Below, one piece after another: positions 1 to 64,000 of a DNA stretch of 64,000 nt. Each line of letters starts with the position of its first letter. Positions within the stretch are counted from its first letter, which is position 1. Where the stretch lies: contig NZ_ADNU01000023.1 in NCBI RefSeq assembly GCF_000178455.1, positions 1 to 64,000 on the forward strand. Reading direction: 5' to 3'. The translations under genes and the position numbers were made by a program. This stretch comes from Brevibacterium mcbrellneri ATCC 49030. Its GTDB lineage: Bacteria > Actinomycetota > Actinomycetes > Actinomycetales > Brevibacteriaceae. The notes under the pieces are model-generated. The model saw nothing but the letters and a program-made list of their open reading frames with translations. It had not been told where the DNA came from and ran no database searches.

Positions 1-367
1 CCAAATCCGGGCGCAAATCCGGCACGTTAGGCTTGCAAGTGGTTCTAGGCACACGTCCTTTACTCTTGCCAGACACACCGGCCAGGCGCATCAGCCGAGC
101 GGTTTGTTCACGACCGATATCGATTCCGTCGCGACGAAGAGCATGCCACATCTTCCGCACACCGTAAACACCGTAATTATCTCTATGCACTGTACTAATG
201 CGTTCAACCAGCACAGCGTCACGAAGACGACGAGCACTGAGTCCACGGGCTTTGGACTGGCGATAACCACGCGAGGTGATGAACCCACCAGCCCGGCTAT
301 TCTTCAACGTCTTACAGATGAACTCGACACAGAAACGATTCCGATACTCATCAATGAACCGGATCAT
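1..367 (-). CDS. IS3-family transposase OrfB, N-terminal part (runs off the window)
   Basis: The first 122 codons of an IS3 OrfB, whose DDE (rve) integrase domain carries out transposition. Visible features are the start MIRFIDEYRNRF, a helical HTH_21-like segment, and the motif NYGVYGVRKMWHAL followed by GIDIGREQTARLMRLAGV, all diagnostic of IS3 OrfB. The DDE residues lie beyond the left edge. The ATG overlaps the orfA stop as ATGA, and orfB is in the -1 frame relative to orfA. The active transposase is therefore probably an OrfAB fusion made by -1 frameshifting, as known for the family. Confidence 0.88.
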   Translation of the reverse strand, partial: MIRFIDEYRNRFCVEFICKTLKNSRAGGFITSRGYRQSKARGLSARRLRDAVLVERISTVHRDNYGVYGVRKMWHALRRDGIDIGREQTARLMRLAGVSGKSKGRVPRTTCKPNVPDLRPDL

Positions 368-681
368 TTCCGACGTTTCGGGTCGAGTTCCGAGGCGAAA
401 AAAGCTGAGGCAGCTTTCAGCAGCTCATTCGTGTCACGCAGCTCCTGATTCTCACGGCGTAGCCTCGCGTTTTCCGCGACCAAATCCTCAGGCATTGGCT
501 CTGAGATCTTTCCAGCGCGGCGAGCCTGCTGAGTCCACTGACGAGCCGTGTGCCATGAAACCCCCAATTTAGGGGCCACTGCCTGACACGCGGCCTGCAT
601 CGACATGTTCTCTGCCAAGAAACGGTCCTCTACAAGACGGACCACACGGTCCTTCGCATCCTGATCAAATTTCCTTGGCAT
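364..681 (-). CDS. IS3-family transposase OrfA (HTH)
   Basis: A 105-residue DNA-binding subunit of the transposase. It starts MPRKFDQDAKDRVVRLV, a typical HTH_Tnp_1 helix. SWHTARQWTQQARRAG forms the recognition helix region, and a leucine-rich coiled coil (about residues 66-92, ENARLRRENQELRDTNELLK) mediates OrfA/OrfAB multimerisation in this family. It ends in the ATGA overlap with orfB. A run of six T (minus strand) about 40 bases before the stop is a possible slippage site, but it is not the classical A6G heptamer. The gene looks intact. Confidence 0.92.
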   Translation of the reverse strand: MPRKFDQDAKDRVVRLVEDRFLAENMSMQAACQAVAPKLGVSWHTARQWTQQARRAGKISEPMPEDLVAENARLRRENQELRDTNELLKAASAFFASELDPKRRK

Positions 682-736
682 GTTCCAAATTTTCCCATCT
701 ACTCAAACGGAACAAAACCTGGGACACTTCAGAGTA

Positions 737-2437
<1,701 letters not shown>

Positions 2438-2481
2438 GGAGGGTTAGCAAAACTCACACAGCACAGGTACAGTGTGATGCA

Positions 2482-2554
2482 GACTCGGGGTGCCGTTGAA
2501 GGCTGAGATCATACCCGTGAACCTGTTTGGTTAAGACCTGCGAAGGGAAGTCAG
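2482..2554 (+). promoter_or_regulatory. TPP riboswitch (THI element)
   Basis: The conserved THI-box parts appear in order: ACTCGGGGTGCC, then GGCTGAGATCATACCC, then GTGAACCTG, GGTTAAGACCTGCG and AAGGGA. These are the thiamine pyrophosphate aptamer's P2/P3 and P4/P5 arms and its closing strand. The 3' end of the aptamer (GAAGGGAAG) is also the ribosome site of thiM, and no terminator hairpin lies between aptamer and ATG. Ligand binding therefore most likely blocks translation initiation. It should control the whole thiM-thiE-thiD-tenA unit. Confidence 0.96.
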
Positions 2555-2555
2555 C

Positions 2556-3440
2556 ATGACATCTGTATCTGAAAGCCGTACTGGAAACGCTTCAGAATTC
2601 ACTCCTGCGTTTCTCACTCACATGCGTGAACTCACGCCCCTGGTGCAATGCATCACCAATACCGTGGTGCAAGAAGTTGCTGCGAACATTCTGCTCGCAT
2701 CCGGCGCCTCACCTGCCATGGTTGACCACGAAGCTGACGCAGCCGCATTCGCCAAGGTCGCCAATGGTGTGTCTGTGAACTTTGGGACCCCCAGCTCGCA
2801 CACGTACTTGTCCATTGACGCTGCCGTGCAGCAACGCACCGAGGACGGAACCACCTGGGTGCTAGACCCCGTTGGTCTGGGCGTGGCTCCGTTCCGAACC
2901 GCCCGGGTCTTCCGGGCTTTAAGCGAACGCCCCACCGTGGTGCGCGGAAACGCCTCAGAGGTGGCGGGACTTGCCGGAATGGGTCAGGGTGCCCGAGGTA
3001 TCGAAGCAGTTGACGACGTCGAATCGGCTTTGCCTGCCGCGAGTAAGATCAGCAACGAATACGGTTCCGTTGTCGCGATCTCTGGCCCCACCGACGCGAT
3101 CGTCACCACAATCGACGGCACCACCTATGTCAGCCACGTTGAAGGTGGATCCACTTACATGCCTCTCGTCGTTGGAACCGGCTGCTCCTTGGGCGCGCTC
3201 GTAGCAGGGTACGCAGGAACAGCCCACCACTTCCTCGGCGAATCAGCCACCACTGAAGAAAAACTCACCCGCTACCACCAAGCCACCGTGACCGCGCACG
3301 CACACTTCGCGGCAGCCGGTCTGCGAGCACACGAACTGGCAGACGGGCCAGGCAGCTTCAAAGTTCACTTCCTGGACCAGCTCCACGAAGTTACCGAAAC
3401 TGACCTGCACGCAATCAACGTGACTACGGAGGAACTGTGA
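2556..3440 (+). CDS. thiM: Hydroxyethylthiazole kinase
   Basis: Phosphorylates 4-methyl-5-(2-hydroxyethyl)thiazole with ATP, a thiamine salvage step. The 294-residue ribokinase-like protein shows QCITNTVVQEVAANILLA at the substrate site, the central VLDPVGLG, NASEVAGLAG, and the anion-hole motif VGTGCSLGALVAGY with the conserved Cys at 210. It lies directly behind the TPP riboswitch and overlaps thiE by four bases (GTGA). The salvage enzymes are grouped here, while no thiC or thiG is in the window. Confidence 0.96.
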   Translation: MTSVSESRTGNASEFTPAFLTHMRELTPLVQCITNTVVQEVAANILLASGASPAMVDHEADAAAFAKVANGVSVNFGTPSSHTYLSIDAAVQQRTEDGTTWVLDPVGLGVAPFRTARVFRALSERPTVVRGNASEVAGLAGMGQGARGIEAVDDVESALPAASKISNEYGSVVAISGPTDAIVTTIDGTTYVSHVEGGSTYMPLVVGTGCSLGALVAGYAGTAHHFLGESATTEEKLTRYHQATVTAHAHFAAAGLRAHELADGPGSFKVHFLDQLHEVTETDLHAINVTTEEL

Positions 3441-4138
3441 CCAACCCGCGTTTGAAAGACATCGACGGGTCTCTGTACTTCATCACCGACACCAAAATGT
3501 GCGAACAGGCGGGACGCACGGTGGCGCAAACGGTTGAGCTTGCAGTAGCCGGAGGCGCCGGAATTGTGCAAGTGCGCGACAAGCACGCCACCGACGCCAC
3601 GTTCGCCGAACTCACGCTGAGCGTTCTCGAAGCCGTCGAGAACGCCCGGAGCGCTTACAACATCACGCGCCCCGTGCCTGTTTTTGTTAACGACCGCGTC
3701 GACGTCGCAGCCAGCCTCATCAACGACGGCCACGACATCCACGTCCACGTGGGACAAGACGACACGAGCGTGCCACGTGTCCGCGAACTCATCGGCAACT
3801 CCCCGCTGATAGGCCTGTCAGCCAACACTCCGGAAGAAATCGAAGTTGCCCGCACACACGGCGACTTCGGAAACGGGGGAGTGGACCTTCTGGGCGTGGG
3901 GCCCGTATGGGACACCGCAACCAAAGAAGGCGCCCCAGCTGGGCTCGGAATCGACACGCTCAAAAACCTCACAGCCATCTCGGCGATTCCTGTCTTTGCC
4001 ATTGGCGGAATCAACGCGGAACGGGCAGCGCAACTCAAGGACACCTCGGTCTCGGGAGTGTGCGTGGTATCAGCAATCTGCCTTGCCGCAGACCCACAAG
4101 CCGAAGCGCACAAAATCTACGACGCATTTCGCAACTGA
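3437..4138 (+). CDS. thiE: Thiamine-phosphate synthase
   Basis: Joins HMP-pyrophosphate and thiazole phosphate to thiamine monophosphate. The 233-residue TIM barrel has the diphosphate-binding VQVRDKHATDATF, the NDRVDVAA segment, GLSANTPEEI, the loop VGPVWDTATKEGAPAGLG, and FAIGGINAE and VCVVSAIC at the C-terminal phosphate site. The GTG start overlaps the thiM stop. Where many ThiE proteins have NDR..VA..A.G.HLGQ, this one has HVHVGQDD, a mild change. It is cotranscribed with thiM and probably with thiD, 50 bases on. Confidence 0.95.
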   Translation: MTNPRLKDIDGSLYFITDTKMCEQAGRTVAQTVELAVAGGAGIVQVRDKHATDATFAELTLSVLEAVENARSAYNITRPVPVFVNDRVDVAASLINDGHDIHVHVGQDDTSVPRVRELIGNSPLIGLSANTPEEIEVARTHGDFGNGGVDLLGVGPVWDTATKEGAPAGLGIDTLKNLTAISAIPVFAIGGINAERAAQLKDTSVSGVCVVSAICLAADPQAEAHKIYDAFRN

Positions 4139-4188
4139 CCCTCGTGGGGGAACCCAAACCAACCACCCCACACGATAAGGAGATCGAC

Positions 4189-5043
4189 ATGTCACGACCC
4201 CCTGTCGCGTTGAGTATCGCGGGAACCGACCCCTCCGGTGGAGCAGGTGTTCATGCCGACTTAAAGACCTTTACGGCCCTGCGCGCATACGGAACTTCGG
4301 TGATTACCGCGCTGGTCGCCCAAAACACGCACGGAGTCTCCCGCGTGTACGGGATTGACACCGACTTCGTGTCTGACCAGTTTGACTCGGTGCTGACGGA
4401 CATGCCCGTGGACGCGACCAAAACTGGGATGCTGGGCACGCGGCAGCTCGTGGAAATGGTTGCAGAACGCGCCGGCCGAGGTGGTCTAGGCTTCCTCGTT
4501 GTTGACCCTGTCATGGTGGCCACCTCCGGGCACCGCTTGCTAGAAGAGGACGCCGTGGATGCCGTGCGGACGCTCATGGTGCCCGCCGCCCATGTCATCA
4601 CGCCCAACCTCCCTGAAGCTGCGTTGCTCTTAGGTGACGACGTTGAGCCCGCCCACGACCTCGACACCATGCGCTACCAGGCACGCGAACTGATCGAACG
4701 TGGCGCTCGCGGTGTGCTCGTGAAAGGAGGACACGGGGAAGGTGATGAAGTCCTCGACGTGCTGGCGCTCAACGACGGCACCGACGTCACTCTCACCGAA
4801 TACCGCCACCAGCGCATCACCACCCCCAACACCCACGGAACCGGGTGCACGCTCTCGGCTGCGATCACCGCGCTTGCTGCCCGGCAGGCGTTGGAAGGAA
4901 CCCTCGATGTTCCCGAGGTGGTCGGGACGGCCCTTGACTACCTCGCCCGCGCTTTGGAATCAGGCAAAGACTGGACACTGTCACTCGACCCCAACGGGGC
5001 CCACGGCCCCGTCGACCACATGGTCACCATCCCAACCCCATGA
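4189..5043 (+). CDS. thiD: Hydroxymethylpyrimidine / phosphomethylpyrimidine kinase
   Basis: Phosphorylates HMP and then HMP-P to HMP-PP, the pyrimidine substrate of ThiE. I use the ATG at 4189, giving 284 residues (MSRPPVALSIAGTDPSGGAG), because it has an AAGGAG site seven bases upstream and begins at the conserved nucleotide-fold strand. Motifs are DPSGGAGVHADLKTF, VVDPVMVATSGHRLL, TPNLPEAALLLG, KGGHGEGDEVLDVL and the catalytic NTHGTGCTLSAAI. An in-frame extension upstream lies within thiE and has no ribosome site. Confidence 0.95.
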   Translation: MSRPPVALSIAGTDPSGGAGVHADLKTFTALRAYGTSVITALVAQNTHGVSRVYGIDTDFVSDQFDSVLTDMPVDATKTGMLGTRQLVEMVAERAGRGGLGFLVVDPVMVATSGHRLLEEDAVDAVRTLMVPAAHVITPNLPEAALLLGDDVEPAHDLDTMRYQARELIERGARGVLVKGGHGEGDEVLDVLALNDGTDVTLTEYRHQRITTPNTHGTGCTLSAAITALAARQALEGTLDVPEVVGTALDYLARALESGKDWTLSLDPNGAHGPVDHMVTIPTP

Positions 5044-5091
5044 AGTCCCACCGACAGCCCCCTAAAACCCACCCCACTGAAAGGAACACTC

Positions 5092-5847
5092 ATGACTGCG
5101 ACGACCTCGGCCGCCGAAATTGGTCGTGAACTACGTAACCTTTACGTTGCCGGCCCCCGTACGCAAGCCCTGTGGGACTCCTGCGACGACATCATCACCG
5201 CAACCGAAAACCTCACGTACCTGCAGGAACTCGCAGCCGGTGACCTGGACGCACGCGCGTTCACCAACTACCTCATCCAGGACGAAATCTACCTAGACGG
5301 GTACGCACGCACCATGCTTCTGCTGGGGCACCGAGCCGCCACCAACGACGACATGCGGTTCTGGGCGACCTCGGCGGGAACCGCCGTTGCAGTAGAAAAC
5401 GAAATGCACGAAGCTCTGCTGGCGTCCGACGAATTCTCACACCACATTGCCGAACTCAACGACGAAAACGGCAAACCAGTCGCTTCCCCTACAACCCTGG
5501 GATACGTGTCATTCCTCATGGCAACCGCCACAACTGAACCGTACGAGGTGGGTGTGGCTGGCGTTCTCCCATGCTTCTGGGTATACGCCCACGTGGGCAA
5601 GGTGCTCACCCGTTTGGTAGGCGACGGAATGGCCACGCACCCGTACAAGCAGTGGATCGAAGAGTACGACTCAGAAGACTTCGACGCTGGCACACGTGAG
5701 GCTGTCAAGATTCTGGAACGCGAACTGGAAAACGCGCGCCCCGCAGAACGCGAAAAGATGGAAAAGACTTTCCGTCAGGCGTGCATGTATGAACTGCACT
5801 TCTGGGCGTCTGCACGTGTTGTGGAACGTTTTGAACTCGTGAAGTAA
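5092..5847 (+). CDS. tenA: TenA-family aminopyrimidine aminohydrolase (thiaminase II)
   Basis: Hydrolyses amino-HMP from degraded thiamine to HMP, feeding ThiD. The all-helical 251-residue protein shows FTNYLIQDEIYLDGYARTML near the N-terminus, the segment containing the catalytic Cys161 (GVLPCFWVYAHVG), and the glutamate-rich C-terminal helix ending CMYELHFWASA. A strong GAAAGGA site precedes the ATG. It is the last gene of the riboswitch unit and fits a salvage-only thiamine strategy for this locus. Confidence 0.93.
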   Translation: MTATTSAAEIGRELRNLYVAGPRTQALWDSCDDIITATENLTYLQELAAGDLDARAFTNYLIQDEIYLDGYARTMLLLGHRAATNDDMRFWATSAGTAVAVENEMHEALLASDEFSHHIAELNDENGKPVASPTTLGYVSFLMATATTEPYEVGVAGVLPCFWVYAHVGKVLTRLVGDGMATHPYKQWIEEYDSEDFDAGTREAVKILERELENARPAEREKMEKTFRQACMYELHFWASARVVERFELVK

Positions 5848-5927
5848 TAGTTCGCTAGAACCCCTCACTTTGCGTTGAGTTGCGCATACCATGAGTGCAA
5901 CGCAGATTTGCCAGGTCAGGAGGGTTC

Positions 5928-7073
5928 ATGAAAATCACCGGTGCGGTCTTACGCGAAATGCGTGCGCAACGCCCCTACGCGCAGTCCCGTCCCATCGACA
6001 TCACGTCAGTGGAACTGGACGAACCCGGCCCTCATGAAGTGCTCATCCGCATGACCGCAGCCGGGCTGTGCCACTCTGACCTGTCAGTGGTGGACGGCAA
6101 CCGACCTCGGCCCCTTCCCATGCTTCTTGGGCACGAAGGTGCCGGGGTCGTCGAAAAGGTGGGCGAAGGCGTCACCGAATTTACCCCCGGCGACCACGTG
6201 GTGACGGTGTTCTTGCCACGGTGCGGGCAGTGCGCCAACTGCGCGACCGACGGCAAGCTTCCATGTACGCCCGGGACCGCGTCGAACAACGCGGGCGTCT
6301 TGCCGTTTGACGGGGAAATCCGCCGGCTCAGCGAATCCGGTGACAGCACCCACCCTCGGGCTGGGCAGCCCGGCGAACCCATCAACCACCACTTAGGCGT
6401 GAGTGTGTTCGCCACCCACGCTGTTGTCAATGCTGCCTCAGTCGTCAAAGTGGGGTCCGACGTCCCGCCCCAGATCGCAGCGCCCCTAGGTTGCGCGGTT
6501 CTCACCGGGGGAGGCGCCGTGCTGAACGCGGGCAAACCTGCTCCCGGCGACGACATCATGGTCGTTGGCCTGGGCGGCGTGGGCATGGCGGCCCTACTCA
6601 CCGCGTTGAGCGTGGGGACCGAGGAAGTGATCGGTGTGGACGCCAACCCGGAAAAGTTGGAGCGTGCCCGTAAATTGGGTGCGTCCCAGGTGTACACCCC
6701 CGCCGAGGTGGCAGAAGCTGGCGTGAAAGCCCCCGTTGTGATCGAAGCAGCGGGGCACCCGAAAGCGTTTGAGACCGCGTATTCAGCCACAGCCGTGGGC
6801 GGAACCACGGTAACCGTGGGACTGCCTGCTCCGGATGCGATTTCTCAGATTCACCCGTTGACCTTAACCGCTGAAGCCCGCACCGTTGTAGGCTCGTATT
6901 TAGGGTCCGCGGTGCCATCGCGTGACATTCCTCAGTACGAACAGATGTGGCGCGAAGGGAAACTGCCTGTTGAAGAACTGGTTTCTGGAATCGTGCGCCT
7001 GGACGACATCAACGCCGCCATGGACACGCTTGCAGACGGTAAGGCTGTTCGACAGGTGGTTCTCTTCGACTGA
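5928..7073 (+). CDS. Zinc-dependent alcohol dehydrogenase (class III / mycothiol-type family)
   Basis: A 381-residue medium-chain dehydrogenase/reductase with NAD-dependent alcohol or aldehyde-adduct oxidation as the probable role. The catalytic zinc site is GLCHSD (Cys48) and GHEGAG; the structural zinc site is CGQCANC plus a fourth Cys. The Rossmann motif is VVGLGGVGMAAL. The ATG at 5928 is chosen because CAGGAGGG lies just upstream and the family begins there. Sequences of this type include S-(hydroxymethyl)mycothiol dehydrogenases and aryl-alcohol dehydrogenases, and the substrate cannot be told from sequence. It stands alone between the thiamine genes and guaB3. Confidence 0.9.
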   Translation: MKITGAVLREMRAQRPYAQSRPIDITSVELDEPGPHEVLIRMTAAGLCHSDLSVVDGNRPRPLPMLLGHEGAGVVEKVGEGVTEFTPGDHVVTVFLPRCGQCANCATDGKLPCTPGTASNNAGVLPFDGEIRRLSESGDSTHPRAGQPGEPINHHLGVSVFATHAVVNAASVVKVGSDVPPQIAAPLGCAVLTGGGAVLNAGKPAPGDDIMVVGLGGVGMAALLTALSVGTEEVIGVDANPEKLERARKLGASQVYTPAEVAEAGVKAPVVIEAAGHPKAFETAYSATAVGGTTVTVGLPAPDAISQIHPLTLTAEARTVVGSYLGSAVPSRDIPQYEQMWREGKLPVEELVSGIVRLDDINAAMDTLADGKAVRQVVLFD

Positions 7074-7093
7074 CCGTGCGATACCCTTAAAGG

Positions 7094-8212
7094 GTGAGTA
7101 ACGAAGTTGAAATTGGTCGCGGTAAGCGGGGGCGTCGCTCCTATTCTCTTGACGACGTAGCGGTGATTCCCGCTCGACGAACTCGTGACCCTCAAGACGT
7201 TTCGCTGGCATGGCAGATCGACGCCTACCACTTTGAACTCCCGTTCATTGGCGCACCCATGGATTCGGTTGTCTCACCGGCAACGGCGATTGCATTGGGC
7301 AAGTTCGGCGGGCTGGGTGTGTTGGACCTGGAAGGCTTGTGGACTCGATACGAAGACCCACAGCCGTACCTGGACGAAATCGCATCGCTTCCAGAAGACC
7401 AGGCGACCGTGCGCATGCAAGAAATCTATTCTGAACCGGTCAAAGCTGAACTCATTACGGCGCGGTTAAAGGAAATTCGTGAAGCAGGCGTGACAGTCGC
7501 TGGGGCTCTTACTCCGCAACGCACGCAAGAGTTCTGGAAGACCGTGGTCGAAGCTGGAGTTGACCTGTTTGTGATTCGCGGGACCACGGTCTCTGCGGAG
7601 CACGTCTCAAGCGAAGCTGAACCGCTCAACCTCAAACGCTTCATTTACGAACTCGACGTTCCGGTCATTGTTGGTGGTGCTGCCACCTACACGGCAAGCC
7701 TGCACCTCATGCGTACCGGAGCTGCCGGTGTTCTCGTTGGTTTTGGTGGCGGGGCCGCATCAACTACCCGCCGTACTTTGGGAATTCACGTTCCCATGGC
7801 TACCGCGATTGCCGATGTTCACGCAGCTCGCCGAGACTACATGGACGAATCGGGTGGGCGCTATGTCCACGTGATTGCTGACGGTGGTTTGGGCACATCC
7901 GGTGACATTGTGAAGGCATTTGCGATGGGTGCCGACGCCGTGATGCTCGGTTCTACCTTGTCGAGGGCAGAAGAAGCTCCGGGACAAGGGTTCCATTGGG
8001 GAGCCGAAGCTCACCACCCGCACTTGCCACGTGGCCGGCGGGTAGAGATGGGAACCGTTGCGCCACTTGAGCAGCTACTTTTTGGACCCGGCCACTCCGC
8101 AGTGGGCGAGGTCAACCTGGCTGGCGCACTGCGCCGGTCCATGGCGACCACCGGGTACTTGGACCTCAAGGAATTCCAGCGCGTCGACGTGACGGTCGCT
8201 CCGTACGTTTAA
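7094..8212 (+). CDS. guaB3: GuaB3-family IMP dehydrogenase-like protein
   Basis: A CBS-less IMPDH/GMP-reductase family barrel of 372 residues, common in Actinobacteria. It has the family start GKRGRRSYSLDDVAVIPARRT, FIGAPMDSVVSP, IADGGLGTSGDIVKAFAMGA and VMLGSTLSRAEEAPGQG. The canonical GSICTTR catalytic-loop cysteine of GuaB is missing; the corresponding loop is GFGGGAASTTRR. Its reaction is therefore uncertain. The GTG start has no separated ribosome site (AAAGGGTG abuts it), and an AT-rich box (ATACCCTTAA) lies just upstream, so the mRNA may be leaderless. Confidence 0.9.
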   Translation: MSNEVEIGRGKRGRRSYSLDDVAVIPARRTRDPQDVSLAWQIDAYHFELPFIGAPMDSVVSPATAIALGKFGGLGVLDLEGLWTRYEDPQPYLDEIASLPEDQATVRMQEIYSEPVKAELITARLKEIREAGVTVAGALTPQRTQEFWKTVVEAGVDLFVIRGTTVSAEHVSSEAEPLNLKRFIYELDVPVIVGGAATYTASLHLMRTGAAGVLVGFGGGAASTTRRTLGIHVPMATAIADVHAARRDYMDESGGRYVHVIADGGLGTSGDIVKAFAMGADAVMLGSTLSRAEEAPGQGFHWGAEAHHPHLPRGRRVEMGTVAPLEQLLFGPGHSAVGEVNLAGALRRSMATTGYLDLKEFQRVDVTVAPYV

Positions 8213-8239
8213 GAGGGTTTATAAGGGAACTGTCACTGT

Positions 8240-9049
8240 ATGTTGCGTTTGGCTTTCACGCCCAGATGGATCGGGAGGTTTGTTCTTGTTCTTGCTTTAG
8301 CAACTGCTTTTGTCTTCCTGTCCATGTGGCAGGTAGACCGCGCGCAACACAAGAACGATGTGCAAACCAGTGCGTACGCCGATGACAAAACCCCGCTGAA
8401 TGAGGTTGTTTCGGCTCAAGTTCCCATGCCGTCGCGTGACACCGACCGTCTGGTAGAAGTCAGCGGATCCTATGTTCCTGAAGCCACAGTGCTCGTTGAA
8501 GGGCGTCACCAGAACGGGCAAGCTGGTTTCTGGGTTGTCACCATGTTCACCGTTGATCACGCGCAACTGGGAGGCGGGCTCAGCGGTGATAAACCCGTTG
8601 CGATCCCTGTTGTCCGAGGTTTTACCGCTGATGAGGCGACCGCACGTAACTCGCAGGCTCCGTCAGGCACACACACGCTCGTTGCGCGGATTGGTCCCAC
8701 AGAAGCCCCCGAACCCTCTGTGGGTGACAAGGTCGTGACCACGGTTTCTACCGCGCAGCTCGTCAACTATTTTGACGTTTATTCGTATGGCGCCATGCTG
8801 TTTCCGGAACCGGATCAGCGCGCTCAAGCATCAGGGCCCGAACTCGAACACGTGACGTTCCACGCGCAAGAATCCGGCGGTTTGGATGTGCAATCAGCCT
8901 TCTACGCAGTGGAATGGCTAGTGTTTGCCGGATTCGCGTTTTATATTTGGTGGCGACTCTTGCGCGACGAATACCGCAGGCAAACAAAAGACGAGCACCA
9001 GCACTTCGTTGTTGTAAAAAAGCCAGGCCAAAAGAACCTGGACAACTAG
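8240..9049 (+). CDS. SURF1-family cytochrome oxidase assembly protein
   Basis: A 269-residue membrane protein of the SURF1 family, which helps assemble aa3-type cytochrome c oxidase. It has a TM helix at about residues 11-30, followed by the family signature WQVDRAQHKN. The large external domain contains VSGSYVPEATVLVEGR and GFWVVTMF, and a second TM lies at about 228-245 (WLVFAGFAFYIWWRLL). The tail is basic and cytoplasmic. A short hairpin (CTAGCG-CTT-CGCTAG, 9046-9060) overlaps its stop. Confidence 0.88.
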   Translation: MLRLAFTPRWIGRFVLVLALATAFVFLSMWQVDRAQHKNDVQTSAYADDKTPLNEVVSAQVPMPSRDTDRLVEVSGSYVPEATVLVEGRHQNGQAGFWVVTMFTVDHAQLGGGLSGDKPVAIPVVRGFTADEATARNSQAPSGTHTLVARIGPTEAPEPSVGDKVVTTVSTAQLVNYFDVYSYGAMLFPEPDQRAQASGPELEHVTFHAQESGGLDVQSAFYAVEWLVFAGFAFYIWWRLLRDEYRRQTKDEHQHFVVVKKPGQKNLDN

Positions 9050-9079
9050 CGCTTCGCTAGCTATTGGAGAGGACATACC

Positions 9080-9535
9080 GTGCAGGATCCGCAAGACCAG
9101 CGACCCGAGTTTGACGAACACGCGCACGACCCGGAAACCGTATTTACGGTCTCACGTTACACCTCGGCACGTAATGCGGAACGTTTCTACCGTGTCATGG
9201 CCCTCATCACGGGGACCATGCTGATGATTCTGACGCTTGAAATGATCTACAAGTACATCATTACCCCGCTCATGGGTGGTGATCCTTCAACCGCACTCCT
9301 CATTGGAAACTTCAACTTAGGAGCCGCGATCGCGATCTGCCACGGGTGGTGCTACGTGGTGTACTTGGTGGCGAGCTGGTGGCTCACCTCCTCCATGAAG
9401 TGGTCGCTACGCCGGATGCTCGTGTTGGCTCTTGCCGGTGTTGTTCCCGTCATGTCGTTTATCTGGGAACGCAAGGTACACCATGAGGTAGAACGGCGTT
9501 TAGACGAAGCTGTTGTCATTGCGCCAGCAGATTAA
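9080..9535 (+). CDS. DUF3817 membrane protein
   Basis: A 151-residue integral membrane protein with three TM segments: about residues 40-60 (VMALITGTMLMILTLEMIY), 72-95 and 107-125. The pattern FYRVMALITGTMLMIL followed by ICHGWCYVVYLVASW matches DUF3817, an actinobacterial family of unknown function often found beside guaA. The GTG start has GGAGAGGAC upstream. The acidic N-terminal tail is shared by the family. guaA starts 33 bases later and is probably cotranscribed. Confidence 0.85.
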   Translation: MQDPQDQRPEFDEHAHDPETVFTVSRYTSARNAERFYRVMALITGTMLMILTLEMIYKYIITPLMGGDPSTALLIGNFNLGAAIAICHGWCYVVYLVASWWLTSSMKWSLRRMLVLALAGVVPVMSFIWERKVHHEVERRLDEAVVIAPAD

Positions 9536-9568
9536 ATCCTCCCCGTGTTAGCTCGATAGGATAACGGT

Positions 9569-11149
9569 ATGCAACCTTCAATTCCCACTGCTTCGCGCCC
9601 CGTTCTAGTGGTGGATTTCGGAGCACAGTACGCCCAGCTGATCGCACGCCGTGTTCGTGAAGCCGGCTTGTTCTCTGAAGTCATCCCGCACACTGCTCCT
9701 GCTCAAGATTTTGTGGACCGGAACCCGGTGGCCATCGTGCTTTCTGGTGGACCGTCTTCTGTCTACGCTGAAGGGGCTCCCCGTTTGGATCCCGAGGTGT
9801 TTGAACTGGGTGTTCCCATGTTCGGCATCTGTTATGGGTTCCAGTCAATGGCACACAACCTGGGTGGCAAAGTTGCCCACACAGGATCCCGGGAGTATGG
9901 ATCAACGCCACTGACCGTGGCAGGGTCCTCGCAGCTATTAGACGGCCAGCCAGAAAACCAAACGGTGTGGATGTCGCACTCGGACTCGGTGGCTGAAGCC
10001 CCTGAAGGGTTCACCGTTGTCGCATCCACCCCAGGTGCACCCGTTGCTGCGTTCGAATGTGCTGAACGCAAGCTCGCCGGTGTGCAGTGGCACCCGGAAG
10101 TGCTCCACTCCGAGTACGGTCAGGCAACCCTTGAGAACTTCCTGCACTCGATCGCAAGTCTCGAACCAACGTGGACTGCCGGAAATGTCATCGACGAACA
10201 GGTTGAATTGATCCGCCAACAGGTGGGGGACAAGCAGGTGATCTGCGCGCTGTCCGGTGGCGTTGACTCCGCAGTTGCGGCCGCTCTGGTTCACAAAGCA
10301 GTGGGCGATCAGCTCACGTGTGTTTTTGTTGACCACGGTCTGTTGCGCAAGGACGAACGCAAACAGGTCGAACAAGACTATGTGGCCTCAACGGGTGTGC
10401 GTCTAGTGACGGTTGACGCCGCCGATCAGTTCGTAAACGAACTGGCTGGCGTCACGGATCCTGAAACGAAGCGCAAAATCATTGGGCGTGAGTTCATCCG
10501 CGTGTTTGAAACAGCTGCTGCTGACTTGGTTGCCCAGTCACGCAACGACGCTGAACCGATCGAATTCTTGGTCCAGGGCACGCTGTACCCAGACGTGGTG
10601 GAATCCGGAGGTGGCTCTGGCACCGCCAACATCAAGAGCCACCACAACGTAGGCGGCTTGCCCGAAGACTTGCAGTTCAAGCTAGTCGAACCTCTGCGTG
10701 CGCTGTTTAAAGACGAAGTTCGTGAAATTGGGCGTGAGCTGGGCTTGCCTGAAGTTATTGTGGGGCGCCAGCCGTTCCCAGGCCCTGGTCTGGGTATTCG
10801 CATCATTGGTGAAGTCACCCGGGACCGCCTCGATGTACTCCGTGAAGCAGACGCCATTGCGCGCGAAGAACTGACGCGAGCAGGACTGGACGACAGCATT
10901 TGGCAGTGCCCCGTTGTGCTCCTTGCCGATGTGCGTTCGGTGGGTGTGCAGGGCGACGGCCGTACCTACGGCCACCCAATTGTTTTGCGTCCGGTGTCCA
11001 GTGAAGATGCCATGACGGCCGACTGGACTCACGTGCCATACGATGTGCTATCCACGATTTCTAACCGCATCACCAACGAAGTGGACGAAATCAACCGCGT
11101 GGTTCTCGACATCACGTCGAAGCCGCCGGGCACGATCGAGTGGGAGTAG
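9569..11149 (+). CDS. guaA: GMP synthase (glutamine-hydrolysing)
   Basis: Aminates XMP to GMP using glutamine and ATP. The 526 residues hold a class I amidotransferase domain (about 1-205) with nucleophile Cys88 in FGICYGFQ and the HPE motif ([12 protein letters not shown]). The ATP-pyrophosphatase domain follows with P-loop [13 protein letters not shown]. The dimerisation domain has [14 protein letters not shown] and ends [11 protein letters not shown], a fully conserved C-terminus. With guaB and guaB3 nearby, it completes the GMP branch. Confidence 0.97.
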
Positions 11150-11181
11150 CTCGGCGGAGCATAGTGCCCAGTTGCGTCTCC

Positions 11182-11194
11182 TGAACACTGTTCA
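11182..11194. promoter_or_regulatory. BioQ-like operator upstream of bioY
   Basis: A perfect palindrome TGAAC-ACT-GTTCA. It matches the TGAAC-N3-GTTAC box described for the TetR-type biotin repressor BioQ in corynebacteria in all but one or two bases. It lies between a candidate -35 (TTGCGT, 11172-11177) and -10 (TACACT, 11197-11202) and would block RNA polymerase when bound. The regulator gene is not in the window. The assignment rests on motif and context only. Confidence 0.6.
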
Positions 11195-11203
11195 GTTACA
11201 CTA

Positions 11204-11229
11204 GGTGAGATTTCACCCAAGGTGGGTGA
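11204..11229. promoter_or_regulatory. Overlapping inverted repeats in the bioY leader
   Basis: Two inverted repeats share an arm: GGTGA-GATT-TCACC (11204-11217) and TTCACCC-AAGGT-GGGTGAA (11211-11229). They are mutually exclusive as RNA hairpins. The second ends about ten bases before the AAGGAG ribosome site of bioY. This could be a second regulator site on DNA or a small RNA switch. Confidence 0.4.
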
Positions 11230-11251
11230 ACCTGTGTACAAGGAGAACTAC

Positions 11252-11860
11252 GTGTCTACTTCCACCGCGCCTGAAACACGTCGCGCACCACAACCGCGCA
11301 GCGTAGGGATGGATGTTGCATATATTGCCGTTTTCGCTGCCCTCATTTGGGTGTCTGCACTCATTCCACCTATCCCTGTTGGAGGAGTCGGTGTTCCGAT
11401 TACGGTGCAGACCCTCACGATCGCCATCACCGGAATGGTCTTGGGAGCGTGGCGCGGGTTCGCGGCAACCGGTCTGTACATCGTGCTGGGCCTGATCGGG
11501 TTGCCCGTGTTCGCTGGCGGCTCGGGAGGTCTGGGTGCTCTCGCCGGCCCCAGTGCGGGCTACCTGGTATCCTTTCCGTTCTTCGCCGGGCTCATTGGTC
11601 TGTTGGCTCAGATTTCAGTGAAGAAACTGACCGGTGTGAAACTGTGGCTGGCTCTTGTGGGTGCGGCTCTGGTTGCCCGTTACCTCATCGTATGGCCAAT
11701 CGGCGCCTTTGGCATTCACCTCAACGGTGGAGTGCCACTTGGAGCGGCCTTCCTGGCAGACATTCCGTTCTGGCCAGGTGACTTGGTGAAGAACATCCTC
11801 GCCGGTGCTATTGCGCTCATGATCCACCGCGCATTCCCCACCGTGCTGGTGCGCCGGTGA
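11252..11860 (+). CDS. bioY: Biotin ECF transporter substrate-binding protein BioY
   Basis: The S component that binds biotin within the membrane and docks to the energising module. I start at the GTG at 11252 (202 residues), seven bases after AAGGAG. Six TM segments are visible. Family motifs are PIPVGGVGVPITVQTL, GAWRGFAATGLYIVLGLIG, FAGGSGGLGALAGPSAGYL and IWPIGAF-like VWPIGAFGIH. A longer in-frame GTG at 11222 lies within the inverted repeat and is disfavoured. bioM follows with a four-base overlap. Confidence 0.93.
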   Translation: MSTSTAPETRRAPQPRSVGMDVAYIAVFAALIWVSALIPPIPVGGVGVPITVQTLTIAITGMVLGAWRGFAATGLYIVLGLIGLPVFAGGSGGLGALAGPSAGYLVSFPFFAGLIGLLAQISVKKLTGVKLWLALVGAALVARYLIVWPIGAFGIHLNGGVPLGAAFLADIPFWPGDLVKNILAGAIALMIHRAFPTVLVRR

Positions 11861-12552
11861 TCACTTTCGACGGCGCACGCGTTGCGATCGACGAAGTCGG
11901 AGGGCCCGAAAGGGTCCTCCTGGACACCACCTCGGTCACGCTGACACAGCCAATGACGTCAGTCATTGGCCCCAACGGATCGGGCAAAACTACGTTCCTT
12001 CAGATGATCAACGGTCTGATGGCGCCCACCTCGGGCGATGTTCGCGTAGGCGAACTCAGCGTCACCCAAAACCTCAAGGACGTACGCAAGCGCGTGGGGT
12101 TCGTCTTCAGCGACCCCGCGGCCCAGCTGGTCATGCCCACGGTGGTCGAAGACGTGCAGTTGTCCCTGCGCCACCTGCCCAAGGCTGAACGCAAACCGGC
12201 GGCCATGGCCATGCTCACCGAACTGGGAGTGGAGGACCTGGCCAGCCGTTCCGTCTACGAACTGTCTGGCGGGCAACGCCAGTTGGTCGCCTTGGCAACT
12301 GTGCTGGCGGTAGACCCTGAGGTTTTGGTGCTCGATGAGCCGGCGACGCTCCTGGACTTGAAGAACACGCTTCTGTTGCGGCGCACTCTGCGTGAACTGG
12401 TGGACCGGCGCGGGGTTCAGGTGGTGTTTTCGACTCACGACCTGGACTTCGCTTTGGACGGGCATGAGTGCGTGTTTATCGACGGCGGCCAGGTGTGTGG
12501 CAAGGGCGCCCCGGCCGAGGTCGTTGCCGAGTACCGAGCGAGTGTCGCATGA
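11857..12552 (+). CDS. bioM: Biotin ECF transporter ATPase BioM
   Basis: The ATP-binding energiser for BioY/BioN. Its 231 residues show Walker A GPNGSGKTT (residues 38-46), a Q-loop-like GFVFSDPAAQLVMPTV, signature LSGGQRQLVALA, and Walker B VLVLDEPATLLD; the H-loop is STHDLDFAL. The C-terminal extension of longer EcfA proteins is absent, as in dedicated BioM. Walker B is followed by EPATLLD rather than the common EPTTLLD. The GTG start overlaps the bioY stop. Confidence 0.92.
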   Translation: MITFDGARVAIDEVGGPERVLLDTTSVTLTQPMTSVIGPNGSGKTTFLQMINGLMAPTSGDVRVGELSVTQNLKDVRKRVGFVFSDPAAQLVMPTVVEDVQLSLRHLPKAERKPAAMAMLTELGVEDLASRSVYELSGGQRQLVALATVLAVDPEVLVLDEPATLLDLKNTLLLRRTLRELVDRRGVQVVFSTHDLDFALDGHECVFIDGGQVCGKGAPAEVVAEYRASVA

Positions 12553-13163
12553 GGCGTCGGCAGCAGTTTTTGGGTGTGTGCTCGCCCCGCCGTGGGTGGT
12601 TGCACGCGACTCCTGTGGGCCTAAAGTTCGCGTCACTGACGGTGCTGACGCTGGTGGTGATGCTTGCCCGTAATCCCTTTGTGAACGCTGGCCTCATCGT
12701 GGCGCTGGTGATCATTGGGTTAACAGCCAAAATGGGTTTGGGACAGATTCTGGGACCCATTCGACGCATGTGGCTGATCTTTGTGCTGTTGGTGGCGTTT
12801 CACGTGTTCTTGAGCGACTGGTGGAACGCCGCGCGCATCATCACGGTGATGATCACATGTGTGGTGGGCGCGCAGATCTTCATGCTGTCCACGCCCTTGT
12901 CAGTTTTGTTGGACCTTTTCAACATGCTGGTGAAACCGTTGAAGTTCGTAGGTGTCCGCCCACAAGTGCCAGCACTTGCGGCGGCGATTGCGGTGCGTAG
13001 CGTTTCCTACTTGGCGGACCTGGCTGACACAGCAAAGGATGCTGCCAGTGCACGCGGGTTAGAAAACGACATTCGCGCACGCACCGTGCCGGTGATGCTA
13101 GGTGCTGTTAAATACGCCCAAGACACCGGGCGTGCGCTCGAAGCCCGCGGGATTCTGGATTAG
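12549..13163 (+). CDS. bioN: Biotin ECF transporter transmembrane protein BioN
   Basis: The T component linking BioM to BioY. I start at ATG 12549, which overlaps the bioM stop (ATGA), giving 204 residues. Several TM helices lie at about residues 22-130. The coupling helices carry the family's Ala-Arg-Gly motifs, seen as SARGLEND and EARGILD near the C-terminus. The gene ends four bases into the convergent glycosyltransferase gene, so no separate terminator fits between them. Confidence 0.9.
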   Translation: MRRRQQFLGVCSPRRGWLHATPVGLKFASLTVLTLVVMLARNPFVNAGLIVALVIIGLTAKMGLGQILGPIRRMWLIFVLLVAFHVFLSDWWNAARIITVMITCVVGAQIFMLSTPLSVLLDLFNMLVKPLKFVGVRPQVPALAAAIAVRSVSYLADLADTAKDAASARGLENDIRARTVPVMLGAVKYAQDTGRALEARGILD

Positions 13164-14335
13164 CTGACTCGGTCCTGCGCCCACCGAGGAGCCCCGATGA
13201 GCGAGCGGCCAATCACCTGAGGCGCAGGAGAGTCGATCGCCGCCGCGTAGTGACCTACGAGCTGCGAGCACACGCTCTTCCATGTGCGCCCCAAAACCAC
13301 CTTGCGGGCCGCTTCACCGAACGCTACGCGCTTAGCGTCGTCGCCCACCAGGTCACGAACATGGTCTTCCATAGCAGCGAGGTCCCCAGGTGTGTACAGC
13401 CACCCGGTGCGGGAGTGGTCGACCAGGTCCAATGGGCCACCTCGGGCGGGAGCAACCACAGGCACGGCACTTGCCATTGCCTCCTGGATGGTCTGGCAGA
13501 ACGTTTCAAACTCGCCGGGGGACACCATGACATCAAAGCTGGCAACCGCCTGCGCCAAAGCGTCCCCACCCAAGAAGCCGGTGAAAACAGCGTTAGGTAG
13601 AAGCTGTTGCAAGCGAGCGCGCTGCGGTCCTTCACCCACGATGACCAACTGAACGTTAGGGATGTTGCCCAGCCGAACCAAGTCCTCGACCTGCTTCTCA
13701 ACCGCCAGGCGCCCCACAAAACCAACGATCTTCTTGCCCTCAGGGGACATGCGCGCCCGCCACTCTTCCGAACGGTGGCTGGGGTCAAAGCGGGTGGAGT
13801 CAACACCTCGGGCCCACAGACGCACATCAGCCACCCCGTGGCTGTGCAGCTGGTCGATGGTGAATGACGATGGAGCAAGAGTCAGGGATGCATGCTGGTG
13901 GATGTTGCGCACGTGGTTCCACATGAGGTTTTCCACTCCGCGTAGACCGTAGCGTGCGGCGTAAGCGGGCACTTCAGTCTGGTAGACAGCAACCGAGGGG
14001 ATGCCCAGGTCCTGTGCCGCGAGCACGCCGCGCCACCCAAGGACGAACGGGGAGGCCAGGTGGACAACGTCGGGGTCGTAGTCGGCCAAAATGCGACGGA
14101 TACGAGGGACACCGCCGGGGGCAACACGAACCTTGCGATATCTGGGCATCGCAAAAGAGGGCACTCGAATAATTCGAGCGCCCGAAAGTTCTGTGGGGGA
14201 GTCGTGGCGAGTTCCAGGAGCGATCACGATGACGTCGTCACCACGTTCCGCTAAGTGTTCAAGGACTCGGACAACCGTGTGGACCACGCCGTTGGTCTGG
14301 GGTAAGAAGGACTCAGCAATAATCGCAACTCTCAC
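13160..14335 (-). CDS. GT4-family glycosyltransferase (MgtA/PimB-like mannosyltransferase)
   Basis: A 391-residue GT-B retaining glycosyltransferase. The N-terminal domain starts MRVAIIAESFLPQTNGVV and has HLASPFVLGWRG; the C-terminal domain has VGFVGRLAVEKQVEDLV and the nucleotide-sugar motif SPGEFETFCQTIQEAMASAV. The pattern resembles the GDP-mannose-dependent mannosyltransferases that build lipoglycans in Actinobacteria (MgtA, PimB), so a cell-envelope mannosylation role is likely. Acceptor and donor are inferred from family only. The gene is convergent with bioN, overlapping by four bases. Confidence 0.85.
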   Translation of the reverse strand: MRVAIIAESFLPQTNGVVHTVVRVLEHLAERGDDVIVIAPGTRHDSPTELSGARIIRVPSFAMPRYRKVRVAPGGVPRIRRILADYDPDVVHLASPFVLGWRGVLAAQDLGIPSVAVYQTEVPAYAARYGLRGVENLMWNHVRNIHQHASLTLAPSSFTIDQLHSHGVADVRLWARGVDSTRFDPSHRSEEWRARMSPEGKKIVGFVGRLAVEKQVEDLVRLGNIPNVQLVIVGEGPQRARLQQLLPNAVFTGFLGGDALAQAVASFDVMVSPGEFETFCQTIQEAMASAVPVVAPARGGPLDLVDHSRTGWLYTPGDLAAMEDHVRDLVGDDAKRVAFGEAARKVVLGRTWKSVCSQLVGHYAAAIDSPAPQVIGRSLIGAPRWAQDRVS

Positions 14336-14509
14336 ACCAGCATTAGACCCCAGTGAAGTAACATGAAAACGGTGTCAGTGCGAACACTGGCTAACTAAAC
14401 GGTAAACTTAACTGGTGGGTAACTAATTCGATGAGTGGACGAAGCACTTGATGCTGAGTCGAAGTCGTTGATATCCGCTGAAAGTGTCGTTGAACTAAAG
14501 GAGCAGACA

Positions 14510-15208
14510 GTGACGTGGGCTTTGGCAATTCTTCTGATTGTCCTGGTCATTGTTGCTGTTATTGCGATTGGTCTGGTTGTCCGGAACAATCAGCTATCAC
14601 TTGCCCGCGACCTGTGTTTAGAAGCGCTGCGCCAAGTGAATGTGCAACGTGAACAGCGACACGCGCTCGTGCCAGGGTTTGTGAGCCTCGCACGCTCATG
14701 CCGGGACAATGACGGTAAACGTAACGGTGTAGTTAGTGCCTCAGTCGAACAATGCGACGAAGCAGGGCGCGAACTCTCGGCTGCCCTTACCCAAGCCGTG
14801 TCGGTAGGTACGGAAGAATCAGCCACCCCCGGCGACACAACGGCCAGTGTTGGGCCAGCGGAAGATCAGCTCACCTCGGCCATTGACGCGCTAGCGCACG
14901 CTGCCCGCGTGCCAGGCGAGGTCACGGACGCCGACGAAACATGCCGGATCCAACTCCACGACCTCTACGAACACCTCCTCATGGTCGAACACCGTCTGTC
15001 AGCCGCCGTGCGCTACTACAACATGGTGGTAACGCAGTATTCGACGATGCGTTCCTCGTGGGTATCCCGCCCACTGACGGGTGTGTATCGGAAGTTCGCC
15101 CACATCGCATACACCCCCAACGATTTTTCCGACAACGTACCCAACACGCTCCGAGTGCCAGAACGCGAAAAAGGAACAGGCTACCGGCCAGGAAGCGTGT
15201 TCGGCTAA
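14510..15208 (+). CDS. LemA-family membrane-anchored protein
   Basis: A 232-residue LemA-like protein of unknown biochemical role. One N-terminal TM helix (about residues 2-25, WALAILLIVLVIVAVIAIG) is followed by a long helical domain with RNNQLSLARDLCLEALRQV and, near the end, YYNMVVTQYSTMRSSWVSRP, the LemA hallmark. The GTG at 14510 has AAAGGAG nine bases upstream; an earlier in-frame ATG would add 25 residues before the helix and has no site. truA begins immediately after the stop. Confidence 0.85.
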   Translation: MTWALAILLIVLVIVAVIAIGLVVRNNQLSLARDLCLEALRQVNVQREQRHALVPGFVSLARSCRDNDGKRNGVVSASVEQCDEAGRELSAALTQAVSVGTEESATPGDTTASVGPAEDQLTSAIDALAHAARVPGEVTDADETCRIQLHDLYEHLLMVEHRLSAAVRYYNMVVTQYSTMRSSWVSRPLTGVYRKFAHIAYTPNDFSDNVPNTLRVPEREKGTGYRPGSVFG

Positions 15209-16120
15209 GTGACGGCTTCCAATACAGAAGAATCAGGCCAACTGGATCATCCGCACCAGCGTTTCCGGATCGACTTGGGGTACGTGGGCACCCACTTTCA
15301 CGGGTGGGCGCTTCAACCGCATCTGCGGACCGTGCAAGGGGAACTCGAAACCGCGCTCGCCCGAATCCTCAGCGCCCCCGTTCGCGTGACGGTTGCAGGC
15401 CGTACGGACGCCGGCGTGCACGCGCGCAGGCAGGTCGTTCACGTGGACATTCCGCACACCGATTTTCCGCGGCTGGTGGGGCAACCTCGGGCGCGGGCCG
15501 AGCAACGAACACCGGCGCGAGGCTTGACGTCCCGGTTGCGAGGTGTGCTTGCCCGTCAGGACGCCAGTGACATTGTGATTCACGATGTGACGGCTGTTCA
15601 TGCTGATTTTGATGCTCGATTTTCTGCTCTGTGGCGTTCATACACCTACCGGTTGGCTGATCCCCAGGCTTTTACCGACCCGTTGACCGCGGCTTTTACC
15701 GTGGAGCACCGGGCTGAGTTGGACGTGGCTGCGATGAGTGCCGCTGCCCAGCAGGTGTGCGGCCTACGCGACTTCTTGCCCTTCTGTAAACCGCGCGAAG
15801 GCTCGACAACAATCCGCACTTTGGAAGAACTCCGGGTGGAGCGCGTTGGAAGTGGCGTGATCGAATTTTTCTTACGCGCCGACGCCTTTTGTCACCACAT
15901 GGTGCGTGCCCTGGTGGGTGGGCTTGTCAAAGTGGGTGAAGGTAAGTGGGGACCGGGCAGGTTGGCTGGTATGTGTGAAGAAGCCGGCCGAGGTGGTTCC
16001 GAATTTCCGATGTTTGTCTTCCCAGCGCACGGATTGGTTTTGGAAGACGTGGGGTACCCCGAACCGGGTGAGTGGGCTGTGCGCAATCAGCAAACCCGCG
16101 CGCGGAGAGACGCTGATTAG
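15209..16120 (+). CDS. truA: tRNA pseudouridine(38-40) synthase
   Basis: Converts U38-U40 of the tRNA anticodon arm to pseudouridine. The 303-residue protein has FHGWALQPHLRTVQGELE, the catalytic aspartate in GRTDAGVHARRQVVHVD, SALWRSYTYRL, and FCHHMVRALVGGLVKVGEGK near the C-terminus. The GTG follows the lemA stop without a gap, so the two are translationally linked. In many actinobacteria truA lies just before rplM; here a nucleotidase gene intervenes. Confidence 0.95.
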   Translation: MTASNTEESGQLDHPHQRFRIDLGYVGTHFHGWALQPHLRTVQGELETALARILSAPVRVTVAGRTDAGVHARRQVVHVDIPHTDFPRLVGQPRARAEQRTPARGLTSRLRGVLARQDASDIVIHDVTAVHADFDARFSALWRSYTYRLADPQAFTDPLTAAFTVEHRAELDVAAMSAAAQQVCGLRDFLPFCKPREGSTTIRTLEELRVERVGSGVIEFFLRADAFCHHMVRALVGGLVKVGEGKWGPGRLAGMCEEAGRGGSEFPMFVFPAHGLVLEDVGYPEPGEWAVRNQQTRARRDAD

Positions 16121-16189
16121 TGCGGGGTGGCGTGGAACTGTGAGTCGCTTTTGTAACTGGCTCACATAATTTACTCAGTTATTGCTCTG

Positions 16190-16211
16190 GTTTACCTCAA
16201 GTTCACGCTGC
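16190..16211 (+). promoter_or_regulatory. Possible PHO-box-like tandem repeat before the 5'-nucleotidase
   Basis: Two adjacent 11-base units, GTTTACCTCAA and GTTCACGCTGC, follow the spacing of actinobacterial PhoP boxes (direct repeats beginning GTTCA). They lie about 55 bases before the ATG of a secreted phosphate-releasing enzyme, where such control would make sense. The first unit deviates from the known consensus, so this is tentative. Confidence 0.35.
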
Positions 16212-16263
16212 GCTGATAGAAATTGAGAGCATTTGTTAATTTCACTCCCTTGACGAGGACATT

Positions 16264-18510
16264 ATGAAGCGAACAACCCGCGCTTTTGCGGCTGTGTCAG
16301 CACTCGCTGTCGTGTCGCCGCTTGGAACGCTCCCAGCATTTGGTACAGCTGACAAGGGCACCGAATTCCAGATCCTGAACATTACAGACTTCCACGGTCG
16401 TATCGGCTCCGGCATTGGCGCCGACCTTGCGGGCGCCGTTACTGACAACCGTCAGGAAAACTCCACGTTCTTGTCCGCGGGTGACAACATCGGTGCATCC
16501 ACCTACGCATCGTCGTCACAACAGGACAACCCCACCCTTGAATACCTCGACGCACTTGGACTAGACGCATCTGCCGTAGGTAACCACGAATTCGACCGCG
16601 GATTCGACGACATCAAGTCACGCAACACCAAGTTCGAGCACCTGGGTGCCAACGTTGTGAAGAAGGGAACCGACGAACCGGCGTTCCCTGCGTACACCAC
16701 TTACGATGTCAACGGTGTGAAAGTAGCAGTCATTGGTGTTGTCACCACGGACACCAAGACTCTGGTATCCCCAAGCGGTATCAAGGGGATTGACTTCATT
16801 GACCCTGTCAAGGCAGTGAACAAGGCAGCGAAAGAACTTGAAGCATCAGACGAAAAGCCTGACATCACGATCCTGGAAGCGCACACGGGTCCTTCCTCTG
16901 CAGGAAGTATTGAAGAAGCTACCGGATCGAACGACGAATTCGCTTCCCTGGTAGAAAAAGCTGACCCTTCGATTGACGCGATGTTCTTTGGCCACTCACA
17001 CATCAAGATGAACCTCACGGCCAAGATTCCAGGAACCGACCGCACACGTCCAGTTGTGCAGGCTGGTAACTACGGTAACGCTCTTGCTGACGTGCGCCTT
17101 ACCTCAGAAGGAAACGGCGACTGGACTCTCAAGTCCTCCGAACTGATTGACGTTAAGGGTAAAGCAACCGAAAGCAACGTTCCTGCAGACGTCAAGAAGA
17201 TCATCGACGACGCAGAAGCTAAAGCGCAGGAAGTTGGATCGGTTAAAGCCGGTGAAATCACCGAAGACATCACGCGCGCATTCAAAGAAGACGGGTCAGA
17301 AGACCGCGGTGCAGAAAGCACCCTGGGGAACCTCGTTGCAGACGCGCTGAAGGAAGGTGTCACGTACTCCAACCTGGAAGAAGCTGACTTCGGTATCACC
17401 AACCCAGGTGGTCTCCGTACTGACATGAAGATGGACGACTACTTTGGTGAAGGCAAGCTGAAGGAAGACAAGGGTGTTGTCACCGACGGTGAACTCAACC
17501 AGGTTCTTCCGTTTGCTAACGACCACGGTGTTGTCACCATGAAGGGTGAAGACGTCATCGAACTCTTCGCTCAGCAGTGGCAGCCGGCTGAAGCGTCGCG
17601 CCCATTCCTCCACCTCGGTATCTCAAAAGAACTGAGCGTTGTCTACGACTCAAGCGCTAAAGACCCAGCCAAGCGTGTGAAGTCAGTCAAGGTCAACGGA
17701 GAAGACATTGACCCTGCAAAGGAATACCGCGTAGCTACCCTGTCATTCTTGGCAAACGGTGGTGACAACTTTGGCGCGTTTGCAAAGGGTAAGTTCGAAC
17801 AGTCGGGTCTCACCGACTTTGAAATCTGGCAGAAGTACTTCGAGAAGAACTCGCCAGTATCGCCTGACAAGAAGGAACGCCAGGCAGACTTTGCACACGA
17901 CATTCTCGGCAACGGAAGCGCAACTGCCGAAGTTCACACACCTGACACCACCAAGAACAACTTCTACCTCAAGATCGATTCGAAGGTCGAAGCCGAAAAC
18001 CTTCTCTTTACCGTTGAAGCACCAAAGGGCTACGACGTGGAATGGGAAGACTCCAAGGTGATCGAAGGAACCAAGAACACGGTTCGTGTCGACAAGGTCA
18101 AGGCCGGCGAAACGCAGGTGAAGTTCCGCCTGGTGCGCAACTCCGACAAGACCGACGGTGCGAAAGAGTTCAACACCACCCTGGTCGCTGACCCAGCCGC
18201 AAAGTGGTGGGACAACAACCCACTCCCAATCCTGCGTGAAACCAAGGTGGGATTCGTGTCTGAAGAAAAGCCTGGCGACGATTCCGACGAAGCCACGCCT
18301 GGCGACGGTGGACAGGACGACAAAGGTAAAGACAAAGACGGTTCCGACAAGGGCAAGGAAGGCTCCGACAAGGGCAAGGACACGGACGCCAGTGACGGCA
18401 AGCCACTGCCTCGCACCGGTACGGAAACCGCTGGCATGATTGCCGCTGGAATCGCATTGTTGGCCGTTGGTGCAACAGCAGTTGGACTTACCCGAGCCCG
18501 CCGCAAGTAA
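16264..18510 (+). CDS. Sortase-anchored 5'-nucleotidase / 2',3'-cyclic phosphodiesterase family protein
   Basis: A 748-residue cell-wall enzyme releasing phosphate from external nucleotides. It has a signal peptide (about residues 1-29, MKRTTRAFAAVSALAVVSPL) and a metallophosphatase domain with ITDFHGRIG, SAGDNIGAS, GNHEFDRGF and FFGHSHIKMN. A 5'-nucleotidase C-terminal domain with NPGGLRTDM follows, then an acidic Lys/Asp/Gly-rich spacer (about 670-710). The LPRTG sortase signal is at 715-719, followed by a hydrophobic stretch and RARRK tail. GAGGAC precedes the ATG. A perfect-stem hairpin follows the gene. Confidence 0.93.
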   Translation: MKRTTRAFAAVSALAVVSPLGTLPAFGTADKGTEFQILNITDFHGRIGSGIGADLAGAVTDNRQENSTFLSAGDNIGASTYASSSQQDNPTLEYLDALGLDASAVGNHEFDRGFDDIKSRNTKFEHLGANVVKKGTDEPAFPAYTTYDVNGVKVAVIGVVTTDTKTLVSPSGIKGIDFIDPVKAVNKAAKELEASDEKPDITILEAHTGPSSAGSIEEATGSNDEFASLVEKADPSIDAMFFGHSHIKMNLTAKIPGTDRTRPVVQAGNYGNALADVRLTSEGNGDWTLKSSELIDVKGKATESNVPADVKKIIDDAEAKAQEVGSVKAGEITEDITRAFKEDGSEDRGAESTLGNLVADALKEGVTYSNLEEADFGITNPGGLRTDMKMDDYFGEGKLKEDKGVVTDGELNQVLPFANDHGVVTMKGEDVIELFAQQWQPAEASRPFLHLGISKELSVVYDSSAKDPAKRVKSVKVNGEDIDPAKEYRVATLSFLANGGDNFGAFAKGKFEQSGLTDFEIWQKYFEKNSPVSPDKKERQADFAHDILGNGSATAEVHTPDTTKNNFYLKIDSKVEAENLLFTVEAPKGYDVEWEDSKVIEGTKNTVRVDKVKAGETQVKFRLVRNSDKTDGAKEFNTTLVADPAAKWWDNNPLPILRETKVGFVSEEKPGDDSDEATPGDGGQDDKGKDKDGSDKGKEGSDKGKDTDASDGKPLPRTGTETAGMIAAGIALLAVGATAVGLTRARRK

Positions 18511-18573
18511 CAGCACACAGGTGAGTGGCACCTCGGCGAAGGTGACCCCACCCACCCCGTGAGCGAAGCCACC

Positions 18574-18613
18574 ATTCGACCCCTCCCAAGCATTTGCCTG
18601 GGAGGGGTCGAAT
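18574..18613. terminator. Hairpin after the 5'-nucleotidase gene
   Basis: A 15-base perfect stem (ATTCGACCCCTCCCA and its complement) with a ten-base loop. No T tract follows, as is common for actinobacterial intrinsic terminators. It lies 64 bases past the stop and separates this gene from rplM-rpsI. Confidence 0.85.
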
Positions 18614-18727
18614 GCATTAGATTAGGTAGTCGTTGCGTACGTCAATGCACATGCCACAAAACCTCTAGTCGCGTTGCAGGTTGAGGCGAAGGTGCTCTTC
18701 GTACAACATGACAGAACTGCACTGGCG

Positions 18728-18782
18728 GTCTCTAAAGATCACGACCTTTGAGAACACGCGCGGTGCCGCACAAACTAGAGAC
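18728..18782 (+). promoter_or_regulatory. Candidate structured leader of rplM
   Basis: The 7-base arm GTCTCTA (18728-18734) pairs exactly with TAGAGAC (18776-18782), closing a 41-base internal region that can form a small AAAG/CTTT helix. The closing arm ends just before the AAGAAGG ribosome site of rplM. This layout suits autoregulation by L13, which represses its own mRNA in E. coli, but no known leader family was matched. Confidence 0.4.
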
Positions 18783-18798
18783 GAAAAGAAGGCTACAC

Positions 18799-19242
18799 TT
18801 GCGTACCTATACTCCGAAGCCCGGCGACATCGAGCGCCAGTGGCACGTCATTGATGCCACTGACGTCGTACTTGGTCGACTTGCTTCGCAGGCAGCTCGT
18901 CTGCTTCGCGGCAAGCACAAGGTGACATTTGCCCCTCACGTTGACACGGGCGACTACGTGATCATCATCAATGCTGAAAAAGTTGCTCTGACCGGTGCCA
19001 AGCTGGAACAGAAGCGCGCATACCGCCACTCCAACTACCCTGGCGGAATCAAGAGCGTGAACTATGCAGAACTGATGGCTACCAAGCCTGTTCTGGCAGT
19101 TGAAAAAGCCGTTGCAGGTATGGTTCCTAAGAACCGCCTCGGCCGTGAACAAATGCGCAAGTTGAAGGTGTACGCGGGGCCTGAGCACCCACACGCATCA
19201 CACAACCCGCAGACCTACGAAATCAGCCAGGTTGCGCAGTAA
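18799..19242 (+). CDS. rplM: 50S ribosomal protein L13
   Basis: A large-subunit assembly protein. I place the start at the TTG at 18799, since L13 of actinobacteria begins [20 protein letters not shown], the length becomes the standard 147 residues, and AAGAAGG lies upstream. A longer in-frame reading from 18748 would run through the leader stem. Motifs are [32 protein letters not shown] and the C-terminal [12 protein letters not shown]. It forms an operon with rpsI, 26 bases on. Confidence 0.96.
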
Positions 19243-19268
19243 GCGCCCCAGGCACTGACAGGAGAATC

Positions 19269-19760
19269 ATGGCTGAAAACATCAACGAAGAAGTCGAACT
19301 GACTGAATACTCGACCGAAACCCCTGCTGGCCAGGGCGAAGCTGCAACTGGTGGCCGTGGGCAGTCGCTCACTGCTCCAGGTGCTGGAGTTGGACGTCGT
19401 AAGCAGGCTATTGCTCGCGTGCGTTTGGTTCCTGGTTCCGGTGAATGGAACATCAACGGTCGCGACCTTGCAACCTACTTCCCGAACAAGCTCCACCAGC
19501 AGCTGGTCAACGAACCGTTCCGCCTGCTGGACCTGGAAGGACGCTTTGACGTGTTCGTCCGCCTGCAGGGTGGAGGACCTTCCGGTCAGGCTGGGGCTGT
19601 TCGTTTGGGAATTGCTCGTTCGCTCAACGAGATTGACCGCGAAAACAACCGCCCAGAACTGAAGAAGGCTGGATTCCTGACCCGTGACGCTCGCGTACCT
19701 GAGCGTAAGAAGGCTGGTCTGAAGAAGGCACGTAAGGCACCTCAGTTCTCGAAGCGTTAA
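19269..19760 (+). CDS. rpsI: 30S ribosomal protein S9
   Basis: A small-subunit protein whose C-terminal Ser-Lys-Arg tail contacts P-site tRNA; the tail FSKR is present. Its 163 residues include an acidic N-terminal extension of about 40 residues, common in actinobacteria, then [36 protein letters not shown] and [26 protein letters not shown] lies upstream of the ATG. Two tandem hairpins end the operon. Confidence 0.97.
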
Positions 19761-19775
19761 TTACGTCTTACACAC

Positions 19776-19805
19776 GTGTGGCCCCGGTATATACCGGGGC
19801 CACAC
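19776..19805. terminator. First hairpin after rpsI
   Basis: A perfect 30-base palindrome made of GTGTGGCCCCGGTAT and its complement, 15 bases past the rpsI stop. It is very GC-rich and symmetrical, so it can act on both strands. Confidence 0.85.
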
Positions 19806-19861
19806 GGCGCAAAGCGAGCGAAACTACGCAAAATATTGCGTAGTTTCGCTCGCTTTGCGCC
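19806..19861. terminator. Second, 26-bp hairpin after rpsI
   Basis: This abuts the first hairpin. A perfect 26-base stem (arms 19806-19831 and 19836-19861) with an AATA loop is followed by GTTTCGTGT. It is much longer than needed for termination. It lies between convergent rpsI and a membrane protein gene and probably stops transcripts from both sides. Confidence 0.85.
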
Positions 19862-19918
19862 GTTTCGTGTCACTAAAGGTGAACGATGTTCTGAAACCAG
19901 ACATACTGGGCAGGTTGG

Positions 19919-20695
19919 CTAGGCAGATGTTGAACCAGTAGTTTGCGGCGTTTTGGGTTTAGGGGTCCGAGGTTCCTCAGGGTTTGCGTTGTGTGCCGCC
20001 TGGGGGAGTGTGCTGTCGATAGCCAGGGCAACCATTCCTGCGGACAGACACATTGTTCCCAACGTCCAGACTCCCAGAACAATGAAACTCTCAATGACCG
20101 CCAAACTCAGAAGCGCGATAACCCCAATAACCACGGGTAGTGCATAGCCCACAGGGAAACCGTTGATGCGCACGTTGAGTCCAAAGCATGCTGCGCACGC
20201 TATGAGCAACACGGGTGTGATGAAAGCAGAGATCTGGAAGCCCGCGGGCATCGAGATTGATAACGCCCCAATGGTGGGTAGAACAATAGCGACGACTCCC
20301 AGCACGCGGACGACGGTCAGGGTAATGCGCCGTTCACGTTCTGAACGGTGCTCAAGCGCAAGTGTCAAAGCATATCCACCGAGGACAAAAGCCTGACCAA
20401 CGAAGAACACCCACAAATCAGATTCAGCGTCGATGATAAGTGTGAACAAGCCCACGGCTACAAGCGCAAGCAGGCTACTACCAGCCCACGTCAACCGGTG
20501 GAGGGAGTGCGTGAGGTGAAAAAGATACGGAACACATGCGATGACGCCTGGGATGAGAACCAGAAGGCCAATACCAAAGCCGTTGACAATAGGGTTTGCC
20601 GGTTCTTGCGGAAAGAACAACACGGCGCAGTAAAGCGCGAGCGATGTTGTTGCGAAGAGTGTTGTCAGTGATGTAAAAACGTATAACTTGTTCAT
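19919..20695 (-). CDS. Polytopic membrane protein, function unknown
   Basis: I do not recognise this 258-residue protein. It has about eight predicted TM segments, for example TSLALYCAVLFF (about 17-28), GIGLLVLIPGVIACVPYLF, SSLLALVAVGLFTLII, VVRVLGVVAIVLP and YALPVVIGVIALLSLAVIE. The cytoplasmic tail is Pro/Thr-rich (residues 235-258). No catalytic or binding motif is visible. It is convergent with rpsI and divergent from glmM. The shared upstream region holds GTAAAG repeats. Confidence 0.6.
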   Translation of the reverse strand: MNKLYVFTSLTTLFATTSLALYCAVLFFPQEPANPIVNGFGIGLLVLIPGVIACVPYLFHLTHSLHRLTWAGSSLLALVAVGLFTLIIDAESDLWVFFVGQAFVLGGYALTLALEHRSERERRITLTVVRVLGVVAIVLPTIGALSISMPAGFQISAFITPVLLIACAACFGLNVRINGFPVGYALPVVIGVIALLSLAVIESFIVLGVWTLGTMCLSAGMVALAIDSTLPQAAHNANPEEPRTPKPKTPQTTGSTSA

Positions 20696-20790
20696 GGTGC
20701 CTCTTTCTTTAGCCTCGCGGACATGCGAGTGTTTGTATTCACTATGGCACCGCGGCGTCTGCCTTTTGTTTCAAAAGTGGTATCGGTTGG

Positions 20791-20826
20791 GTAAAGTTCC
20801 TTTACGTGTAAAAGCTGGGTGTAAAG
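20791..20826. promoter_or_regulatory. GTAAAG repeats and palindromes between the membrane gene and glmM
   Basis: GTAAAG or GTAAAAG occurs at 20791, 20808 and 20821. Two overlapping palindromes result: GTAAAG-TTC-CTTTAC (20791-20805) and TTTAC-GT-GTAAA (20801-20812). The cluster lies 68-103 bases before the chosen glmM start. It looks like a repressor or activator binding site; no regulator is assigned. Confidence 0.4.
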
Positions 20827-20893
20827 CGCACTAACGGTGTCAGTGCCTCTAGCTGCACTTGAGCAAACTGTCGTAGATGTGAAAGTGAGACTC

Positions 20894-22246
20894 ATGGGTC
20901 GTCTGTTTGGAACCGATGGAGTGCGCGGACGCGCAAACCGAGACATCACGGCACGGTTGGCTCTCCAATTATCGGTTGCAGCGAGCCGGGTGCTAGCCAA
21001 GCCAGAACAGGCGGTGAACCACCGCCCGCGTGCGATCGTTGGCCGTGACACCCGAATCAGCGGAGATTTTCTGTCAGCTGCAGTAGCGGCGGGAATTGCT
21101 TCAACGGGCGTCGATGTGTGGGACGCAGGTGTGCTCCCAACGCCCGGTGTCGCTTATGCCGTGAAAGCCACGGGGGCTGAGTTCGGTGTGGTTCTTTCTG
21201 CTTCTCACAACCCCATGCCAGACAACGGCATCAAGTTCTTTGGTCCGGGGGGAACCAAACTTGACGACGCTATCGAAGATGAGATCACCGCTCTCGTTGA
21301 CGTGAACTGGGATCGTCCCACCGCCGAGGCCGTTGGGCGCATCCAGCGCTACCCGGCTGCCGCAGATGAATTTACCGAACACTTGGTCGCCGGGTTGGGC
21401 GAAGAGGTGACACCCCTTAAGGGACTCACTGTTGTGGTTGACTGTGCCCACGGAGCCGCCTCCGTTGTGGGCCCAGCGGCTCTGCGTCAAGCAGGAGCCG
21501 ACGTCATTGTGACTGCCGCAGAACCAACGGGGCTGAACATCAACGACGGGGTTGGCTCCACCCACATCGACAACCTCCAGCGTGCCGTCATCGAACAATC
21601 CGCAGACCTGGGTGTGGCATTCGACGGGGACGCCGACAGGTGCTTGGCCGTGGACGCGCGTGGACGCGAAGTCAACGGTGACCAGATCATGGGAATCCTG
21701 GCGATTGGGCTGAAAGAAGACGGTGCACTCGCACACGACACTCTGGTGACTACGGTTATGAGTAACCTGGGCCTCCGCCTGGCCATGGAACGCTACGGTA
21801 TTGATACGGTACAGACCGCGGTGGGGGACCGGTACGTTCTCGAACGCATGAAAGCAGACGGTTACTCCCTGGGTGGCGAACAGTCCGGGCACATCCTCAT
21901 GCTTGACCACGGCTCTACCGGCGACGGAGTCCAAACAGCGCTCCACCTCATGCACCGCATGGCCACGTCAAAGCGGACGCTTGCCGACCTTGCAGCAGAA
22001 ATCCCGAACCTGCCTCAAGTCCTCATCAATGTGAAAGACGTTGACAAGAGCCGCACTGCTGACCCTGTGGTCGCAGCTGAAGTCACAGCAGTGGAAAAGG
22101 AACTGGGAACAACTGGGCGAGTTCTCCTTCGAGCTTCCGGGACTGAGCCAGTCATTCGCGTCATGGTAGAAGCCGAAAGCGAAGAAGTCGCTCAACAGCA
22201 GGCTCAGCGCCTGGCCGATGTCGTTAAGCCCCAACTGGCACTGTAA
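20894..22246 (+). CDS. glmM: Phosphoglucosamine mutase
   Basis: Interconverts glucosamine-6-phosphate and glucosamine-1-phosphate for UDP-GlcNAc and peptidoglycan synthesis. I start at ATG 20894 (450 residues), because the family begins MGRLFGTDGVRGRAN; in-frame GTG codons at 20879 and 20885 and an ATG-like start further up are possible but not conserved. The catalytic loop SASHNP puts the phosphoserine at Ser104. The metal loop is DGDADRCLAVD, the sugar loop GEQSGHI, and the phosphate loop RASGTEPVIRVM. glmS, the preceding step, is 4.9 kb downstream. Confidence 0.96.
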   Translation: MGRLFGTDGVRGRANRDITARLALQLSVAASRVLAKPEQAVNHRPRAIVGRDTRISGDFLSAAVAAGIASTGVDVWDAGVLPTPGVAYAVKATGAEFGVVLSASHNPMPDNGIKFFGPGGTKLDDAIEDEITALVDVNWDRPTAEAVGRIQRYPAAADEFTEHLVAGLGEEVTPLKGLTVVVDCAHGAASVVGPAALRQAGADVIVTAAEPTGLNINDGVGSTHIDNLQRAVIEQSADLGVAFDGDADRCLAVDARGREVNGDQIMGILAIGLKEDGALAHDTLVTTVMSNLGLRLAMERYGIDTVQTAVGDRYVLERMKADGYSLGGEQSGHILMLDHGSTGDGVQTALHLMHRMATSKRTLADLAAEIPNLPQVLINVKDVDKSRTADPVVAAEVTAVEKELGTTGRVLLRASGTEPVIRVMVEAESEEVAQQQAQRLADVVKPQLAL

Positions 22247-22696
22247 ATGACACCCAGATTCGTGACCGCCATCGCGGCAGCCGGGGCAACTGCTGTTTCA
22301 ACCCTCATCACCTCGGCAGTGTCCCTGGCGTTGCGCCCTGTCACGCACGACGGTCTGCTGTTCGTCTTCAGCCGGTTAACCACCTCGGTGCTGGTCGTAG
22401 GGGCTATCGCAGCAGGCCTTGCCTTGATCTTTGGGTTTGTGCGCGCGAACTATCCTGGGCACCCGGCGGCACGCAATCCTGGCAACCCAAAATGGTTGGC
22501 GCTCACAGCCTTATTTGTGGCGGTGGGGCCACCGGTCATCATGTACATGCTCACAGTTATGTGGCTCACCAACGCCATGTATGTAGGGGCGCTGGCCCTT
22601 CTTGTTGGTCTCATTGCCGGACCACTCTTTGCGGTGGCAATGCGACCCATGAGTCGCCTGATTAGTGAACCCGGGGCAGCTGGCAAGAAAGCGTAA
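22247..22696 (+). CDS. Small membrane protein, function unknown
   Basis: A 149-residue protein with four predicted TM segments (about 7-27, 38-60, 80-102 and 108-130) and a short basic tail. No family was recognised. Its ATG follows the glmM stop directly, so it is very likely coupled to glmM translation. The loop after TM2 (RANYPGHPAARNPGNPKW) is Pro/Asn-rich. Confidence 0.65.
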   Translation: MTPRFVTAIAAAGATAVSTLITSAVSLALRPVTHDGLLFVFSRLTTSVLVVGAIAAGLALIFGFVRANYPGHPAARNPGNPKWLALTALFVAVGPPVIMYMLTVMWLTNAMYVGALALLVGLIAGPLFAVAMRPMSRLISEPGAAGKKA

Positions 22697-22741
22697 GCAG
22701 CGCAACCTTAGAGGGCCGTTACTGGCTGATGCAGGAAGCTT

Positions 22742-24619
22742 TCACGTAGTTTCCTGGTCCGCAAACTGGGTTTCGTACAGTTCGGCATACCGGCCACCGG
22801 CAGACAGCAACTCGGAGTGCGAACCGCGCTCCACGATGTGCCCACCTTCTACCACCAAGATCTGCGATGCCGAACGCACGGTTGACAAGCGGTGAGCGAT
22901 CACAATAGCCGTGCGGCCGGTCATCGCTTCGTTCAGCGCCTGCTGTACCGCCACCTCGTTCGTGGAATCCAAAGCACTCGTCGCCTCGTCCAACACCACA
23001 ATCGGAGGAGCCGCCAGGAGCAAACGCGCAATCGTCAACCGTTGCCGTTCACCTCCAGAGAGCCGATACCCACGTTCCCCAATCACCGTGTCAACCCCGT
23101 CAGGCAAAGCTTCGACAACACGGTCCATGCGGGCACGGTGCAAGGCGGACTGGATTTCCTCATCTGTGGCATTCGGCTTAGCAAGCAATAGGTTTTCGCG
23201 AATCGAATCGTGAAACAAATGCCCATCCTGTGTCACCATGCCAACGCCTGCCTTGAGATCCGCAAACGCAAGGTCACGGGCATCAATACCGCCCAAACGC
23301 ACACACCCCGAAGTAGGGTCGTACAAACGCGGAACCAAAGACGCAATCGTCGACTTACCCGCCCCAGACGAACCCACGAGCGCAACTGTTGACCCGGCAG
23401 GCACCGTGAACGAAATGCCGTGCAACACCTCGGCGGACTCCCGCGTATCCAACGCAGCCACGTCCTCTAAAGACGCAAGCGACACCTCCGCAGATGTGGG
23501 GTACGTGAAGCGTACGTCATCAAACTCCACTGACAGCGCACCCCGTGGCAAGGCATGCGGGTGAGCAGGCTCAGTGATGATGGGCTTGAGGTCTAAAATC
23601 TCAAAGATTCGCTCAAAGCTCACAACAGCGCTCACAAAGTCCATCCGCGCGTTCGCAAGCATGGTCAACGGTGCATAAAGGCGGGTGAGAAGCATTGCCA
23701 AGGTGACCACCATGCCCGCGTTGAGCTGACCCTGCACGGCTTCGAAACCTCCCAAGCCGTACACCAGCGCAAGAGCTAAAGCCGACACCAAAGTCAGAGC
23801 CGTCACGAATGTGGTCTGCAACATGGCAGTCCGAACCCCAATTGCGCGGACACGATCGGCACGTTGCGCAAACTGGGCAGACTCACGATCAGGCGAACCA
23901 AAAAGCTTCACCAACGTGGCGCCACCAGCGTTAAAACGTTCAGTCATTCGGGTAGACATCGCCGCGTTGAGATCAGATGCCTCGAACTGAAGTGTGGCCA
24001 ACTTCGAAGCCAAGAACCGTGCAGGCAACAGATAAATAGGAAGCAGAACCAGCGACAAAACCGTGACCTGCCACGAATATGCAAACATGACACCCAGCGT
24101 GAGCAAAAGAGCCACAAGATTCGACGCAACAGACGGCAACGTGTTCGCAAACGCGCGCTGAGCTCCCATGACGTCGGTACTCAAGCGTGAAATCAACGCC
24201 CCAGTGCGTGTGCGGTTGAAAAACGCCACCGGCATGGTCTGCACGTGATCGAACACAGCCGTACGCAAATCAAAAATGAGACCTTCGCCCACCTGTGCCG
24301 AAAACCACCGGTTGATCAAAGACAGCGCGGCATCCAAAAGAGCAATCGCACCCATCGCTACCGCAAGCCACACAATCGTGGACACCGGCCCACCGTCAGT
24401 AATCGCATTGACAACCCGGCCAGACAGAGTTGGAGTAATGACACCCAACAGCGCGGCCAAAGCTGAAAGCAAAACGTAGGCCACCATGCGACCGCGATGA
24501 CGACGGGCAAAGATGAAAATCCTGCCCACCGTGGACCAACTCACCGACTGCGACTTACCACCGTACTTTTGTGCGGCCGTGGCACGCCGCAACACCATAT
24601 GCGGTGAAATGTTCGACAT
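22742..24619 (-). CDS. ABC exporter, fused permease-ATPase half transporter
   Basis: A 625-residue type I ABC exporter (MsbA/LmrA class). An N-terminal ABC_membrane domain (about 35-320, six TM) precedes the nucleotide-binding domain (about 365-620) with Walker A VGSSGAGKSTIASLVP, Q-loop MVTQDGHLFHDSIRENLL, signature LSGGERQRLTIARLLL, Walker B IVVLDEATSALDS and H-loop IAHRLSTV. A homodimer is expected. Substrate is unknown; multidrug, lipid or peptide are all possible. It is convergent with the glmM unit and lies 23 bases downstream of coaA. Confidence 0.9.
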   Translation of the reverse strand: MSNISPHMVLRRATAAQKYGGKSQSVSWSTVGRIFIFARRHRGRMVAYVLLSALAALLGVITPTLSGRVVNAITDGGPVSTIVWLAVAMGAIALLDAALSLINRWFSAQVGEGLIFDLRTAVFDHVQTMPVAFFNRTRTGALISRLSTDVMGAQRAFANTLPSVASNLVALLLTLGVMFAYSWQVTVLSLVLLPIYLLPARFLASKLATLQFEASDLNAAMSTRMTERFNAGGATLVKLFGSPDRESAQFAQRADRVRAIGVRTAMLQTTFVTALTLVSALALALVYGLGGFEAVQGQLNAGMVVTLAMLLTRLYAPLTMLANARMDFVSAVVSFERIFEILDLKPIITEPAHPHALPRGALSVEFDDVRFTYPTSAEVSLASLEDVAALDTRESAEVLHGISFTVPAGSTVALVGSSGAGKSTIASLVPRLYDPTSGCVRLGGIDARDLAFADLKAGVGMVTQDGHLFHDSIRENLLLAKPNATDEEIQSALHRARMDRVVEALPDGVDTVIGERGYRLSGGERQRLTIARLLLAAPPIVVLDEATSALDSTNEVAVQQALNEAMTGRTAIVIAHRLSTVRSASQILVVEGGHIVERGSHSELLSAGGRYAELYETQFADQETT

Positions 24620-24642
24620 TCAGATCCCTTAAGTAGCCACGC

Positions 24643-25674
24643 TTACAGCTTCCGCAACTGGATGCTCTTCACCTTGTGGTCACTTGCCTTTTTCAGAATC
24701 AAGTCCGCACGACCTCGGCTAGGAAGAACATTTTGCGACAAATTAGGTGCGTTAATAGAGTCCCAAATTTCTCCCGCCAACGTGACAGCCTCTTCACGCG
24801 TCAACTGCGAATACTTGTGAAAGTACGAGTCAGGACGGGAAAACGCGCCCTCCTGCAGGCGCAAAAAGCGGCGAATGTACCACTCGCGAATGTCGCTCGT
24901 GTTGGCATCCACGTAAACGGAGAAATCAAAATAGTCACTCACGGCCACGCCAATGCGGCCGTCAGGGCGTGGACGCGGAGCCTGGAGAACATTCAACCCC
25001 TCAACGATCACAACATCGGGGGAGCGGACCGTCACCTCGGCGCCGTCAATAATGTCATACGTGTGGTGGGAATACACGGGAGCGCGAGCCTCCGGTGCAC
25101 CTGCCTTGATCTTCGCCAAGAACCGCAGCAGCCGCCTGCGGTCGTAGGACTCCGGGAAGCCCTTCCGGTCAGCGATCCCACGGCGCTCGAGTTCCGCGTT
25201 TGGGAACAGGAAGCCATCGGTTGTGATGAGTTCGACCCGTGGGGTGTCTGGCCACCGTGACAACATTTCACGCAGAAGGCGCGCCGTCGTTGATTTACCA
25301 ACTGCCACAGAACCCGCAACGCCAATAACAAAAGGGGTGCGCTTAGGTGTGACGTCCTTGCCCTTTTCACGTAACGGGGTGAAGAATTCGCGCGTCATCT
25401 GATACTTGTTGCCCCGGGCGGCAACGTACACGCTCAGCAGTTCGGACAGTGGAAGGTAAACGGAGCGAACCTCGTCTAAGTCGATGCGCTCACCCAAACC
25501 GCGCAGTCGCTCAACTTCCTTTTCCGTCAGCGGCGAGGATGTGGTTTCCGCAAGCGCTGCCCACGACTCTCGATCGAAGAGCCAGTAGGGCGACGGCAGT
25601 GAGTCCGAATCTGGCCGCAAACCGGCCAGGCGCCGTGCGGGATCAAGGTTGGTGAGCGCATTCATAGCCCACAT
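24643..25674 (-). CDS. coaA: Type I pantothenate kinase
   Basis: Phosphorylates pantothenate, the committed step to coenzyme A. The P-loop is GVAGSVAVGKSTTARLL, followed by ITTDGFLFPN, the substrate motif RKGFPESYDRRRLLRFL, VYSHHTYDI and VIVEGLNVLQ. The start is uncertain: ATG 25674 gives 343 residues and ATG 25665 gives 340. Neither has a good ribosome site, which suggests a leaderless mRNA. A longer upstream reading lacks conservation. Confidence 0.94.
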   Translation of the reverse strand: MWAMNALTNLDPARRLAGLRPDSDSLPSPYWLFDRESWAALAETTSSPLTEKEVERLRGLGERIDLDEVRSVYLPLSELLSVYVAARGNKYQMTREFFTPLREKGKDVTPKRTPFVIGVAGSVAVGKSTTARLLREMLSRWPDTPRVELITTDGFLFPNAELERRGIADRKGFPESYDRRRLLRFLAKIKAGAPEARAPVYSHHTYDIIDGAEVTVRSPDVVIVEGLNVLQAPRPRPDGRIGVAVSDYFDFSVYVDANTSDIREWYIRRFLRLQEGAFSRPDSYFHKYSQLTREEAVTLAGEIWDSINAPNLSQNVLPSRGRADLILKKASDHKVKSIQLRKL

Positions 25675-25801
25675 TGTCCCACTTTTCCCACACCCTTCCA
25701 CTTTCAGTGGCACAACGGGCTTATCAGGGGGGCGTAAAAGTGAATGTACCTTTTTCGTCCTGTATTTCTCGCTTGGTTAGGCAATCGGTACGATTGGTCC
25801 C

Positions 25802-27706
25802 ATGTGTGGAATTGTGGGATATGTTTCAACTTCTCGTGCCCAGTTTGCAGGCGGGTCTGAGCAGGCAACAGCAGGTCGCGACCATTCAGCTATCGACGTG
25901 GTCATGGGTGGTCTCAAGCGCATGGAATACCGCGGTTACGACTCCGCTGGTGTAGCGCTTGCAACCCCTGGCCAGCCGCTTTTCAGCGAGAAAAAATCCG
26001 GTAAGTTGTCTAACCTCAAGGACGTGTTGGAGACTCACCAGATTCCGGACGCCACCACAGGAATTGGTCATACGCGATGGGCTACGCACGGCGGCCCCAC
26101 TGACCAGAACGCCCACCCTCACCTGGCCGATGACGGCAAGTTGGCCCTCATTCACAACGGAATCATTGAGAACTTTGCGCCGTTGAAAGAACGACTTGAA
26201 GCTGAAGGCGCTCAGTTTGTGTCTGAAACCGACACGGAAGTTGCCGCTCAGCAGCTGGCCAAGAACTACCGGGAAACAGGTAATCTGACCGAAGCCATGC
26301 GCATCACTGCAACTCAGCTTGAAGGTGCGTTCACACTCCTAGCTATTCACCAAGACGTTCCGGACACGGTTGTGGCTGCTCGCCGCAACAGCCCACTGGT
26401 CGTTGGCCTAGGTGACGGCGAAAACTTCCTTGGCTCAGACGTCGCAGCGTTTATTGACTACACGCGCGATGCAGTTGAAATTGGTCAAGACCAGATCGTG
26501 ACCATTACCCCGGATTCAGTCGACATTATCGACACTGACAACAACCCGGTGGAAGGGAAGTCGTACACGGTTGACTGGGACCCAGCGACCGCTGAAAAGG
26601 GCGGCTTCGCATCGTTCATGGACAAGGAAATCCATGACCAGCCTCAAGCTGTTGCTGACACTCTGTTGGGTCGCATGGACCAACATGGTCACCTGCAGCT
26701 GTCAGAGATGAATATTGACGAATCGGTGCTCAAGAGCATTGACAAGATCGTTGTGATCGCATGTGGAACAGCTGCCTACGCAGGTCAGGTTGCTCGCTAC
26801 GCAATTGAGCACTGGTGCCGTATTCCCACCGAGGTCGAACTGGCTCACGAGTTCCGTTACCGGGACCCGGTGGTCACTGAGAAGACTTTGGTGGTGGCTA
26901 TCAGCCAGTCGGGTGAAACCATGGACACGCTCATGGCCGTGCGCCACGCCCGTGAACAGGGTGCCAAGGTGATCGCTATTTGTAACACCTACGGTTCCAC
27001 CATTCCGCGTGAATCCGATGGCGTGCTCTACACCCACGCTGGCCCAGAAATCGCGGTTGCGTCCACGAAGGCGTTCTTGGCGCAGATCGTCGCATGCTAC
27101 CTGTTGGGTCTGTACTTGGCACAGCTGCGTGGCAACAAGTACCAGGACGAAATCAAGGTCATCCTAGACGAACTTGAACAGGTGCCTAGCAAGATCGAAC
27201 GGCTTCTGGACGAAAGCAAACAGCAGGTAGTCGACCTTGCACAATCCATGCAGGACACCACCTCGGTCCTTTTCTTGGGCCGGCACGTGGGCTACCCCGT
27301 TGCCATGGAAGGCGCGCTCAAACTCAAGGAGCTCGCCTACATTCACGCAGAAGGTTTCGCAGCTGGTGAACTCAAGCACGGCCCCATAGCGCTGATTGAC
27401 GAAGGCCAGCCGGTGTTCATTGTGGTGCCAAGCCGTGCATCGCGTTACTCGTTGCACGACAAAGTGGTTTCCAACATCCAGGAAGTCCGTGCGCGTGGTG
27501 CCAACACGATCGTGATCGCAGAAGAAGGCGACACTGCGGTCGAACAGTTCGCATCCGAAGTGATCTACGTGCCTGCAACGCCTACGTTGCTGGCGCCACT
27601 TCTGACCACGATCCCGTTGCAGATCTTTGCGATGGCACTGGCCTCTGCCAAGGGCTTGGACGTCGATCAGCCGCGTAACCTGGCCAAGTCGGTCACGGTC
27701 GAATAA
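25802..27706 (+). CDS. glmS: Glutamine-fructose-6-phosphate aminotransferase (isomerising)
   Basis: Makes glucosamine-6-phosphate from fructose-6-phosphate and glutamine, entering the UDP-GlcNAc pathway. The 634 residues hold an Ntn amidotransferase domain with nucleophile Cys2 (MCGIVGYV), GIGHTRWATHG and HNGIIENF. Two SIS domains follow, with ACGTAAYAGQVARY, SQSGETMDTL, EGALKLKELAYIHAEGF, and the conserved C-terminus DQPRNLAKSVTVE. A TACGAT -10-like box ends seven bases before the ATG and no ribosome site is seen, so the mRNA is probably leaderless. No glmS ribozyme is present. Confidence 0.97.
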   Translation: MCGIVGYVSTSRAQFAGGSEQATAGRDHSAIDVVMGGLKRMEYRGYDSAGVALATPGQPLFSEKKSGKLSNLKDVLETHQIPDATTGIGHTRWATHGGPTDQNAHPHLADDGKLALIHNGIIENFAPLKERLEAEGAQFVSETDTEVAAQQLAKNYRETGNLTEAMRITATQLEGAFTLLAIHQDVPDTVVAARRNSPLVVGLGDGENFLGSDVAAFIDYTRDAVEIGQDQIVTITPDSVDIIDTDNNPVEGKSYTVDWDPATAEKGGFASFMDKEIHDQPQAVADTLLGRMDQHGHLQLSEMNIDESVLKSIDKIVVIACGTAAYAGQVARYAIEHWCRIPTEVELAHEFRYRDPVVTEKTLVVAISQSGETMDTLMAVRHAREQGAKVIAICNTYGSTIPRESDGVLYTHAGPEIAVASTKAFLAQIVACYLLGLYLAQLRGNKYQDEIKVILDELEQVPSKIERLLDESKQQVVDLAQSMQDTTSVLFLGRHVGYPVAMEGALKLKELAYIHAEGFAAGELKHGPIALIDEGQPVFIVVPSRASRYSLHDKVVSNIQEVRARGANTIVIAEEGDTAVEQFASEVIYVPATPTLLAPLLTTIPLQIFAMALASAKGLDVDQPRNLAKSVTVE

Positions 27707-27739
27707 CCCGCCCAACGTATTCAGGGCTGACTCGTAACC

Positions 27740-28267
27740 GTGGCCATTATTGGGATTGGAGTCGACATTGCCGATGTCGAGCGGTTCCGTGAACACATTG
27801 AACGCGTTCCGGAACTGCTTGACCGGCTCCTCACACCTGCTGAGCAGTTAAAGAAGAATGGTCAGCGACGCACCCCGGAGTCTTTGGCCGCCCGCTTTTC
27901 AGCGAAAGAAGCTCTGGTGAAGGCTCTGCAGTTGCCACAGATCATTCCGTGGCACGAAGCTGAAATCGTGTCAGCGTTCACGGGTGCTCCCAGTTTCCGG
28001 CTTTCAGGTTGGGTTCTTCAACACTTCCGCGACATGGGTGGCGAGACAATCCACGTGTCGATCACCCACGACGCAGGCCGGACTGTCACGTTCGTTGTAG
28101 CGGAGGGAAACCCGGTGCACAGCCACCCGCCCGTTGACCAGCCGGCTCCGTTGCTCCCTGGTTCGTCCGAGGCGTTAGCAGCTCTTGCTGAATTCCGGCA
28201 ACGCGCTGAAGAGACTCGAGAGGCGCGGCGCAAAGCGCGCGAGGAAGCACGGCGAAACGCGGAGTAA
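27740..28267 (+). CDS. acpS: Holo-[acyl-carrier-protein] synthase with C-terminal extension
   Basis: Transfers phosphopantetheine from CoA to acyl carrier proteins. The core has GIGVDIADVERF (metal-binding Asp), LAARFSAKEALVKAL (catalytic Glu/Lys) and VSITHDAGRTVTFVV. The family core is about 120 residues, but this protein has 175; the extra tail (about 125-175) is Pro-rich and then a charged helix rich in Arg, Glu and Ala, possibly a coiled coil. It starts at a GTG 33 bases after glmS. Confidence 0.92.
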   Translation: MAIIGIGVDIADVERFREHIERVPELLDRLLTPAEQLKKNGQRRTPESLAARFSAKEALVKALQLPQIIPWHEAEIVSAFTGAPSFRLSGWVLQHFRDMGGETIHVSITHDAGRTVTFVVAEGNPVHSHPPVDQPAPLLPGSSEALAALAEFRQRAEETREARRKAREEARRNAE

Positions 28268-28288
28268 AGCGCGTCAGCGCGCACTTCC

Positions 28289-31200
28289 TTACAACTGGAA
28301 CGTCAGGCGCGCGCCACCTTCCAGAGTGTGCGACTCCCCGTTGATGTACACGCTCACAGAGTGAGTTTCCCGTGAACGCGACACCAGCGTGAGTTCCGTG
28401 TGCGTGACGTACACTTCGATGATCTGTCCTTGGAACAGAACCCGGAAGCGTGCGTCGGCAACGTTTGCGGGCAGGTTCGGGTAGAACTCGATCCGGTTGA
28501 ACCGGATGAGAACACCTGCGAATGCGCGAAGAATAACGTCGACGGTTCCGGCCATGGCACCCAGGTGGATACCTTCTGCGGTTGAACCCCACTGGGTGTC
28601 GTCAATGTCGATGCGTAGCGCTTCTTGCCATTCATTCCACGCGTCCTCGCGACCAATCATGGCGAGCACGGCAGCGTTGGCGACCCGGGACAAGCTGGAC
28701 CCGTTGGTGGAATGAGCCACGTAGTAGTCGATGGTGCGTTCGACTTCTTCTTCACTCATGCCGTAGCCCATGCGGCGCAGTTCTTTCACTACTCCAGTGG
28801 GGCCCAACAGGTAGAACAACATGTTGACGTCAGACTGTTTGGACAGCCTGTAGTTGTTGGTCGAGTCGTCCTCTGATTCCAGGATCAGGTCCATGCGCCC
28901 GATGTTGCCGTACTTGCGGCGGTAGGCGTCGAAGTCAAGGTCCTTGAGGTCTTCGTACCCAGCAAATTGGCTGATCCGCCCGTCTGGCGCGAACGGCACG
29001 TACAGGCGTGCGGCCATGCGTTCCCACAGGGTGACTTCCTCTGGGTCGATGTTGAGCCTGAACTCCAGTTCGTCTGCTTCGTGGGATGACAGCACTTCAA
29101 AGATGCGCACAGCGTGACGTGCCAGCCACGCGACCATGACATTGGTGTACGCGTTGTCGTCCACACCTGATCCGGGGGTTCCCGGGTAGCCGTCGTGGTA
29201 TTCGTCGGGCCCCATGACGCGTCGGATGTGGTAGCGGTCCTCGGCAGCGTCGTATTCGGTCATGGAGGCGAATAGGCGCACAATTTCGATGATGAGTTCA
29301 CCGCCGTGTTCGGCCAACCATTTGGTGTCTGCTGTGACGCGGTAGTGCTGCCACGCGTTGTACGCCACGGCGAGCCCCACGTGGTATTGCCTGCGTGAGT
29401 TGTCTGGCATCCACCTGTTTGACCGGTGGTTCCACAGCTCCACCGGTGTCTCTTCGCGCCCGTCAGAACCCGACTGCCAAGGGAACTGAGCTCCCTTAAA
29501 ACCAGATTCGCGGGCCAATTGCCGGGCAGCGTCGAGCCTACGCCACCGGTACATGAGTAGAGATTTGGAAATCTCCGGGAACCGCATGTTCAGCAACGGC
29601 ATGACGAATACTTCGTCCCAGAAAATGTGCCCGCGGTAGCCTTCTCCGGTCATTCCGCGCGCGGTGGTTCCCACGTCTTGTGCAACGGTGTGTGGGGACA
29701 TGGATTGGATGAGGTGGAAGGTGTGGAGGTCCACCATGAGTTGTGTTTGGTCCGCCGCGCCCGAGGTGGTGTCCACCTCCACGCCGAACCGGTCCCAGAG
29801 TTTGGCAAGAGCTGCCCGGTGGCCGGGCAGGAGGGCGGTAAAGCTACAGTCGGGCAACCAGTCGAGGTGCTGGACCGCCCCGCCTCGCACGGAACTTAAG
29901 GCGGGGTCGCGGGAGTGGACGGTGGAGGTGACGGTGTCGAAGTCGAACGCGTGACCTGGGTGTACGGTAAATGCGTGTTCGCGATAGATGGCTTTTCCGC
30001 GTTCGTTTTCTTCGCTTACGGTTTCGACGTCGTATCCCATGGTTTCGCCGGGAACGCGCTGTGTTGAGAAGTCGACTCGGCGTTCTGTCACGCGGGTGCG
30101 TTGGGCCATGGCAACCCGGGTGCGGCTCTGTTCGGTGATGACTTCGGTGAGCAGGGTGCCGTCTTCGAGTACTTTTGCGTGGCGAGTCTCGATGTGTTGT
30201 TTGGCCAGCTGGTCGTATTCGGCCACGTTGTCATTGTTGACACGCGCGTCGATACCTAAGCGCACGTGCACCGTTTGTGGCTCATCGCTCAGCGTTTCAA
30301 CCCGGGTGAGAGTTGCGCTTAAGTGCTGTTTGTCCATGGACACGATGCGACGCTGGCACAGTTTAAGCGAACGACCGTGGCGGTCTTGAACAACCAGGTG
30401 GCGTACCAGTGCGCCGTCGTCAAAGTTGAGGGTCCGTTCTTCGGACACCACGGTGAGACCGCGGTCTGAGAGCCATTCTCCGTCAGCGAATTTCACGTCC
30501 AAGGCGGCCCAGTGTGGCAGGTTCACCATGGACTCGTGAACTTGCGTGCGCCTCTGAACGGTGGATGTGAGCCGGTTGAAGATGCCTGCGATATACGCCC
30601 CGGGTGCCCCACGGTGCCCGGTTTTGATTTCCGAGGCGGTACCACGGATAGCCATGTATCCATTGCCCAGGGTGGTGAGGGTGGCGCGTTTGCCTTTGTG
30701 ATGGTCTTCTCCACCCACGTAGACGAGGGTGCGAGGGCGGTCGCGACGTTCTCCCAGGTCGAGTTCGTGCAGGTCCCCAATGACCACATCGGCTCCGGCG
30801 TCGATGAGTTCGTCGCGGTGGCCGTGGCGGTCAACACCTACGACCAGCCCAAATTTCCCAGCGCGTCCTGCTTGAACACCTGAGATGGCATCTTCAACAA
30901 CAACGGCGTTGCGGGGTTCTGCGCCGAGGTTGTTGGCAGCCCGGAGGAAGGTGTCAGGTTGGGGTTTGCCGGGCAGGTTTTCGTCGAGTGCGGTTTGTCC
31001 GTCAACGATGGTGTCGAAGAGTTCCGTGATTTGTGCGTTGTTCAAAAGGGCGGGTGCGTTGCGGCTGGCGGTGACGAGGCCGATCTTGCGTCCGCCTGCG
31101 CGCAAACGTTCGATGAGGTTGATGGTCCCTGGGAAGGTGCGGACGCCCTGTTTTTTGAGTTCTTCGTTAAATGCGTCGTTCTTGTGACGGGCCAGCCCGT

Positions 31201-31519
31201 GTACGGTCAGTGCCCCGGCTGGGTCGTCGTCGTCACCTTCTGGAAGTGTGATGCCACGGGAGGCAAAGAACTCGCGCACGCCGTCTTCGCGTGGACGCCC
31301 GTCCACATAAGCACGGTAGTCAGTGGCGACAGAGAACTCAGAGGCGTTGAGTTCCTCCGGGAACTCGACTGCTGCGTCCTTGAGTTGGGGATTGGCGAGG
31401 GCGGAGTCAAACAGTTGTTTCCACGCGACGGCATGGAGTGAAGCGGTGTCGGTGACGACTCCGTCCATGTCGAAGATCACTGCGTCGAATGGTGGGGTGG
31501 CTGTGAGAACCTCAGTCAT
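28289..31519 (-). CDS. Beta-phosphoglucomutase / GH65 disaccharide phosphorylase fusion
   Basis: A 1076-residue two-enzyme protein. The HAD domain (about 1-255) starts DAVIFDMDGVVTDTASLHA, whose DxD holds the phosphate-accepting Asp, with GKPQPDTFLRA and VVEDAISGVQAGRA; it should interconvert beta-glucose-1-phosphate and glucose-6-phosphate. The GH65 part (about 270-1076) has YVGGEDHHKGKRATL, GHIFWDEVFVMPLL and the general acid Glu in VMGPDEYHDGYPG. Together they would split an alpha-glucoside (maltose, trehalose, kojibiose or similar) with phosphate and pass the product on. The specific sugar cannot be read. A related pair in mycobacteria is two separate genes. Confidence 0.92.
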   Translation of the reverse strand: MTEVLTATPPFDAVIFDMDGVVTDTASLHAVAWKQLFDSALANPQLKDAAVEFPEELNASEFSVATDYRAYVDGRPREDGVREFFASRGITLPEGDDDDPAGALTVHGLARHKNDAFNEELKKQGVRTFPGTINLIERLRAGGRKIGLVTASRNAPALLNNAQITELFDTIVDGQTALDENLPGKPQPDTFLRAANNLGAEPRNAVVVEDAISGVQAGRAGKFGLVVGVDRHGHRDELIDAGADVVIGDLHELDLGERRDRPRTLVYVGGEDHHKGKRATLTTLGNGYMAIRGTASEIKTGHRGAPGAYIAGIFNRLTSTVQRRTQVHESMVNLPHWAALDVKFADGEWLSDRGLTVVSEERTLNFDDGALVRHLVVQDRHGRSLKLCQRRIVSMDKQHLSATLTRVETLSDEPQTVHVRLGIDARVNNDNVAEYDQLAKQHIETRHAKVLEDGTLLTEVITEQSRTRVAMAQRTRVTERRVDFSTQRVPGETMGYDVETVSEENERGKAIYREHAFTVHPGHAFDFDTVTSTVHSRDPALSSVRGGAVQHLDWLPDCSFTALLPGHRAALAKLWDRFGVEVDTTSGAADQTQLMVDLHTFHLIQSMSPHTVAQDVGTTARGMTGEGYRGHIFWDEVFVMPLLNMRFPEISKSLLMYRWRRLDAARQLARESGFKGAQFPWQSGSDGREETPVELWNHRSNRWMPDNSRRQYHVGLAVAYNAWQHYRVTADTKWLAEHGGELIIEIVRLFASMTEYDAAEDRYHIRRVMGPDEYHDGYPGTPGSGVDDNAYTNVMVAWLARHAVRIFEVLSSHEADELEFRLNIDPEEVTLWERMAARLYVPFAPDGRISQFAGYEDLKDLDFDAYRRKYGNIGRMDLILESEDDSTNNYRLSKQSDVNMLFYLLGPTGVVKELRRMGYGMSEEEVERTIDYYVAHSTNGSSLSRVANAAVLAMIGREDAWNEWQEALRIDIDDTQWGSTAEGIHLGAMAGTVDVILRAFAGVLIRFNRIEFYPNLPANVADARFRVLFQGQIIEVYVTHTELTLVSRSRETHSVSVYINGESHTLEGGARLTFQL

Positions 31520-31638
31520 ATATCTAGCTCATCATGAATGAGTGACGCGTGGGTGAACGTCACGGCCTTGTTCAGAAACTTTTGTGTTTGTTTGACCACG
31601 TTGTTCGGCCCGTGACCGGGTTTACTAGGCTTAACGTC

Positions 31639-32853
31639 ATGACAGCGAACGAAGGTGTACTCAAGAAGGTTGTAGAGGTTGCAGAGCAGTTAGCTCCCCG
31701 GTTGCGAGACATTCGCACACGGATTCACCAGAATCCGGAACTGGGTCTGACTCTTCCTGCCACGCAGAAAACTGTGCTGGATGCTCTTCACGGCTTGGAT
31801 CTTGAGGTGACGACTGGAACCAATCTGGATTCGGTCGTAGCCGTGCTGCGTGGTGACAAGCGTGGCGAAAACCCGCAAGCGGTGCTTTTGCGTGGTGATA
31901 TGGACGCGCTGCCTGTCACCGAAGCTACCGGGTTTGAGTTCGTTTCGACGAACGGCAACATGCACGCGTGCGGGCACGACTTGCACGTTACTGGCCTTAT
32001 TGGTGCCGCCCACATCTTGCACGCGTGTAAGAGCGAACTGGCAGGTGACGTGGTGTTCATGTTCCAACCGGGCGAAGAAGGCTATGACGGAGCTGGGAAG
32101 ATGGTGGACGAGGGTGTCCTTGAAGCTGCCGGCGTCCCGGTAGTCGCAGCGTTCGGGGTCCACGTTTCGGCTGATCAGCCCCCAGGACACGTGTACTCCA
32201 AGCCGGGTTCGTACATGGCGTCTGCGAACAATCTAGAAATTACTGTCCGCGGCCGAGGTGGTCACGCCGCCCGTCCGGAAGCCGCCTTGGATCCGGTACA
32301 GGTTGGGGCAACGATTGTGGGCCAGTTGCAAGAGTTTGTGTCCCGGCACTTTTTTGCGTGGGACCCCGTGGTACTCACGGTGGGGCAGTTCCAGGCGGGA
32401 ACTGCGCCCAACGTCATCCCCGACTCTGCGTATCTGGCCGCGAGCGTACGCACGTTTTCGGAAGAAACCACCAGCGAATGTGAACGGGTTCTCCCCGCCC
32501 TGGTGGAGGGGATCGCGCAGGCACACGGCCTGACCGCGGAGGTCAACATGTACCGCCTGCTGCCAGCCACCATCAATAACAACGATGAGAACGCCCTGTT
32601 CCTCGAAACTGCTGAAGCCCTGTTTGGCACCGAACGCGTTCACCTCATGGACCACCCCAGGGTGGGCTCGGAGGATTTCTCCCGCATCCTCGACCTGGTT
32701 CCGGGATCATACGGACACTTCGGTGCGGCGTACGGGCCGGAAGACACGTGGGAAGCTAACCATTCACCTCGGGCGCGGCACACGGATACCGCGCTAGGTG
32801 ACCAGGCAGCGTTTCTTTCTGCGCTGGCACTCAACCGTTTGAACAAGGACTAG
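31639..32853 (+). CDS. M20-family amidohydrolase (hippurate / IAA-amino acid hydrolase type)
   Basis: A 404-residue metallopeptidase-like enzyme cleaving an N-acyl amino acid or similar amide. It has RDIRTRIHQNPELGL, LLRGDMDALPV, HACGHDLHVTGLIGAA, FQPGEEGYDGAGKMV and the dimerisation-domain motif GRGGHAARPEAALDP; the distal metal ligand region is HPRVGSEDFS. I use ATG 31639, which begins the family's conserved region; a 30-codon upstream extension is not conserved. A TAGGCT box ends seven bases before it, suggesting a leaderless start. nnr follows after one base. Confidence 0.9.
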   Translation: MTANEGVLKKVVEVAEQLAPRLRDIRTRIHQNPELGLTLPATQKTVLDALHGLDLEVTTGTNLDSVVAVLRGDKRGENPQAVLLRGDMDALPVTEATGFEFVSTNGNMHACGHDLHVTGLIGAAHILHACKSELAGDVVFMFQPGEEGYDGAGKMVDEGVLEAAGVPVVAAFGVHVSADQPPGHVYSKPGSYMASANNLEITVRGRGGHAARPEAALDPVQVGATIVGQLQEFVSRHFFAWDPVVLTVGQFQAGTAPNVIPDSAYLAASVRTFSEETTSECERVLPALVEGIAQAHGLTAEVNMYRLLPATINNNDENALFLETAEALFGTERVHLMDHPRVGSEDFSRILDLVPGSYGHFGAAYGPEDTWEANHSPRARHTDTALGDQAAFLSALALNRLNKD

Positions 32854-32854
32854 C

Positions 32855-34267
32855 ATGCAACCGCTGTACACCTCGCAACAGGTGCGCGACGCAGAAGCGC
32901 CTCTCCTGGCAGCCGGGCAGGGCAAGGAACTCATGCTGAAGGCGGCCACGGGGCTTGCGCATGTGGTTGTGCGGGAACTGCAGAGCAGGTACGGGCGCGT
33001 GTATGGAACCCGCGCGGTCGCGTTGGTGGGTTCTGGCAACAACGGTGGGGACGCGCTGTACGCGCTGGCGTTTTTAGCCCGCCGAGGTGTCAGCTGCCAA
33101 GCCGTGACCGTCGCCGGTTCTGCTCACGAGGAAGGGTTAGCCGCCGCGGTGGCAGCGGGCGTGTGCGTCACCACGGAGTGGGACAGCGTGCGGGACGCGG
33201 ACGTAGTCATCGACGGGATTCTGGGCACAGGGGCCTCTGGGGCGCTTCGCGAACCCTTGGCGAGCCAGCTGAGCGATTGGCAAAACAACGCGTGTGATCA
33301 GCTGTGTATTGCGGTTGATACCCCCACGGGTGTGAACGCGTCAACGGGTGAGGTTGATCCGCATGCGGTGCGTGCGACCCACACGGTGACGTTCGGCATG
33401 TTGAAGGCTGGGCTGTTTGTGCACCCAGGGGCTGGGTTTTGCGGGCACGTGGAGTGTGTGGACATCGGCTTGACCAGCACGGACGCTCCGGCTGGCTACC
33501 TGCACACCACGGCGAGTGTGCGGGGGCCGGGCGAACAGGACCACAAGTACTCACGTGGCGTTCTTGGCGTTGCGGCCGGGTCACAGCAGTACCCAGGTGC
33601 CGCCGTGCTGACCTCACTTTCCGCCCAGAACACTGGCGTGGGCATGGTGCGGTACGTGGGTGACGCGGCTGGGTTGGTTATGCATTCCGTGCCCGAGGTC
33701 GTTACCGGGTGGGGGCGCGTGCAAGCCTGGGTTGTGGGCCCCGGGGCGCCAGAAGATGAACTGGTCGATGAGGTTTTGGATCAGGCGTATGAGAAGTGTC
33801 TGCCTGCCGTAATTGATGCAGGTGCGTTGGCGCGGGTGAGCAGGGCACGTGACAACTGGGTTCTCACCCCGCACGCAGGCGAAGCCCAATCACTGTGCGA
33901 GTCGCGGGGATGGACTGTGACGCGTGAGGAGATTGAGTCAGCACCTGCACACTGGGCGCGACGCTTGGCCTCTGAACTGGGGTGTTGTGTTCTGATTAAG
34001 GGTGCGCGCACTGTTATCAGTGAGCCCGACGGCACGTTGCACCTCACGCCGGTAGGGCCGGCACGTTTGGCTACAGCTGGTAGTGGCGACGTTTTGGCTG
34101 GCATCATGGGTGCCCTCATGGCAACAGAACAGCCGGCTGGTTCGCGGAGCGCCGCGGTGGTGGCAGCGAATGCTGTTCTTCTTCATCATGAAGCTGCCGG
34201 GAACCGCGCATTGGAAACTGCTCAGTCTATTCTGGAAGTCGCACGTTCACACAGGGAGGAATCATGA
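32855..34267 (+). CDS. nnr: Bifunctional NAD(P)H-hydrate epimerase / ADP-dependent dehydratase
   Basis: Repairs hydrated NADH and NADPH. The epimerase (YjeF_N, about 1-215) has VALVGSGNNGGDALYAL and IAVDTPTGVNASTGEV. The kinase-like dehydratase (about 225-470) has VLTPHAGEAQSLCESRGW, LIKGARTVI and the ATP/ADP anion-hole motif ATAGSGDVLAGIMGALM. At 470 residues it is slightly short for the fusion. It overlaps alr by four bases. This nnr-alr-tsaE order recurs in actinobacteria. Confidence 0.94.
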   Translation: MQPLYTSQQVRDAEAPLLAAGQGKELMLKAATGLAHVVVRELQSRYGRVYGTRAVALVGSGNNGGDALYALAFLARRGVSCQAVTVAGSAHEEGLAAAVAAGVCVTTEWDSVRDADVVIDGILGTGASGALREPLASQLSDWQNNACDQLCIAVDTPTGVNASTGEVDPHAVRATHTVTFGMLKAGLFVHPGAGFCGHVECVDIGLTSTDAPAGYLHTTASVRGPGEQDHKYSRGVLGVAAGSQQYPGAAVLTSLSAQNTGVGMVRYVGDAAGLVMHSVPEVVTGWGRVQAWVVGPGAPEDELVDEVLDQAYEKCLPAVIDAGALARVSRARDNWVLTPHAGEAQSLCESRGWTVTREEIESAPAHWARRLASELGCCVLIKGARTVISEPDGTLHLTPVGPARLATAGSGDVLAGIMGALMATEQPAGSRSAAVVAANAVLLHHEAAGNRALETAQSILEVARSHREES

Positions 34268-35418
34268 CGTCTGCACCACTGACGGCCGTGATTGATACGC
34301 GCGCGCTTGTACACAATGTGCAACTGTTGCAGGAACGCGCTGCAGGAAAACAACTCGTGGCAATTGTGAAAGCAGACGCATATGGACACGGGGTGAACCT
34401 GGTGGTTCCTGCGCTCGCCCGTGCTGGCGTGACGCACTTTGGTACTGCGACAATCCCGGAAGCTGTGGCTGTTCAGGACATTCTGGCTGGCCTTAGTGAT
34501 CATGGCGATGACTGCGGTGAGAGCGACCACACCGTCATGTGCTGGCTGTACGAACCAAACGCTGACCTTTCTGAGCCTGTTGAACGCGGAATTGAGCTGG
34601 GCGTGGGATCACCTGCGGCCCTTGAATCAATCTTCAATGCCGCCCACACCACCGGAAAAACCGCACGTATCCACCTCAAAGTGGACACGGGTCTGGGCCG
34701 CAACGGCCTCAACAGTACGCAACTACAACAGGTGTTAGAACAACTGACCACTGCGCACGGCGTGCAGGTGTGTGGTGTCATGTCTCACTTCGCATGCGCT
34801 GACGAACCAGACAATGACTTCAACACAACCCAGATTGAGCGGTTTAACCAAGCTGTCGACACGGTAAAAGCAACGCTTCAGATCGACAACCTGATGGAAC
34901 ACATCGCCAACTCGCCTGCGATCCTCTCCATGGACCCCGTGCCAGGAAACGCGGTGCGGGCCGGTGTCGCCATGTACGGGCTCAGCCCCTTCGCACCAGT
35001 TGACCACGCCTACTCGGAAGGTCTCCAACCTGCGATGACGCTGGTCTCACACGTGTGCGCAGCCAAAGACGTCCCTGCAGGCCAAGGTGCCTCATACGGA
35101 CTGCGGTACACCACCTCGGCGTCGTCCAAATTTGCGCTGGTAGCCGGCGGGTACGGGGACGGAATCCCGCGCCAAGCCTCCCACAAAGCGCACGTGGCCA
35201 TTCAAGGAAAAGCGTTCCCAGTCGTAGGGTCGATTGCCATGGACCAGATGATCGCTGACGTGGGCGACGCGCAGGTATCTCCCGGGGACCCCGTGGTGAT
35301 CTGGGGCAACGGCGGCCCACACGTCGACGAATGGGCACAGTGGGCGGGCACAATCAACTACGACATCGTTACCCGATTGGGAGCTCGCGTGCCACGAGTA
35401 GAACAGGAGCACACGTGA
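34264..35418 (+). CDS. alr: Alanine racemase
   Basis: Makes D-alanine for peptidoglycan with PLP. Lys36 in IVKADAYGHGVN forms the Schiff base. Other motifs are HLKVDTGLGRNGL, MSHFACADEPDN, RAGVAMYGLSP, and the C-terminal domain with the catalytic Tyr region ASYGLRYTT and VGSIAMDQMIADV, ending NYDIVTRLGARVPRV. The length, 384 residues, is normal. The ATG overlaps the nnr stop and the end overlaps tsaE (GTGA). Confidence 0.96.
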   Translation: MTSAPLTAVIDTRALVHNVQLLQERAAGKQLVAIVKADAYGHGVNLVVPALARAGVTHFGTATIPEAVAVQDILAGLSDHGDDCGESDHTVMCWLYEPNADLSEPVERGIELGVGSPAALESIFNAAHTTGKTARIHLKVDTGLGRNGLNSTQLQQVLEQLTTAHGVQVCGVMSHFACADEPDNDFNTTQIERFNQAVDTVKATLQIDNLMEHIANSPAILSMDPVPGNAVRAGVAMYGLSPFAPVDHAYSEGLQPAMTLVSHVCAAKDVPAGQGASYGLRYTTSASSKFALVAGGYGDGIPRQASHKAHVAIQGKAFPVVGSIAMDQMIADVGDAQVSPGDPVVIWGNGGPHVDEWAQWAGTINYDIVTRLGARVPRVEQEHT

Positions 35419-35900
35419 TCCGCACGTCTTCCGTGGAACAGACAGCCGTTTTTGCCCGCGTATTGGCCGCCCATGTGCAGGCCGGGGACGTGATTCTGTT
35501 GACCGGAAATCTGGGGGCTGGGAAAACCACACTCACGCAGATGATCGGGAAAGAGCTCAACGTACGAGGCCGGATCACCTCACCCACCTTCGTCATTGCG
35601 CGTGAACACGAAGCGGTAAGCGACGGTCCGGGGCTTGTCCACGTTGATGCGTACCGTTTGGAGGACGCGATGGAACTGGACGATCTGGACCTCGACGCAG
35701 AACTCGATGACATGGTCACCATCATCGAATGGGGCCGGGGCAAAGCTGAGCAGCTCAGCGACTCCTACTTGGACATTTTCATCGACAGGCCCGAACCCGA
35801 CCCCGAATCCGAAGCGCGAACCTACACGCTGAGCGCCCACGGGCCACGGTGGGAAGGTCGTATCGAGCAACTGACAACCGCGTGCCAGGAGGCGCTGTGA
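35415..35900 (+). CDS. tsaE: tRNA t6A biosynthesis ATPase TsaE
   Basis: The ATPase partner of TsaB and TsaD in adding threonylcarbamoyl to A37 of ANN-decoding tRNAs. Start is the GTG at 35415 within the alr stop overlap (161 residues). It has the Walker A LTGNLGAGKTTLTQM, the TSPTFVIAREHE strand, HVDAYRLEDAMELDDLDLD and IIEWGRGKAEQL, all typical. An in-frame upstream extension lies in alr. The end overlaps tsaB. Confidence 0.94.
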   Translation: MIRTSSVEQTAVFARVLAAHVQAGDVILLTGNLGAGKTTLTQMIGKELNVRGRITSPTFVIAREHEAVSDGPGLVHVDAYRLEDAMELDDLDLDAELDDMVTIIEWGRGKAEQLSDSYLDIFIDRPEPDPESEARTYTLSAHGPRWEGRIEQLTTACQEAL

Positions 35901-36538
35901 TCACATTGGCGATTGACACCTCGGCGGCGGCGAGCGTGGCACTGGTGGACTCAAACGGGGAGGTGCGTGCTCAACGCACCACGTTTAGCGCGCGCAAGCA
36001 CGCCGAATTCGTGGGCCCCGCGATCCGCGAAATCACGCAAGACGTGCAACCCCAACGTGTGATCGTGGGCGTGGGGCCGGGGCCCTTTACCGGCTTGCGC
36101 GCTGGGATCGCCACCGGGATTGGCTACGCGCTAGGTTTGGGTATTCCCATTTACGGTGTGCGCAGTCACGACGCGTTAGCATTCCGTGCGGCAGTCCACG
36201 GCATCACCGGCGACATTACGGTTGCCACCGACGCTCGCCGTAAAGAGGTGTACGCAACCACCTACCGTTTGGGGGATACCGTGACCGTGATCGACGGGCC
36301 ACGCGTGATCCTCCCGGCAGACCTCACACCGGCGGCCACCCGGATCGGGCGAGGCTTTGTTCTCTACGCCGAAACCCTGGGTAACCCGGCACGTACGGAA
36401 GATGAGTTCACCGAACCCACGGCCGGCGACCTCGGCCTGTGCGCCCAGAACCAGCCAGGCAACCTAGAGGAGCTGGGGGCGTTGCTTGACACTTCGCCGC
36501 TGTACTTGCGTGAACCGGACGCCAAACCCCGCCAATGA
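35897..36538 (+). CDS. tsaB: tRNA t6A biosynthesis protein TsaB
   Basis: An ASKHA-fold partner of TsaD, with 213 residues from the GTG at 35897. It begins ITLAIDTSAAASVALVD and shows SARKHAEFVGPAIREI, the diagnostic VGVGPGPFTGLRAGIATG, YGVRSHDAL and TDARRKEVYA. The C-terminal region contains the typical PLYLREPDA. It overlaps tsaE and rimI by four bases at either end. Confidence 0.94.
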   Translation: MITLAIDTSAAASVALVDSNGEVRAQRTTFSARKHAEFVGPAIREITQDVQPQRVIVGVGPGPFTGLRAGIATGIGYALGLGIPIYGVRSHDALAFRAAVHGITGDITVATDARRKEVYATTYRLGDTVTVIDGPRVILPADLTPAATRIGRGFVLYAETLGNPARTEDEFTEPTAGDLGLCAQNQPGNLEELGALLDTSPLYLREPDAKPRQ

Positions 36539-36951
36539 TCGAACGCATGCGGTGGATGGACATTGCCCCCGTGACGGTCCTCGACGAGAAGAGTTTTGGA
36601 AACCAAGCCTGGACCGAAGAGTTCTTCTGGTCGCAAATGGCAGTTCCCGGCAACCGATTTTGGGTCGCGCGGGATGGCAGCCAGGTTGTGGGGTATGTGG
36701 GGCTCTCAATTTCCGGCCCCCAAGGTGACATTCTGACGCTGGCCAGTGACCGCCGAGGTGTTGGCAGCCGGCTCTTGGACGTCGCCATGGACGCGGCGCG
36801 AGAAGCGGGTGTCGAAGCGTTGTACCTTGACGTGCGCGACGACAACGAACGCGCCATCTACTTGTACGCCTCGCGCGGGTTTGAAGAGATCAACCGGCGG
36901 GCTGGTTACTATGCGGGCGCAGACGCCCTCATCATGCGTAGTAGCCTGTGA
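36535..36951 (+). CDS. rimI: Ribosomal-protein-alanine N-acetyltransferase RimI family
   Basis: A 138-residue GNAT acetyltransferase, placed between tsaB and tsaD as in many actinobacteria; RimI acetylates ribosomal protein S18. Motifs are MRWMDIAPVTVLDEKSF, WTEEFFWSQM, and ALYLDVRDDNERAIYLYASR with the C-terminal GYYAGADALIMR. The acetyl-CoA loop reads ILTLASDRRGVGSRLL; the stretch between the beta strand and R-R-x-G is a few residues shorter than the usual V-x-P-x-x-R-x-x-G, which is odd. Activity is likely but not certain. Confidence 0.86.
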   Translation: MIERMRWMDIAPVTVLDEKSFGNQAWTEEFFWSQMAVPGNRFWVARDGSQVVGYVGLSISGPQGDILTLASDRRGVGSRLLDVAMDAAREAGVEALYLDVRDDNERAIYLYASRGFEEINRRAGYYAGADALIMRSSL

Positions 36952-37424
36952 GTATGGACATTGAGGCCACACTCACCGAGTGGGAAGACGGTTGTGATTT
37001 GGTGATCAGCGCAGTCGCTCCCGTGGACCGTGCAACCGTGTGGAGCTATGTGACAGACCCTGATTCTGCTTCGCAGTGGTTCGCTCCGTGGAGTCGCGAT
37101 GACGACGTTGTGACTTTCGACTTTGACGGTGAGCAGCTCACGGGCGAAATCATGGGGAGCGAAGATGAGCGGTTCTTCTTGCTAGAACTTCCGTTTGGGC
37201 GAGTGGGCTTGAGCGTCGGTGAACAGACGCCTGATTCAACACGTCTGACGGTGACCCACACGTTTGCCACGTGTGAGGAAGCGGCACACACGGTTCCCGA
37301 GATCGGGCCAGTGTGGGACACCCACCTGCGCGCCCTACTCACAGAACTTGGTGTGAAAAACGTGGACATCGACGAAGACTCCCAAGCGCGCATGTACGCG
37401 AATCTCACGGTGGAGGACCAGTGA
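36948..37424 (+). CDS. SRPBCC (AHSA1/START-like) domain protein
   Basis: A 158-residue hydrophobic-cavity protein. It shows [44 protein letters not shown] and TRLTVTHTF, matching the Aha1-like or START-like fold with an N-terminal strand and long C-terminal helix ([12 protein letters not shown]). The GTG overlaps rimI, and the stop overlaps tsaD, so it is embedded in the t6A operon. No ligand can be named. Confidence 0.8.
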
Positions 37425-38485
37425 CCGAACCTTTGGTGTTAGGGATTGAGAGTTCCTGCGATGAAACCGGTGTGGGGATCGTGCGTGGTCACACCCTGCT
37501 AACGAACACGGTCGCTTCGTCCATGGACGAACACGTGCGTTACGGGGGAGTGGTTCCCGAGGTGGCTTCCCGCGCGCACATCAACGCAATTGGACCTACC
37601 GTGCAGGCCGCACTGGATGATGCGGGCGTGACCTTGAACGACTTGGACGGGATAGCAGTGACAGCCGGTCCGGGACTGAGCGGGGCGCTCATGGTGGGAG
37701 TGTCAGCCGCTAAAGGTCTGGCCGCTGCCACGGGCCTGCCGCTGTACGGGCTGAACCACTTGGCGGCACACGTGGCAGTCGATATGGTGGCCCCCGATTC
37801 GCCCGGACTCACACTGCCTACCGTGGCGTTGCTGGTGTCTGGCGGGCATACCGAGATTCTCACCATCACCGACATCGTTGACGGGGTGAAACTGGTAGGC
37901 GCCACGATTGACGACGCGGCTGGTGAAGCCTTCGATAAGACGGCGCGGTTGCTGGGCCTGGACTATCCAGGTGGTCCCAATATTTCGCGTGCTGCTGCAG
38001 GTGCTTTCACTGACGGAGTCGCTGGGGATCCGCACGCGGTTGCGTTCCCGCGGGGGCTCACGTCTGCAAAGGACATGCGTGACCCAGAGCGTCGCTATTC
38101 GTTTTCTTTTTCTGGTTTGAAGACCGCGGCGCTGCGGTATGTCACTCAAACGCCGGACGCCAATGTTGCGGATGTCGCGGCCAGTTTCGAAGAAGCGATT
38201 GTGGACGTGCTGGTGAAGAAGGCGCTTTTGGCGTGTGAAGACCTCAACATTCCTCACTTGCTTGTAGGTGGGGGAGTCGCGGCGAATAGGCGGTTGCGCG
38301 CTCGCCTTGAGCACGACTGTGCGCAGGCTGGAGTGACGTTGCGGATTCCGCCGTTCGCGCTGTGTACGGATAACGGTGCCATGGTGGCTGCGTTGGGCGC
38401 GGAGATCATGAGTCGTGGGCTGGCCCCGTCGGACTTTTCGTTTGGAGTGACAAGTTCATTGGAGGTCGACCACGTCTATGTCTGA
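37421..38485 (+). CDS. tsaD: tRNA N6-adenosine threonylcarbamoyltransferase TsaD
   Basis: The catalytic subunit of t6A synthesis. Start is the GTG at 37421 (354 residues): [16 protein letters not shown]. Metal-binding histidines lie in [64 protein letters not shown] and [15 protein letters not shown] are all present. It overlaps the SRPBCC gene by four bases and the Nudix gene by eight. Confidence 0.96.
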
Positions 38486-38951
38486 CCCACAGGTTTCGCG
38501 TGCTTCTGGTGACGGGTGGTGCAAAACACCCCAGGGTCGTTTCTGGGGGTTGTTTGGCGCAGCCGGTTTACTCATTCATGATTCGGAGCGGGGCGTTTTG
38601 CTCCAGCACAGGGTTTCTTGGTCGGCTCACGGAGGGACGTGGGGTATTCCTGGAGGGGCTAAGCATAAGGGCGAAAGCGACACTGATGCCGCGATTCGGG
38701 AAAGTCACGAAGAAGCAGGGGTGCCGGCTCTAGACGGACACGACATTGAGATTCTTGATCTGTACACGGTTGATAAGAGCGGCTGGACGTACACCACGGT
38801 GATTTGCCGGGCTCTGGGGCGTCTGGAAGAAAGCATCAGTGACCGTGAGAGTGAAGAACTCGCGTGGGTTCCCGTGGACCAGGTTGAGGACTACCCGTTA
38901 CACCCCGAGTTCGCGAAGGCGTGGCCTACCCTGCGTAAGTCCCTGGGGTGA
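38478..38951 (+). CDS. Nudix hydrolase
   Basis: A 157-residue nucleoside-diphosphate-X hydrolase. The Nudix box [24 protein letters not shown]-like segment (about residues 56-79; G x5 E x7 REx2EEXGU form) is complete, preceded by [13 protein letters not shown] and GTWGIPG. Substrate is unknown. It starts inside the end of tsaD. Its last codons (Thr-Leu-Arg-Lys-Ser-Leu-Gly-stop) are duplicated 1.36 kb downstream, at the far side of an inserted segment. Confidence 0.9.
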
Positions 38952-38952
38952 C
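38928..38952. repeat. 25-bp direct repeat, left copy (Nudix 3' end)
   Basis: ACCCTGCGTAAGTCCCTGGGGTGAC, interrupted here for length as ACCCTGCG plus TAAGTCCCTGGGGTGAC, is the last coding bases and stop of the Nudix gene. It matches 40291-40315 in 24 of 25 positions. The pair flanks the inserted nuclease cassette and looks like a target duplication or att-like site. Confidence 0.8.
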
Positions 38953-38965
38953 TTCCGCGCGTGAG

Positions 38966-39098
38966 CGGTTTACTCTACAACCCTCGATCCAGAGTGTAGA
39001 GTAAACACCTCTTTTGTTCGTTTTGTTCACGTTTTCGGGCCAAAAACGGCGCGTTACTCTACACAGCACGCGAAAGTGGGCTGGCCATTGTAGAGAAA
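38966..39098. repeat. 133-bp direct repeat, left copy
   Basis: Matches 40134-40266 over 133 bases with ten mismatches and no gaps. It contains a perfect inverted repeat GTTTACTCTACA / TGTAGAGTAAAC and two further copies of the motif (TTACTCTACA, TGTAGAG), so four TACTCTACA-type half sites in all. It lies downstream of the nuclease gene on the minus strand. Confidence 0.92.
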
Positions 39099-39106
39099 TC
39101 AGGTTT

Positions 39107-40015
39107 CTAAACATTCAGACACTCGCGGACCTTAAGCACAATACTGTCCATCTCGTGTAGTGCGGTTACGCGAATTACTGTCCACCCGAGTCGGCCTAGT
39201 TCGTAGTATCGGTCCGTGTCTTTCAGCACCTGCTCTGTGAGCTCGAAGTGGTGACGCCCTTCGTATTCGATCGCGATTTTTGCAAACGGGTACGCCAAGT
39301 CCGGGTGGATGTGTGCCCCGAATCGTTCAATCCACACCGGGTACGCGACTACTGGTTCGGGAAGACCCGCACGTACCAGCGCTAACCGGAGACGTGTTTC
39401 TTGAGGTGACGCAACGTTCTCACGGGCCAGCGCACCAGCTTGCTTCAGCTTGGACCACCCGTGAACCTTGGGCCCGGCAGCAACCAGCTGGTCGAGTTTG
39501 GTGCGTGTGAGTTCCGCTGGTCTACGCCATGGCCCCATAAGCGCGTCAAGAACTGCGACCAGGTTTTCCACAGACTCTTGCCGTGCAATGACATGAAGAA
39601 TCCCGCCGAGGTGGTGAAACCGCAAGCCTTCTTTAGTGACGCTCGCGGTGTCAGCCATACGGAAAGACTTCACATGCGGAACCGCGATCGGGCCGTGTTC
39701 ATTGGGAACTGCAATGTCTAGCTCTGGTCGAAGTTTGATTGGCAAGCCACGCAGATACGCGGCGCTGTTACCCGTGACCATTGCGTGGGGGCGTGTTGCC
39801 GTTACTGCGCTGAGCTCAGTAAATAGAGTCCACCAGTGAGGGTCCTCGTGCGCCCAGAGCGGTATCCGCACGGTGCGAACATGCGCATCAGAAGTGAAGG
39901 TTCCCCTCAGTTTGTGGCCTTTGAGGAATACCGGTGTGAGTTGTGATGGGCGGAGACCACGCGTACGCGCCTCCTGTAAAGACATCGGAATGTGCAGGGT
40001 GCGTTGTGAATCCAT
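39107..40015 (-). CDS. Predicted PD-(D/E)xK nuclease-domain protein (DUF559/Vsr-like C-terminus)
   Basis: A 302-residue protein of the large actinobacterial group annotated as DUF559 or AbiEi-antitoxin-like. The N-terminal half (about 1-120) includes RGLRPSQLTPVFLKGHKLRG and a long helical part. The C-terminal part has the nuclease-like core HPDLAYPFAKIAIEYEGRHH and TDRYYELGRLGWTVIRVT, comparable to Vsr-type folds. I start at ATG 40015; a GTG at 40042 is possible. The gene stands alone between two 133-bp direct repeats. The true role (defence, homing or other) is unknown. Confidence 0.7.
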   Translation of the reverse strand: MDSQRTLHIPMSLQEARTRGLRPSQLTPVFLKGHKLRGTFTSDAHVRTVRIPLWAHEDPHWWTLFTELSAVTATRPHAMVTGNSAAYLRGLPIKLRPELDIAVPNEHGPIAVPHVKSFRMADTASVTKEGLRFHHLGGILHVIARQESVENLVAVLDALMGPWRRPAELTRTKLDQLVAAGPKVHGWSKLKQAGALARENVASPQETRLRLALVRAGLPEPVVAYPVWIERFGAHIHPDLAYPFAKIAIEYEGRHHFELTEQVLKDTDRYYELGRLGWTVIRVTALHEMDSIVLKVRECLNV

Positions 40016-40133
40016 GCGCTGAATGTAGGCGCCTGAGCTCACTACCGCTATAGCCCTTGAGCGACCTGTGGAAAACCCAGCTTCAAGGGGACGCCTGTGC
40101 CACCAAGTCGCGTGTGCTGGGGACAATGCTGAA

Positions 40134-40266
40134 CGGTTTACCCTACAACCCTCGATCCAGAGTGTAGAGTAAACACCCTTTTTGTTCGTTTTGTTCACGT
40201 TTTCGGCCCAAAATCGGCCCGTTACTCTACACTCCACGCGAAAGTGGGATGGTCATTGTAGAGAAA
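40134..40266. repeat. 133-bp direct repeat, right copy
   Basis: The second copy of the repeat, lying upstream of the nuclease gene on its coding strand, so it may hold its promoter and operators. Here the large inverted repeat has one mismatch (GTTTACCCTACA / TGTAGAGTAAAC). The T-rich centre (TTTTTGTTCGTTTTGTTCACG) differs little from the left copy. Confidence 0.92.
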
Positions 40267-40290
40267 CGGGTCAAACCACCTCAGTGGTCC

Positions 40291-40315
40291 ACCCTACGTA
40301 AGTCCCTGGGGTGAC
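40291..40315. repeat. 25-bp direct repeat, right copy
   Basis: Differs from the left copy by one base (A for G at position six). It carries a relic of the Nudix stop codon and is followed directly by the 3' end region of the YbdK-type ligase gene. The original junction was probably this copy, with 38953-40315 inserted. Confidence 0.8.
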
Positions 40316-40328
40316 CTGCGGGTGCAAC

Positions 40329-41477
40329 CTACTCCGCGCCGGGCGCAATAACTTGAGAAGGCCGCGTGGACTTAAATTCGTCAACCAAAAGCTTGGCCAC
40401 TTGGAACATATCGCCCGTGTTTTCGTAAACAGCCCGTTGACGCTGATACGACGCGCCAATGCGTGCGAACTCCAACATGCCCAGAAGCTCATCCTCGCAC
40501 CCAAGCTCACGGGCAATCGGGGTTAAGAACTCCACCTCATCAGCAATCACGTGCTTCACTAGGCGTTCACGCCCAAGCTCGTTTTCAATGATGATCGCGT
40601 CCATCCCATAACGCGCGGCACGCCACTTGTTCTCCACATGGAACCACTGCGGCATGGTGGGCAAACTCAACCCGCGGTCTAAGCGATCGCAGAAGTGATG
40701 CACCAGACACTGGACGAACGCGGTCACTGCTGCGACCTCGGCGATGGTGGGCATCCCGTCACACACCCGCACTTCAATGGTTCCCCACTTAGGAGCAGGC
40801 CGGATATCCCACCGGATCTCATTGATCTGCTCAATCACACCGGTCTTCTGCATGTCGTGAACGTACTTTTCATATTCGCGCCACTCGGTAAACGGATACG
40901 GTAGCCCAGCGGTAGGCAACTGCTGGAACAGCATGGCGCGGTTGGAAGCGTAACTGGTGTCCGTGTCTTCCCAAAACGGGCTAGAAGCACTCACCGCTTG
41001 CAGGTGCGGCACATAGCACATGAGCGCATTCATGATGGGCAAAACGTACTCACGTTTGTCGATACCCACGTGCGTGTGAACCCCGTAAATGAGCATGTGG
41101 TGACCCCACCACTGCGTACGGTTAATGAGTTCCGCGTAACGCTCTTTGTCGGTCACCTGCTGCTCACGCCAGTGCGCAAACGGGTGAGTTCCTGCGCTCA
41201 TGAGGTCCAGGCCCAGCGGGTTGGTGATCTCACGCAACTGCGCAACTGAAGATTTGAGGTCCGCTACCGCGCCAGACACCTGCTCGTGGACACCGGTAAC
41301 AACCTCAACTGTGTTCGTGAGCATTTCGCCCACAATGCACGAATCAAGACCAGCTTTACCAACAAGATTGAGGACCTCACCGGCACGCGGGACGAGGTCC
41401 AAATTCGTCTTGTCTACCAAAGCTAGCTCCCATTCGACTCCCAAGGTCGAACGGGGGGACTGCGCAAAATCAACCAT
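40329..41477 (-). CDS. YbdK-type carboxylate-amine ligase (glutamate-cysteine ligase family 2)
   Basis: A 382-residue ATP-dependent ligase with weak gamma-glutamylcysteine activity known for some members. It has LGVEWELALVDKTN at the nucleotide site, GTHPFAHWREQQVTDKERYAEL, GVHTHVGIDKREYVLPIMNAL, SASSPFWEDTDTSYASNRAMLFQQLP and the C-terminal WRAARYGMDAIII. In actinobacteria glutathione is usually replaced by mycothiol, so the physiological product is uncertain. It is read toward the nuclease cassette. Confidence 0.88.
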   Translation of the reverse strand: MVDFAQSPRSTLGVEWELALVDKTNLDLVPRAGEVLNLVGKAGLDSCIVGEMLTNTVEVVTGVHEQVSGAVADLKSSVAQLREITNPLGLDLMSAGTHPFAHWREQQVTDKERYAELINRTQWWGHHMLIYGVHTHVGIDKREYVLPIMNALMCYVPHLQAVSASSPFWEDTDTSYASNRAMLFQQLPTAGLPYPFTEWREYEKYVHDMQKTGVIEQINEIRWDIRPAPKWGTIEVRVCDGMPTIAEVAAVTAFVQCLVHHFCDRLDRGLSLPTMPQWFHVENKWRAARYGMDAIIIENELGRERLVKHVIADEVEFLTPIARELGCEDELLGMLEFARIGASYQRQRAVYENTGDMFQVAKLLVDEFKSTRPSQVIAPGAE

Positions 41478-41519
41478 GATGGCAATCCTAGTGTGTAGCC
41501 CAGGAATACACGGTGTGAG

Positions 41520-42380
41520 CTAGCTCGCGTGATCCCCTGTGGCAACGGGGTTTGAATCGTCCGATGACCACCCTGACCAGGAAGGACCGTACAAAACGGG
41601 GGTCACGCCCACTTGCATCAAGCTCAACGCATTGTGACAAGCTGTGACACCAGACCCGCAATAGACACCCACCTCCGCGGTAGGCTTGCCCGTTTCGTCC
41701 AGGACGCCGAGGTCGTTCCACGCTTTGCGCAGTTCGTCCTCTGAGAGCCACCGCCCGTTAGGGGTGTTGAGGGTTGTGGGTCGGTTGATGGCACCTGGGA
41801 TGTGGCCTGCTTTGGGGTCCATGGGTTCGTGGTCACCGCGGTAACGTTCGGCGGCGCGGGAGTCGATGAGGGTGCCGGTGCGGGCGAGATCAGCTGCCCC
41901 TGCTGCGTCGGTAGTGGGAAGGGATGGGGTGACGGAGTATGACGACGGTACACGTTCATTAGTGTCTGGGCCGTGTTCCAGTTCGTAGCCAGCGTCCTTC
42001 CACGCGGTCAGGCCACCGTCGAGAACGTGAACATCTGTGAGCCCCGCCCACAAGAGCAACCACCACGCGCGGGCTGCCGCAGTTGAGGCAGCGTCGTCAT
42101 AGATCACCACAGTGGTTTTTTCATCGATACTCAAGCACTGCAGCGTTCGTTGGAATTCCTCAACGCTGGGCAGGGGGTGACGGCCCAGGTGCGGTTCATC
42201 AGGACGGTGACTGGACAGCTGTTCATCCAGTGACACGTATGTGGCACCGGGAATGTGACTTTCCAAGTAGTCCGGGTAGCCGTTGGGCTTACCCAAGGTC
42301 CACCGCACATCCAGGATCCGAACACGGGGTTTGCCCACAAGCGGGTGAAGTTGATCCACGCTGATCACGTGCTGCGTCAT
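41520..42380 (-). CDS. sseA: Thiosulfate / 3-mercaptopyruvate sulfurtransferase
   Basis: Transfers sulfane sulfur to a thiophilic acceptor. Two rhodanese domains: the inactive N-terminal one (RILDVRWTLGKPNG, HIPGATYVSLDEQL) and the catalytic one with HIPGAINRP and the active loop YCGSGVTACHN, where the Cys accepts sulfur; CGSGVTA favours mercaptopyruvate-type substrates. I use the ATG at 42380 (286 residues) preceded by GAGAGG. It is transcribed away from nagZ, with a 54-base divergent spacer. Confidence 0.92.
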   Translation of the reverse strand: MTQHVISVDQLHPLVGKPRVRILDVRWTLGKPNGYPDYLESHIPGATYVSLDEQLSSHRPDEPHLGRHPLPSVEEFQRTLQCLSIDEKTTVVIYDDAASTAAARAWWLLLWAGLTDVHVLDGGLTAWKDAGYELEHGPDTNERVPSSYSVTPSLPTTDAAGAADLARTGTLIDSRAAERYRGDHEPMDPKAGHIPGAINRPTTLNTPNGRWLSEDELRKAWNDLGVLDETGKPTAEVGVYCGSGVTACHNALSLMQVGVTPVLYGPSWSGWSSDDSNPVATGDHAS

Positions 42381-42434
42381 AGAGTCGCCTCTCGTTAAGC
42401 AATTGCACATTACAGCCTAGCTAAACTTAGCCCC

Positions 42435-44045
42435 ATGCGTCGTTTAATCACCGCAGGAATCTGTGCTCTGTTATTGGCCGGTTGTGGAGGGACCCAAGGG
42501 ACCTCCACACAAACGTCTGGCCCTGCCCAGGAAACTGAGAAGTCCGACACCGCTTCCAACGCCCCTGAAACCCCACAGGCTCAAGGCCCAGCGCCAGTTG
42601 AAGGGATCAGCGATGAAGACACATCGGAAGCAAAAAAGATCGTCGAAAAGATGTCGGATGAAGAACTGGCCGGATCTGTTTTGATGATGACATACCAAGG
42701 AACAGATCCGCAGGTCGCTGCGGATACCATCGAACGCTTGCACCTTTCCGGCAGTATCGTGATGACCTACAACCTGGGCGAAACAGCCACCTTAAAAGAC
42801 CTCAAAGCGACCACCTCGGCGATCAAAGCGGGGGGCAAAGACCGCGACTGGCCGGTTCTCACCTCGGTCGACCAGGAAGGCGGGCCCGTTGCCCGCGTGC
42901 GGTCCGCAACCATGCCGTTCCCACCGCTCATGGCCGGTGGGGCGGTGCGCAACAAAGACACGGTCACCAACGCGACCCACGCGCAAGGTGCGGAACTGCG
43001 CGACGCCGGTTTCTCAATCGACTTCGCCCCTGTCGCCGATGTCACCGTGGGCGCAAAAGACCCAGCAATCAACGTGCGGTCTGCCGGCGACAAGTCTGAC
43101 GCGGTGAGCGACACGGTCGCGGCCGCAGTGAGCGGGTACAGCAAGGCGGGGATTGGTTCGGCAGCTAAACACTTTCCGGGCCACGGTTCCCTCACGGTCG
43201 ATTCACACGAATCCCTCCCCGTGTCGAAAAAGTCGCTGAAAAAGCTGAGCAAAACGGAATATGAGCCGTTTAAAAAGGCCGCCGAGGTGGGAGTCCCGTT
43301 GATCATGGTGGGCCACATTGCGGTGCCCGGGAACGAAAAGCTTCCCGGTGACCTCAACCCCGAGGTGTACGAAGCTTTGCGTAAAGACGTTGGCTTTGAA
43401 CATGTGGCAGTGACCGACGCGCTGAACATGGGGGCGGTTACGCAAAAGGACTCGGCGCTCACCGCGATCAAGGCGGGGGCAGATTTGGCTCTCATGCCGC
43501 ATGACACTGAGCAAGCACACGCAAGCATTGTGAAAGCGGTCAAAAGTGGCGACCTACCACGTAAACGAATAACGGAGGCTGCGACTCGGGTGGTGTCGCT
43601 GAGTCTGTGGCAAAAGCGCAGCGCTGAAATCGCTCAGGGCAGTGCCCCTAAAACTGAAGATGCGTTGCGTGCGTATGCAGAAGAGTCTTTGTCAGTGATT
43701 AGTGGGACGTGCCAGGTTGCCAAGCCACTCAAAAAAGCGCGAGTAGTGGGTGACGATGAGGTTGCAGTTCAACGCCTGTCCAAGGCCTTCGAAAATAACG
43801 GTGTATCTGTTGGCAGCGGCCCAACCGTGAGTGTGGGGCAGAAACCTGCGGACGGTGCGAAGTACGTTGTAGGGATCGGTGCGCCGTGGAACGTGGACCG
43901 AGCCAAGGCAGACACTGTCATCGCCACATATTCTGGCAATGAGTACGCAATGGATGCCGCAGCCAAATACCTGACAGGCACACTGGAGGCGAAGGCGCAG
44001 GTTCCCGTGAAGGTTCGCGCTAAGTCGCCTCAGTGCGGAAAGTAG
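42435..44045 (+). CDS. GH3 beta-N-acetylhexosaminidase lipoprotein (NagZ-like)
   Basis: A 536-residue exported enzyme that should remove N-acetylglucosamine from cell-wall fragments. The signal peptide ends in the lipobox LLAGC (Cys at about 16), then a Thr/Ser/Pro-rich linker. The GH3 barrel shows VDQEGGPVARVR, DFAPVADVT and KHFPGHGSLTVDSHESLP, with the catalytic nucleophile Asp in VTDALNMGAVT. A C-terminal domain follows. A TAAACT box ends eight bases before the ATG and there is no ribosome site, so a leaderless transcript is likely. Confidence 0.9.
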   Translation: MRRLITAGICALLLAGCGGTQGTSTQTSGPAQETEKSDTASNAPETPQAQGPAPVEGISDEDTSEAKKIVEKMSDEELAGSVLMMTYQGTDPQVAADTIERLHLSGSIVMTYNLGETATLKDLKATTSAIKAGGKDRDWPVLTSVDQEGGPVARVRSATMPFPPLMAGGAVRNKDTVTNATHAQGAELRDAGFSIDFAPVADVTVGAKDPAINVRSAGDKSDAVSDTVAAAVSGYSKAGIGSAAKHFPGHGSLTVDSHESLPVSKKSLKKLSKTEYEPFKKAAEVGVPLIMVGHIAVPGNEKLPGDLNPEVYEALRKDVGFEHVAVTDALNMGAVTQKDSALTAIKAGADLALMPHDTEQAHASIVKAVKSGDLPRKRITEAATRVVSLSLWQKRSAEIAQGSAPKTEDALRAYAEESLSVISGTCQVAKPLKKARVVGDDEVAVQRLSKAFENNGVSVGSGPTVSVGQKPADGAKYVVGIGAPWNVDRAKADTVIATYSGNEYAMDAAAKYLTGTLEAKAQVPVKVRAKSPQCGK

Positions 44046-44096
44046 CGGTGGCTGGCGTACCGGCGCCCGTCCGCGGCGCTATGGGGAGCCGGCTAG

Positions 44097-45311
44097 TTAC
44101 AGCGTCACGGGCTGTGTGAACAGCACCACGTGCTTCTCGCCTACACGGGTGAAAACCAAGGTCGCTGACTCACTGCCCTGGGTCAGCTTTAACTGACGTC
44201 GAACCTTCTCAGGAACAATATCCATGCCACGTTTCTTAATGATGACCTTGCCAATGTTGCGGGCCTTCAGCGCTTGACGCAACGCTTTAATACCAGCAGG
44301 CAGCACATCCACAATCCGGTACTGCGACACCGCGCGCTGAGCAATCCCGGTCACAAGACCATCACCAGTCAGGTACGCAATTTTGGGGGAAATCCGCCGC
44401 ACACCTAGAGGATCACACAGGGCAGTGACTAACCCAGCACGTACCAGGGCACCGTTCGGCTCAAACAGATACTCGCCCAGCTCACCAATCCCGGGTTCGT
44501 CCTCCTCGGGCACCTCGGACTCGTGCACCGTGAGTGTTCCGGGCTCATCGCCCATGAGAAGAGCAGAACGCCCTGCCCGCTGACACGCGTCGCCAGCGTA
44601 CAGCCCCACTTCAACAACATCACCGTTGTGCGAAACCCACTGGGCCTCCCACCCATCCGGCACGAGCCCATGATCCAACGCCGGACCCATTTTCACTCCA
44701 GCTGCCCGCACCTCGGCGGCCTTCTCAACCACCCACGACAGCGACGGCGAAAACGACTCCGGATCACTGAGTCTGCGCGCCTGCCCATCCCGATGCGAAC
44801 CAGACCTGCGGGCAGGGTCGCACCACAGCGCGTCAAACCCCGCCAGGTCTTGATCTTCAGCGGCACCGTGAACCACCTCGGCGGTGGGAAACTCACGCAT
44901 ATTAAAAGCCGCGATCGCAGAGGTAACTTCATCAATCTCAACTGCGCGCACCTGCACATCCGTACCCGCAAACGCCAGCGCATCCGCGCCAACTCCGCAC
45001 CCCAAATCGGCAATCGAGGTGACTCCAGCCTGACGCATGCGGGCCGCGTGGTGGGCAGCGACAGGAATCCGGGTGGCCTGCGCTAACCCGTCGCGCGTGA
45101 ACAACATGTGTGAGGCAAACGGGCCAAACTTGTCTTCCGCTTCGATGCGCAACTGAGCCTGCGTGAGGATCGCCGCAGTGAGTTCAGGGCTTAAGCCCTG
45201 CGCCCGCAACTGCTTGTTCAGCTGCAACTCACGCGAACGGTCGTAATCGAGAGAATCCAGAATCTTAAGAGCAGAAACGTCAAGAAGTTGTTTCAAAGTG
45301 CTGGGATCCAT
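44097..45311 (-). CDS. Class I SAM-dependent methyltransferase (THUMP-like)
   Basis: A 404-residue protein of the family often annotated SAM-dependent methyltransferase with THUMP-like domain, common in Actinobacteria. It has an N-terminal helical part (MDPSTLKQLLDVSALKILD), the motif I region IADLGCGVGADALAFAG, VRAVEIDEVTSAIAAFN and ALWCDPARRSG. The C-terminal THUMP-like region has VIIKKRGMDIVPEKVRRQLK. A tRNA or rRNA target is plausible, but no substrate is known. I start at 45311; a longer frame overlaps rsmA's start. It is divergent from rsmA. Confidence 0.85.
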   Translation of the reverse strand: MDPSTLKQLLDVSALKILDSLDYDRSRELQLNKQLRAQGLSPELTAAILTQAQLRIEAEDKFGPFASHMLFTRDGLAQATRIPVAAHHAARMRQAGVTSIADLGCGVGADALAFAGTDVQVRAVEIDEVTSAIAAFNMREFPTAEVVHGAAEDQDLAGFDALWCDPARRSGSHRDGQARRLSDPESFSPSLSWVVEKAAEVRAAGVKMGPALDHGLVPDGWEAQWVSHNGDVVEVGLYAGDACQRAGRSALLMGDEPGTLTVHESEVPEEDEPGIGELGEYLFEPNGALVRAGLVTALCDPLGVRRISPKIAYLTGDGLVTGIAQRAVSQYRIVDVLPAGIKALRQALKARNIGKVIIKKRGMDIVPEKVRRQLKLTQGSESATLVFTRVGEKHVVLFTQPVTL

Positions 45312-45344
45312 TTCACTATGGTAACTGGCGTATAGGGTGGAGGT

Positions 45345-46205
45345 GTGAGCACACTTTTGACCGCGCGCACAGTTCGCGAGTTTGCACATGAACTGGGGTT
45401 ACGCCCCACTAAAACGCGTGGTCAAAACTTCGTGATCGACCCCAACACGGTGCGCATGATCGTGGAAGAAGCACAGCTCACCACTGGCGAGCAGGTCGTG
45501 GAAATCGGTCCGGGACTAGGGTCGCTGACCTTGGGACTTCTGGAGGCCGGCCACCCGGTGACGGCGGTCGAAATCGACAGGCTGCTGGCCTCCCGGCTCC
45601 CGCGTACGATCGACGAACACGCCCCGGACGCCCACCCGCTCACCCTCATCAACGACGATGCCCTCCACGTCACCGAACTCCCCACCACCCCCACCGCGCT
45701 CGTGGCGAACTTGCCGTACAACGTGGCCGTGCCCGTGCTCATGCACTTCCTGGAAACGTTCCCGTCACTGAACTCGGTGTTGGTGATGGTGCAGGCCGAG
45801 GTGGCAAACCGGCTGGCTGCCACCCCAGGTTCGCGGGTGTACGGGGCACCCAGCGTGAAAGCCAAGTGGTATGGGGCTGTGACGCGCGGGTCAGACATCG
45901 GGAAAAACGTCTTTTGGCCAGCCCCCAACGTTGGTTCCGGGCTGGTACGGATCGTGAAGCACGCGCAACCGTACGGAGATGAGGAACTGCGCACGGCCAC
46001 ATTTGATGTGGTCAACGCGGCATTTGCCCAGCGCCGGAAAACGCTCAGGCAAGCGCTCGCAGGTCTGTTAGGTTCAGGCGCGGACTCTGAGCAGGTGCTG
46101 GTCGACTCCGGTATCGACCCTAAGACGCGCGGCGAAGCTCTGGACATCGACGCGTTCATCACAATCGCACGCACGTGGCTGGCCGGCAGAAAAGGCTCAC
46201 AATGA
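45345..46205 (+). CDS. rsmA: 16S rRNA dimethyladenosine transferase
   Basis: Dimethylates A1518 and A1519 of 16S rRNA. The 286 residues have TRGQNFVIDPNTVRMIV, the SAM motif VVEIGPGLGSLTLGLLE, VTAVEIDRLL, the catalytic NLPYNVAVPVLM, and C-terminal FAQRRKTLRQALAG. The GTG start follows GGAGG, and a TATAGG box lies a few bases upstream, so the leader must be very short. It overlaps ispE by four bases. Confidence 0.96.
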   Translation: MSTLLTARTVREFAHELGLRPTKTRGQNFVIDPNTVRMIVEEAQLTTGEQVVEIGPGLGSLTLGLLEAGHPVTAVEIDRLLASRLPRTIDEHAPDAHPLTLINDDALHVTELPTTPTALVANLPYNVAVPVLMHFLETFPSLNSVLVMVQAEVANRLAATPGSRVYGAPSVKAKWYGAVTRGSDIGKNVFWPAPNVGSGLVRIVKHAQPYGDEELRTATFDVVNAAFAQRRKTLRQALAGLLGSGADSEQVLVDSGIDPKTRGEALDIDAFITIARTWLAGRKGSQ

Positions 46206-47179
46206 CCGAGGTAACCGCGCGAGCCCCCGGAAAAATCAACGTGTTCCTTCACGTTGGGGATCGCATGGATGACGGATACCACGAACTCGTCACCGTTTTT
46301 CAAGCCCTCAACATGTTTGAGGAAGTGACCCTGCGCACGTGCTTCAACCGCACCGACACGGTAGTTCGTAATGTCTCTGGAAACGACAAGTACCCCGGCC
46401 GTAGCCCGGTGCACGCAGTGACGCTCAAGGGTCGGTTCGGTTCGACAGCGATCCCGCTGGACCACTCAAACCTGGCAGTGTCAGCGATCAACCGTTTAGC
46501 CGTCCGCACCGGTGTGCACGTCCCGGTTGCGGTCGAAATTGAGAAGAACGTCCCCGTTGCTGGTGGAATGGGTGGTGGATCTGCCGACGCGGCTGCTGCG
46601 CTCGTTGCGTACGCGAAGCTCACGGACCTCGACGACCCTGATCTTCTGCGCACCGTGGGTGCCGAACTCGGTGCAGATGTTCCGTTTGCTCTTCGTGGCG
46701 GTTGCGCTGTGGGAACTGGCCGAGGTGATGAACTCAGCCCCATCTTAAGCTCCGGTGAGTTTACGTGGGTACTTGCCACCTCGGTCGACGAACTTTCCAC
46801 CCCCGTGGTTTATCAAACTTTGGACGACCTCCGTGATGCCGGCGAGGCTCCGCCTGCCGGGGACGTGCAGGAGCAGCTAGCTCTGGTCTTGCAGGCGGTA
46901 GGTTCGGGGGACGCTCACGCGTTGGCGCAAGTTGTGCACAACGATATGGAGCCCGCGGCGTTTGGGTTGTTGCCCGCCGTCGCCGAGGTCGTTACCACCG
47001 GGCGGCAGGCAGGCGCCTTGGCTGCGTTGATGTCCGGCTCTGGGCCCACGGTGGGGTTCTTGGTTGAAGACGCGACGCATGCGTTGGATCTGACTGTTCT
47101 TTTGGAAGCGAGCGAATCGGTGAAGCACGTGGTTCGTGTTACGGGTCCGGCGTGTGGCGCCCATATTGTGACCCAGTGA
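46202..47179 (+). CDS. ispE: 4-diphosphocytidyl-2-C-methyl-D-erythritol kinase
   Basis: Phosphorylates CDP-methylerythritol in the non-mevalonate isoprenoid pathway. The 325-residue GHMP kinase starts VTARAPGKINVFLHVG, has GYHELVTVFQAL, the phosphate loop PVAGGMGGGSADAAAAL, and the substrate motif GADVPFALRGGCAVGTGRGD, with MSGSGPTVG near the C-terminus. Start is ATG 46202 in the rsmA overlap. rsmA-ispE is a classic pairing. Confidence 0.95.
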   Translation: MTEVTARAPGKINVFLHVGDRMDDGYHELVTVFQALNMFEEVTLRTCFNRTDTVVRNVSGNDKYPGRSPVHAVTLKGRFGSTAIPLDHSNLAVSAINRLAVRTGVHVPVAVEIEKNVPVAGGMGGGSADAAAALVAYAKLTDLDDPDLLRTVGAELGADVPFALRGGCAVGTGRGDELSPILSSGEFTWVLATSVDELSTPVVYQTLDDLRDAGEAPPAGDVQEQLALVLQAVGSGDAHALAQVVHNDMEPAAFGLLPAVAEVVTTGRQAGALAALMSGSGPTVGFLVEDATHALDLTVLLEASESVKHVVRVTGPACGAHIVTQ

Positions 47180-47206
47180 CCACCGTCTAGCGTTCGCTTT
47201 GCGCCG

Positions 47207-48016
47207 TTACGTACGAAGCTTGTCGACCCGGATCGGTTCGGGGATCGTACGCCAGTGTTCGCGGGGCCATTTTTTCGTTGTGAGTCGTTCAGCCCGCAGG
47301 AACATCGTTTCATCGCCCGTCGCTTGGGCCATCACAGCTAATGCGTTAGCAAGTTCTGCCGGTCCTGCTTGTTTCGCCGCAATGTCGTCTGCTGCCAGTT
47401 CAACCAACAGTGTTGCGGACCGCTTGAGCGGAGCAAACACGTGCAACATCTGGTCCAGAGTTGTGAGGATTGAGAGGATTTTGCCGTGGCGTTTGGTCAC
47501 GTGCGCGTACTCATGGGCCAAAACGGCTTGAAGTTGCCCAGGCGTCAATGCGTCACGCAAGCCCGTCGTCACCATGATAGTTCCCGGGCGACCGTCAGCA
47601 GGAGGAGTCGACAGTGCTGCAGGGTACGTGTGTTTTACCGTGGCCAAGGTGAACCCGGGGCGCTCTTCTTGGGACACGACATGCGTGTTGAGCGCTGTAA
47701 TGACCTCACGAACATCTTTGGTCACGGGAGCGGTTGCCATGATCCAGAAACTCACGGCTGCGACGGTCAACAGTGTCGCTAAGCCATATGCCCAAAGACT
47801 CGCAAGCGGAATGGTGTCAGTAAGAGCCGGGAGCATGTGCAAGGCAAATGAAATGGCCGCAACGAACAGGAACCACACGCCCAACACTGCGGAACCGAGC
47901 TGGACATACAGCGTCAGGGACGGAAACCGTAACTGAAAGCGGGTGCGCGCAAGAACGGGTATCAGTACGCCCGTGACACATGCCAGGACGGCACACGTGA
48001 TTGCGCTAGCGAGCAC
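47207..48016 (-). CDS. M56-family (BlaR1-like) membrane metallopeptidase
   Basis: A 269-residue membrane protease. Four TM segments (about 2-22, 33-55, 80-105 and one in the middle) surround the zinc site HEYAHVTKRHG, with a second glutamate in ELAADDIAA. It lacks the penicillin-binding sensor domain of BlaR1, so the signal is unknown. The BlaI-like gene lies five bases upstream, and the pair should form a proteolysis-controlled repressor circuit. Confidence 0.86.
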   Translation of the reverse strand: MLASAITCAVLACVTGVLIPVLARTRFQLRFPSLTLYVQLGSAVLGVWFLFVAAISFALHMLPALTDTIPLASLWAYGLATLLTVAAVSFWIMATAPVTKDVREVITALNTHVVSQEERPGFTLATVKHTYPAALSTPPADGRPGTIMVTTGLRDALTPGQLQAVLAHEYAHVTKRHGKILSILTTLDQMLHVFAPLKRSATLLVELAADDIAAKQAGPAELANALAVMAQATGDETMFLRAERLTTKKWPREHWRTIPEPIRVDKLRT

Positions 48017-48021
48017 TGAGC

Positions 48022-48378
48022 CTATTTCGTGAACGCCGAACGCAAGAGTTCAAGATCGCGGCTGTCCAGGTTGCCTGCGAACGCCAAAAGAGCGGCTTCA
48101 CGGTCATTTGCCTGGTCTAAAACGCTCACCATGTCGTCGACAGTCTGCTCTTCATTAGTTCGAACAGCTTCAAACTTGGTCTTACGAGGCGACGGGCCAC
48201 CGCGCTTCACGTGCCCCTTCTTCTCTAACCGCGTGAGAGTGGTCATCACAGTGGAGTACGCGGGGGTGTGATCGGCAAACAGACGCTGAATGTCACGGGC
48301 GCCTAATGGAACCGGGGAATCCCACAAGAAGTTCATGATTTGGGATTCCAGCTCACCCCATTCGCGGATTCGTGCCAC
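48022..48378 (-). CDS. BlaI/MecI/CopY-family transcriptional repressor
   Basis: A 118-residue winged-helix repressor. It has the family start GELESQIMNFLWDSPVPLGARDIQ, the recognition segment PAYSTVMTTLTRLEKKGHVKR, and a C-terminal dimerisation helix. It is cleaved by partner M56 proteases in related systems. The upstream region (48379-48431) contains TACAAT on the minus strand, a likely -10; no clear TACA-N-TGTA operator could be settled. Confidence 0.9.
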   Translation of the reverse strand: MARIREWGELESQIMNFLWDSPVPLGARDIQRLFADHTPAYSTVMTTLTRLEKKGHVKRGGPSPRKTKFEAVRTNEEQTVDDMVSVLDQANDREAALLAFAGNLDSRDLELLRSAFTK

Positions 48379-48431
48379 GATCGTCCTTTCACTCAGATAA
48401 CCACTATTGTATGTCGCACTAGCAGAATAAG

Positions 48432-50510
48432 CTACGGGGTTTCTTCGCCAGCTTCTTTATCGGTGCCTTTCGAGTTCTTTGATGTATCAGAATCATCCAA
48501 CGCGTCTACCTCGATTGGGTCACCGTTCTCATCTAAGTATTCACCCGTCGCATAGTCGTAGTTGACAGGGTTTCCGTCTTCGTCGGTTCGCTGGTACCAA
48601 GCAGTCAAGTCCTCGGCTCGTGAATCAAACGTTGCGCCGGCGGCGTACTTAGACGTGCTGGAAGTTGGTTCGATCGAAATGGCGAAGTCGTCTCCGTGCT
48701 TCTCAATACCGCGCCGCACCATCGACTTCAACGCCTGTTGCGTGTAGTTAACCCGCAGCGTTTGCGGGTCGCTTCGCAGGTCCTTCACCAATCCCACACA
48801 CATGAGAACAATGACGAAGGTAAACGGCAAAGCTGTCACCGTGATGAAGTTTTGCAAGCCCGTCAATGCGCTGGGCCCACCCACCAGAAGCATGACAACA
48901 GCGATCCCTGCCATGCACAGCGCCCAAAACGCGGTGATCAACCGGTTAGGTTTGGGGTTTCCTCCCTGTGTGAGCTGCGCATTGACCAAAGAAGCGGAGT
49001 CAGCCGTGGTGATGAAGAAAATGGCCAACATCACCATGACAATTGGCGCAATCAAGGCCGCTCCAGGCAGGTAGTCGAGCACAGTGAAGAAAATGTTCTC
49101 CGGTGCAGGCAGAGTTTCAATCGTGCCGTCGGTAGCCACTGCCTGCTGTGTGTGCTGCAAGTAAATCGCTGTTCCACCCAAAATGGTGAACGCCAGAACA
49201 ATGATTGACGACGGGATAAACAGAACACCCAGAACGAACTGGCGGATCGTGCGCCCGCGAGAAATCTTGGCGGTAAACACACCCACAAACGGTGACCAGC
49301 TCACCCACCACGCCCAATAGAACGTGGTCCACGCCGACAAAAACTCCTGCATCTCAGGCGAGTCCGCCATGGTAGCCGAGAGCGCCTCGGGGGCGGTTGC
49401 GAAATACTCCATGATGACACCCGGGATGATGTTCATCAAGAACACTGTTGGCCCAGCCACAAAGAAGAAGAAAGCCAGCCCCACAGCCATCACCATGTTG
49501 ATGTTAGAAAGGCGACGAATTCCCTTTGTCACACCGGAAACAGCGGACAGGATCGTGCCAATCGTCAGCACCATGATGATGACGATGGCCACCGTGTTCC
49601 CGGTGGTGTTCCAACCGGTGACAATCTGGGCTCCGCGCGCAATCTGAAGCGAACCCAGACCCAGACTGGACGCAGTACCAAACAAGGTCGCAACAATCGC
49701 AAGCGAATCAATAATGCGACCGCCCAGAGAGTCGCTCTTCTTCCCAAACAGCGGTTCCAAAACGGAACTCATCAACGGGAGACGACCTCGGCGGAAAGAC
49801 ATATATGCAACAGTGAGGCCCACGATCGCATAAATCGCCCACGCGTTGACACCCCAGTGCAGAGCTGCCTGCGCCATGGCACCCTTAATCGCTTCAACCG
49901 TTGCAGGGTCATACGCGCCAGGGCGAGGTGACAAGAAGTACTGGAGAGGCTCGTATGGGCCAAAGAAAATGATCGCAATTCCGATCCCAGCAGCGAACAA
50001 CATCGCCGCCCACGAACCAGTGGAAAACTCCGGCTTTTCACCGTCCAGGCCCAGCGGGATACGGCCGTAACGTGAAAATGCAATGCACAGCAGGAAGATC
50101 ACCAGGACAACTGCCAGTCCGTTGAAAACCCATCCAAGATTGCTCATCACCCACTGCAACGCCGTAGTGGACACTTCCAGCACCTGTTCTGGCGCCAAAA
50201 TTCCCCACGTCACGAACCCAATGATCAGCAACCCAACAATGACCAGGATGCCTTTATCCACCCGGTAACGAATCAGCTGATCCTCAATCGAAACACCGGG
50301 CACCAGCGCGGGGTGGATGCCGTGCGGGTACTCGATCTCCTCTATAAAGCGCTTGGCTTTCTTAGTGCGCTCTTGGCGGACTTTCTTTTTACGCGCGGCC
50401 TTCTCTTGCTGCTCTTGGAGTTTGGGGCCCATGCGGATATCGATTTCGGGCTCTCCGGAAGGAGCGGTTTCGTCGTGAGAAGAGTTACGTTTCGAATGGT
50501 CGTTGCTCAT
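48432..50510 (-). CDS. BCCT-family betaine/choline/carnitine transporter
   Basis: A 692-residue symporter for compatible solutes. Twelve TM helices; the substrate/ion region has AAGIGIAIIFFGPYEPLQYF, and the family signature is WAWWVSWSPFVGVFTAKISRGRTIRQ (about 26 residues; key Trp-Ser-Pro-Phe-Val-Gly). The N-terminal tail (about 55 residues) is charged and basic, and the acidic C-terminal tail (about 90 residues) may sense osmotic stress as in BetP. Substrate is not predictable. The spacing to the BlaI gene is 53 bases. Confidence 0.92.
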   Translation of the reverse strand: MSNDHSKRNSSHDETAPSGEPEIDIRMGPKLQEQQEKAARKKKVRQERTKKAKRFIEEIEYPHGIHPALVPGVSIEDQLIRYRVDKGILVIVGLLIIGFVTWGILAPEQVLEVSTTALQWVMSNLGWVFNGLAVVLVIFLLCIAFSRYGRIPLGLDGEKPEFSTGSWAAMLFAAGIGIAIIFFGPYEPLQYFLSPRPGAYDPATVEAIKGAMAQAALHWGVNAWAIYAIVGLTVAYMSFRRGRLPLMSSVLEPLFGKKSDSLGGRIIDSLAIVATLFGTASSLGLGSLQIARGAQIVTGWNTTGNTVAIVIIMVLTIGTILSAVSGVTKGIRRLSNINMVMAVGLAFFFFVAGPTVFLMNIIPGVIMEYFATAPEALSATMADSPEMQEFLSAWTTFYWAWWVSWSPFVGVFTAKISRGRTIRQFVLGVLFIPSSIIVLAFTILGGTAIYLQHTQQAVATDGTIETLPAPENIFFTVLDYLPGAALIAPIVMVMLAIFFITTADSASLVNAQLTQGGNPKPNRLITAFWALCMAGIAVVMLLVGGPSALTGLQNFITVTALPFTFVIVLMCVGLVKDLRSDPQTLRVNYTQQALKSMVRRGIEKHGDDFAISIEPTSSTSKYAAGATFDSRAEDLTAWYQRTDEDGNPVNYDYATGEYLDENGDPIEVDALDDSDTSKNSKGTDKEAGEETP

Positions 50511-50588
50511 TTTTCCTCGCTGAGAACCCGGGGGCTTCTTCTCAGACTATCGCGCATGTGAGAACAAGTGAGGTTCGTCTCTCTACTG

Positions 50589-50630
50589 TGCAAGAAATCT
50601 TGCAATATAATTGTGCAGGAAATCTTGCAC
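50589..50630 (+). promoter_or_regulatory. ArsR-type operator pair around the promoter
   Basis: Two inverted repeats: TGCAAGA-AA-TCTTGCA (50589-50604) and GTGCAGGAAATCTTGCAC (50613-50630). A perfect TATAAT -10 (50606-50611) lies between them, so binding at either site would exclude RNA polymerase. The -35 is weak (50583-50588). The repeat core ATCTTGCA is shared. They control the arsR-MFS operon by position. Confidence 0.85.
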
Positions 50631-50660
50631 GATGACTTGTGAATCAACCTAGGAGGCGAC

Positions 50661-51008
50661 GTGACACCACCTCGGACATACACCCACCCAGACGCCGACG
50701 ACCTGGTTCTTGCTCGTGTGTTGTATGCGCTCAGCGATCCGGTTCGCCTAGAAATGGTCAGGCGGTTAGCGTCTGTGGAGGAAGCCGACAGCCTAGATCT
50801 GGCCGATGACCTTCCTCGCTCGACGCTGACGTATCACACGCGTATCTTGCGCGAGAACGGTGTGACGTTTACTCGATCGCAGGGCCGTTCGTGCCTTATT
50901 TCTTTGCGCTTTGATGATGTGGAAAGGCGGTTTCCGGGTTTACTGAAGTCCCTCATTGTGTCGCTGGAAGAGGAGCGTGCTGGCCAAGGAGGGGTGGATC
51001 GCGCGTGA
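50661..51008 (+). CDS. ArsR-family winged-helix repressor
   Basis: A 115-residue regulator. Helix-turn-helix LARVLYALSDPVRLEMVRRL, then the recognition helix DLPRSTLTYHTRILRENGV and a wing (TRSQGRSCLISLR). The typical metal-binding cysteine pair ELCVCDL is absent, so it probably senses something other than metals, as do related SdpR/YczG-type proteins. It autoregulates through the operator pair 30 bases upstream. The GTG of the next gene overlaps its stop. Confidence 0.92.
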   Translation: MTPPRTYTHPDADDLVLARVLYALSDPVRLEMVRRLASVEEADSLDLADDLPRSTLTYHTRILRENGVTFTRSQGRSCLISLRFDDVERRFPGLLKSLIVSLEEERAGQGGVDRA

Positions 51009-52144
51009 TAACGAAGCTGTGGCCATACGTTCTTGGCAGTGTTGTGCTTGGTCTGGACGCTTACGTGATCGCCGGGCTGTTGCCCACGATCGCAACTGAT
51101 CTTGATGCCACTGCGGGAATGGTTGGGATCGGTGTGGCCGGGTTTACCGCCGCGTATGCTGTCGTCGGTCCGATCTTGGCTGGGGCGGCCGGAAGAAGTG
51201 CGTCCCGGTCGTTATTTCTCGCGCTTGTCGTGTTTGTGATTGGCAATGTCGGGTCGGCGATTGCGGTATCTGTCGGTCTGTTTATTATTTCCCGTGTCGT
51301 TGCAGGGGCGGCTGCAGGTATATTCTCGCCGCTCTCGTCATCCGTGGCGGCAGCTTCAGTTCCTGCTGAGCGAAGGGGGCGTGCGTTGTCCCTCGTTTTG
51401 GCAGGTTTGGCGTGTGGAACGGTGTTTGGAGTCCCGGTGGGGCTACTTGTTGCGCACGCGATGTCATGGAGGTGGACCTTTGGTCTGATTGCCGCAGTGG
51501 GGCTTATAGCAACGATCGGAATATCTATGCGTGGCAAGAGCGGTATCGCGGATGTTGCTGCGCCATCGCTTCGGGCCCGTCTAGTCACACTTACCCGAGG
51601 ACCCAATGTGGTGACAATGCTAGTGACGCTTTTGACGGGTGTATCTTCGCTTGGGCTGTACACATACTTTTTGCCACTGCTGGATGGGCTGGGGCTCAGT
51701 CATCACAAGATGTGGCTAATTTGGGTGTGGGGAATCGGCGGCGCGGTCGGTGCCCTCTTGGTGGGACGTGTGGTTGACGCAGTGCCACGCCCCTTGATGG
51801 TGACGGTGTTTATTACGGCTTTGTTGGCGGTAACCTTTGCGCTACTCGGCTGTAACGTGTCCATTGTTGTTACTGTCACGTGCGTCTTCGCGTGGGGTGT
51901 GCTCGGTTGGTCGTCTCTAGCGCCACAACAGCACACGTTGATTACGGCGAACCCGGCCGATGGTACAACCGCAGTTGCGGCTAATGCTTCGGCAAACTAC
52001 TTGGGCTCTGCGCTTGGTGCTGCGGGCGGTGCAGTTTTTATTGACACCGGTGTTGCAGGTGCGGGTTTGGCACATTTTGCGGTAGTTCCGGCTGTTATTG
52101 CATGCATTCTGCAACTTTTTCGCACCCGGATGGCGCGTGCTTAA
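51005..52144 (+). CDS. MFS transporter
   Basis: A 379-residue, twelve-TM transporter of the DHA/AraJ-like class. Motif A is seen as LAGAAGRSASRS, and MSWRWTFGLIAAVG follows the fifth helix. The promiscuous class cannot be assigned a substrate; export of a toxic compound or sugar is possible. It is translationally coupled to the ArsR gene (GTGA), so its expression follows the ArsR ligand. Confidence 0.9.
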   Translation: MITKLWPYVLGSVVLGLDAYVIAGLLPTIATDLDATAGMVGIGVAGFTAAYAVVGPILAGAAGRSASRSLFLALVVFVIGNVGSAIAVSVGLFIISRVVAGAAAGIFSPLSSSVAAASVPAERRGRALSLVLAGLACGTVFGVPVGLLVAHAMSWRWTFGLIAAVGLIATIGISMRGKSGIADVAAPSLRARLVTLTRGPNVVTMLVTLLTGVSSLGLYTYFLPLLDGLGLSHHKMWLIWVWGIGGAVGALLVGRVVDAVPRPLMVTVFITALLAVTFALLGCNVSIVVTVTCVFAWGVLGWSSLAPQQHTLITANPADGTTAVAANASANYLGSALGAAGGAVFIDTGVAGAGLAHFAVVPAVIACILQLFRTRMARA

Positions 52145-52235
52145 GTGCGTTGCGTGTTCAATGCCTGGCAGCCGCATGGATACAGTCGCAGTCGGAAGTA
52201 ATCTAGGTATGACGTATCTATAGAAGGGACCGTGC

Positions 52236-54032
52236 GTGCACCTGTTAGGCGCTGAATCGATCAGTCTGTCCTACCCCAACCGGGTCGTTCTTGACGACGT
52301 GACCGTTGGGGTGTCTGCGGGGGACCGCATTGGGATCGTGGGGCGCAACGGTGACGGGAAGTCCACGCTCATTCGGATTCTGTCCTCTGATTTACCGCCG
52401 GACTCCGGCCGGGTAACCTCCCGAGGTGGCACCCGGATTGGGTACTTGCGTCAAAGTGACGTTTTGGGGGAGTCTGCCACGGTGCGCCACGCGGTGGTAG
52501 GCGACGTTCCCGACCACGAATGGGCCTCGGACGCCGAGAAACGCGACGTGATCCATGGGCTTTTGGGTGACCTTCCGCTCGATACTCCCACTCATAGCCT
52601 GTCTGGGGGACAGCGACGCAGGGTCGCACTTGCGGCGCTTCTGGCTCAACCGTGGGATGTGCTCATTTTGGACGAGCCCACCAACCACTTAGACATGACG
52701 GGTGTGCGGTGGCTGGCGGAACACGTGAAGAAGCGGTGGCCAGCCGGGCAAGGTGCGTTCTTGACCGTCACCCACGACAGGTGGTTCCTCGACGAGGTGA
52801 CGACCCGCACGTGGGAAGTCCACGACGCCACAGTGGATGCCTACGACGGCGGCTATGCGGCATATGTTCTGCAACGGGTCGAACGTGACCGGCAGGCACA
52901 GGCGGAAGAAGCTAAACGCCAAAACTTGATGCGAAAAGAACTCGCGTGGCTTCGCCGAGGTGCCCCCGCCCGCACGTCCAAACCCAAGTTCCGTATTGAT
53001 GCGGCGAACGCTTTGATCGCAGGCGAGCCTCCTGTGCGCGACACAGTTGAACTCGTGTCCATGGCAACTTCGCGGCTGGGTAAAGATGTTTTTGAAATGG
53101 TGGGTGCCTCGGCGGCGTTTGCCACAGATGACAATCCCGAGGTCGTTCGCACGGTCATCGAACCGACCGACTGGATCGTGGGGCCCGGCGACCGGATTGG
53201 CATTTTGGGTGCAAACGGTGCTGGAAAATCCACGCTGGTAGGCCTCTTAACAGGGCGAGTTGAACCCGCCTCGGGCAGGGTGAAGCGCGGTAAGACCGTG
53301 CGCGTGGCTTTACTTGACCAGCAGTTACGAGAACTTGACGATGTCCAAGACGACTTTGTGCGCGAAATCGTGGGGCGCAAACGCGAAGTGCAGACCGTGC
53401 AAGGGGAGCTGACGCCTAGCCAGCTCCTTGAGAAGCTGGGCTTGGGAGGCGTTCTCAAGTCGCGGGTGAAGGACCTTTCAGGTGGTCAGAAGCGCAGGCT
53501 TCAGCTGTTCATCGTCCTCATGGATGAGCCGAACGTTTTGATTCTTGACGAGCCCACGAACGACATGGACACCGACATGCTCGCTGCCGTGGAAGATCTG
53601 CTCGATCAGTGGCCGGGCACGCTCATCGTCATTTCGCACGACCGCTACTTCACGGAACGCGTCACTGACTACCAGTACGCGGTACTCGGCGGGCACGTGC
53701 GTCACCTGCCCGGCGGAGTCGATGAGTATCTACGGCTTCAACAAGAGCCCGACGCTTCGTTGCCGCGGAAGGCCTCTGCTGGAGCAGAAGAGGCTCCGGA
53801 AGTGAGCTTGTCGGGTGCCAAGTTGCACGCCGCTCGAAAGGAGATTGCCTCGATCGAGCGTCGTGTCGAGAAGATCAGTGGCCAGATTGAAAAGGTCCAT
53901 GAACGGATGGCCGCCTATGATCAAAGTGACTTCGAAGGGCTCCAAAAGTTCACAGGTGAGATCGACGCCCTGAGACAGGAAACGGATGATCTCGAAGCTC
54001 GATGGCTCGAGCTCTTGGAGGAAATTGAATAG
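52236..54032 (+). CDS. ABC-F family ATPase (Uup-type)
   Basis: A 598-residue soluble protein with two ABC domains, acting on ribosomes or DNA intermediates as in Uup. Domain one: Walker A GRNGDGKSTLI, signature LSGGQRRRVALAA, Walker B LILDEPTNHLD. Domain two: GANGAGKSTLVGLL, LSGGQKRRLQL, LILDEPTNDMDTDM. The linker lies at about residues 225-260 and a C-terminal coiled coil at 520-598 (ARKEIASIERRVEKISGQIE), typical of Uup rather than antibiotic-resistance ABC-F. The start is a GTG. Confidence 0.92.
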   Translation: MHLLGAESISLSYPNRVVLDDVTVGVSAGDRIGIVGRNGDGKSTLIRILSSDLPPDSGRVTSRGGTRIGYLRQSDVLGESATVRHAVVGDVPDHEWASDAEKRDVIHGLLGDLPLDTPTHSLSGGQRRRVALAALLAQPWDVLILDEPTNHLDMTGVRWLAEHVKKRWPAGQGAFLTVTHDRWFLDEVTTRTWEVHDATVDAYDGGYAAYVLQRVERDRQAQAEEAKRQNLMRKELAWLRRGAPARTSKPKFRIDAANALIAGEPPVRDTVELVSMATSRLGKDVFEMVGASAAFATDDNPEVVRTVIEPTDWIVGPGDRIGILGANGAGKSTLVGLLTGRVEPASGRVKRGKTVRVALLDQQLRELDDVQDDFVREIVGRKREVQTVQGELTPSQLLEKLGLGGVLKSRVKDLSGGQKRRLQLFIVLMDEPNVLILDEPTNDMDTDMLAAVEDLLDQWPGTLIVISHDRYFTERVTDYQYAVLGGHVRHLPGGVDEYLRLQQEPDASLPRKASAGAEEAPEVSLSGAKLHAARKEIASIERRVEKISGQIEKVHERMAAYDQSDFEGLQKFTGEIDALRQETDDLEARWLELLEEIE

Positions 54033-54922
54033 TTAATACCACATGTGTTGACGGCTCACTCCTGACCGGTTGGAAGCGTGACAGCTAGTCCGTGGTTGTG
54101 CCCAGTGACCGGGAACAACCGAGTAGCATGACTCTCACGAGGGTGTTGTCCACAGCTCAGCGGGCGGGAGCAGTCGTCGCATATAGAATAGGGGCATGAC
54201 AAACTCGGACCCGTCGCCCTCCTAGAACACCGCCCAAGCATCACATGTGACTAGTCCCAGGCTGTCGTACTCCGCACGTGCCCGGACCCGTGAAGCTAGT
54301 GGTACAACGGCGGAGCAATTTTCTCAATGAGCGAGGAACTTGTAGGTCTAGTATGCAACACGTTGCGCAACGCGGTCTCGTCGCGTGATCGTTGATCCGA
54401 GTCAGGGATTAGGCGGTATGTAATTGTAAGTTCACTTAGTCCACTACATCGCTCGGGTAGCCCCTGGAGGACGTGGCGACCGAGCGGCATCCAGTTAGAA
54501 CGTATCGGCAACTCTTCGCGCGGACGGCCGTGGCAAACTCGGCATCATGAGCCGCAGGCGCTGACACGACGCGTGAGGACGGGCGCGGTCGAACTTCTCC
54601 TGAGTCAATGCCCACTGAACGGCGGGTTATGCCGGGGCCTGCTTCGAAGATGTTGGTTTGCGCCGAGGCTATTGGTCCACTTTCTCTTGATCCATCGCCA
54701 GCAACAAATCACACCACGATGGATAGGACAGCCGAGCTCCGTAGGTAGCCTCCGGATACCGCCCCGCTCGATGCGCCCATCACGGCGATCACGGTCTGAG
54801 GAAGTTCCTGGTCTCTGGGTTGAGCACATAACATGGTCGTTCATCTTGTGTGGCAGCCCTCCCTTAGTCAGACAAACCGAGGACCGCGTGCGCTACCCAA
54901 CGCTTGCCGGGGTCCGCGATAG
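54033..54922. other. Gene-poor stretch after the ABC-F gene
   Basis: No convincing gene is seen in these 890 bases. A TATAGAAT-like box is followed by ATG 54196, reading only nine codons (MTNSDPSPS-stop), perhaps a truncated gene start. Long open frames on both strands have arginine- and proline-rich composition and no family match. Fragments just before 54920 may be decayed parts of the adjacent transposase. Confidence 0.5.
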
Positions 54923-55228
54923 CGGAGCAAGACACTTCTGGGTCGTATCTCCCATATTCGCAACGAGCTGCGCCGCCTCGGCATTAGGACCATCATCCCA
55001 GACGGGCGAGACCAGAACGCCGCCAGGAAGTCTAGAGGCAGTCATGGCGGTCATTCTCCCGGCATGGGCGCCCACAGTGGACGGAACGTGATCGAGCGGT
55101 TTCTCGCCCTGGCCATTCAATGGCGCGGTATCGCCACTCACTTCGACAAGCGCGCGATCACCTACCGTGCTGGCGCAACTCTTTGCGCCATCCTCATCTG
55201 GAAGCGCCCATTGGGAGACACGCCCTAG
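54923..55228 (+). pseudogene. IS5-type transposase remnant (C-terminal part)
   Basis: The last 101 codons of an IS5-like transposase before a TAG. Visible parts are IRNELRRLGIRTIIPDGRDQ, ARKSRGSHGGHSP, and the signature AHSGRNVIERFLALAIQWRG followed by IATHFDKRAITYRAG. The conserved Arg-Asn-x-x-Glu-Arg and final helix are in place, but a TAG in the same frame at 54920 cuts the upstream part, and no DDE catalytic half is found. It is probably a relic at the left end of the lanthipeptide island. Confidence 0.75.
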
Positions 55229-55455
55229 TCAGTGGGCCGGCTACTCCCGCATAAGCCCCGCCGGGCGCGACCTGGTGCTCGGAAACTGGTGGCCACAGCC
55301 ACGCTTGCAGCGATCCGGAGGCCGCGGAAATCGTTACAACTGTCATCACCCGTGGTCAATCGACGTGTGACGGTGGCGAGATGAGACGAAGCTTGGGAAG
55401 TTGTACACAGCAGGCCATGTACTGCCAGATGTTAGAGAAAGGGTGCTCACTCACA

Positions 55456-56217
55456 ATGTACGCAACAACAGCGACTGCCGCCGTGCAGGCGAGGTCTGTC
55501 AACCTTTCAGCCGGGAACACTAGGATTCTACGAGACTGCTCGGTAACAATCCCGCAGAGAGGTCTGACGTCCATAGTCGGACCGAGTGGCGCCGGAAAAA
55601 CGTCACTCCTATACTGCCTGAGCGGACTCGATCAGCCAGACACAGGGCAGATCCTTGTGGGTCAAACCGACATCTATAGCCTGCGTAGCGAAGCGAGAGC
55701 AAAATTCCTGAGGGAGAACGTTGGATTCATATTCCAGCAATACAATCTGATCCCGTACTTAACCGTCGAAGAAAACATTACGCTACCCTCAACTATGGCC
55801 CACAGGAAAATGGATCATGGTTTCCTAACCCATACGATGGAAACGTTTGGATTGCTTGAGAAACGGAAAACTCGGGCAAGTCTACTTTCAGGTGGCGAGC
55901 AACAGCGGGTTGCGCTCTGTCGTTCGATCGTACTATCGCCCGCTGTCATTTTCGCAGACGAGCCGACTGGTGCTCTTGACTCAAGAAACTCGGCACTGGT
56001 CCTGCAGTCTCTCGGAGACTTGGCTTCCCAAGGTGCGACGATCGTTATGGTTACGCACGACGTCGATGCTGCTGCACTCGCAGACAGAGTCGTATTCATG
56101 CACGACGGAACCGTAACAAATATCTCTTCGAATCAAATCAGCCCAAATGAAATATCATCCGTTCTTCGAGGCGAATGGGGAAGCACTACGGAGCAACGGG
56201 GAAGTGCGAAGCCATGA
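55456..56217 (+). CDS. ABC transporter ATPase (LolD/MacB-type) of the lanthipeptide locus
   Basis: A 253-residue ATPase from ATG 55456; AGAAAGGG lies about a dozen bases before it, but in-frame ATGs at 55429 and 55417 are also possible. Walker A is GPSGAGKTSLLYCL, the Q-loop FIFQQYNLIPYLTV, the signature LLSGGEQQRVALCRSIVL, and Walker B IFADEPTGALDSRNS. It overlaps the permease gene by four bases. It resembles ATPases that pair with FtsX-like permeases in peptide export or immunity (LanFEG/MacB-type). Confidence 0.92.
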   Translation: MYATTATAAVQARSVNLSAGNTRILRDCSVTIPQRGLTSIVGPSGAGKTSLLYCLSGLDQPDTGQILVGQTDIYSLRSEARAKFLRENVGFIFQQYNLIPYLTVEENITLPSTMAHRKMDHGFLTHTMETFGLLEKRKTRASLLSGGEQQRVALCRSIVLSPAVIFADEPTGALDSRNSALVLQSLGDLASQGATIVMVTHDVDAAALADRVVFMHDGTVTNISSNQISPNEISSVLRGEWGSTTEQRGSAKP

Positions 56218-57635
56218 CACGCTATATTTGGAAAATCTTTGCCAGTGACGCGAAGAGTTGGATTCCAACGATATTTGTCGTGGCTATAGTGACTGCTCTT
56301 ATCGGGGCTTGCATTAACCAGTTTATCTGGACGAACAGCAGCCCCTTTCAAGTTGCTGCCGCGAATGCGAAACTCGATCCGAGTGAGTTTTCAATGGTAT
56401 CGGTTACCATCTACATCCTGATTGCTGTTGTGGCCGTCTTTACACTCACGGTAATTGGTGCCGCTACCGTAGACCGCACCCGTCAAACCTTCTCCCAGTG
56501 GCGCCTAGCCGGAGCCAGCCCTCGTCAGGTGCGCGGCGGGCTTTGGCTTCTTTTGGGGCTATCGAGCGTCATTGGAGCTGTGCCGGGAGCGGTTCTTGGG
56601 GCCTTTTTGAGCACAGAGGCTGTTCCACTATTTAACGAGATGGCAGCCGAAAGTTTCCCAGACGGAACCGGCAACTTTAGCGCGCCGCCCTTCTCTCCCT
56701 CTGCCGTGGCCACGATTTTGTCGTTCCTCATTGGAGTCGTCACCTGCGTAGCTGGAGCAGTCGTGCCAGCTAGACGCGCCTCGAAAGTAAAGCCCGTTGA
56801 GGCAATACGTGGCGTGGCAGCGGTCACAGGACGGCACAGGGTGCTCAGATGGATAGTCGGTTTGATCATGCTGCTTATCGCGGTCTTCCTCGCATTCAGC
56901 AGCTCACTCATGCCCCAGAATACTGATATCGGTGTTGAAGCCGGCAATATGGTCAACTCAGCGATCATGGCGGGGCTCGTGGCGGCGTTTGGGGCCCTCC
57001 TCCTAGGCTCCGAAATCATCTCCATCGTGCTGGGTAGTATCCGAATGTTGCTTCGGCCCATTCCGGGCACAGCTATCGCACAGGTGGCCGTTAAGCAAGC
57101 GAACGCCCGAGCGACATTCAACGCGAATATGATCGCTCCTCTCGGTGCCGCAGTGGGCCTAAGCGTCGTTATGTTCACCACGCTACGTTCCTACCAAAGG
57201 ACGATGGCGGCCGAAGGGTTTGCCCTCACGAATCCCAACTACACAGACACAGCACTCATGACCGGCCTATTTTGCCTTGCCGCTTTGTTGACCAGCATCG
57301 CAGTTATCTGTCTTTCAGGACGAGATTCCGTATTGGAGCAAGGCGCCTTGAGGACAGCAGGGCTCACGCCACATCAAGTCCTGGCTCTCCTAGTCTGGCA
57401 AACTTTCCAGCTGACAGTTAGTACAATCATCATCGCGTTGATCCCGGTACTCACCACGAGCGCCGTCTTGGTGGCCAGGTCTACATTAATCGCTGGAACC
57501 TCAATGCTCTCAATCCCATTACTCCATTTTATCGCCGCAGCATTTGTATGCTGGCTTGCGCTATTCCTCGTTCAATGGGTGCAGTTGGCTCCATGGCTGT
57601 GCCGTAGTCCCGCGGTTAGCCTAAGGAGGGCTTGA
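56214..57635 (+). CDS. FtsX-like ABC permease of the lanthipeptide locus
   Basis: A 473-residue permease from ATG 56214 (ATGA overlap). A first TM at about 19-38, then an FtsX domain (three TM, with GASPRQVRGGLWLLLGLSSVIG), the linker VVPARRASKVKPVEAIRGVAA, and a second FtsX set (LAALLTSIAVICLSGRDS, AGLTPHQVLALLVWQTF). This two-domain form matches MacB-like or BceB-like fold pairs. Peptide export or self-protection fits the neighbours but is inferred. Confidence 0.88.
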   Translation: MTRYIWKIFASDAKSWIPTIFVVAIVTALIGACINQFIWTNSSPFQVAAANAKLDPSEFSMVSVTIYILIAVVAVFTLTVIGAATVDRTRQTFSQWRLAGASPRQVRGGLWLLLGLSSVIGAVPGAVLGAFLSTEAVPLFNEMAAESFPDGTGNFSAPPFSPSAVATILSFLIGVVTCVAGAVVPARRASKVKPVEAIRGVAAVTGRHRVLRWIVGLIMLLIAVFLAFSSSLMPQNTDIGVEAGNMVNSAIMAGLVAAFGALLLGSEIISIVLGSIRMLLRPIPGTAIAQVAVKQANARATFNANMIAPLGAAVGLSVVMFTTLRSYQRTMAAEGFALTNPNYTDTALMTGLFCLAALLTSIAVICLSGRDSVLEQGALRTAGLTPHQVLALLVWQTFQLTVSTIIIALIPVLTTSAVLVARSTLIAGTSMLSIPLLHFIAAAFVCWLALFLVQWVQLAPWLCRSPAVSLRRA

Positions 57636-57636
57636 C

Positions 57637-57928
57637 GTGATGGGCACACCGAAGTCATACTGCTCGCCAACTGAGGCGACTCCGGGTGGCTCAGGTAGCT
57701 CTGGGGTCTTCGTCTCACTCATGCTGGGGATGCTCCTCTGTCTTCTCGGTGTCCAGCGCGCCTGGGCATTGAGAACGAGTGACAACCATTGGAAGAGCGG
57801 AGCCGCTGCCGCAGCTTGGACGGGGGTGCCAGTTGTCTCCGATTGTCTGGATTGTGCTGATTATATTCGGTACCGTTTTGTTTACGATTTCCGCGCTACC
57901 GTTCGGTGAGCTCGCGAAGTATGTGTGA
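57637..57928 (+). pseudogene. Small two-TM membrane protein, frameshifted
   Basis: The first frame (GTG 57637 or ATG 57640) gives VFVSLMLGMLLCLLGVQRAWAL, a TM helix, then soluble residues. Near 57800 the frame that makes sense changes: the next frame reads SPIVWIVLIIFGTVLFTIS and ends TGA 57926-57928, which overlaps the histidine kinase ATG. A GCN-rich tract (GCCGCTGCCGCAGC) marks the likely shift. This suggests a single gene of about 96 residues with two TM segments, broken by one insertion/deletion or by a sequencing error. Confidence 0.6.
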
Positions 57929-59303
57929 CCAGACCAACTATGAGGGAGCACCACAAGTGCCTTACGAGCAGCGCCAGAATCCAGTAAAGGAGACGACCGC
58001 ACGCTACTGGCAGGTGCTCGGCGAGTGGCTGTCGCAGTCGGCAGTGCCTCCCGGCCGGCCATCTGCTGGCCTCATCGCAGGCGTGATCATCTGTTCCAGT
58101 TACCAGACCTTCTTTATTGCGCGTCTTCTGTTCGTCGGTACGCCCGCGGATGGCACCGCCTTCCACCTCAGTGGCGTCTGGTACGGCGCGATAGTGCTCG
58201 CCGTGGCTGTCATTGGCTCCGCTGCTGTCCTGATAGCCTCATCTCGCGCTCCACTTACAGTGCTGGGGGTTGAGTGTGTCTTACACGTTGTGGGCTCGGC
58301 TCTTGGAATGGCGAACTATTTTGTTTTCCCTCTGTTATTCGCTCTGTTTAGCTGCATCACCAGGTCATTGGCGTGGATTGCCGCAACTGGGATTCTGACG
58401 GTCCTTGTCGCGATGGCCGCCAGCTCTCTCATAGTCGCACGTCCGGGAACCTTCGGTGCCGAACTCGTGGGCCAACTCATCACTGCGGCCGCCTTCGCTG
58501 CCGTTGGAATTGCGACCCGCAGCGTCCGTGCGTGGCGTAGCTCAAGTAGAAGGGTTCGCACTGCGCAGGCCCAGGCTCAACATTACGAGTACGAAAGAGA
58601 TGAGGCCATCGTTCGGGCACGCATTGCGGAAGAACTGCATGATAGCGTCGGCCATGGTTTAACCACCATCGCCGCGTTGGCTGAAGGACTAAGTGGCGTG
58701 ACCGGTGACGCCCGGTTCGACGAGGTATTAGACGGCATCAATCAGGTAGCGCGCGAAAGCCTGGAAGATACCCGTCGCGCAGTACATCGGCTTTCAGCAG
58801 CTACTCACGTATCCGAATGCCTCGACGTCGCACATATCGAGACGGGAGCCATCGTCGATGCAGGAAACGGTGAGAGCCGGTTCCGGTACCGTCACTGGGA
58901 CGACATAGTACCGATCCTCGACCACGTACGGTCCCTCGGCGTGACCGTCATATTTACAGAAACCGGACGTCGTCAGGAACACCTGGAACACTCGCATCTG
59001 TGTTTTTCGATTACCCGAGAAAGTCTGACTAATGCCATACGCCATACCACTTGTCTCGAGCGCGTGACCGTGTCATGGGACCATTCAGAAAAAGCAACAC
59101 GCATTACTGTGAGGAACGACGGAGTTGAGCGGTCGCTACCGTCGCGAGTCGGCTCCCAGCACGCGCCCGGGACCGGGGTCCGGAGGTTGCGACGACAGGT
59201 TGAGCAAACTGGGGGTTCTCTATCCTCTGGCTACGAAGACGATGCGGACTGGGTACTAGTGGCCGACGTTCTAGTTCCCGACAAGGAGGTCGGTCACCCA
59301 TGA
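57921..59303 (+). CDS. NarL-type sensor histidine kinase
   Basis: A 460-residue two-component kinase. I start at ATG 57921, whose codon overlaps the upstream stop (ATGTGTGA). Six TM segments lie at about residues 50-210. The HisKA_3 box is ARIAEELHDSVGHGLTTIAALAEG with His240. The ATPase domain has ITRESLTNAIRH and NDGVERS, ending HAPGTGVRRLRRQVEQTGG. It overlaps the regulator by four bases. The small external loops suggest sensing within the membrane, like LiaS-type kinases. Confidence 0.92.
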   Translation: MCDQTNYEGAPQVPYEQRQNPVKETTARYWQVLGEWLSQSAVPPGRPSAGLIAGVIICSSYQTFFIARLLFVGTPADGTAFHLSGVWYGAIVLAVAVIGSAAVLIASSRAPLTVLGVECVLHVVGSALGMANYFVFPLLFALFSCITRSLAWIAATGILTVLVAMAASSLIVARPGTFGAELVGQLITAAAFAAVGIATRSVRAWRSSSRRVRTAQAQAQHYEYERDEAIVRARIAEELHDSVGHGLTTIAALAEGLSGVTGDARFDEVLDGINQVARESLEDTRRAVHRLSAATHVSECLDVAHIETGAIVDAGNGESRFRYRHWDDIVPILDHVRSLGVTVIFTETGRRQEHLEHSHLCFSITRESLTNAIRHTTCLERVTVSWDHSEKATRITVRNDGVERSLPSRVGSQHAPGTGVRRLRRQVEQTGGSLSSGYEDDADWVLVADVLVPDKEVGHP

Positions 59304-60004
59304 AGGATTCAACTATGACCGCAATGCACCACCGGACGTTGAAGGTTATGATTGTTGACGATCAGCGGCTAGCTCGCACCGGATTCTCCTTGATGCTGGC
59401 GAAGACGGGAGCGGTCAACGTGATAGCGGAGGCCTCCGATGGCCAGCAAGCAATTCAGGTGCTGGATTCGCGCTACCGCAGTCGCGACCCCCTCCCCAAC
59501 GTCATACTCATGGATGTTCGGATGCCAGTTATGGACGGCATCGAGGCAACCAGACGCATCACGATCGATTACCCCAGCGTAAAAGTACTCGTACTGACGA
59601 CTTTTGACGAGGATGACTATGCGTTCGGAGCACTCGCCGCAGGCGCTTCGGGCTTTCTACTCAAGGATGTTCGAGCCACCCAGCTTGCCACGGCGTTGCA
59701 GGCTGTGGCGCAGGGGGACGCGATCTTGACTCCACGCATCACGCGCCAAGTCCTCGAACGTGGCATAGTTAGGGCTTCTTCCGCTGGCGAGAAGCGCGCC
59801 CGGCAAGCGCAGTTCGCACAATTAAGCCCTCGCGAATTCGATATTGCACGTTTAATAGCCGATGGCCTTTCAAATGCTGAAATAGCGCAGAAACTCGTTC
59901 TTCAGCCGGCATCGATCCGCCGAAATGTAAGCCGAATCTTGGCAAAACTGGAACTCCGCGATCGGGTACAGATCGCTGTCGAATGGTATAAGTCAGGCAT
60001 GTGA
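59300..60004 (+). CDS. NarL/FixJ-type response regulator
   Basis: A 234-residue regulator: receiver domain with phospho-acceptor Asp72 in VILMDVRMPVMDGIEA, switch Thr in VLVLTTFDEDDYAF and Lys in LLKDVRATQ. LuxR-type HTH at about 165-230 (LSPREFDIARLIADGLSNAEIAQK). The end RRNVSRILAKLELRDRVQIAVEWY replaces the usual T-V-K-x-H of NarL proteins by A-S-I-R-R-N-V, a change at the recognition helix. It is expected to drive the lanthipeptide genes. Confidence 0.93.
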   Translation: MKDSTMTAMHHRTLKVMIVDDQRLARTGFSLMLAKTGAVNVIAEASDGQQAIQVLDSRYRSRDPLPNVILMDVRMPVMDGIEATRRITIDYPSVKVLVLTTFDEDDYAFGALAAGASGFLLKDVRATQLATALQAVAQGDAILTPRITRQVLERGIVRASSAGEKRARQAQFAQLSPREFDIARLIADGLSNAEIAQKLVLQPASIRRNVSRILAKLELRDRVQIAVEWYKSGM

Positions 60005-60980
60005 CTTCTGTCCCCTGCGTCTATGTTGCAACCGGCTACAAAGGCGAGCCGCCGAGTTACGCCATGCCTATCCGATACGAATATCAACATTGTAGGTACG
60101 CAATGAAACTCCGTCCCGGGGAGTGACAAGTTGAGAGTATTCTCTCGACCCCACATTCCTCGACTTCGTCACTTACGACTCGCGTACCCGTCATGTTGCG
60201 CCTAAGGTCTACGCCGGCAACGGTCTGCCCTGGTAAGGAGCTCAGGCACAACTGTGAGCACCGTCAGAGCAGGATCTGGTCCGTAGCTTAGGGCTTCCTG
60301 AGACCGGCCTCAGCCATAATCACACCGGCGCCTACCGATCTCGGTCATGAGACCACTAGGAGGGGCTCGCCCAGTGGCCATCTGGAAAAGGGCTAATGAC
60401 ACTCCTCTTGCGCTTGGCGCATACTCGCTACGCTTCGAGATGGAAGCCCCATTCCCCGGCATGCCCCGTATCTTCAACACGTGGGATGGTGCGAGACGAC
60501 CGGCACCGAGCTGAGCCAGGTGGCGCACGACAACCTGCGCTAACCGACCCTGCTCTCCTATCGGGAGAGATCCGAATCATTTCAGTGCATTCGTGCCCTG
60601 CTGAAACGCCCGCAACGACTTCAAGTATCTGCGCTCAATATCGACGCGCTCACAGGCGTGCTGGTCACAAACAGCCGTGGACGCTACACCGTGTCATCAA
60701 TCGTTCATCATCGTGCCTGATGGGCCAGCAAGCAGACAAGGGCCATCGTCGACATGGGGCCGCGCCCTCGCCGTTCACTCTCTTGGCGGGACAGACGACG
60801 GTAGCTAGACGAACGCGGGTTGGGGCGGAGGCACTGGGTTCCCATTGGGTCAATCCCGCTTCAGACTGTCATTTCGCGATGACAGTTCCAGCCATCTCCT
60901 GGTCTAGCTACTGCACGCGTGGTGAGCTTGCAACAACAGGGAATTCACAGCGGAGCCATAAACGACGAGGAGGTCATCTC
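60005..60980. other. Non-coding stretch between response regulator and LanKC
   Basis: No intact gene in 976 bases. Short frames read like fragments of proteins: about 60150-60234 (ending YAGNGLPW), 60320-60514 (LGGARPVAIWKRANDT ... FPGMPRIFNTWDGA) and 60550-60719 (RLQVSALNIDALTGVLVTNS). They lie in different frames with stops between them, so they are either decayed genes or chance. An inverted repeat (TTGAGAG/CTCTCGA) lies near 60131-60148, and an 8-base palindrome at 60865-60886. Confidence 0.45.
60865..60886. promoter_or_regulatory. Palindrome ACTGTCAT-N6-ATGACAGT upstream of lanKC
   Basis: A perfect inverted repeat with arms of eight bases and a TTCGCG centre, about 95 bases before the lanKC GTG. 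A TTGGGT at 60845-60850 lies 17 bases before GTCATT, so a promoter may overlap it. The half site ACTGTCAT also occurs at 55339-55346, before the ABC transporter genes. It is a candidate site for the local response regulator. Confidence 0.5.
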
Positions 60981-62951
60981 GTGCCAATCGATCTGAGATA
61001 TGTGCCGTATTGCCACCCGGAGTTCGCATTTTACACTCCGATTGATAACGCACCGTCAGCGCGCTTGGACTCGAACGTGGTGATTCCCAGTTCATGGGAG
61101 ATCATCAACGGTCAACCTTGGACTCACGCCAAGCCTCGGAACGTCGACCTGCCGCGCCAGGGCTGGAAAGTGCACGTTTCTGCCACACTGGCCAACAGAG
61201 AGCATGTTCTCGAGACCGTAGCAACATTCTGCGTTGACCGCGAGATTTCCTTCAAATATCTCTCGACGCACGCTGATTATCTTGCCTTGAACGGCAAATA
61301 CACAAACCGCGGTTCTGCCGGAAAATTCGTGACGATCTATCCGTGCGATATCGATCAGTTCGAAGATACGTTGCTGGGTCTCGAAGACTGCATTGGAGCA
61401 GAGGAGGGACCCTACATCCTTTCTGATCGGAAATGGGGATCGGGCCCCGTCTTCTACCGCTACGGTGCTTTCTTGCCACCCGAGCAGCCTACTCAGTTCG
61501 AGAGCACGCTGATCGACCCACAAGGCAACGTAGTGGAAGACGTACGGCGACCAATTTTTACCCTGCCCTCATGGGTTGAAGAGCCAGCATTTGTCAAGGA
61601 GAGGAAACAGAACGCCGCCATTGATGCGCAGTTCCCCTTCGACATGAAGACTGCCCTACACTTTTCCGCCGGAGGTGGCGTCTACGTTGCCGAAGCAAAC
61701 TCCTCTGAGTATGTGCCAGAAGGAACGCGTGTAGTCCTGAAGGAGGCAAGGCCCTTTGCTGCGCTCGATACAGAAGGCAAGGACGCGGTCGCACGCCTCC
61801 GGCATGAACACCGCGTACTTTGTGAACTTGCACATACGTCATATGTGCCTCGTACATACGCGCTTTTCAAGGCATGGGACAACTTGTACCTGGTAATGGA
61901 TTACGTAGACGGCTCAAGCCTAAAACGTGAAACGATGCTTCGAACACCAGTACTTAAGCCCGCTCCGTGGAAGCTAGAAGATGCAGCTTTCAATACATGG
62001 CTCACAGGTGTGGTGCAGGAGACCGACAAAGCAGTCCAAGCTTTTCACGAGGCAGGATGGCTTCTAGGCGACATTCACCCGAAGAACATTGTTCTGGAGG
62101 GAGGCACACGACCGGTCTTTATCGATTTCGAATTCGCACATCCGGTGGACCCTGACTGGCGCATAGGTCAAGTCGCACCTGGGTATGGACCCCGTAAGGG
62201 TTTATCGGGGAGCGACGCCGACCTGTGGTCACTGGGAATCACGCAGTTGGACATGGTCCTCCCTCAGGCTACGACAGCAGATCAGGGCAATGAGGGGCTT
62301 TTATACAGGCTCCTTGACGAAGCAGATCAGGAGTTGTCGCTCCCAGCGAGCGTGAGTCATTCGATCTCCCAAAAGCTTCCTACCGACGATGACGGAGGGG
62401 AGCAACAGACGTTGCAGGCTGCACCGCTGGACACGGTTCTGAATCTCCTGGTGTCAGGCGTTGAAAGACACATTAGGTTTACCGATGACAGCCCAGCGTT
62501 GCCAGGAGACATTGAACTCTTCGGCCGGGGAGGCGTGGAGGCGGCACTCTCATACCCGTACGGGATCGCGGGAGCTCTCGCCGTCACAGCGAAAGCCGGG
62601 CGTCCGTTAGACCAGAGGTATGTCGAGCTCTCCGTCCCGTGGATCGAGAAGAACCTTTCGCACGTGAGCACACCAGGATTCCGGGGACGGGATGGCCTCG
62701 ACTACGGCCTCCGGCAGGCCGGAATGCGCGAGCTCGCCTTGGAGGTTTCATCGTTATCTGTCGCGGACCCCGTCGACCCCACGTATTGGTCGGGTTGGGC
62801 CGGATTAGGGCTCAATGCCCTGTCGTCGAACGAAACTGACAAGGCTCTCAGAGCCTCTGCAGGCCTCAGGCGGATGTTGCGTGATGGGCTACACCACGGA
62901 GTCAGCAGGTCTCCTGTATGGATGGTCCGGCGCGGCTATTTTCTGGTCTGA
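60981..62951 (+). CDS. lanKC: Class III lanthionine synthetase LanKC, lyase-kinase part (frameshifted)
   Basis: Phosphorylates and eliminates Ser/Thr of the precursor and then helps cyclisation. GTG 60981 follows GAGGAGG. The N-terminal lyase-like domain (about 1-190) has FKYLSTHADYLALNGKYTNR and GSAGKFVTIYPCD. The kinase domain has ATP Lys254 (VVLKEARP), RLRHEHRVL, LVMDYVDG, catalytic Asp364 (LLGDIHPKNIVL) and metal Asp382 (FIDFEFAHP). The cyclase domain begins after about residue 500, but this frame is lost at about 62905 and stops at 62951. An upstream reading to 60396 is not LanKC-like. Confidence 0.9.
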   Translation: MPIDLRYVPYCHPEFAFYTPIDNAPSARLDSNVVIPSSWEIINGQPWTHAKPRNVDLPRQGWKVHVSATLANREHVLETVATFCVDREISFKYLSTHADYLALNGKYTNRGSAGKFVTIYPCDIDQFEDTLLGLEDCIGAEEGPYILSDRKWGSGPVFYRYGAFLPPEQPTQFESTLIDPQGNVVEDVRRPIFTLPSWVEEPAFVKERKQNAAIDAQFPFDMKTALHFSAGGGVYVAEANSSEYVPEGTRVVLKEARPFAALDTEGKDAVARLRHEHRVLCELAHTSYVPRTYALFKAWDNLYLVMDYVDGSSLKRETMLRTPVLKPAPWKLEDAAFNTWLTGVVQETDKAVQAFHEAGWLLGDIHPKNIVLEGGTRPVFIDFEFAHPVDPDWRIGQVAPGYGPRKGLSGSDADLWSLGITQLDMVLPQATTADQGNEGLLYRLLDEADQELSLPASVSHSISQKLPTDDDGGEQQTLQAAPLDTVLNLLVSGVERHIRFTDDSPALPGDIELFGRGGVEAALSYPYGIAGALAVTAKAGRPLDQRYVELSVPWIEKNLSHVSTPGFRGRDGLDYGLRQAGMRELALEVSSLSVADPVDPTYWSGWAGLGLNALSSNETDKALRASAGLRRMLRDGLHHGVSRSPVWMVRRGYFLV

Positions 62952-63513
62952 GCTCTACAAGAGGTCAGATCAAGAGGGTGAACTTGTAGACCTGGCTAAA
63001 GAGGCCATTGATCGCGAATTGCGCCGGTGCTCGCTGACGCAGAACGGAACCGTCGAGTACGACGAAGGATGGCGGACACTTCCGTACCTGGGTACGGGAT
63101 CGTGTGGTATCGCCCTGGCGATTCACGAGCTTAGAGCTGCAACTGGTACGGATCTTTACGAAGACGAGTACCGCAAATTAATACGCGCGTGCACGTACTA
63201 CCAATGTGCGCAAGGCACGTACGGATACGGGTTGGCAGGGTTTGCGACAGTGCTGAATCGGGCCAAGGCCTCACTGTCGCCTGATGCAGCCATGGCACTA
63301 AAGAAGGCCCCAGATACGTTGCGGCTCTTCCTTGTACCAAGGGATGGCTCTGCCTTCGTCAGGGGCAACCAAGGCCTCAAGCTTTCATGTGACTTCCTGA
63401 CCGGGTCGTTGGGAGTAGTCGCGGCGCTTTCCGCACTACGAGGCGACTGGTCAGGGGTTCCGTTCCTCCCCGGGGGCGGAAACGACGCGAATGAACGAGA
63501 GGAGGTGTATTAG
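62884..63513 (+). CDS. LanKC cyclase domain, C-terminal part in the next frame
   Basis: Continues LanKC in the +1 frame: AGLLYGWSGAAIFWSELYKR, then CSLTQNGTVEYDEGWRTLPYLGTGSCGIALAI and DFLTGSLGVVAALSAL. These are the conserved cyclase repeats; the zinc Cys-Cys-His of class I, II and IV cyclases is absent, as expected for class III. The ATG at 62884 is only an assumed start if it is a separate chain; more likely it is one protein with a one-base insertion or two-base deletion near 62903-62911. Combined length would be about 844 residues, normal for LanKC. Confidence 0.85.
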   Translation: MGYTTESAGLLYGWSGAAIFWSELYKRSDQEGELVDLAKEAIDRELRRCSLTQNGTVEYDEGWRTLPYLGTGSCGIALAIHELRAATGTDLYEDEYRKLIRACTYYQCAQGTYGYGLAGFATVLNRAKASLSPDAAMALKKAPDTLRLFLVPRDGSAFVRGNQGLKLSCDFLTGSLGVVAALSALRGDWSGVPFLPGGGNDANEREEVY

Positions 63514-63515
63514 TC

Positions 63516-63650
63516 ATGATGGAGCAGATTCTGAACTTTCAGACCATGTCCACCGATGGTGAGCGTGAGGACTTCGCTCGGGTGAGCACGTTGAGCTTCA
63601 ACGGACCGTGCCCCGGTCTGCCGAGCGCTTTCACCTACAGCAACTGCTGA
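63516..63650 (+). CDS. lanA: Class III lanthipeptide precursor LanA
   Basis: A 44-residue peptide, two bases after the LanKC stop, with GAGGAGG upstream. The leader has ILNFQ (residues 5-9), a form of the class III ILxLQ recognition motif, and an acidic stretch. The core holds Ser24-x-x-Ser27-x4-Cys32 and Ser37-x-x-Thr40-x3-Cys44, the spacing that becomes labionin or lanthionine rings, as in labyrinthopeptins. The core ends with Cys. There are two adjacent ATG codons (63516 and 63519). No database search was done. Confidence 0.9.
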   Translation: MMEQILNFQTMSTDGEREDFARVSTLSFNGPCPGLPSAFTYSNC

Positions 63651-63661
63651 CCCAACTGGTT

Positions 63662-63699
63662 GGGTGGCGACTGTAAGGCTGCCCTTGCAGTCGCCACCC
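63662..63699 (+). terminator. Strong hairpin after lanA
   Basis: Arms GGGTGGCGACTG (63662-63673) and CAGTCGCCACCC (63688-63699) pair perfectly, and the inner AAGG/CCTT bases extend the stem past a T-G wobble to 17 pairs around CTGC. No T tract follows. It could stabilise the lanA mRNA and reduce read-through to the next gene, so that precursor exceeds enzyme. Confidence 0.8.
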
Positions 63700-63782
63700 T
63701 AACTGTCGCACGACGATTTGCACTGGGTCTTAGAACACGGTTTTCAGCACCATCAGTACAGATCGTAAAATGAAGGAGTCCT

Positions 63783-64000
63783 GTGAGCAGAATCGAGATT
63801 CCTAGTTTCTGCGTCGATGCGCGCGAGCTTCAGCCTGTTCTCAGCCCGCTTGTAGAAGAGTTGAAGGCTTTCGAAATAACGTCGCAATCGGTCCGGCCTG
63901 ACGACCGAGGCGACGCGGCTTCTAAAAAGCCGAAGGTATCACCTGCTGTTGTTGGTGGACGCTTACTTTTGCGGATCGCTGACGAGGGCTCTACACGTGA
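63783..64000 (+). CDS. Unknown gene downstream of lanA, partial
   Basis: Starts at GTG 63783 after GAAGGAG and is open to the right window edge (72 codons): MSRIEIPSFCVDARELQPVL and PLVEELKAFEITSQSV, then PAVVGGRLLLRIADEG. I do not recognise it. By position it may be a processing protease, transporter or tailoring enzyme for the lanthipeptide. Confidence 0.65.
   Translation, partial: MSRIEIPSFCVDARELQPVLSPLVEELKAFEITSQSVRPDDRGDAASKKPKVSPAVVGGRLLLRIADEGSTR

What the first reader, a model, noticed from the sequence alone, without database searches (positions are those of the whole stretch)
55456..64000. Class III lanthipeptide locus with a labyrinthopeptin-like precursor
A complete set of parts is present: export ABC pair, NarL-type two-component system, LanKC and a 44-residue LanA, which no ordinary ORF calling would flag. 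The precursor has the ILNFQ leader motif and two S-x-x-S/T-x(3-4)-C units (Ser24/Ser27/Cys32 and Ser37/Thr40/Cys44), so two labionin or lanthionine rings are predicted, with the second ending in a terminal Cys as in labyrinthopeptins. The core Pro-Cys-Pro-Gly-Leu-Pro linker between rings is unlike the labyrinthopeptin core that I recall.
Basis: partly seen in the sequence, partly recalled or inferred. Interest (0 to 1): 0.85.

Follow-up and report, generated by a model that had tools for sequence, protein, structure and literature searches.

The report
Class III lanthipeptide cluster, broken synthetase
This is a real gene cluster for a small ring-bearing peptide of a known kind (class III lanthipeptide), already listed in a 2017 paper on Brevibacterium genomes, but in this assembly the ring-making enzyme gene is split by a reading-frame error.

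Summary
The 44-residue precursor at 63516-63650 follows a class III LanKC, a two-component system and an export ABC pair.

Three corrections. (1) The set is not intact: LanKC is split by a net +1 frameshift at about 62886-62898, while seven homologues read through. (2) The cluster runs past the window edge: an S9 serine peptidase (contig 63783-65624) and an ABC exporter (to 67321) follow. (3) It is not new: genome statistics match Brevibacterium mcbrellneri ATCC 49030, whose class III cluster and precursor (BreC, HMPREF0183_0898) were predicted by Pham et al. 2017 (PMC5719810).

The core is not labyrinthopeptin-like in sequence; it forms its own S-x2-S-x3/4-C-x-G-x-P-S-x2-T-x3-C family. One new point is moderately supported: the S9 peptidase is closer to oligopeptidase B or PREPL than to prolyl oligopeptidase, and all four loci known to carry it have Arg two residues before the first ring Ser, so cleavage after that Arg is the likely leader-removal step.

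The parts
55456..56217 (+). ABC transporter ATPase of an export pair (MacB/LolD/DarD-like)
   Evidence: Pfam ABC_tran 2.9e-31, NCBIfam L_ocin_972_ABC 2.8e-53; 57-58% identical orthologues beside LanKC in Bifidobacterium and G016
56214..57635 (+). FtsX-type permease of the export pair
   Evidence: Pfam FtsX 3.7e-11; 47% identical orthologue in the Bifidobacterium loci
57906..59303 (+). Sensor histidine kinase (HisKA_3)
   Evidence: Pfam HisKA_3 5e-14; homologues in the Bifidobacterium loci
59300..60004 (+). NarL/LuxR-type response regulator
   Evidence: Pfam Response_reg 6e-25 and GerE 3e-12
60981..62951 (+). LanKC synthetase, first reading frame (lyase, kinase, start of cyclase); GTG start
   Evidence: NCBIfam lanthi_synth_III 6e-151, 504.6 bits vs lanthi_synth_IV 296 bits; RamC_N 3e-62
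62886..62898 (+). Interval where homology changes reading frame (net +1 frameshift in LanKC)
   Evidence: tblastn segments and codon listing; seven homologues have no break
62899..63513 (+). LanKC synthetase, second reading frame (rest of the cyclase domain)
   Evidence: lanthi_synth_III profile positions 655-832, E 1e-43, and LANC_like 1e-6
63516..63650 (+). LanA precursor, 44 aa: leader with ILNFQ, core with S24/S27/C32 and S37/T40/C44
   Evidence: lanthi_III_a 16.2 bits, below the cut-off of 22; five of nine family members match that model, best E 1.7e-5
63783..64000 (+). Start of the S9 serine peptidase gene, which runs on to contig position 65624 outside the window; an ABC exporter with fused membrane and ATPase domains follows at about 65615-67321
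   Evidence: Contig extension, Peptidase_S9 1.9e-21 and ABC_membrane plus ABC_tran

Best explanation
The locus encodes a class III lanthipeptide pathway. LanKC binds the leader through the ILNFQ motif, phosphorylates and eliminates core Ser/Thr, and its metal-independent cyclase joins them to Cys32 and Cys44. This gives two ring systems from S24/S27/C32 and S37/T40/C44, either labionin (methyl-labionin where Thr40 takes part) or plain lanthionine, held apart by a conserved linker with invariant G-x-P-S. A cluster-encoded S9 peptidase related to oligopeptidase B most likely cuts the leader after Arg22, and the ABC systems export the product or protect the producer, under control of the two-component system. 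In the assembly examined, LanKC is interrupted by a single-base frameshift in the cyclase domain, so this strain either makes no finished peptide or the base is a sequencing error. Shown here: genes, homology, ring-residue conservation, the frameshift. Inferred: all chemistry, the cleavage site, export and regulation.
For: LanKC class III scores. Precursor immediately 3' of LanKC here, in four Bifidobacterium species, G016/G017/G019, a Dermatophilus MAG, a MAG labelled Cardiobacteriaceae, G702, G862 and G850. Invariant L6, Q9, S24, S27, C32, G34, P36, S37, T40, C44 in 9 distinct precursors. Frameshift placed by tblastn and absent from seven homologues. Other overlapping-frame neighbours in the window each hit separate families, so the break is not part of general assembly noise. 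S9 peptidase: best matches PREPL and oligopeptidase B; triad residues S464, D549, H582 invariant, F490 and D508 invariant at the positions of SpOpB F558 and E576 (role of E576 from PMC9917282). Arg22 is present in all four loci known to carry this peptidase type.
Against: No product is known. The precursor scores below the curated cut-off of its NCBIfam model. Sequence cannot tell labionin from lanthionine. The Arg/peptidase link rests on four loci with the peptidase against two or three without; two further Arg-bearing loci (G702, Dermatophilus MAG) are cut off before the peptidase could be seen. OpB's second acidic position is not conserved in the family (D, D, M, Y), and the structure model is weak exactly around D508.
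Confidence: 0.85

Rival explanations
1. The frameshift is a sequencing or assembly error and the cluster is intact and functional in the living strain.
For: Both halves of LanKC remain well conserved (52% and 59% identity to Bifidobacterium) with no further stops; all other cluster genes are open; the assembly is a 96-contig draft.
Against: The break is not in a long homopolymer (the longest run nearby is three G), and the overlapping-frame gene pairs tested elsewhere in the window are not split genes.
Confidence: 0.4
2. The leader is removed by a Pro-specific prolyl oligopeptidase as in flavipeptin (FlaP), not by an Arg-specific enzyme.
For: The peptidase is in Pfam Peptidase_S9 and Pham et al. 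note weak homology to FlaP. In G850 a canonical POP-type enzyme (GTSNGG motif) sits beside a precursor with Pro near the core.
Against: The window precursor has no Pro in its leader; its only Pro residues are in the core. Its peptidase matches oligopeptidase B and PREPL better than POP.
Confidence: 0.25
3. Leader removal is done by a host protease outside the cluster (AplP-like M1 or M16 type), and the S9 enzyme has another role such as trimming or self-protection.
For: AplP-type enzymes outside clusters serve several class III systems (PMC10885120); G862 has the precursor family without any S9 peptidase found nearby.
Against: The S9 peptidase gene is kept in four divergent clusters of this family whose gene order is otherwise reshuffled.
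Confidence: 0.3
4. The 44-residue ORF is a chance match and not a precursor.
For: It is short and below the NCBIfam cut-off.
Against: Nine distinct homologues, nearly all beside LanKC, share the ring residues; chance expectation is near zero.
Confidence: 0.01

Closest known systems
BreC, HMPREF0183_0898, B. mcbrellneri ATCC 49030 class III lanthipeptide cluster (Pham et al. 2017, PMC5719810)
   Same: Very likely the same gene cluster: same genome statistics (96 contigs, about 2.6 Mb, 58% GC), class III LanKC, precursor with two Ser/Ser(Thr)/Cys motifs.
   Different: The printed BreC sequence is in a figure and could not be compared letter by letter. The passages read do not mention the LanKC frameshift, the Bifidobacterium relatives or the Arg/peptidase link.
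BreA1/BreLI lanthipeptide island of cheese Brevibacterium and Corynebacterium casei (probably G016, G017, G019)
   Same: LanKC about 48% identical, precursor with the same core family, ABC pair and S9 peptidase.
   Different: Published as an approximately 96-kb integrative conjugative element; G016 has two LanKC genes, the window locus one.
Labyrinthopeptins (Actinomadura namibiensis)
   Same: Class III, two S-x2-S-type units, second unit ending in a C-terminal Cys.
   Different: Core sequence differs (from memory); the family here has an invariant G-x-P-S between rings and Thr in the second unit.
NAI-112 (Actinoplanes)
   Same: Two ring units, one a methyl-labionin (PMC8624038), so Thr in a unit has precedent; BAGEL4 filed a Brevibacterium relative under NAI-112 (PMC6579920).
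   Different: NAI-112 is glycosylated on Trp; no glycosyltransferase was recognised among the genes examined here. Its cluster protease is the M1 enzyme AplP, not S9.
Flavipeptin with prolyl oligopeptidase FlaP (Kribbella flavida)
   Same: Class III cluster with an S9-family peptidase.
   Different: FlaP cuts after Pro(-12) in the leader; this leader has no Pro and the peptidase resembles oligopeptidase B or PREPL.

Membership tests
Class III lanthipeptide cluster | LanKC synthetase with lyase, kinase and LanC-like domains, scoring as class III rather than class IV | tested here: met
   lanthi_synth_III 504.6 + 149.9 bits over two frames vs lanthi_synth_IV 296.2 + 27.5; RamC_N, Pkinase, LANC_like
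Class III lanthipeptide cluster | Intact LanKC reading frame (bears on function in this assembly, not on family) | tested here: not met
   Net +1 frameshift at about 62886-62898; seven homologues intact
Class III lanthipeptide cluster | Adjacent precursor with (I/L/V)-L-x-(L/F)-Q leader motif | tested here: met
   ILNFQ at residues 5-9; L6 and Q9 invariant in 9 homologues
Class III lanthipeptide cluster | S-x2-S/T-x2-5-C ring units in the core | tested here: met
   Two units, all six residues invariant
Class III lanthipeptide cluster | Dehydrated, ring-closed product | not testable with these tools
   Needs expression and mass spectrometry
Labyrinthopeptin | Core sequence related to LabA peptides | tested here: inconclusive
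   No reference labyrinthopeptin sequence was fetched; from memory the core differs, and the homologues found here form their own P-C-P-G-W/L-P-S family
Labyrinthopeptin | Labionin residues | not testable with these tools
   Labionin and lanthionine cannot be told apart from sequence
FlaP-type prolyl oligopeptidase leader peptidase | S9 peptidase in the cluster | tested here: met
   Peptidase_S9 1.9e-21
FlaP-type prolyl oligopeptidase leader peptidase | Pro in the leader as cleavage site | tested here: not met
   Leader MMEQILNFQTMSTDGEREDFARV has no Pro
Oligopeptidase B | Acidic S1 residue (SpOpB E576) and F558 equivalents | tested here: met
   D508 and F490 invariant in four cluster peptidases
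Oligopeptidase B | Full-length match to the OpB equivalog | tested here: not met
   PRK10115 60.1 bits against a cut-off of 1313: related, not an orthologue

The most novel reading that the evidence does not exclude
The S9 peptidase of this precursor family is an Arg-specific, oligopeptidase B-like leader peptidase that cuts after the Arg two residues before the first ring Ser. That would be a leader-removal type distinct from FlaP (Pro), AplP (M1), M16 and AmyP (S8), and would explain why Pham et al. found flaP-like genes beside leaders that lack Pro.
Probability: 0.4. Interest if true: 0.45.

Novelty: already known. Interest (0 to 1): 0.3.

Why it matters
The cluster itself is a published prediction, so its weight is mostly as a checked annotation with a correction: the synthetase is broken in this assembly. 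The family is nevertheless a clean target. The same precursor core recurs in several actinobacterial families, and four Bifidobacterium species carry it, with an intact LanKC, on a nearly identical stretch of at least 17.9 kb that points to recent transfer between species. The peptidase link gives a simple test of how leaders without Pro are removed.

Tried and rejected
Chance ORF: rejected by simulation and conservation. Class IV (LanL): rejected on score. RNA families in the window: none at gathering threshold. Search of the literature for the core motifs CPGWPS, PGWPSA and CPGLPS: only an unrelated concrete paper. AlphaFold model of the S9 peptidase to inspect the S1 pocket: mean pLDDT 65.8 and below 50 at residues 496-536, so not usable for D508; Foldseek puts PREPL, POP and OpB nearly level. 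The intergenic stretch 60005-60980 has no DNA similarity to the fetched loci. A search centred on Bifidobacterium by locus id failed and was redone by genome handle.

Full report
What is there. A pattern of leader motif plus two ring units occurs once in the window and never in 60 simulated windows with the same dinucleotide make-up. Upstream are an ABC ATPase, an FtsX-type permease, a HisKA_3 sensor kinase, a NarL-type regulator and a LanKC.

The synthetase is broken in this assembly. LanKC is class III by score (504.6 bits for the first part against 296.2 for class IV; 149.9 against 27.5 for the second part), but the two parts lie in different frames: 60981-62951 and 62815-63513. tblastn against relatives places the change of frame between about 62886 and 62898, a net gain of one base. 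Seven homologues (Bifidobacterium, G016, Dermatophilus MAG, the MAG labelled Cardiobacteriaceae, G702, G862, G850) are open over 829-860 codons with no stop. Other neighbouring genes in the window that overlap in different frames hit separate families and are not split genes, so the break is isolated. Whether it is real or a sequencing error cannot be settled here.

The cluster goes on beyond the window. Contig positions 63783-65624 encode an S9-family serine peptidase and 65615-67321 a transporter with fused membrane and ATPase domains. With these the locus has precursor, synthetase, peptidase, two transport systems and a two-component system.

The precursor belongs to a family. Relatives were found beside LanKC in four Bifidobacterium species (moraviense, callitrichos, reuteri, vespertilionis; identical precursors, 64% identical to this one), in G016/G017/G019 of the same genus, in a Dermatophilus MAG and in a MAG labelled Cardiobacteriaceae, and in G702, G862 and G850; G127 has the precursor at a contig end. 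Across nine distinct sequences L6, Q9, S24, S27, C32, G34, P36, S37, T40 and C44 are invariant. That the six proposed ring residues are all invariant, while the leader and the residues between them drift, is strong independent support for the two-ring reading. The GxPS linker is equally invariant. Five of the nine match the NCBIfam class III precursor model at E below 0.1, best 1.7e-5. More distant LanKCs, the second LanKC of G016 and the one in G049, carry different precursors.

It is already described. The window's genome has 96 contigs and 2,561,804 bases, the window is 58.1% GC, and its genus has genomes of about 2.3-4.9 Mb. B. mcbrellneri ATCC 49030 is listed with 96 contigs (ADNU01000001-96), 2.6 Mb and 58.0% GC, and with a class III lanthipeptide cluster whose precursor is BreC, HMPREF0183_0898 (PMC5719810). 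I infer that this is the same cluster; the sequence in their figure could not be compared. Related clusters on the BreLI island of cheese Brevibacterium and Corynebacterium casei are also published (PMC5719810, PMC6579920), and in vitro tests there did not confirm antimicrobial activity. No paper in the library joins Bifidobacterium callitrichos with lanthipeptides.

How it probably works. Established knowledge of class III enzymes (structure of ThurKC, PMC10604976) gives the steps: leader binding, phosphorylation, elimination, and cyclisation without zinc, to lanthionine or labionin. Which of the two forms here cannot be read from sequence. Methyl-labionin in NAI-112 (PMC8624038) shows that Thr in a unit is workable.

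Leader removal. Pham et al. noted flaP-like genes in six of seven clusters although only one of six precursors has a Pro in its leader. The peptidase here matches PREPL (3e-26) and oligopeptidase B (6e-21) better than prolyl oligopeptidase (1.5e-17); the Bifidobacterium one matches oligopeptidase B at 1e-30 against 1e-16 for the POP group; the only NCBIfam hit is oligopeptidase B, far below its cut-off. Ser464, Asp549 and His582 are invariant among four cluster peptidases, as are F490 and D508 at the positions of SpOpB F558 and E576 (the residue numbers in SpOpB were assigned by counting from the printed alignment and S532). In oligopeptidase B E576 binds the P1 Arg or Lys (PMC9917282). All four loci with this enzyme have Ala-Arg directly before V/I and the first ring Ser. 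G862 has no S9 match nearby and has Gly-Leu at that place; G127 also has Gly-Leu with no S9 match in the 14 kb examined, though its contig begins next to the precursor. G850 has a POP-type enzyme (GTSNGG) and a Pro-Leu. Cleavage after Arg22 is therefore my leading model, at moderate confidence: the sample is small, OpB's second acidic position varies (D, D, M, Y), and the structure model is too poor around D508 to help.

Verdict. A correct and well-read observation of a published, uncharacterised class III lanthipeptide cluster, with one overlooked defect (frameshifted LanKC) and one overlooked gene (the S9 peptidase outside the window).

Noticed in passing
53390-53728 and contig C74 70185-70523: A 339-base stretch of the ABC-F gene (52236-54032) is repeated at 97% identity beyond the cluster, where only the 3' part of an ABC-F gene (70192-70827) is present; the lanthipeptide cluster lies between the two copies, perhaps a trace of how it was inserted.
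   Followed up: partly
L028, L029, L030, L033: The 17.9 kb fetched around LanKC is at least 99.9% identical in four Bifidobacterium species, and the precursor occurs in only 4 of 112 Bifidobacterium genomes: likely a recently moved element.
   Followed up: partly
L045 (G702:C10:20211-20339): A homologous precursor in a 1.9-Mb genome has TGA where most others have the Trp of P-G-W-P-S, a second sign of decay in this family or a recoded stop.
   Followed up: no
L034 and L035 (G016): A second LanKC about 10 kb downstream has its own precursor, EEVRKVNNVLELQKLELKDHAMAAHPISTSSLFSCTESTISFLNCG, with Pro where the first has Arg, although only one S9 peptidase gene was found.
   Followed up: partly
L032: A contig binned as Cardiobacteriaceae (Gammaproteobacteria) carries a LanKC 37% identical to this actinobacterial one, with precursor and peptidase; probably a misbinned contig.
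   Followed up: no
60005-60980: Nearly 1 kb between the response regulator and LanKC with no convincing gene and no similarity to the relatives; could hold promoters or a decayed gene.
   Followed up: partly
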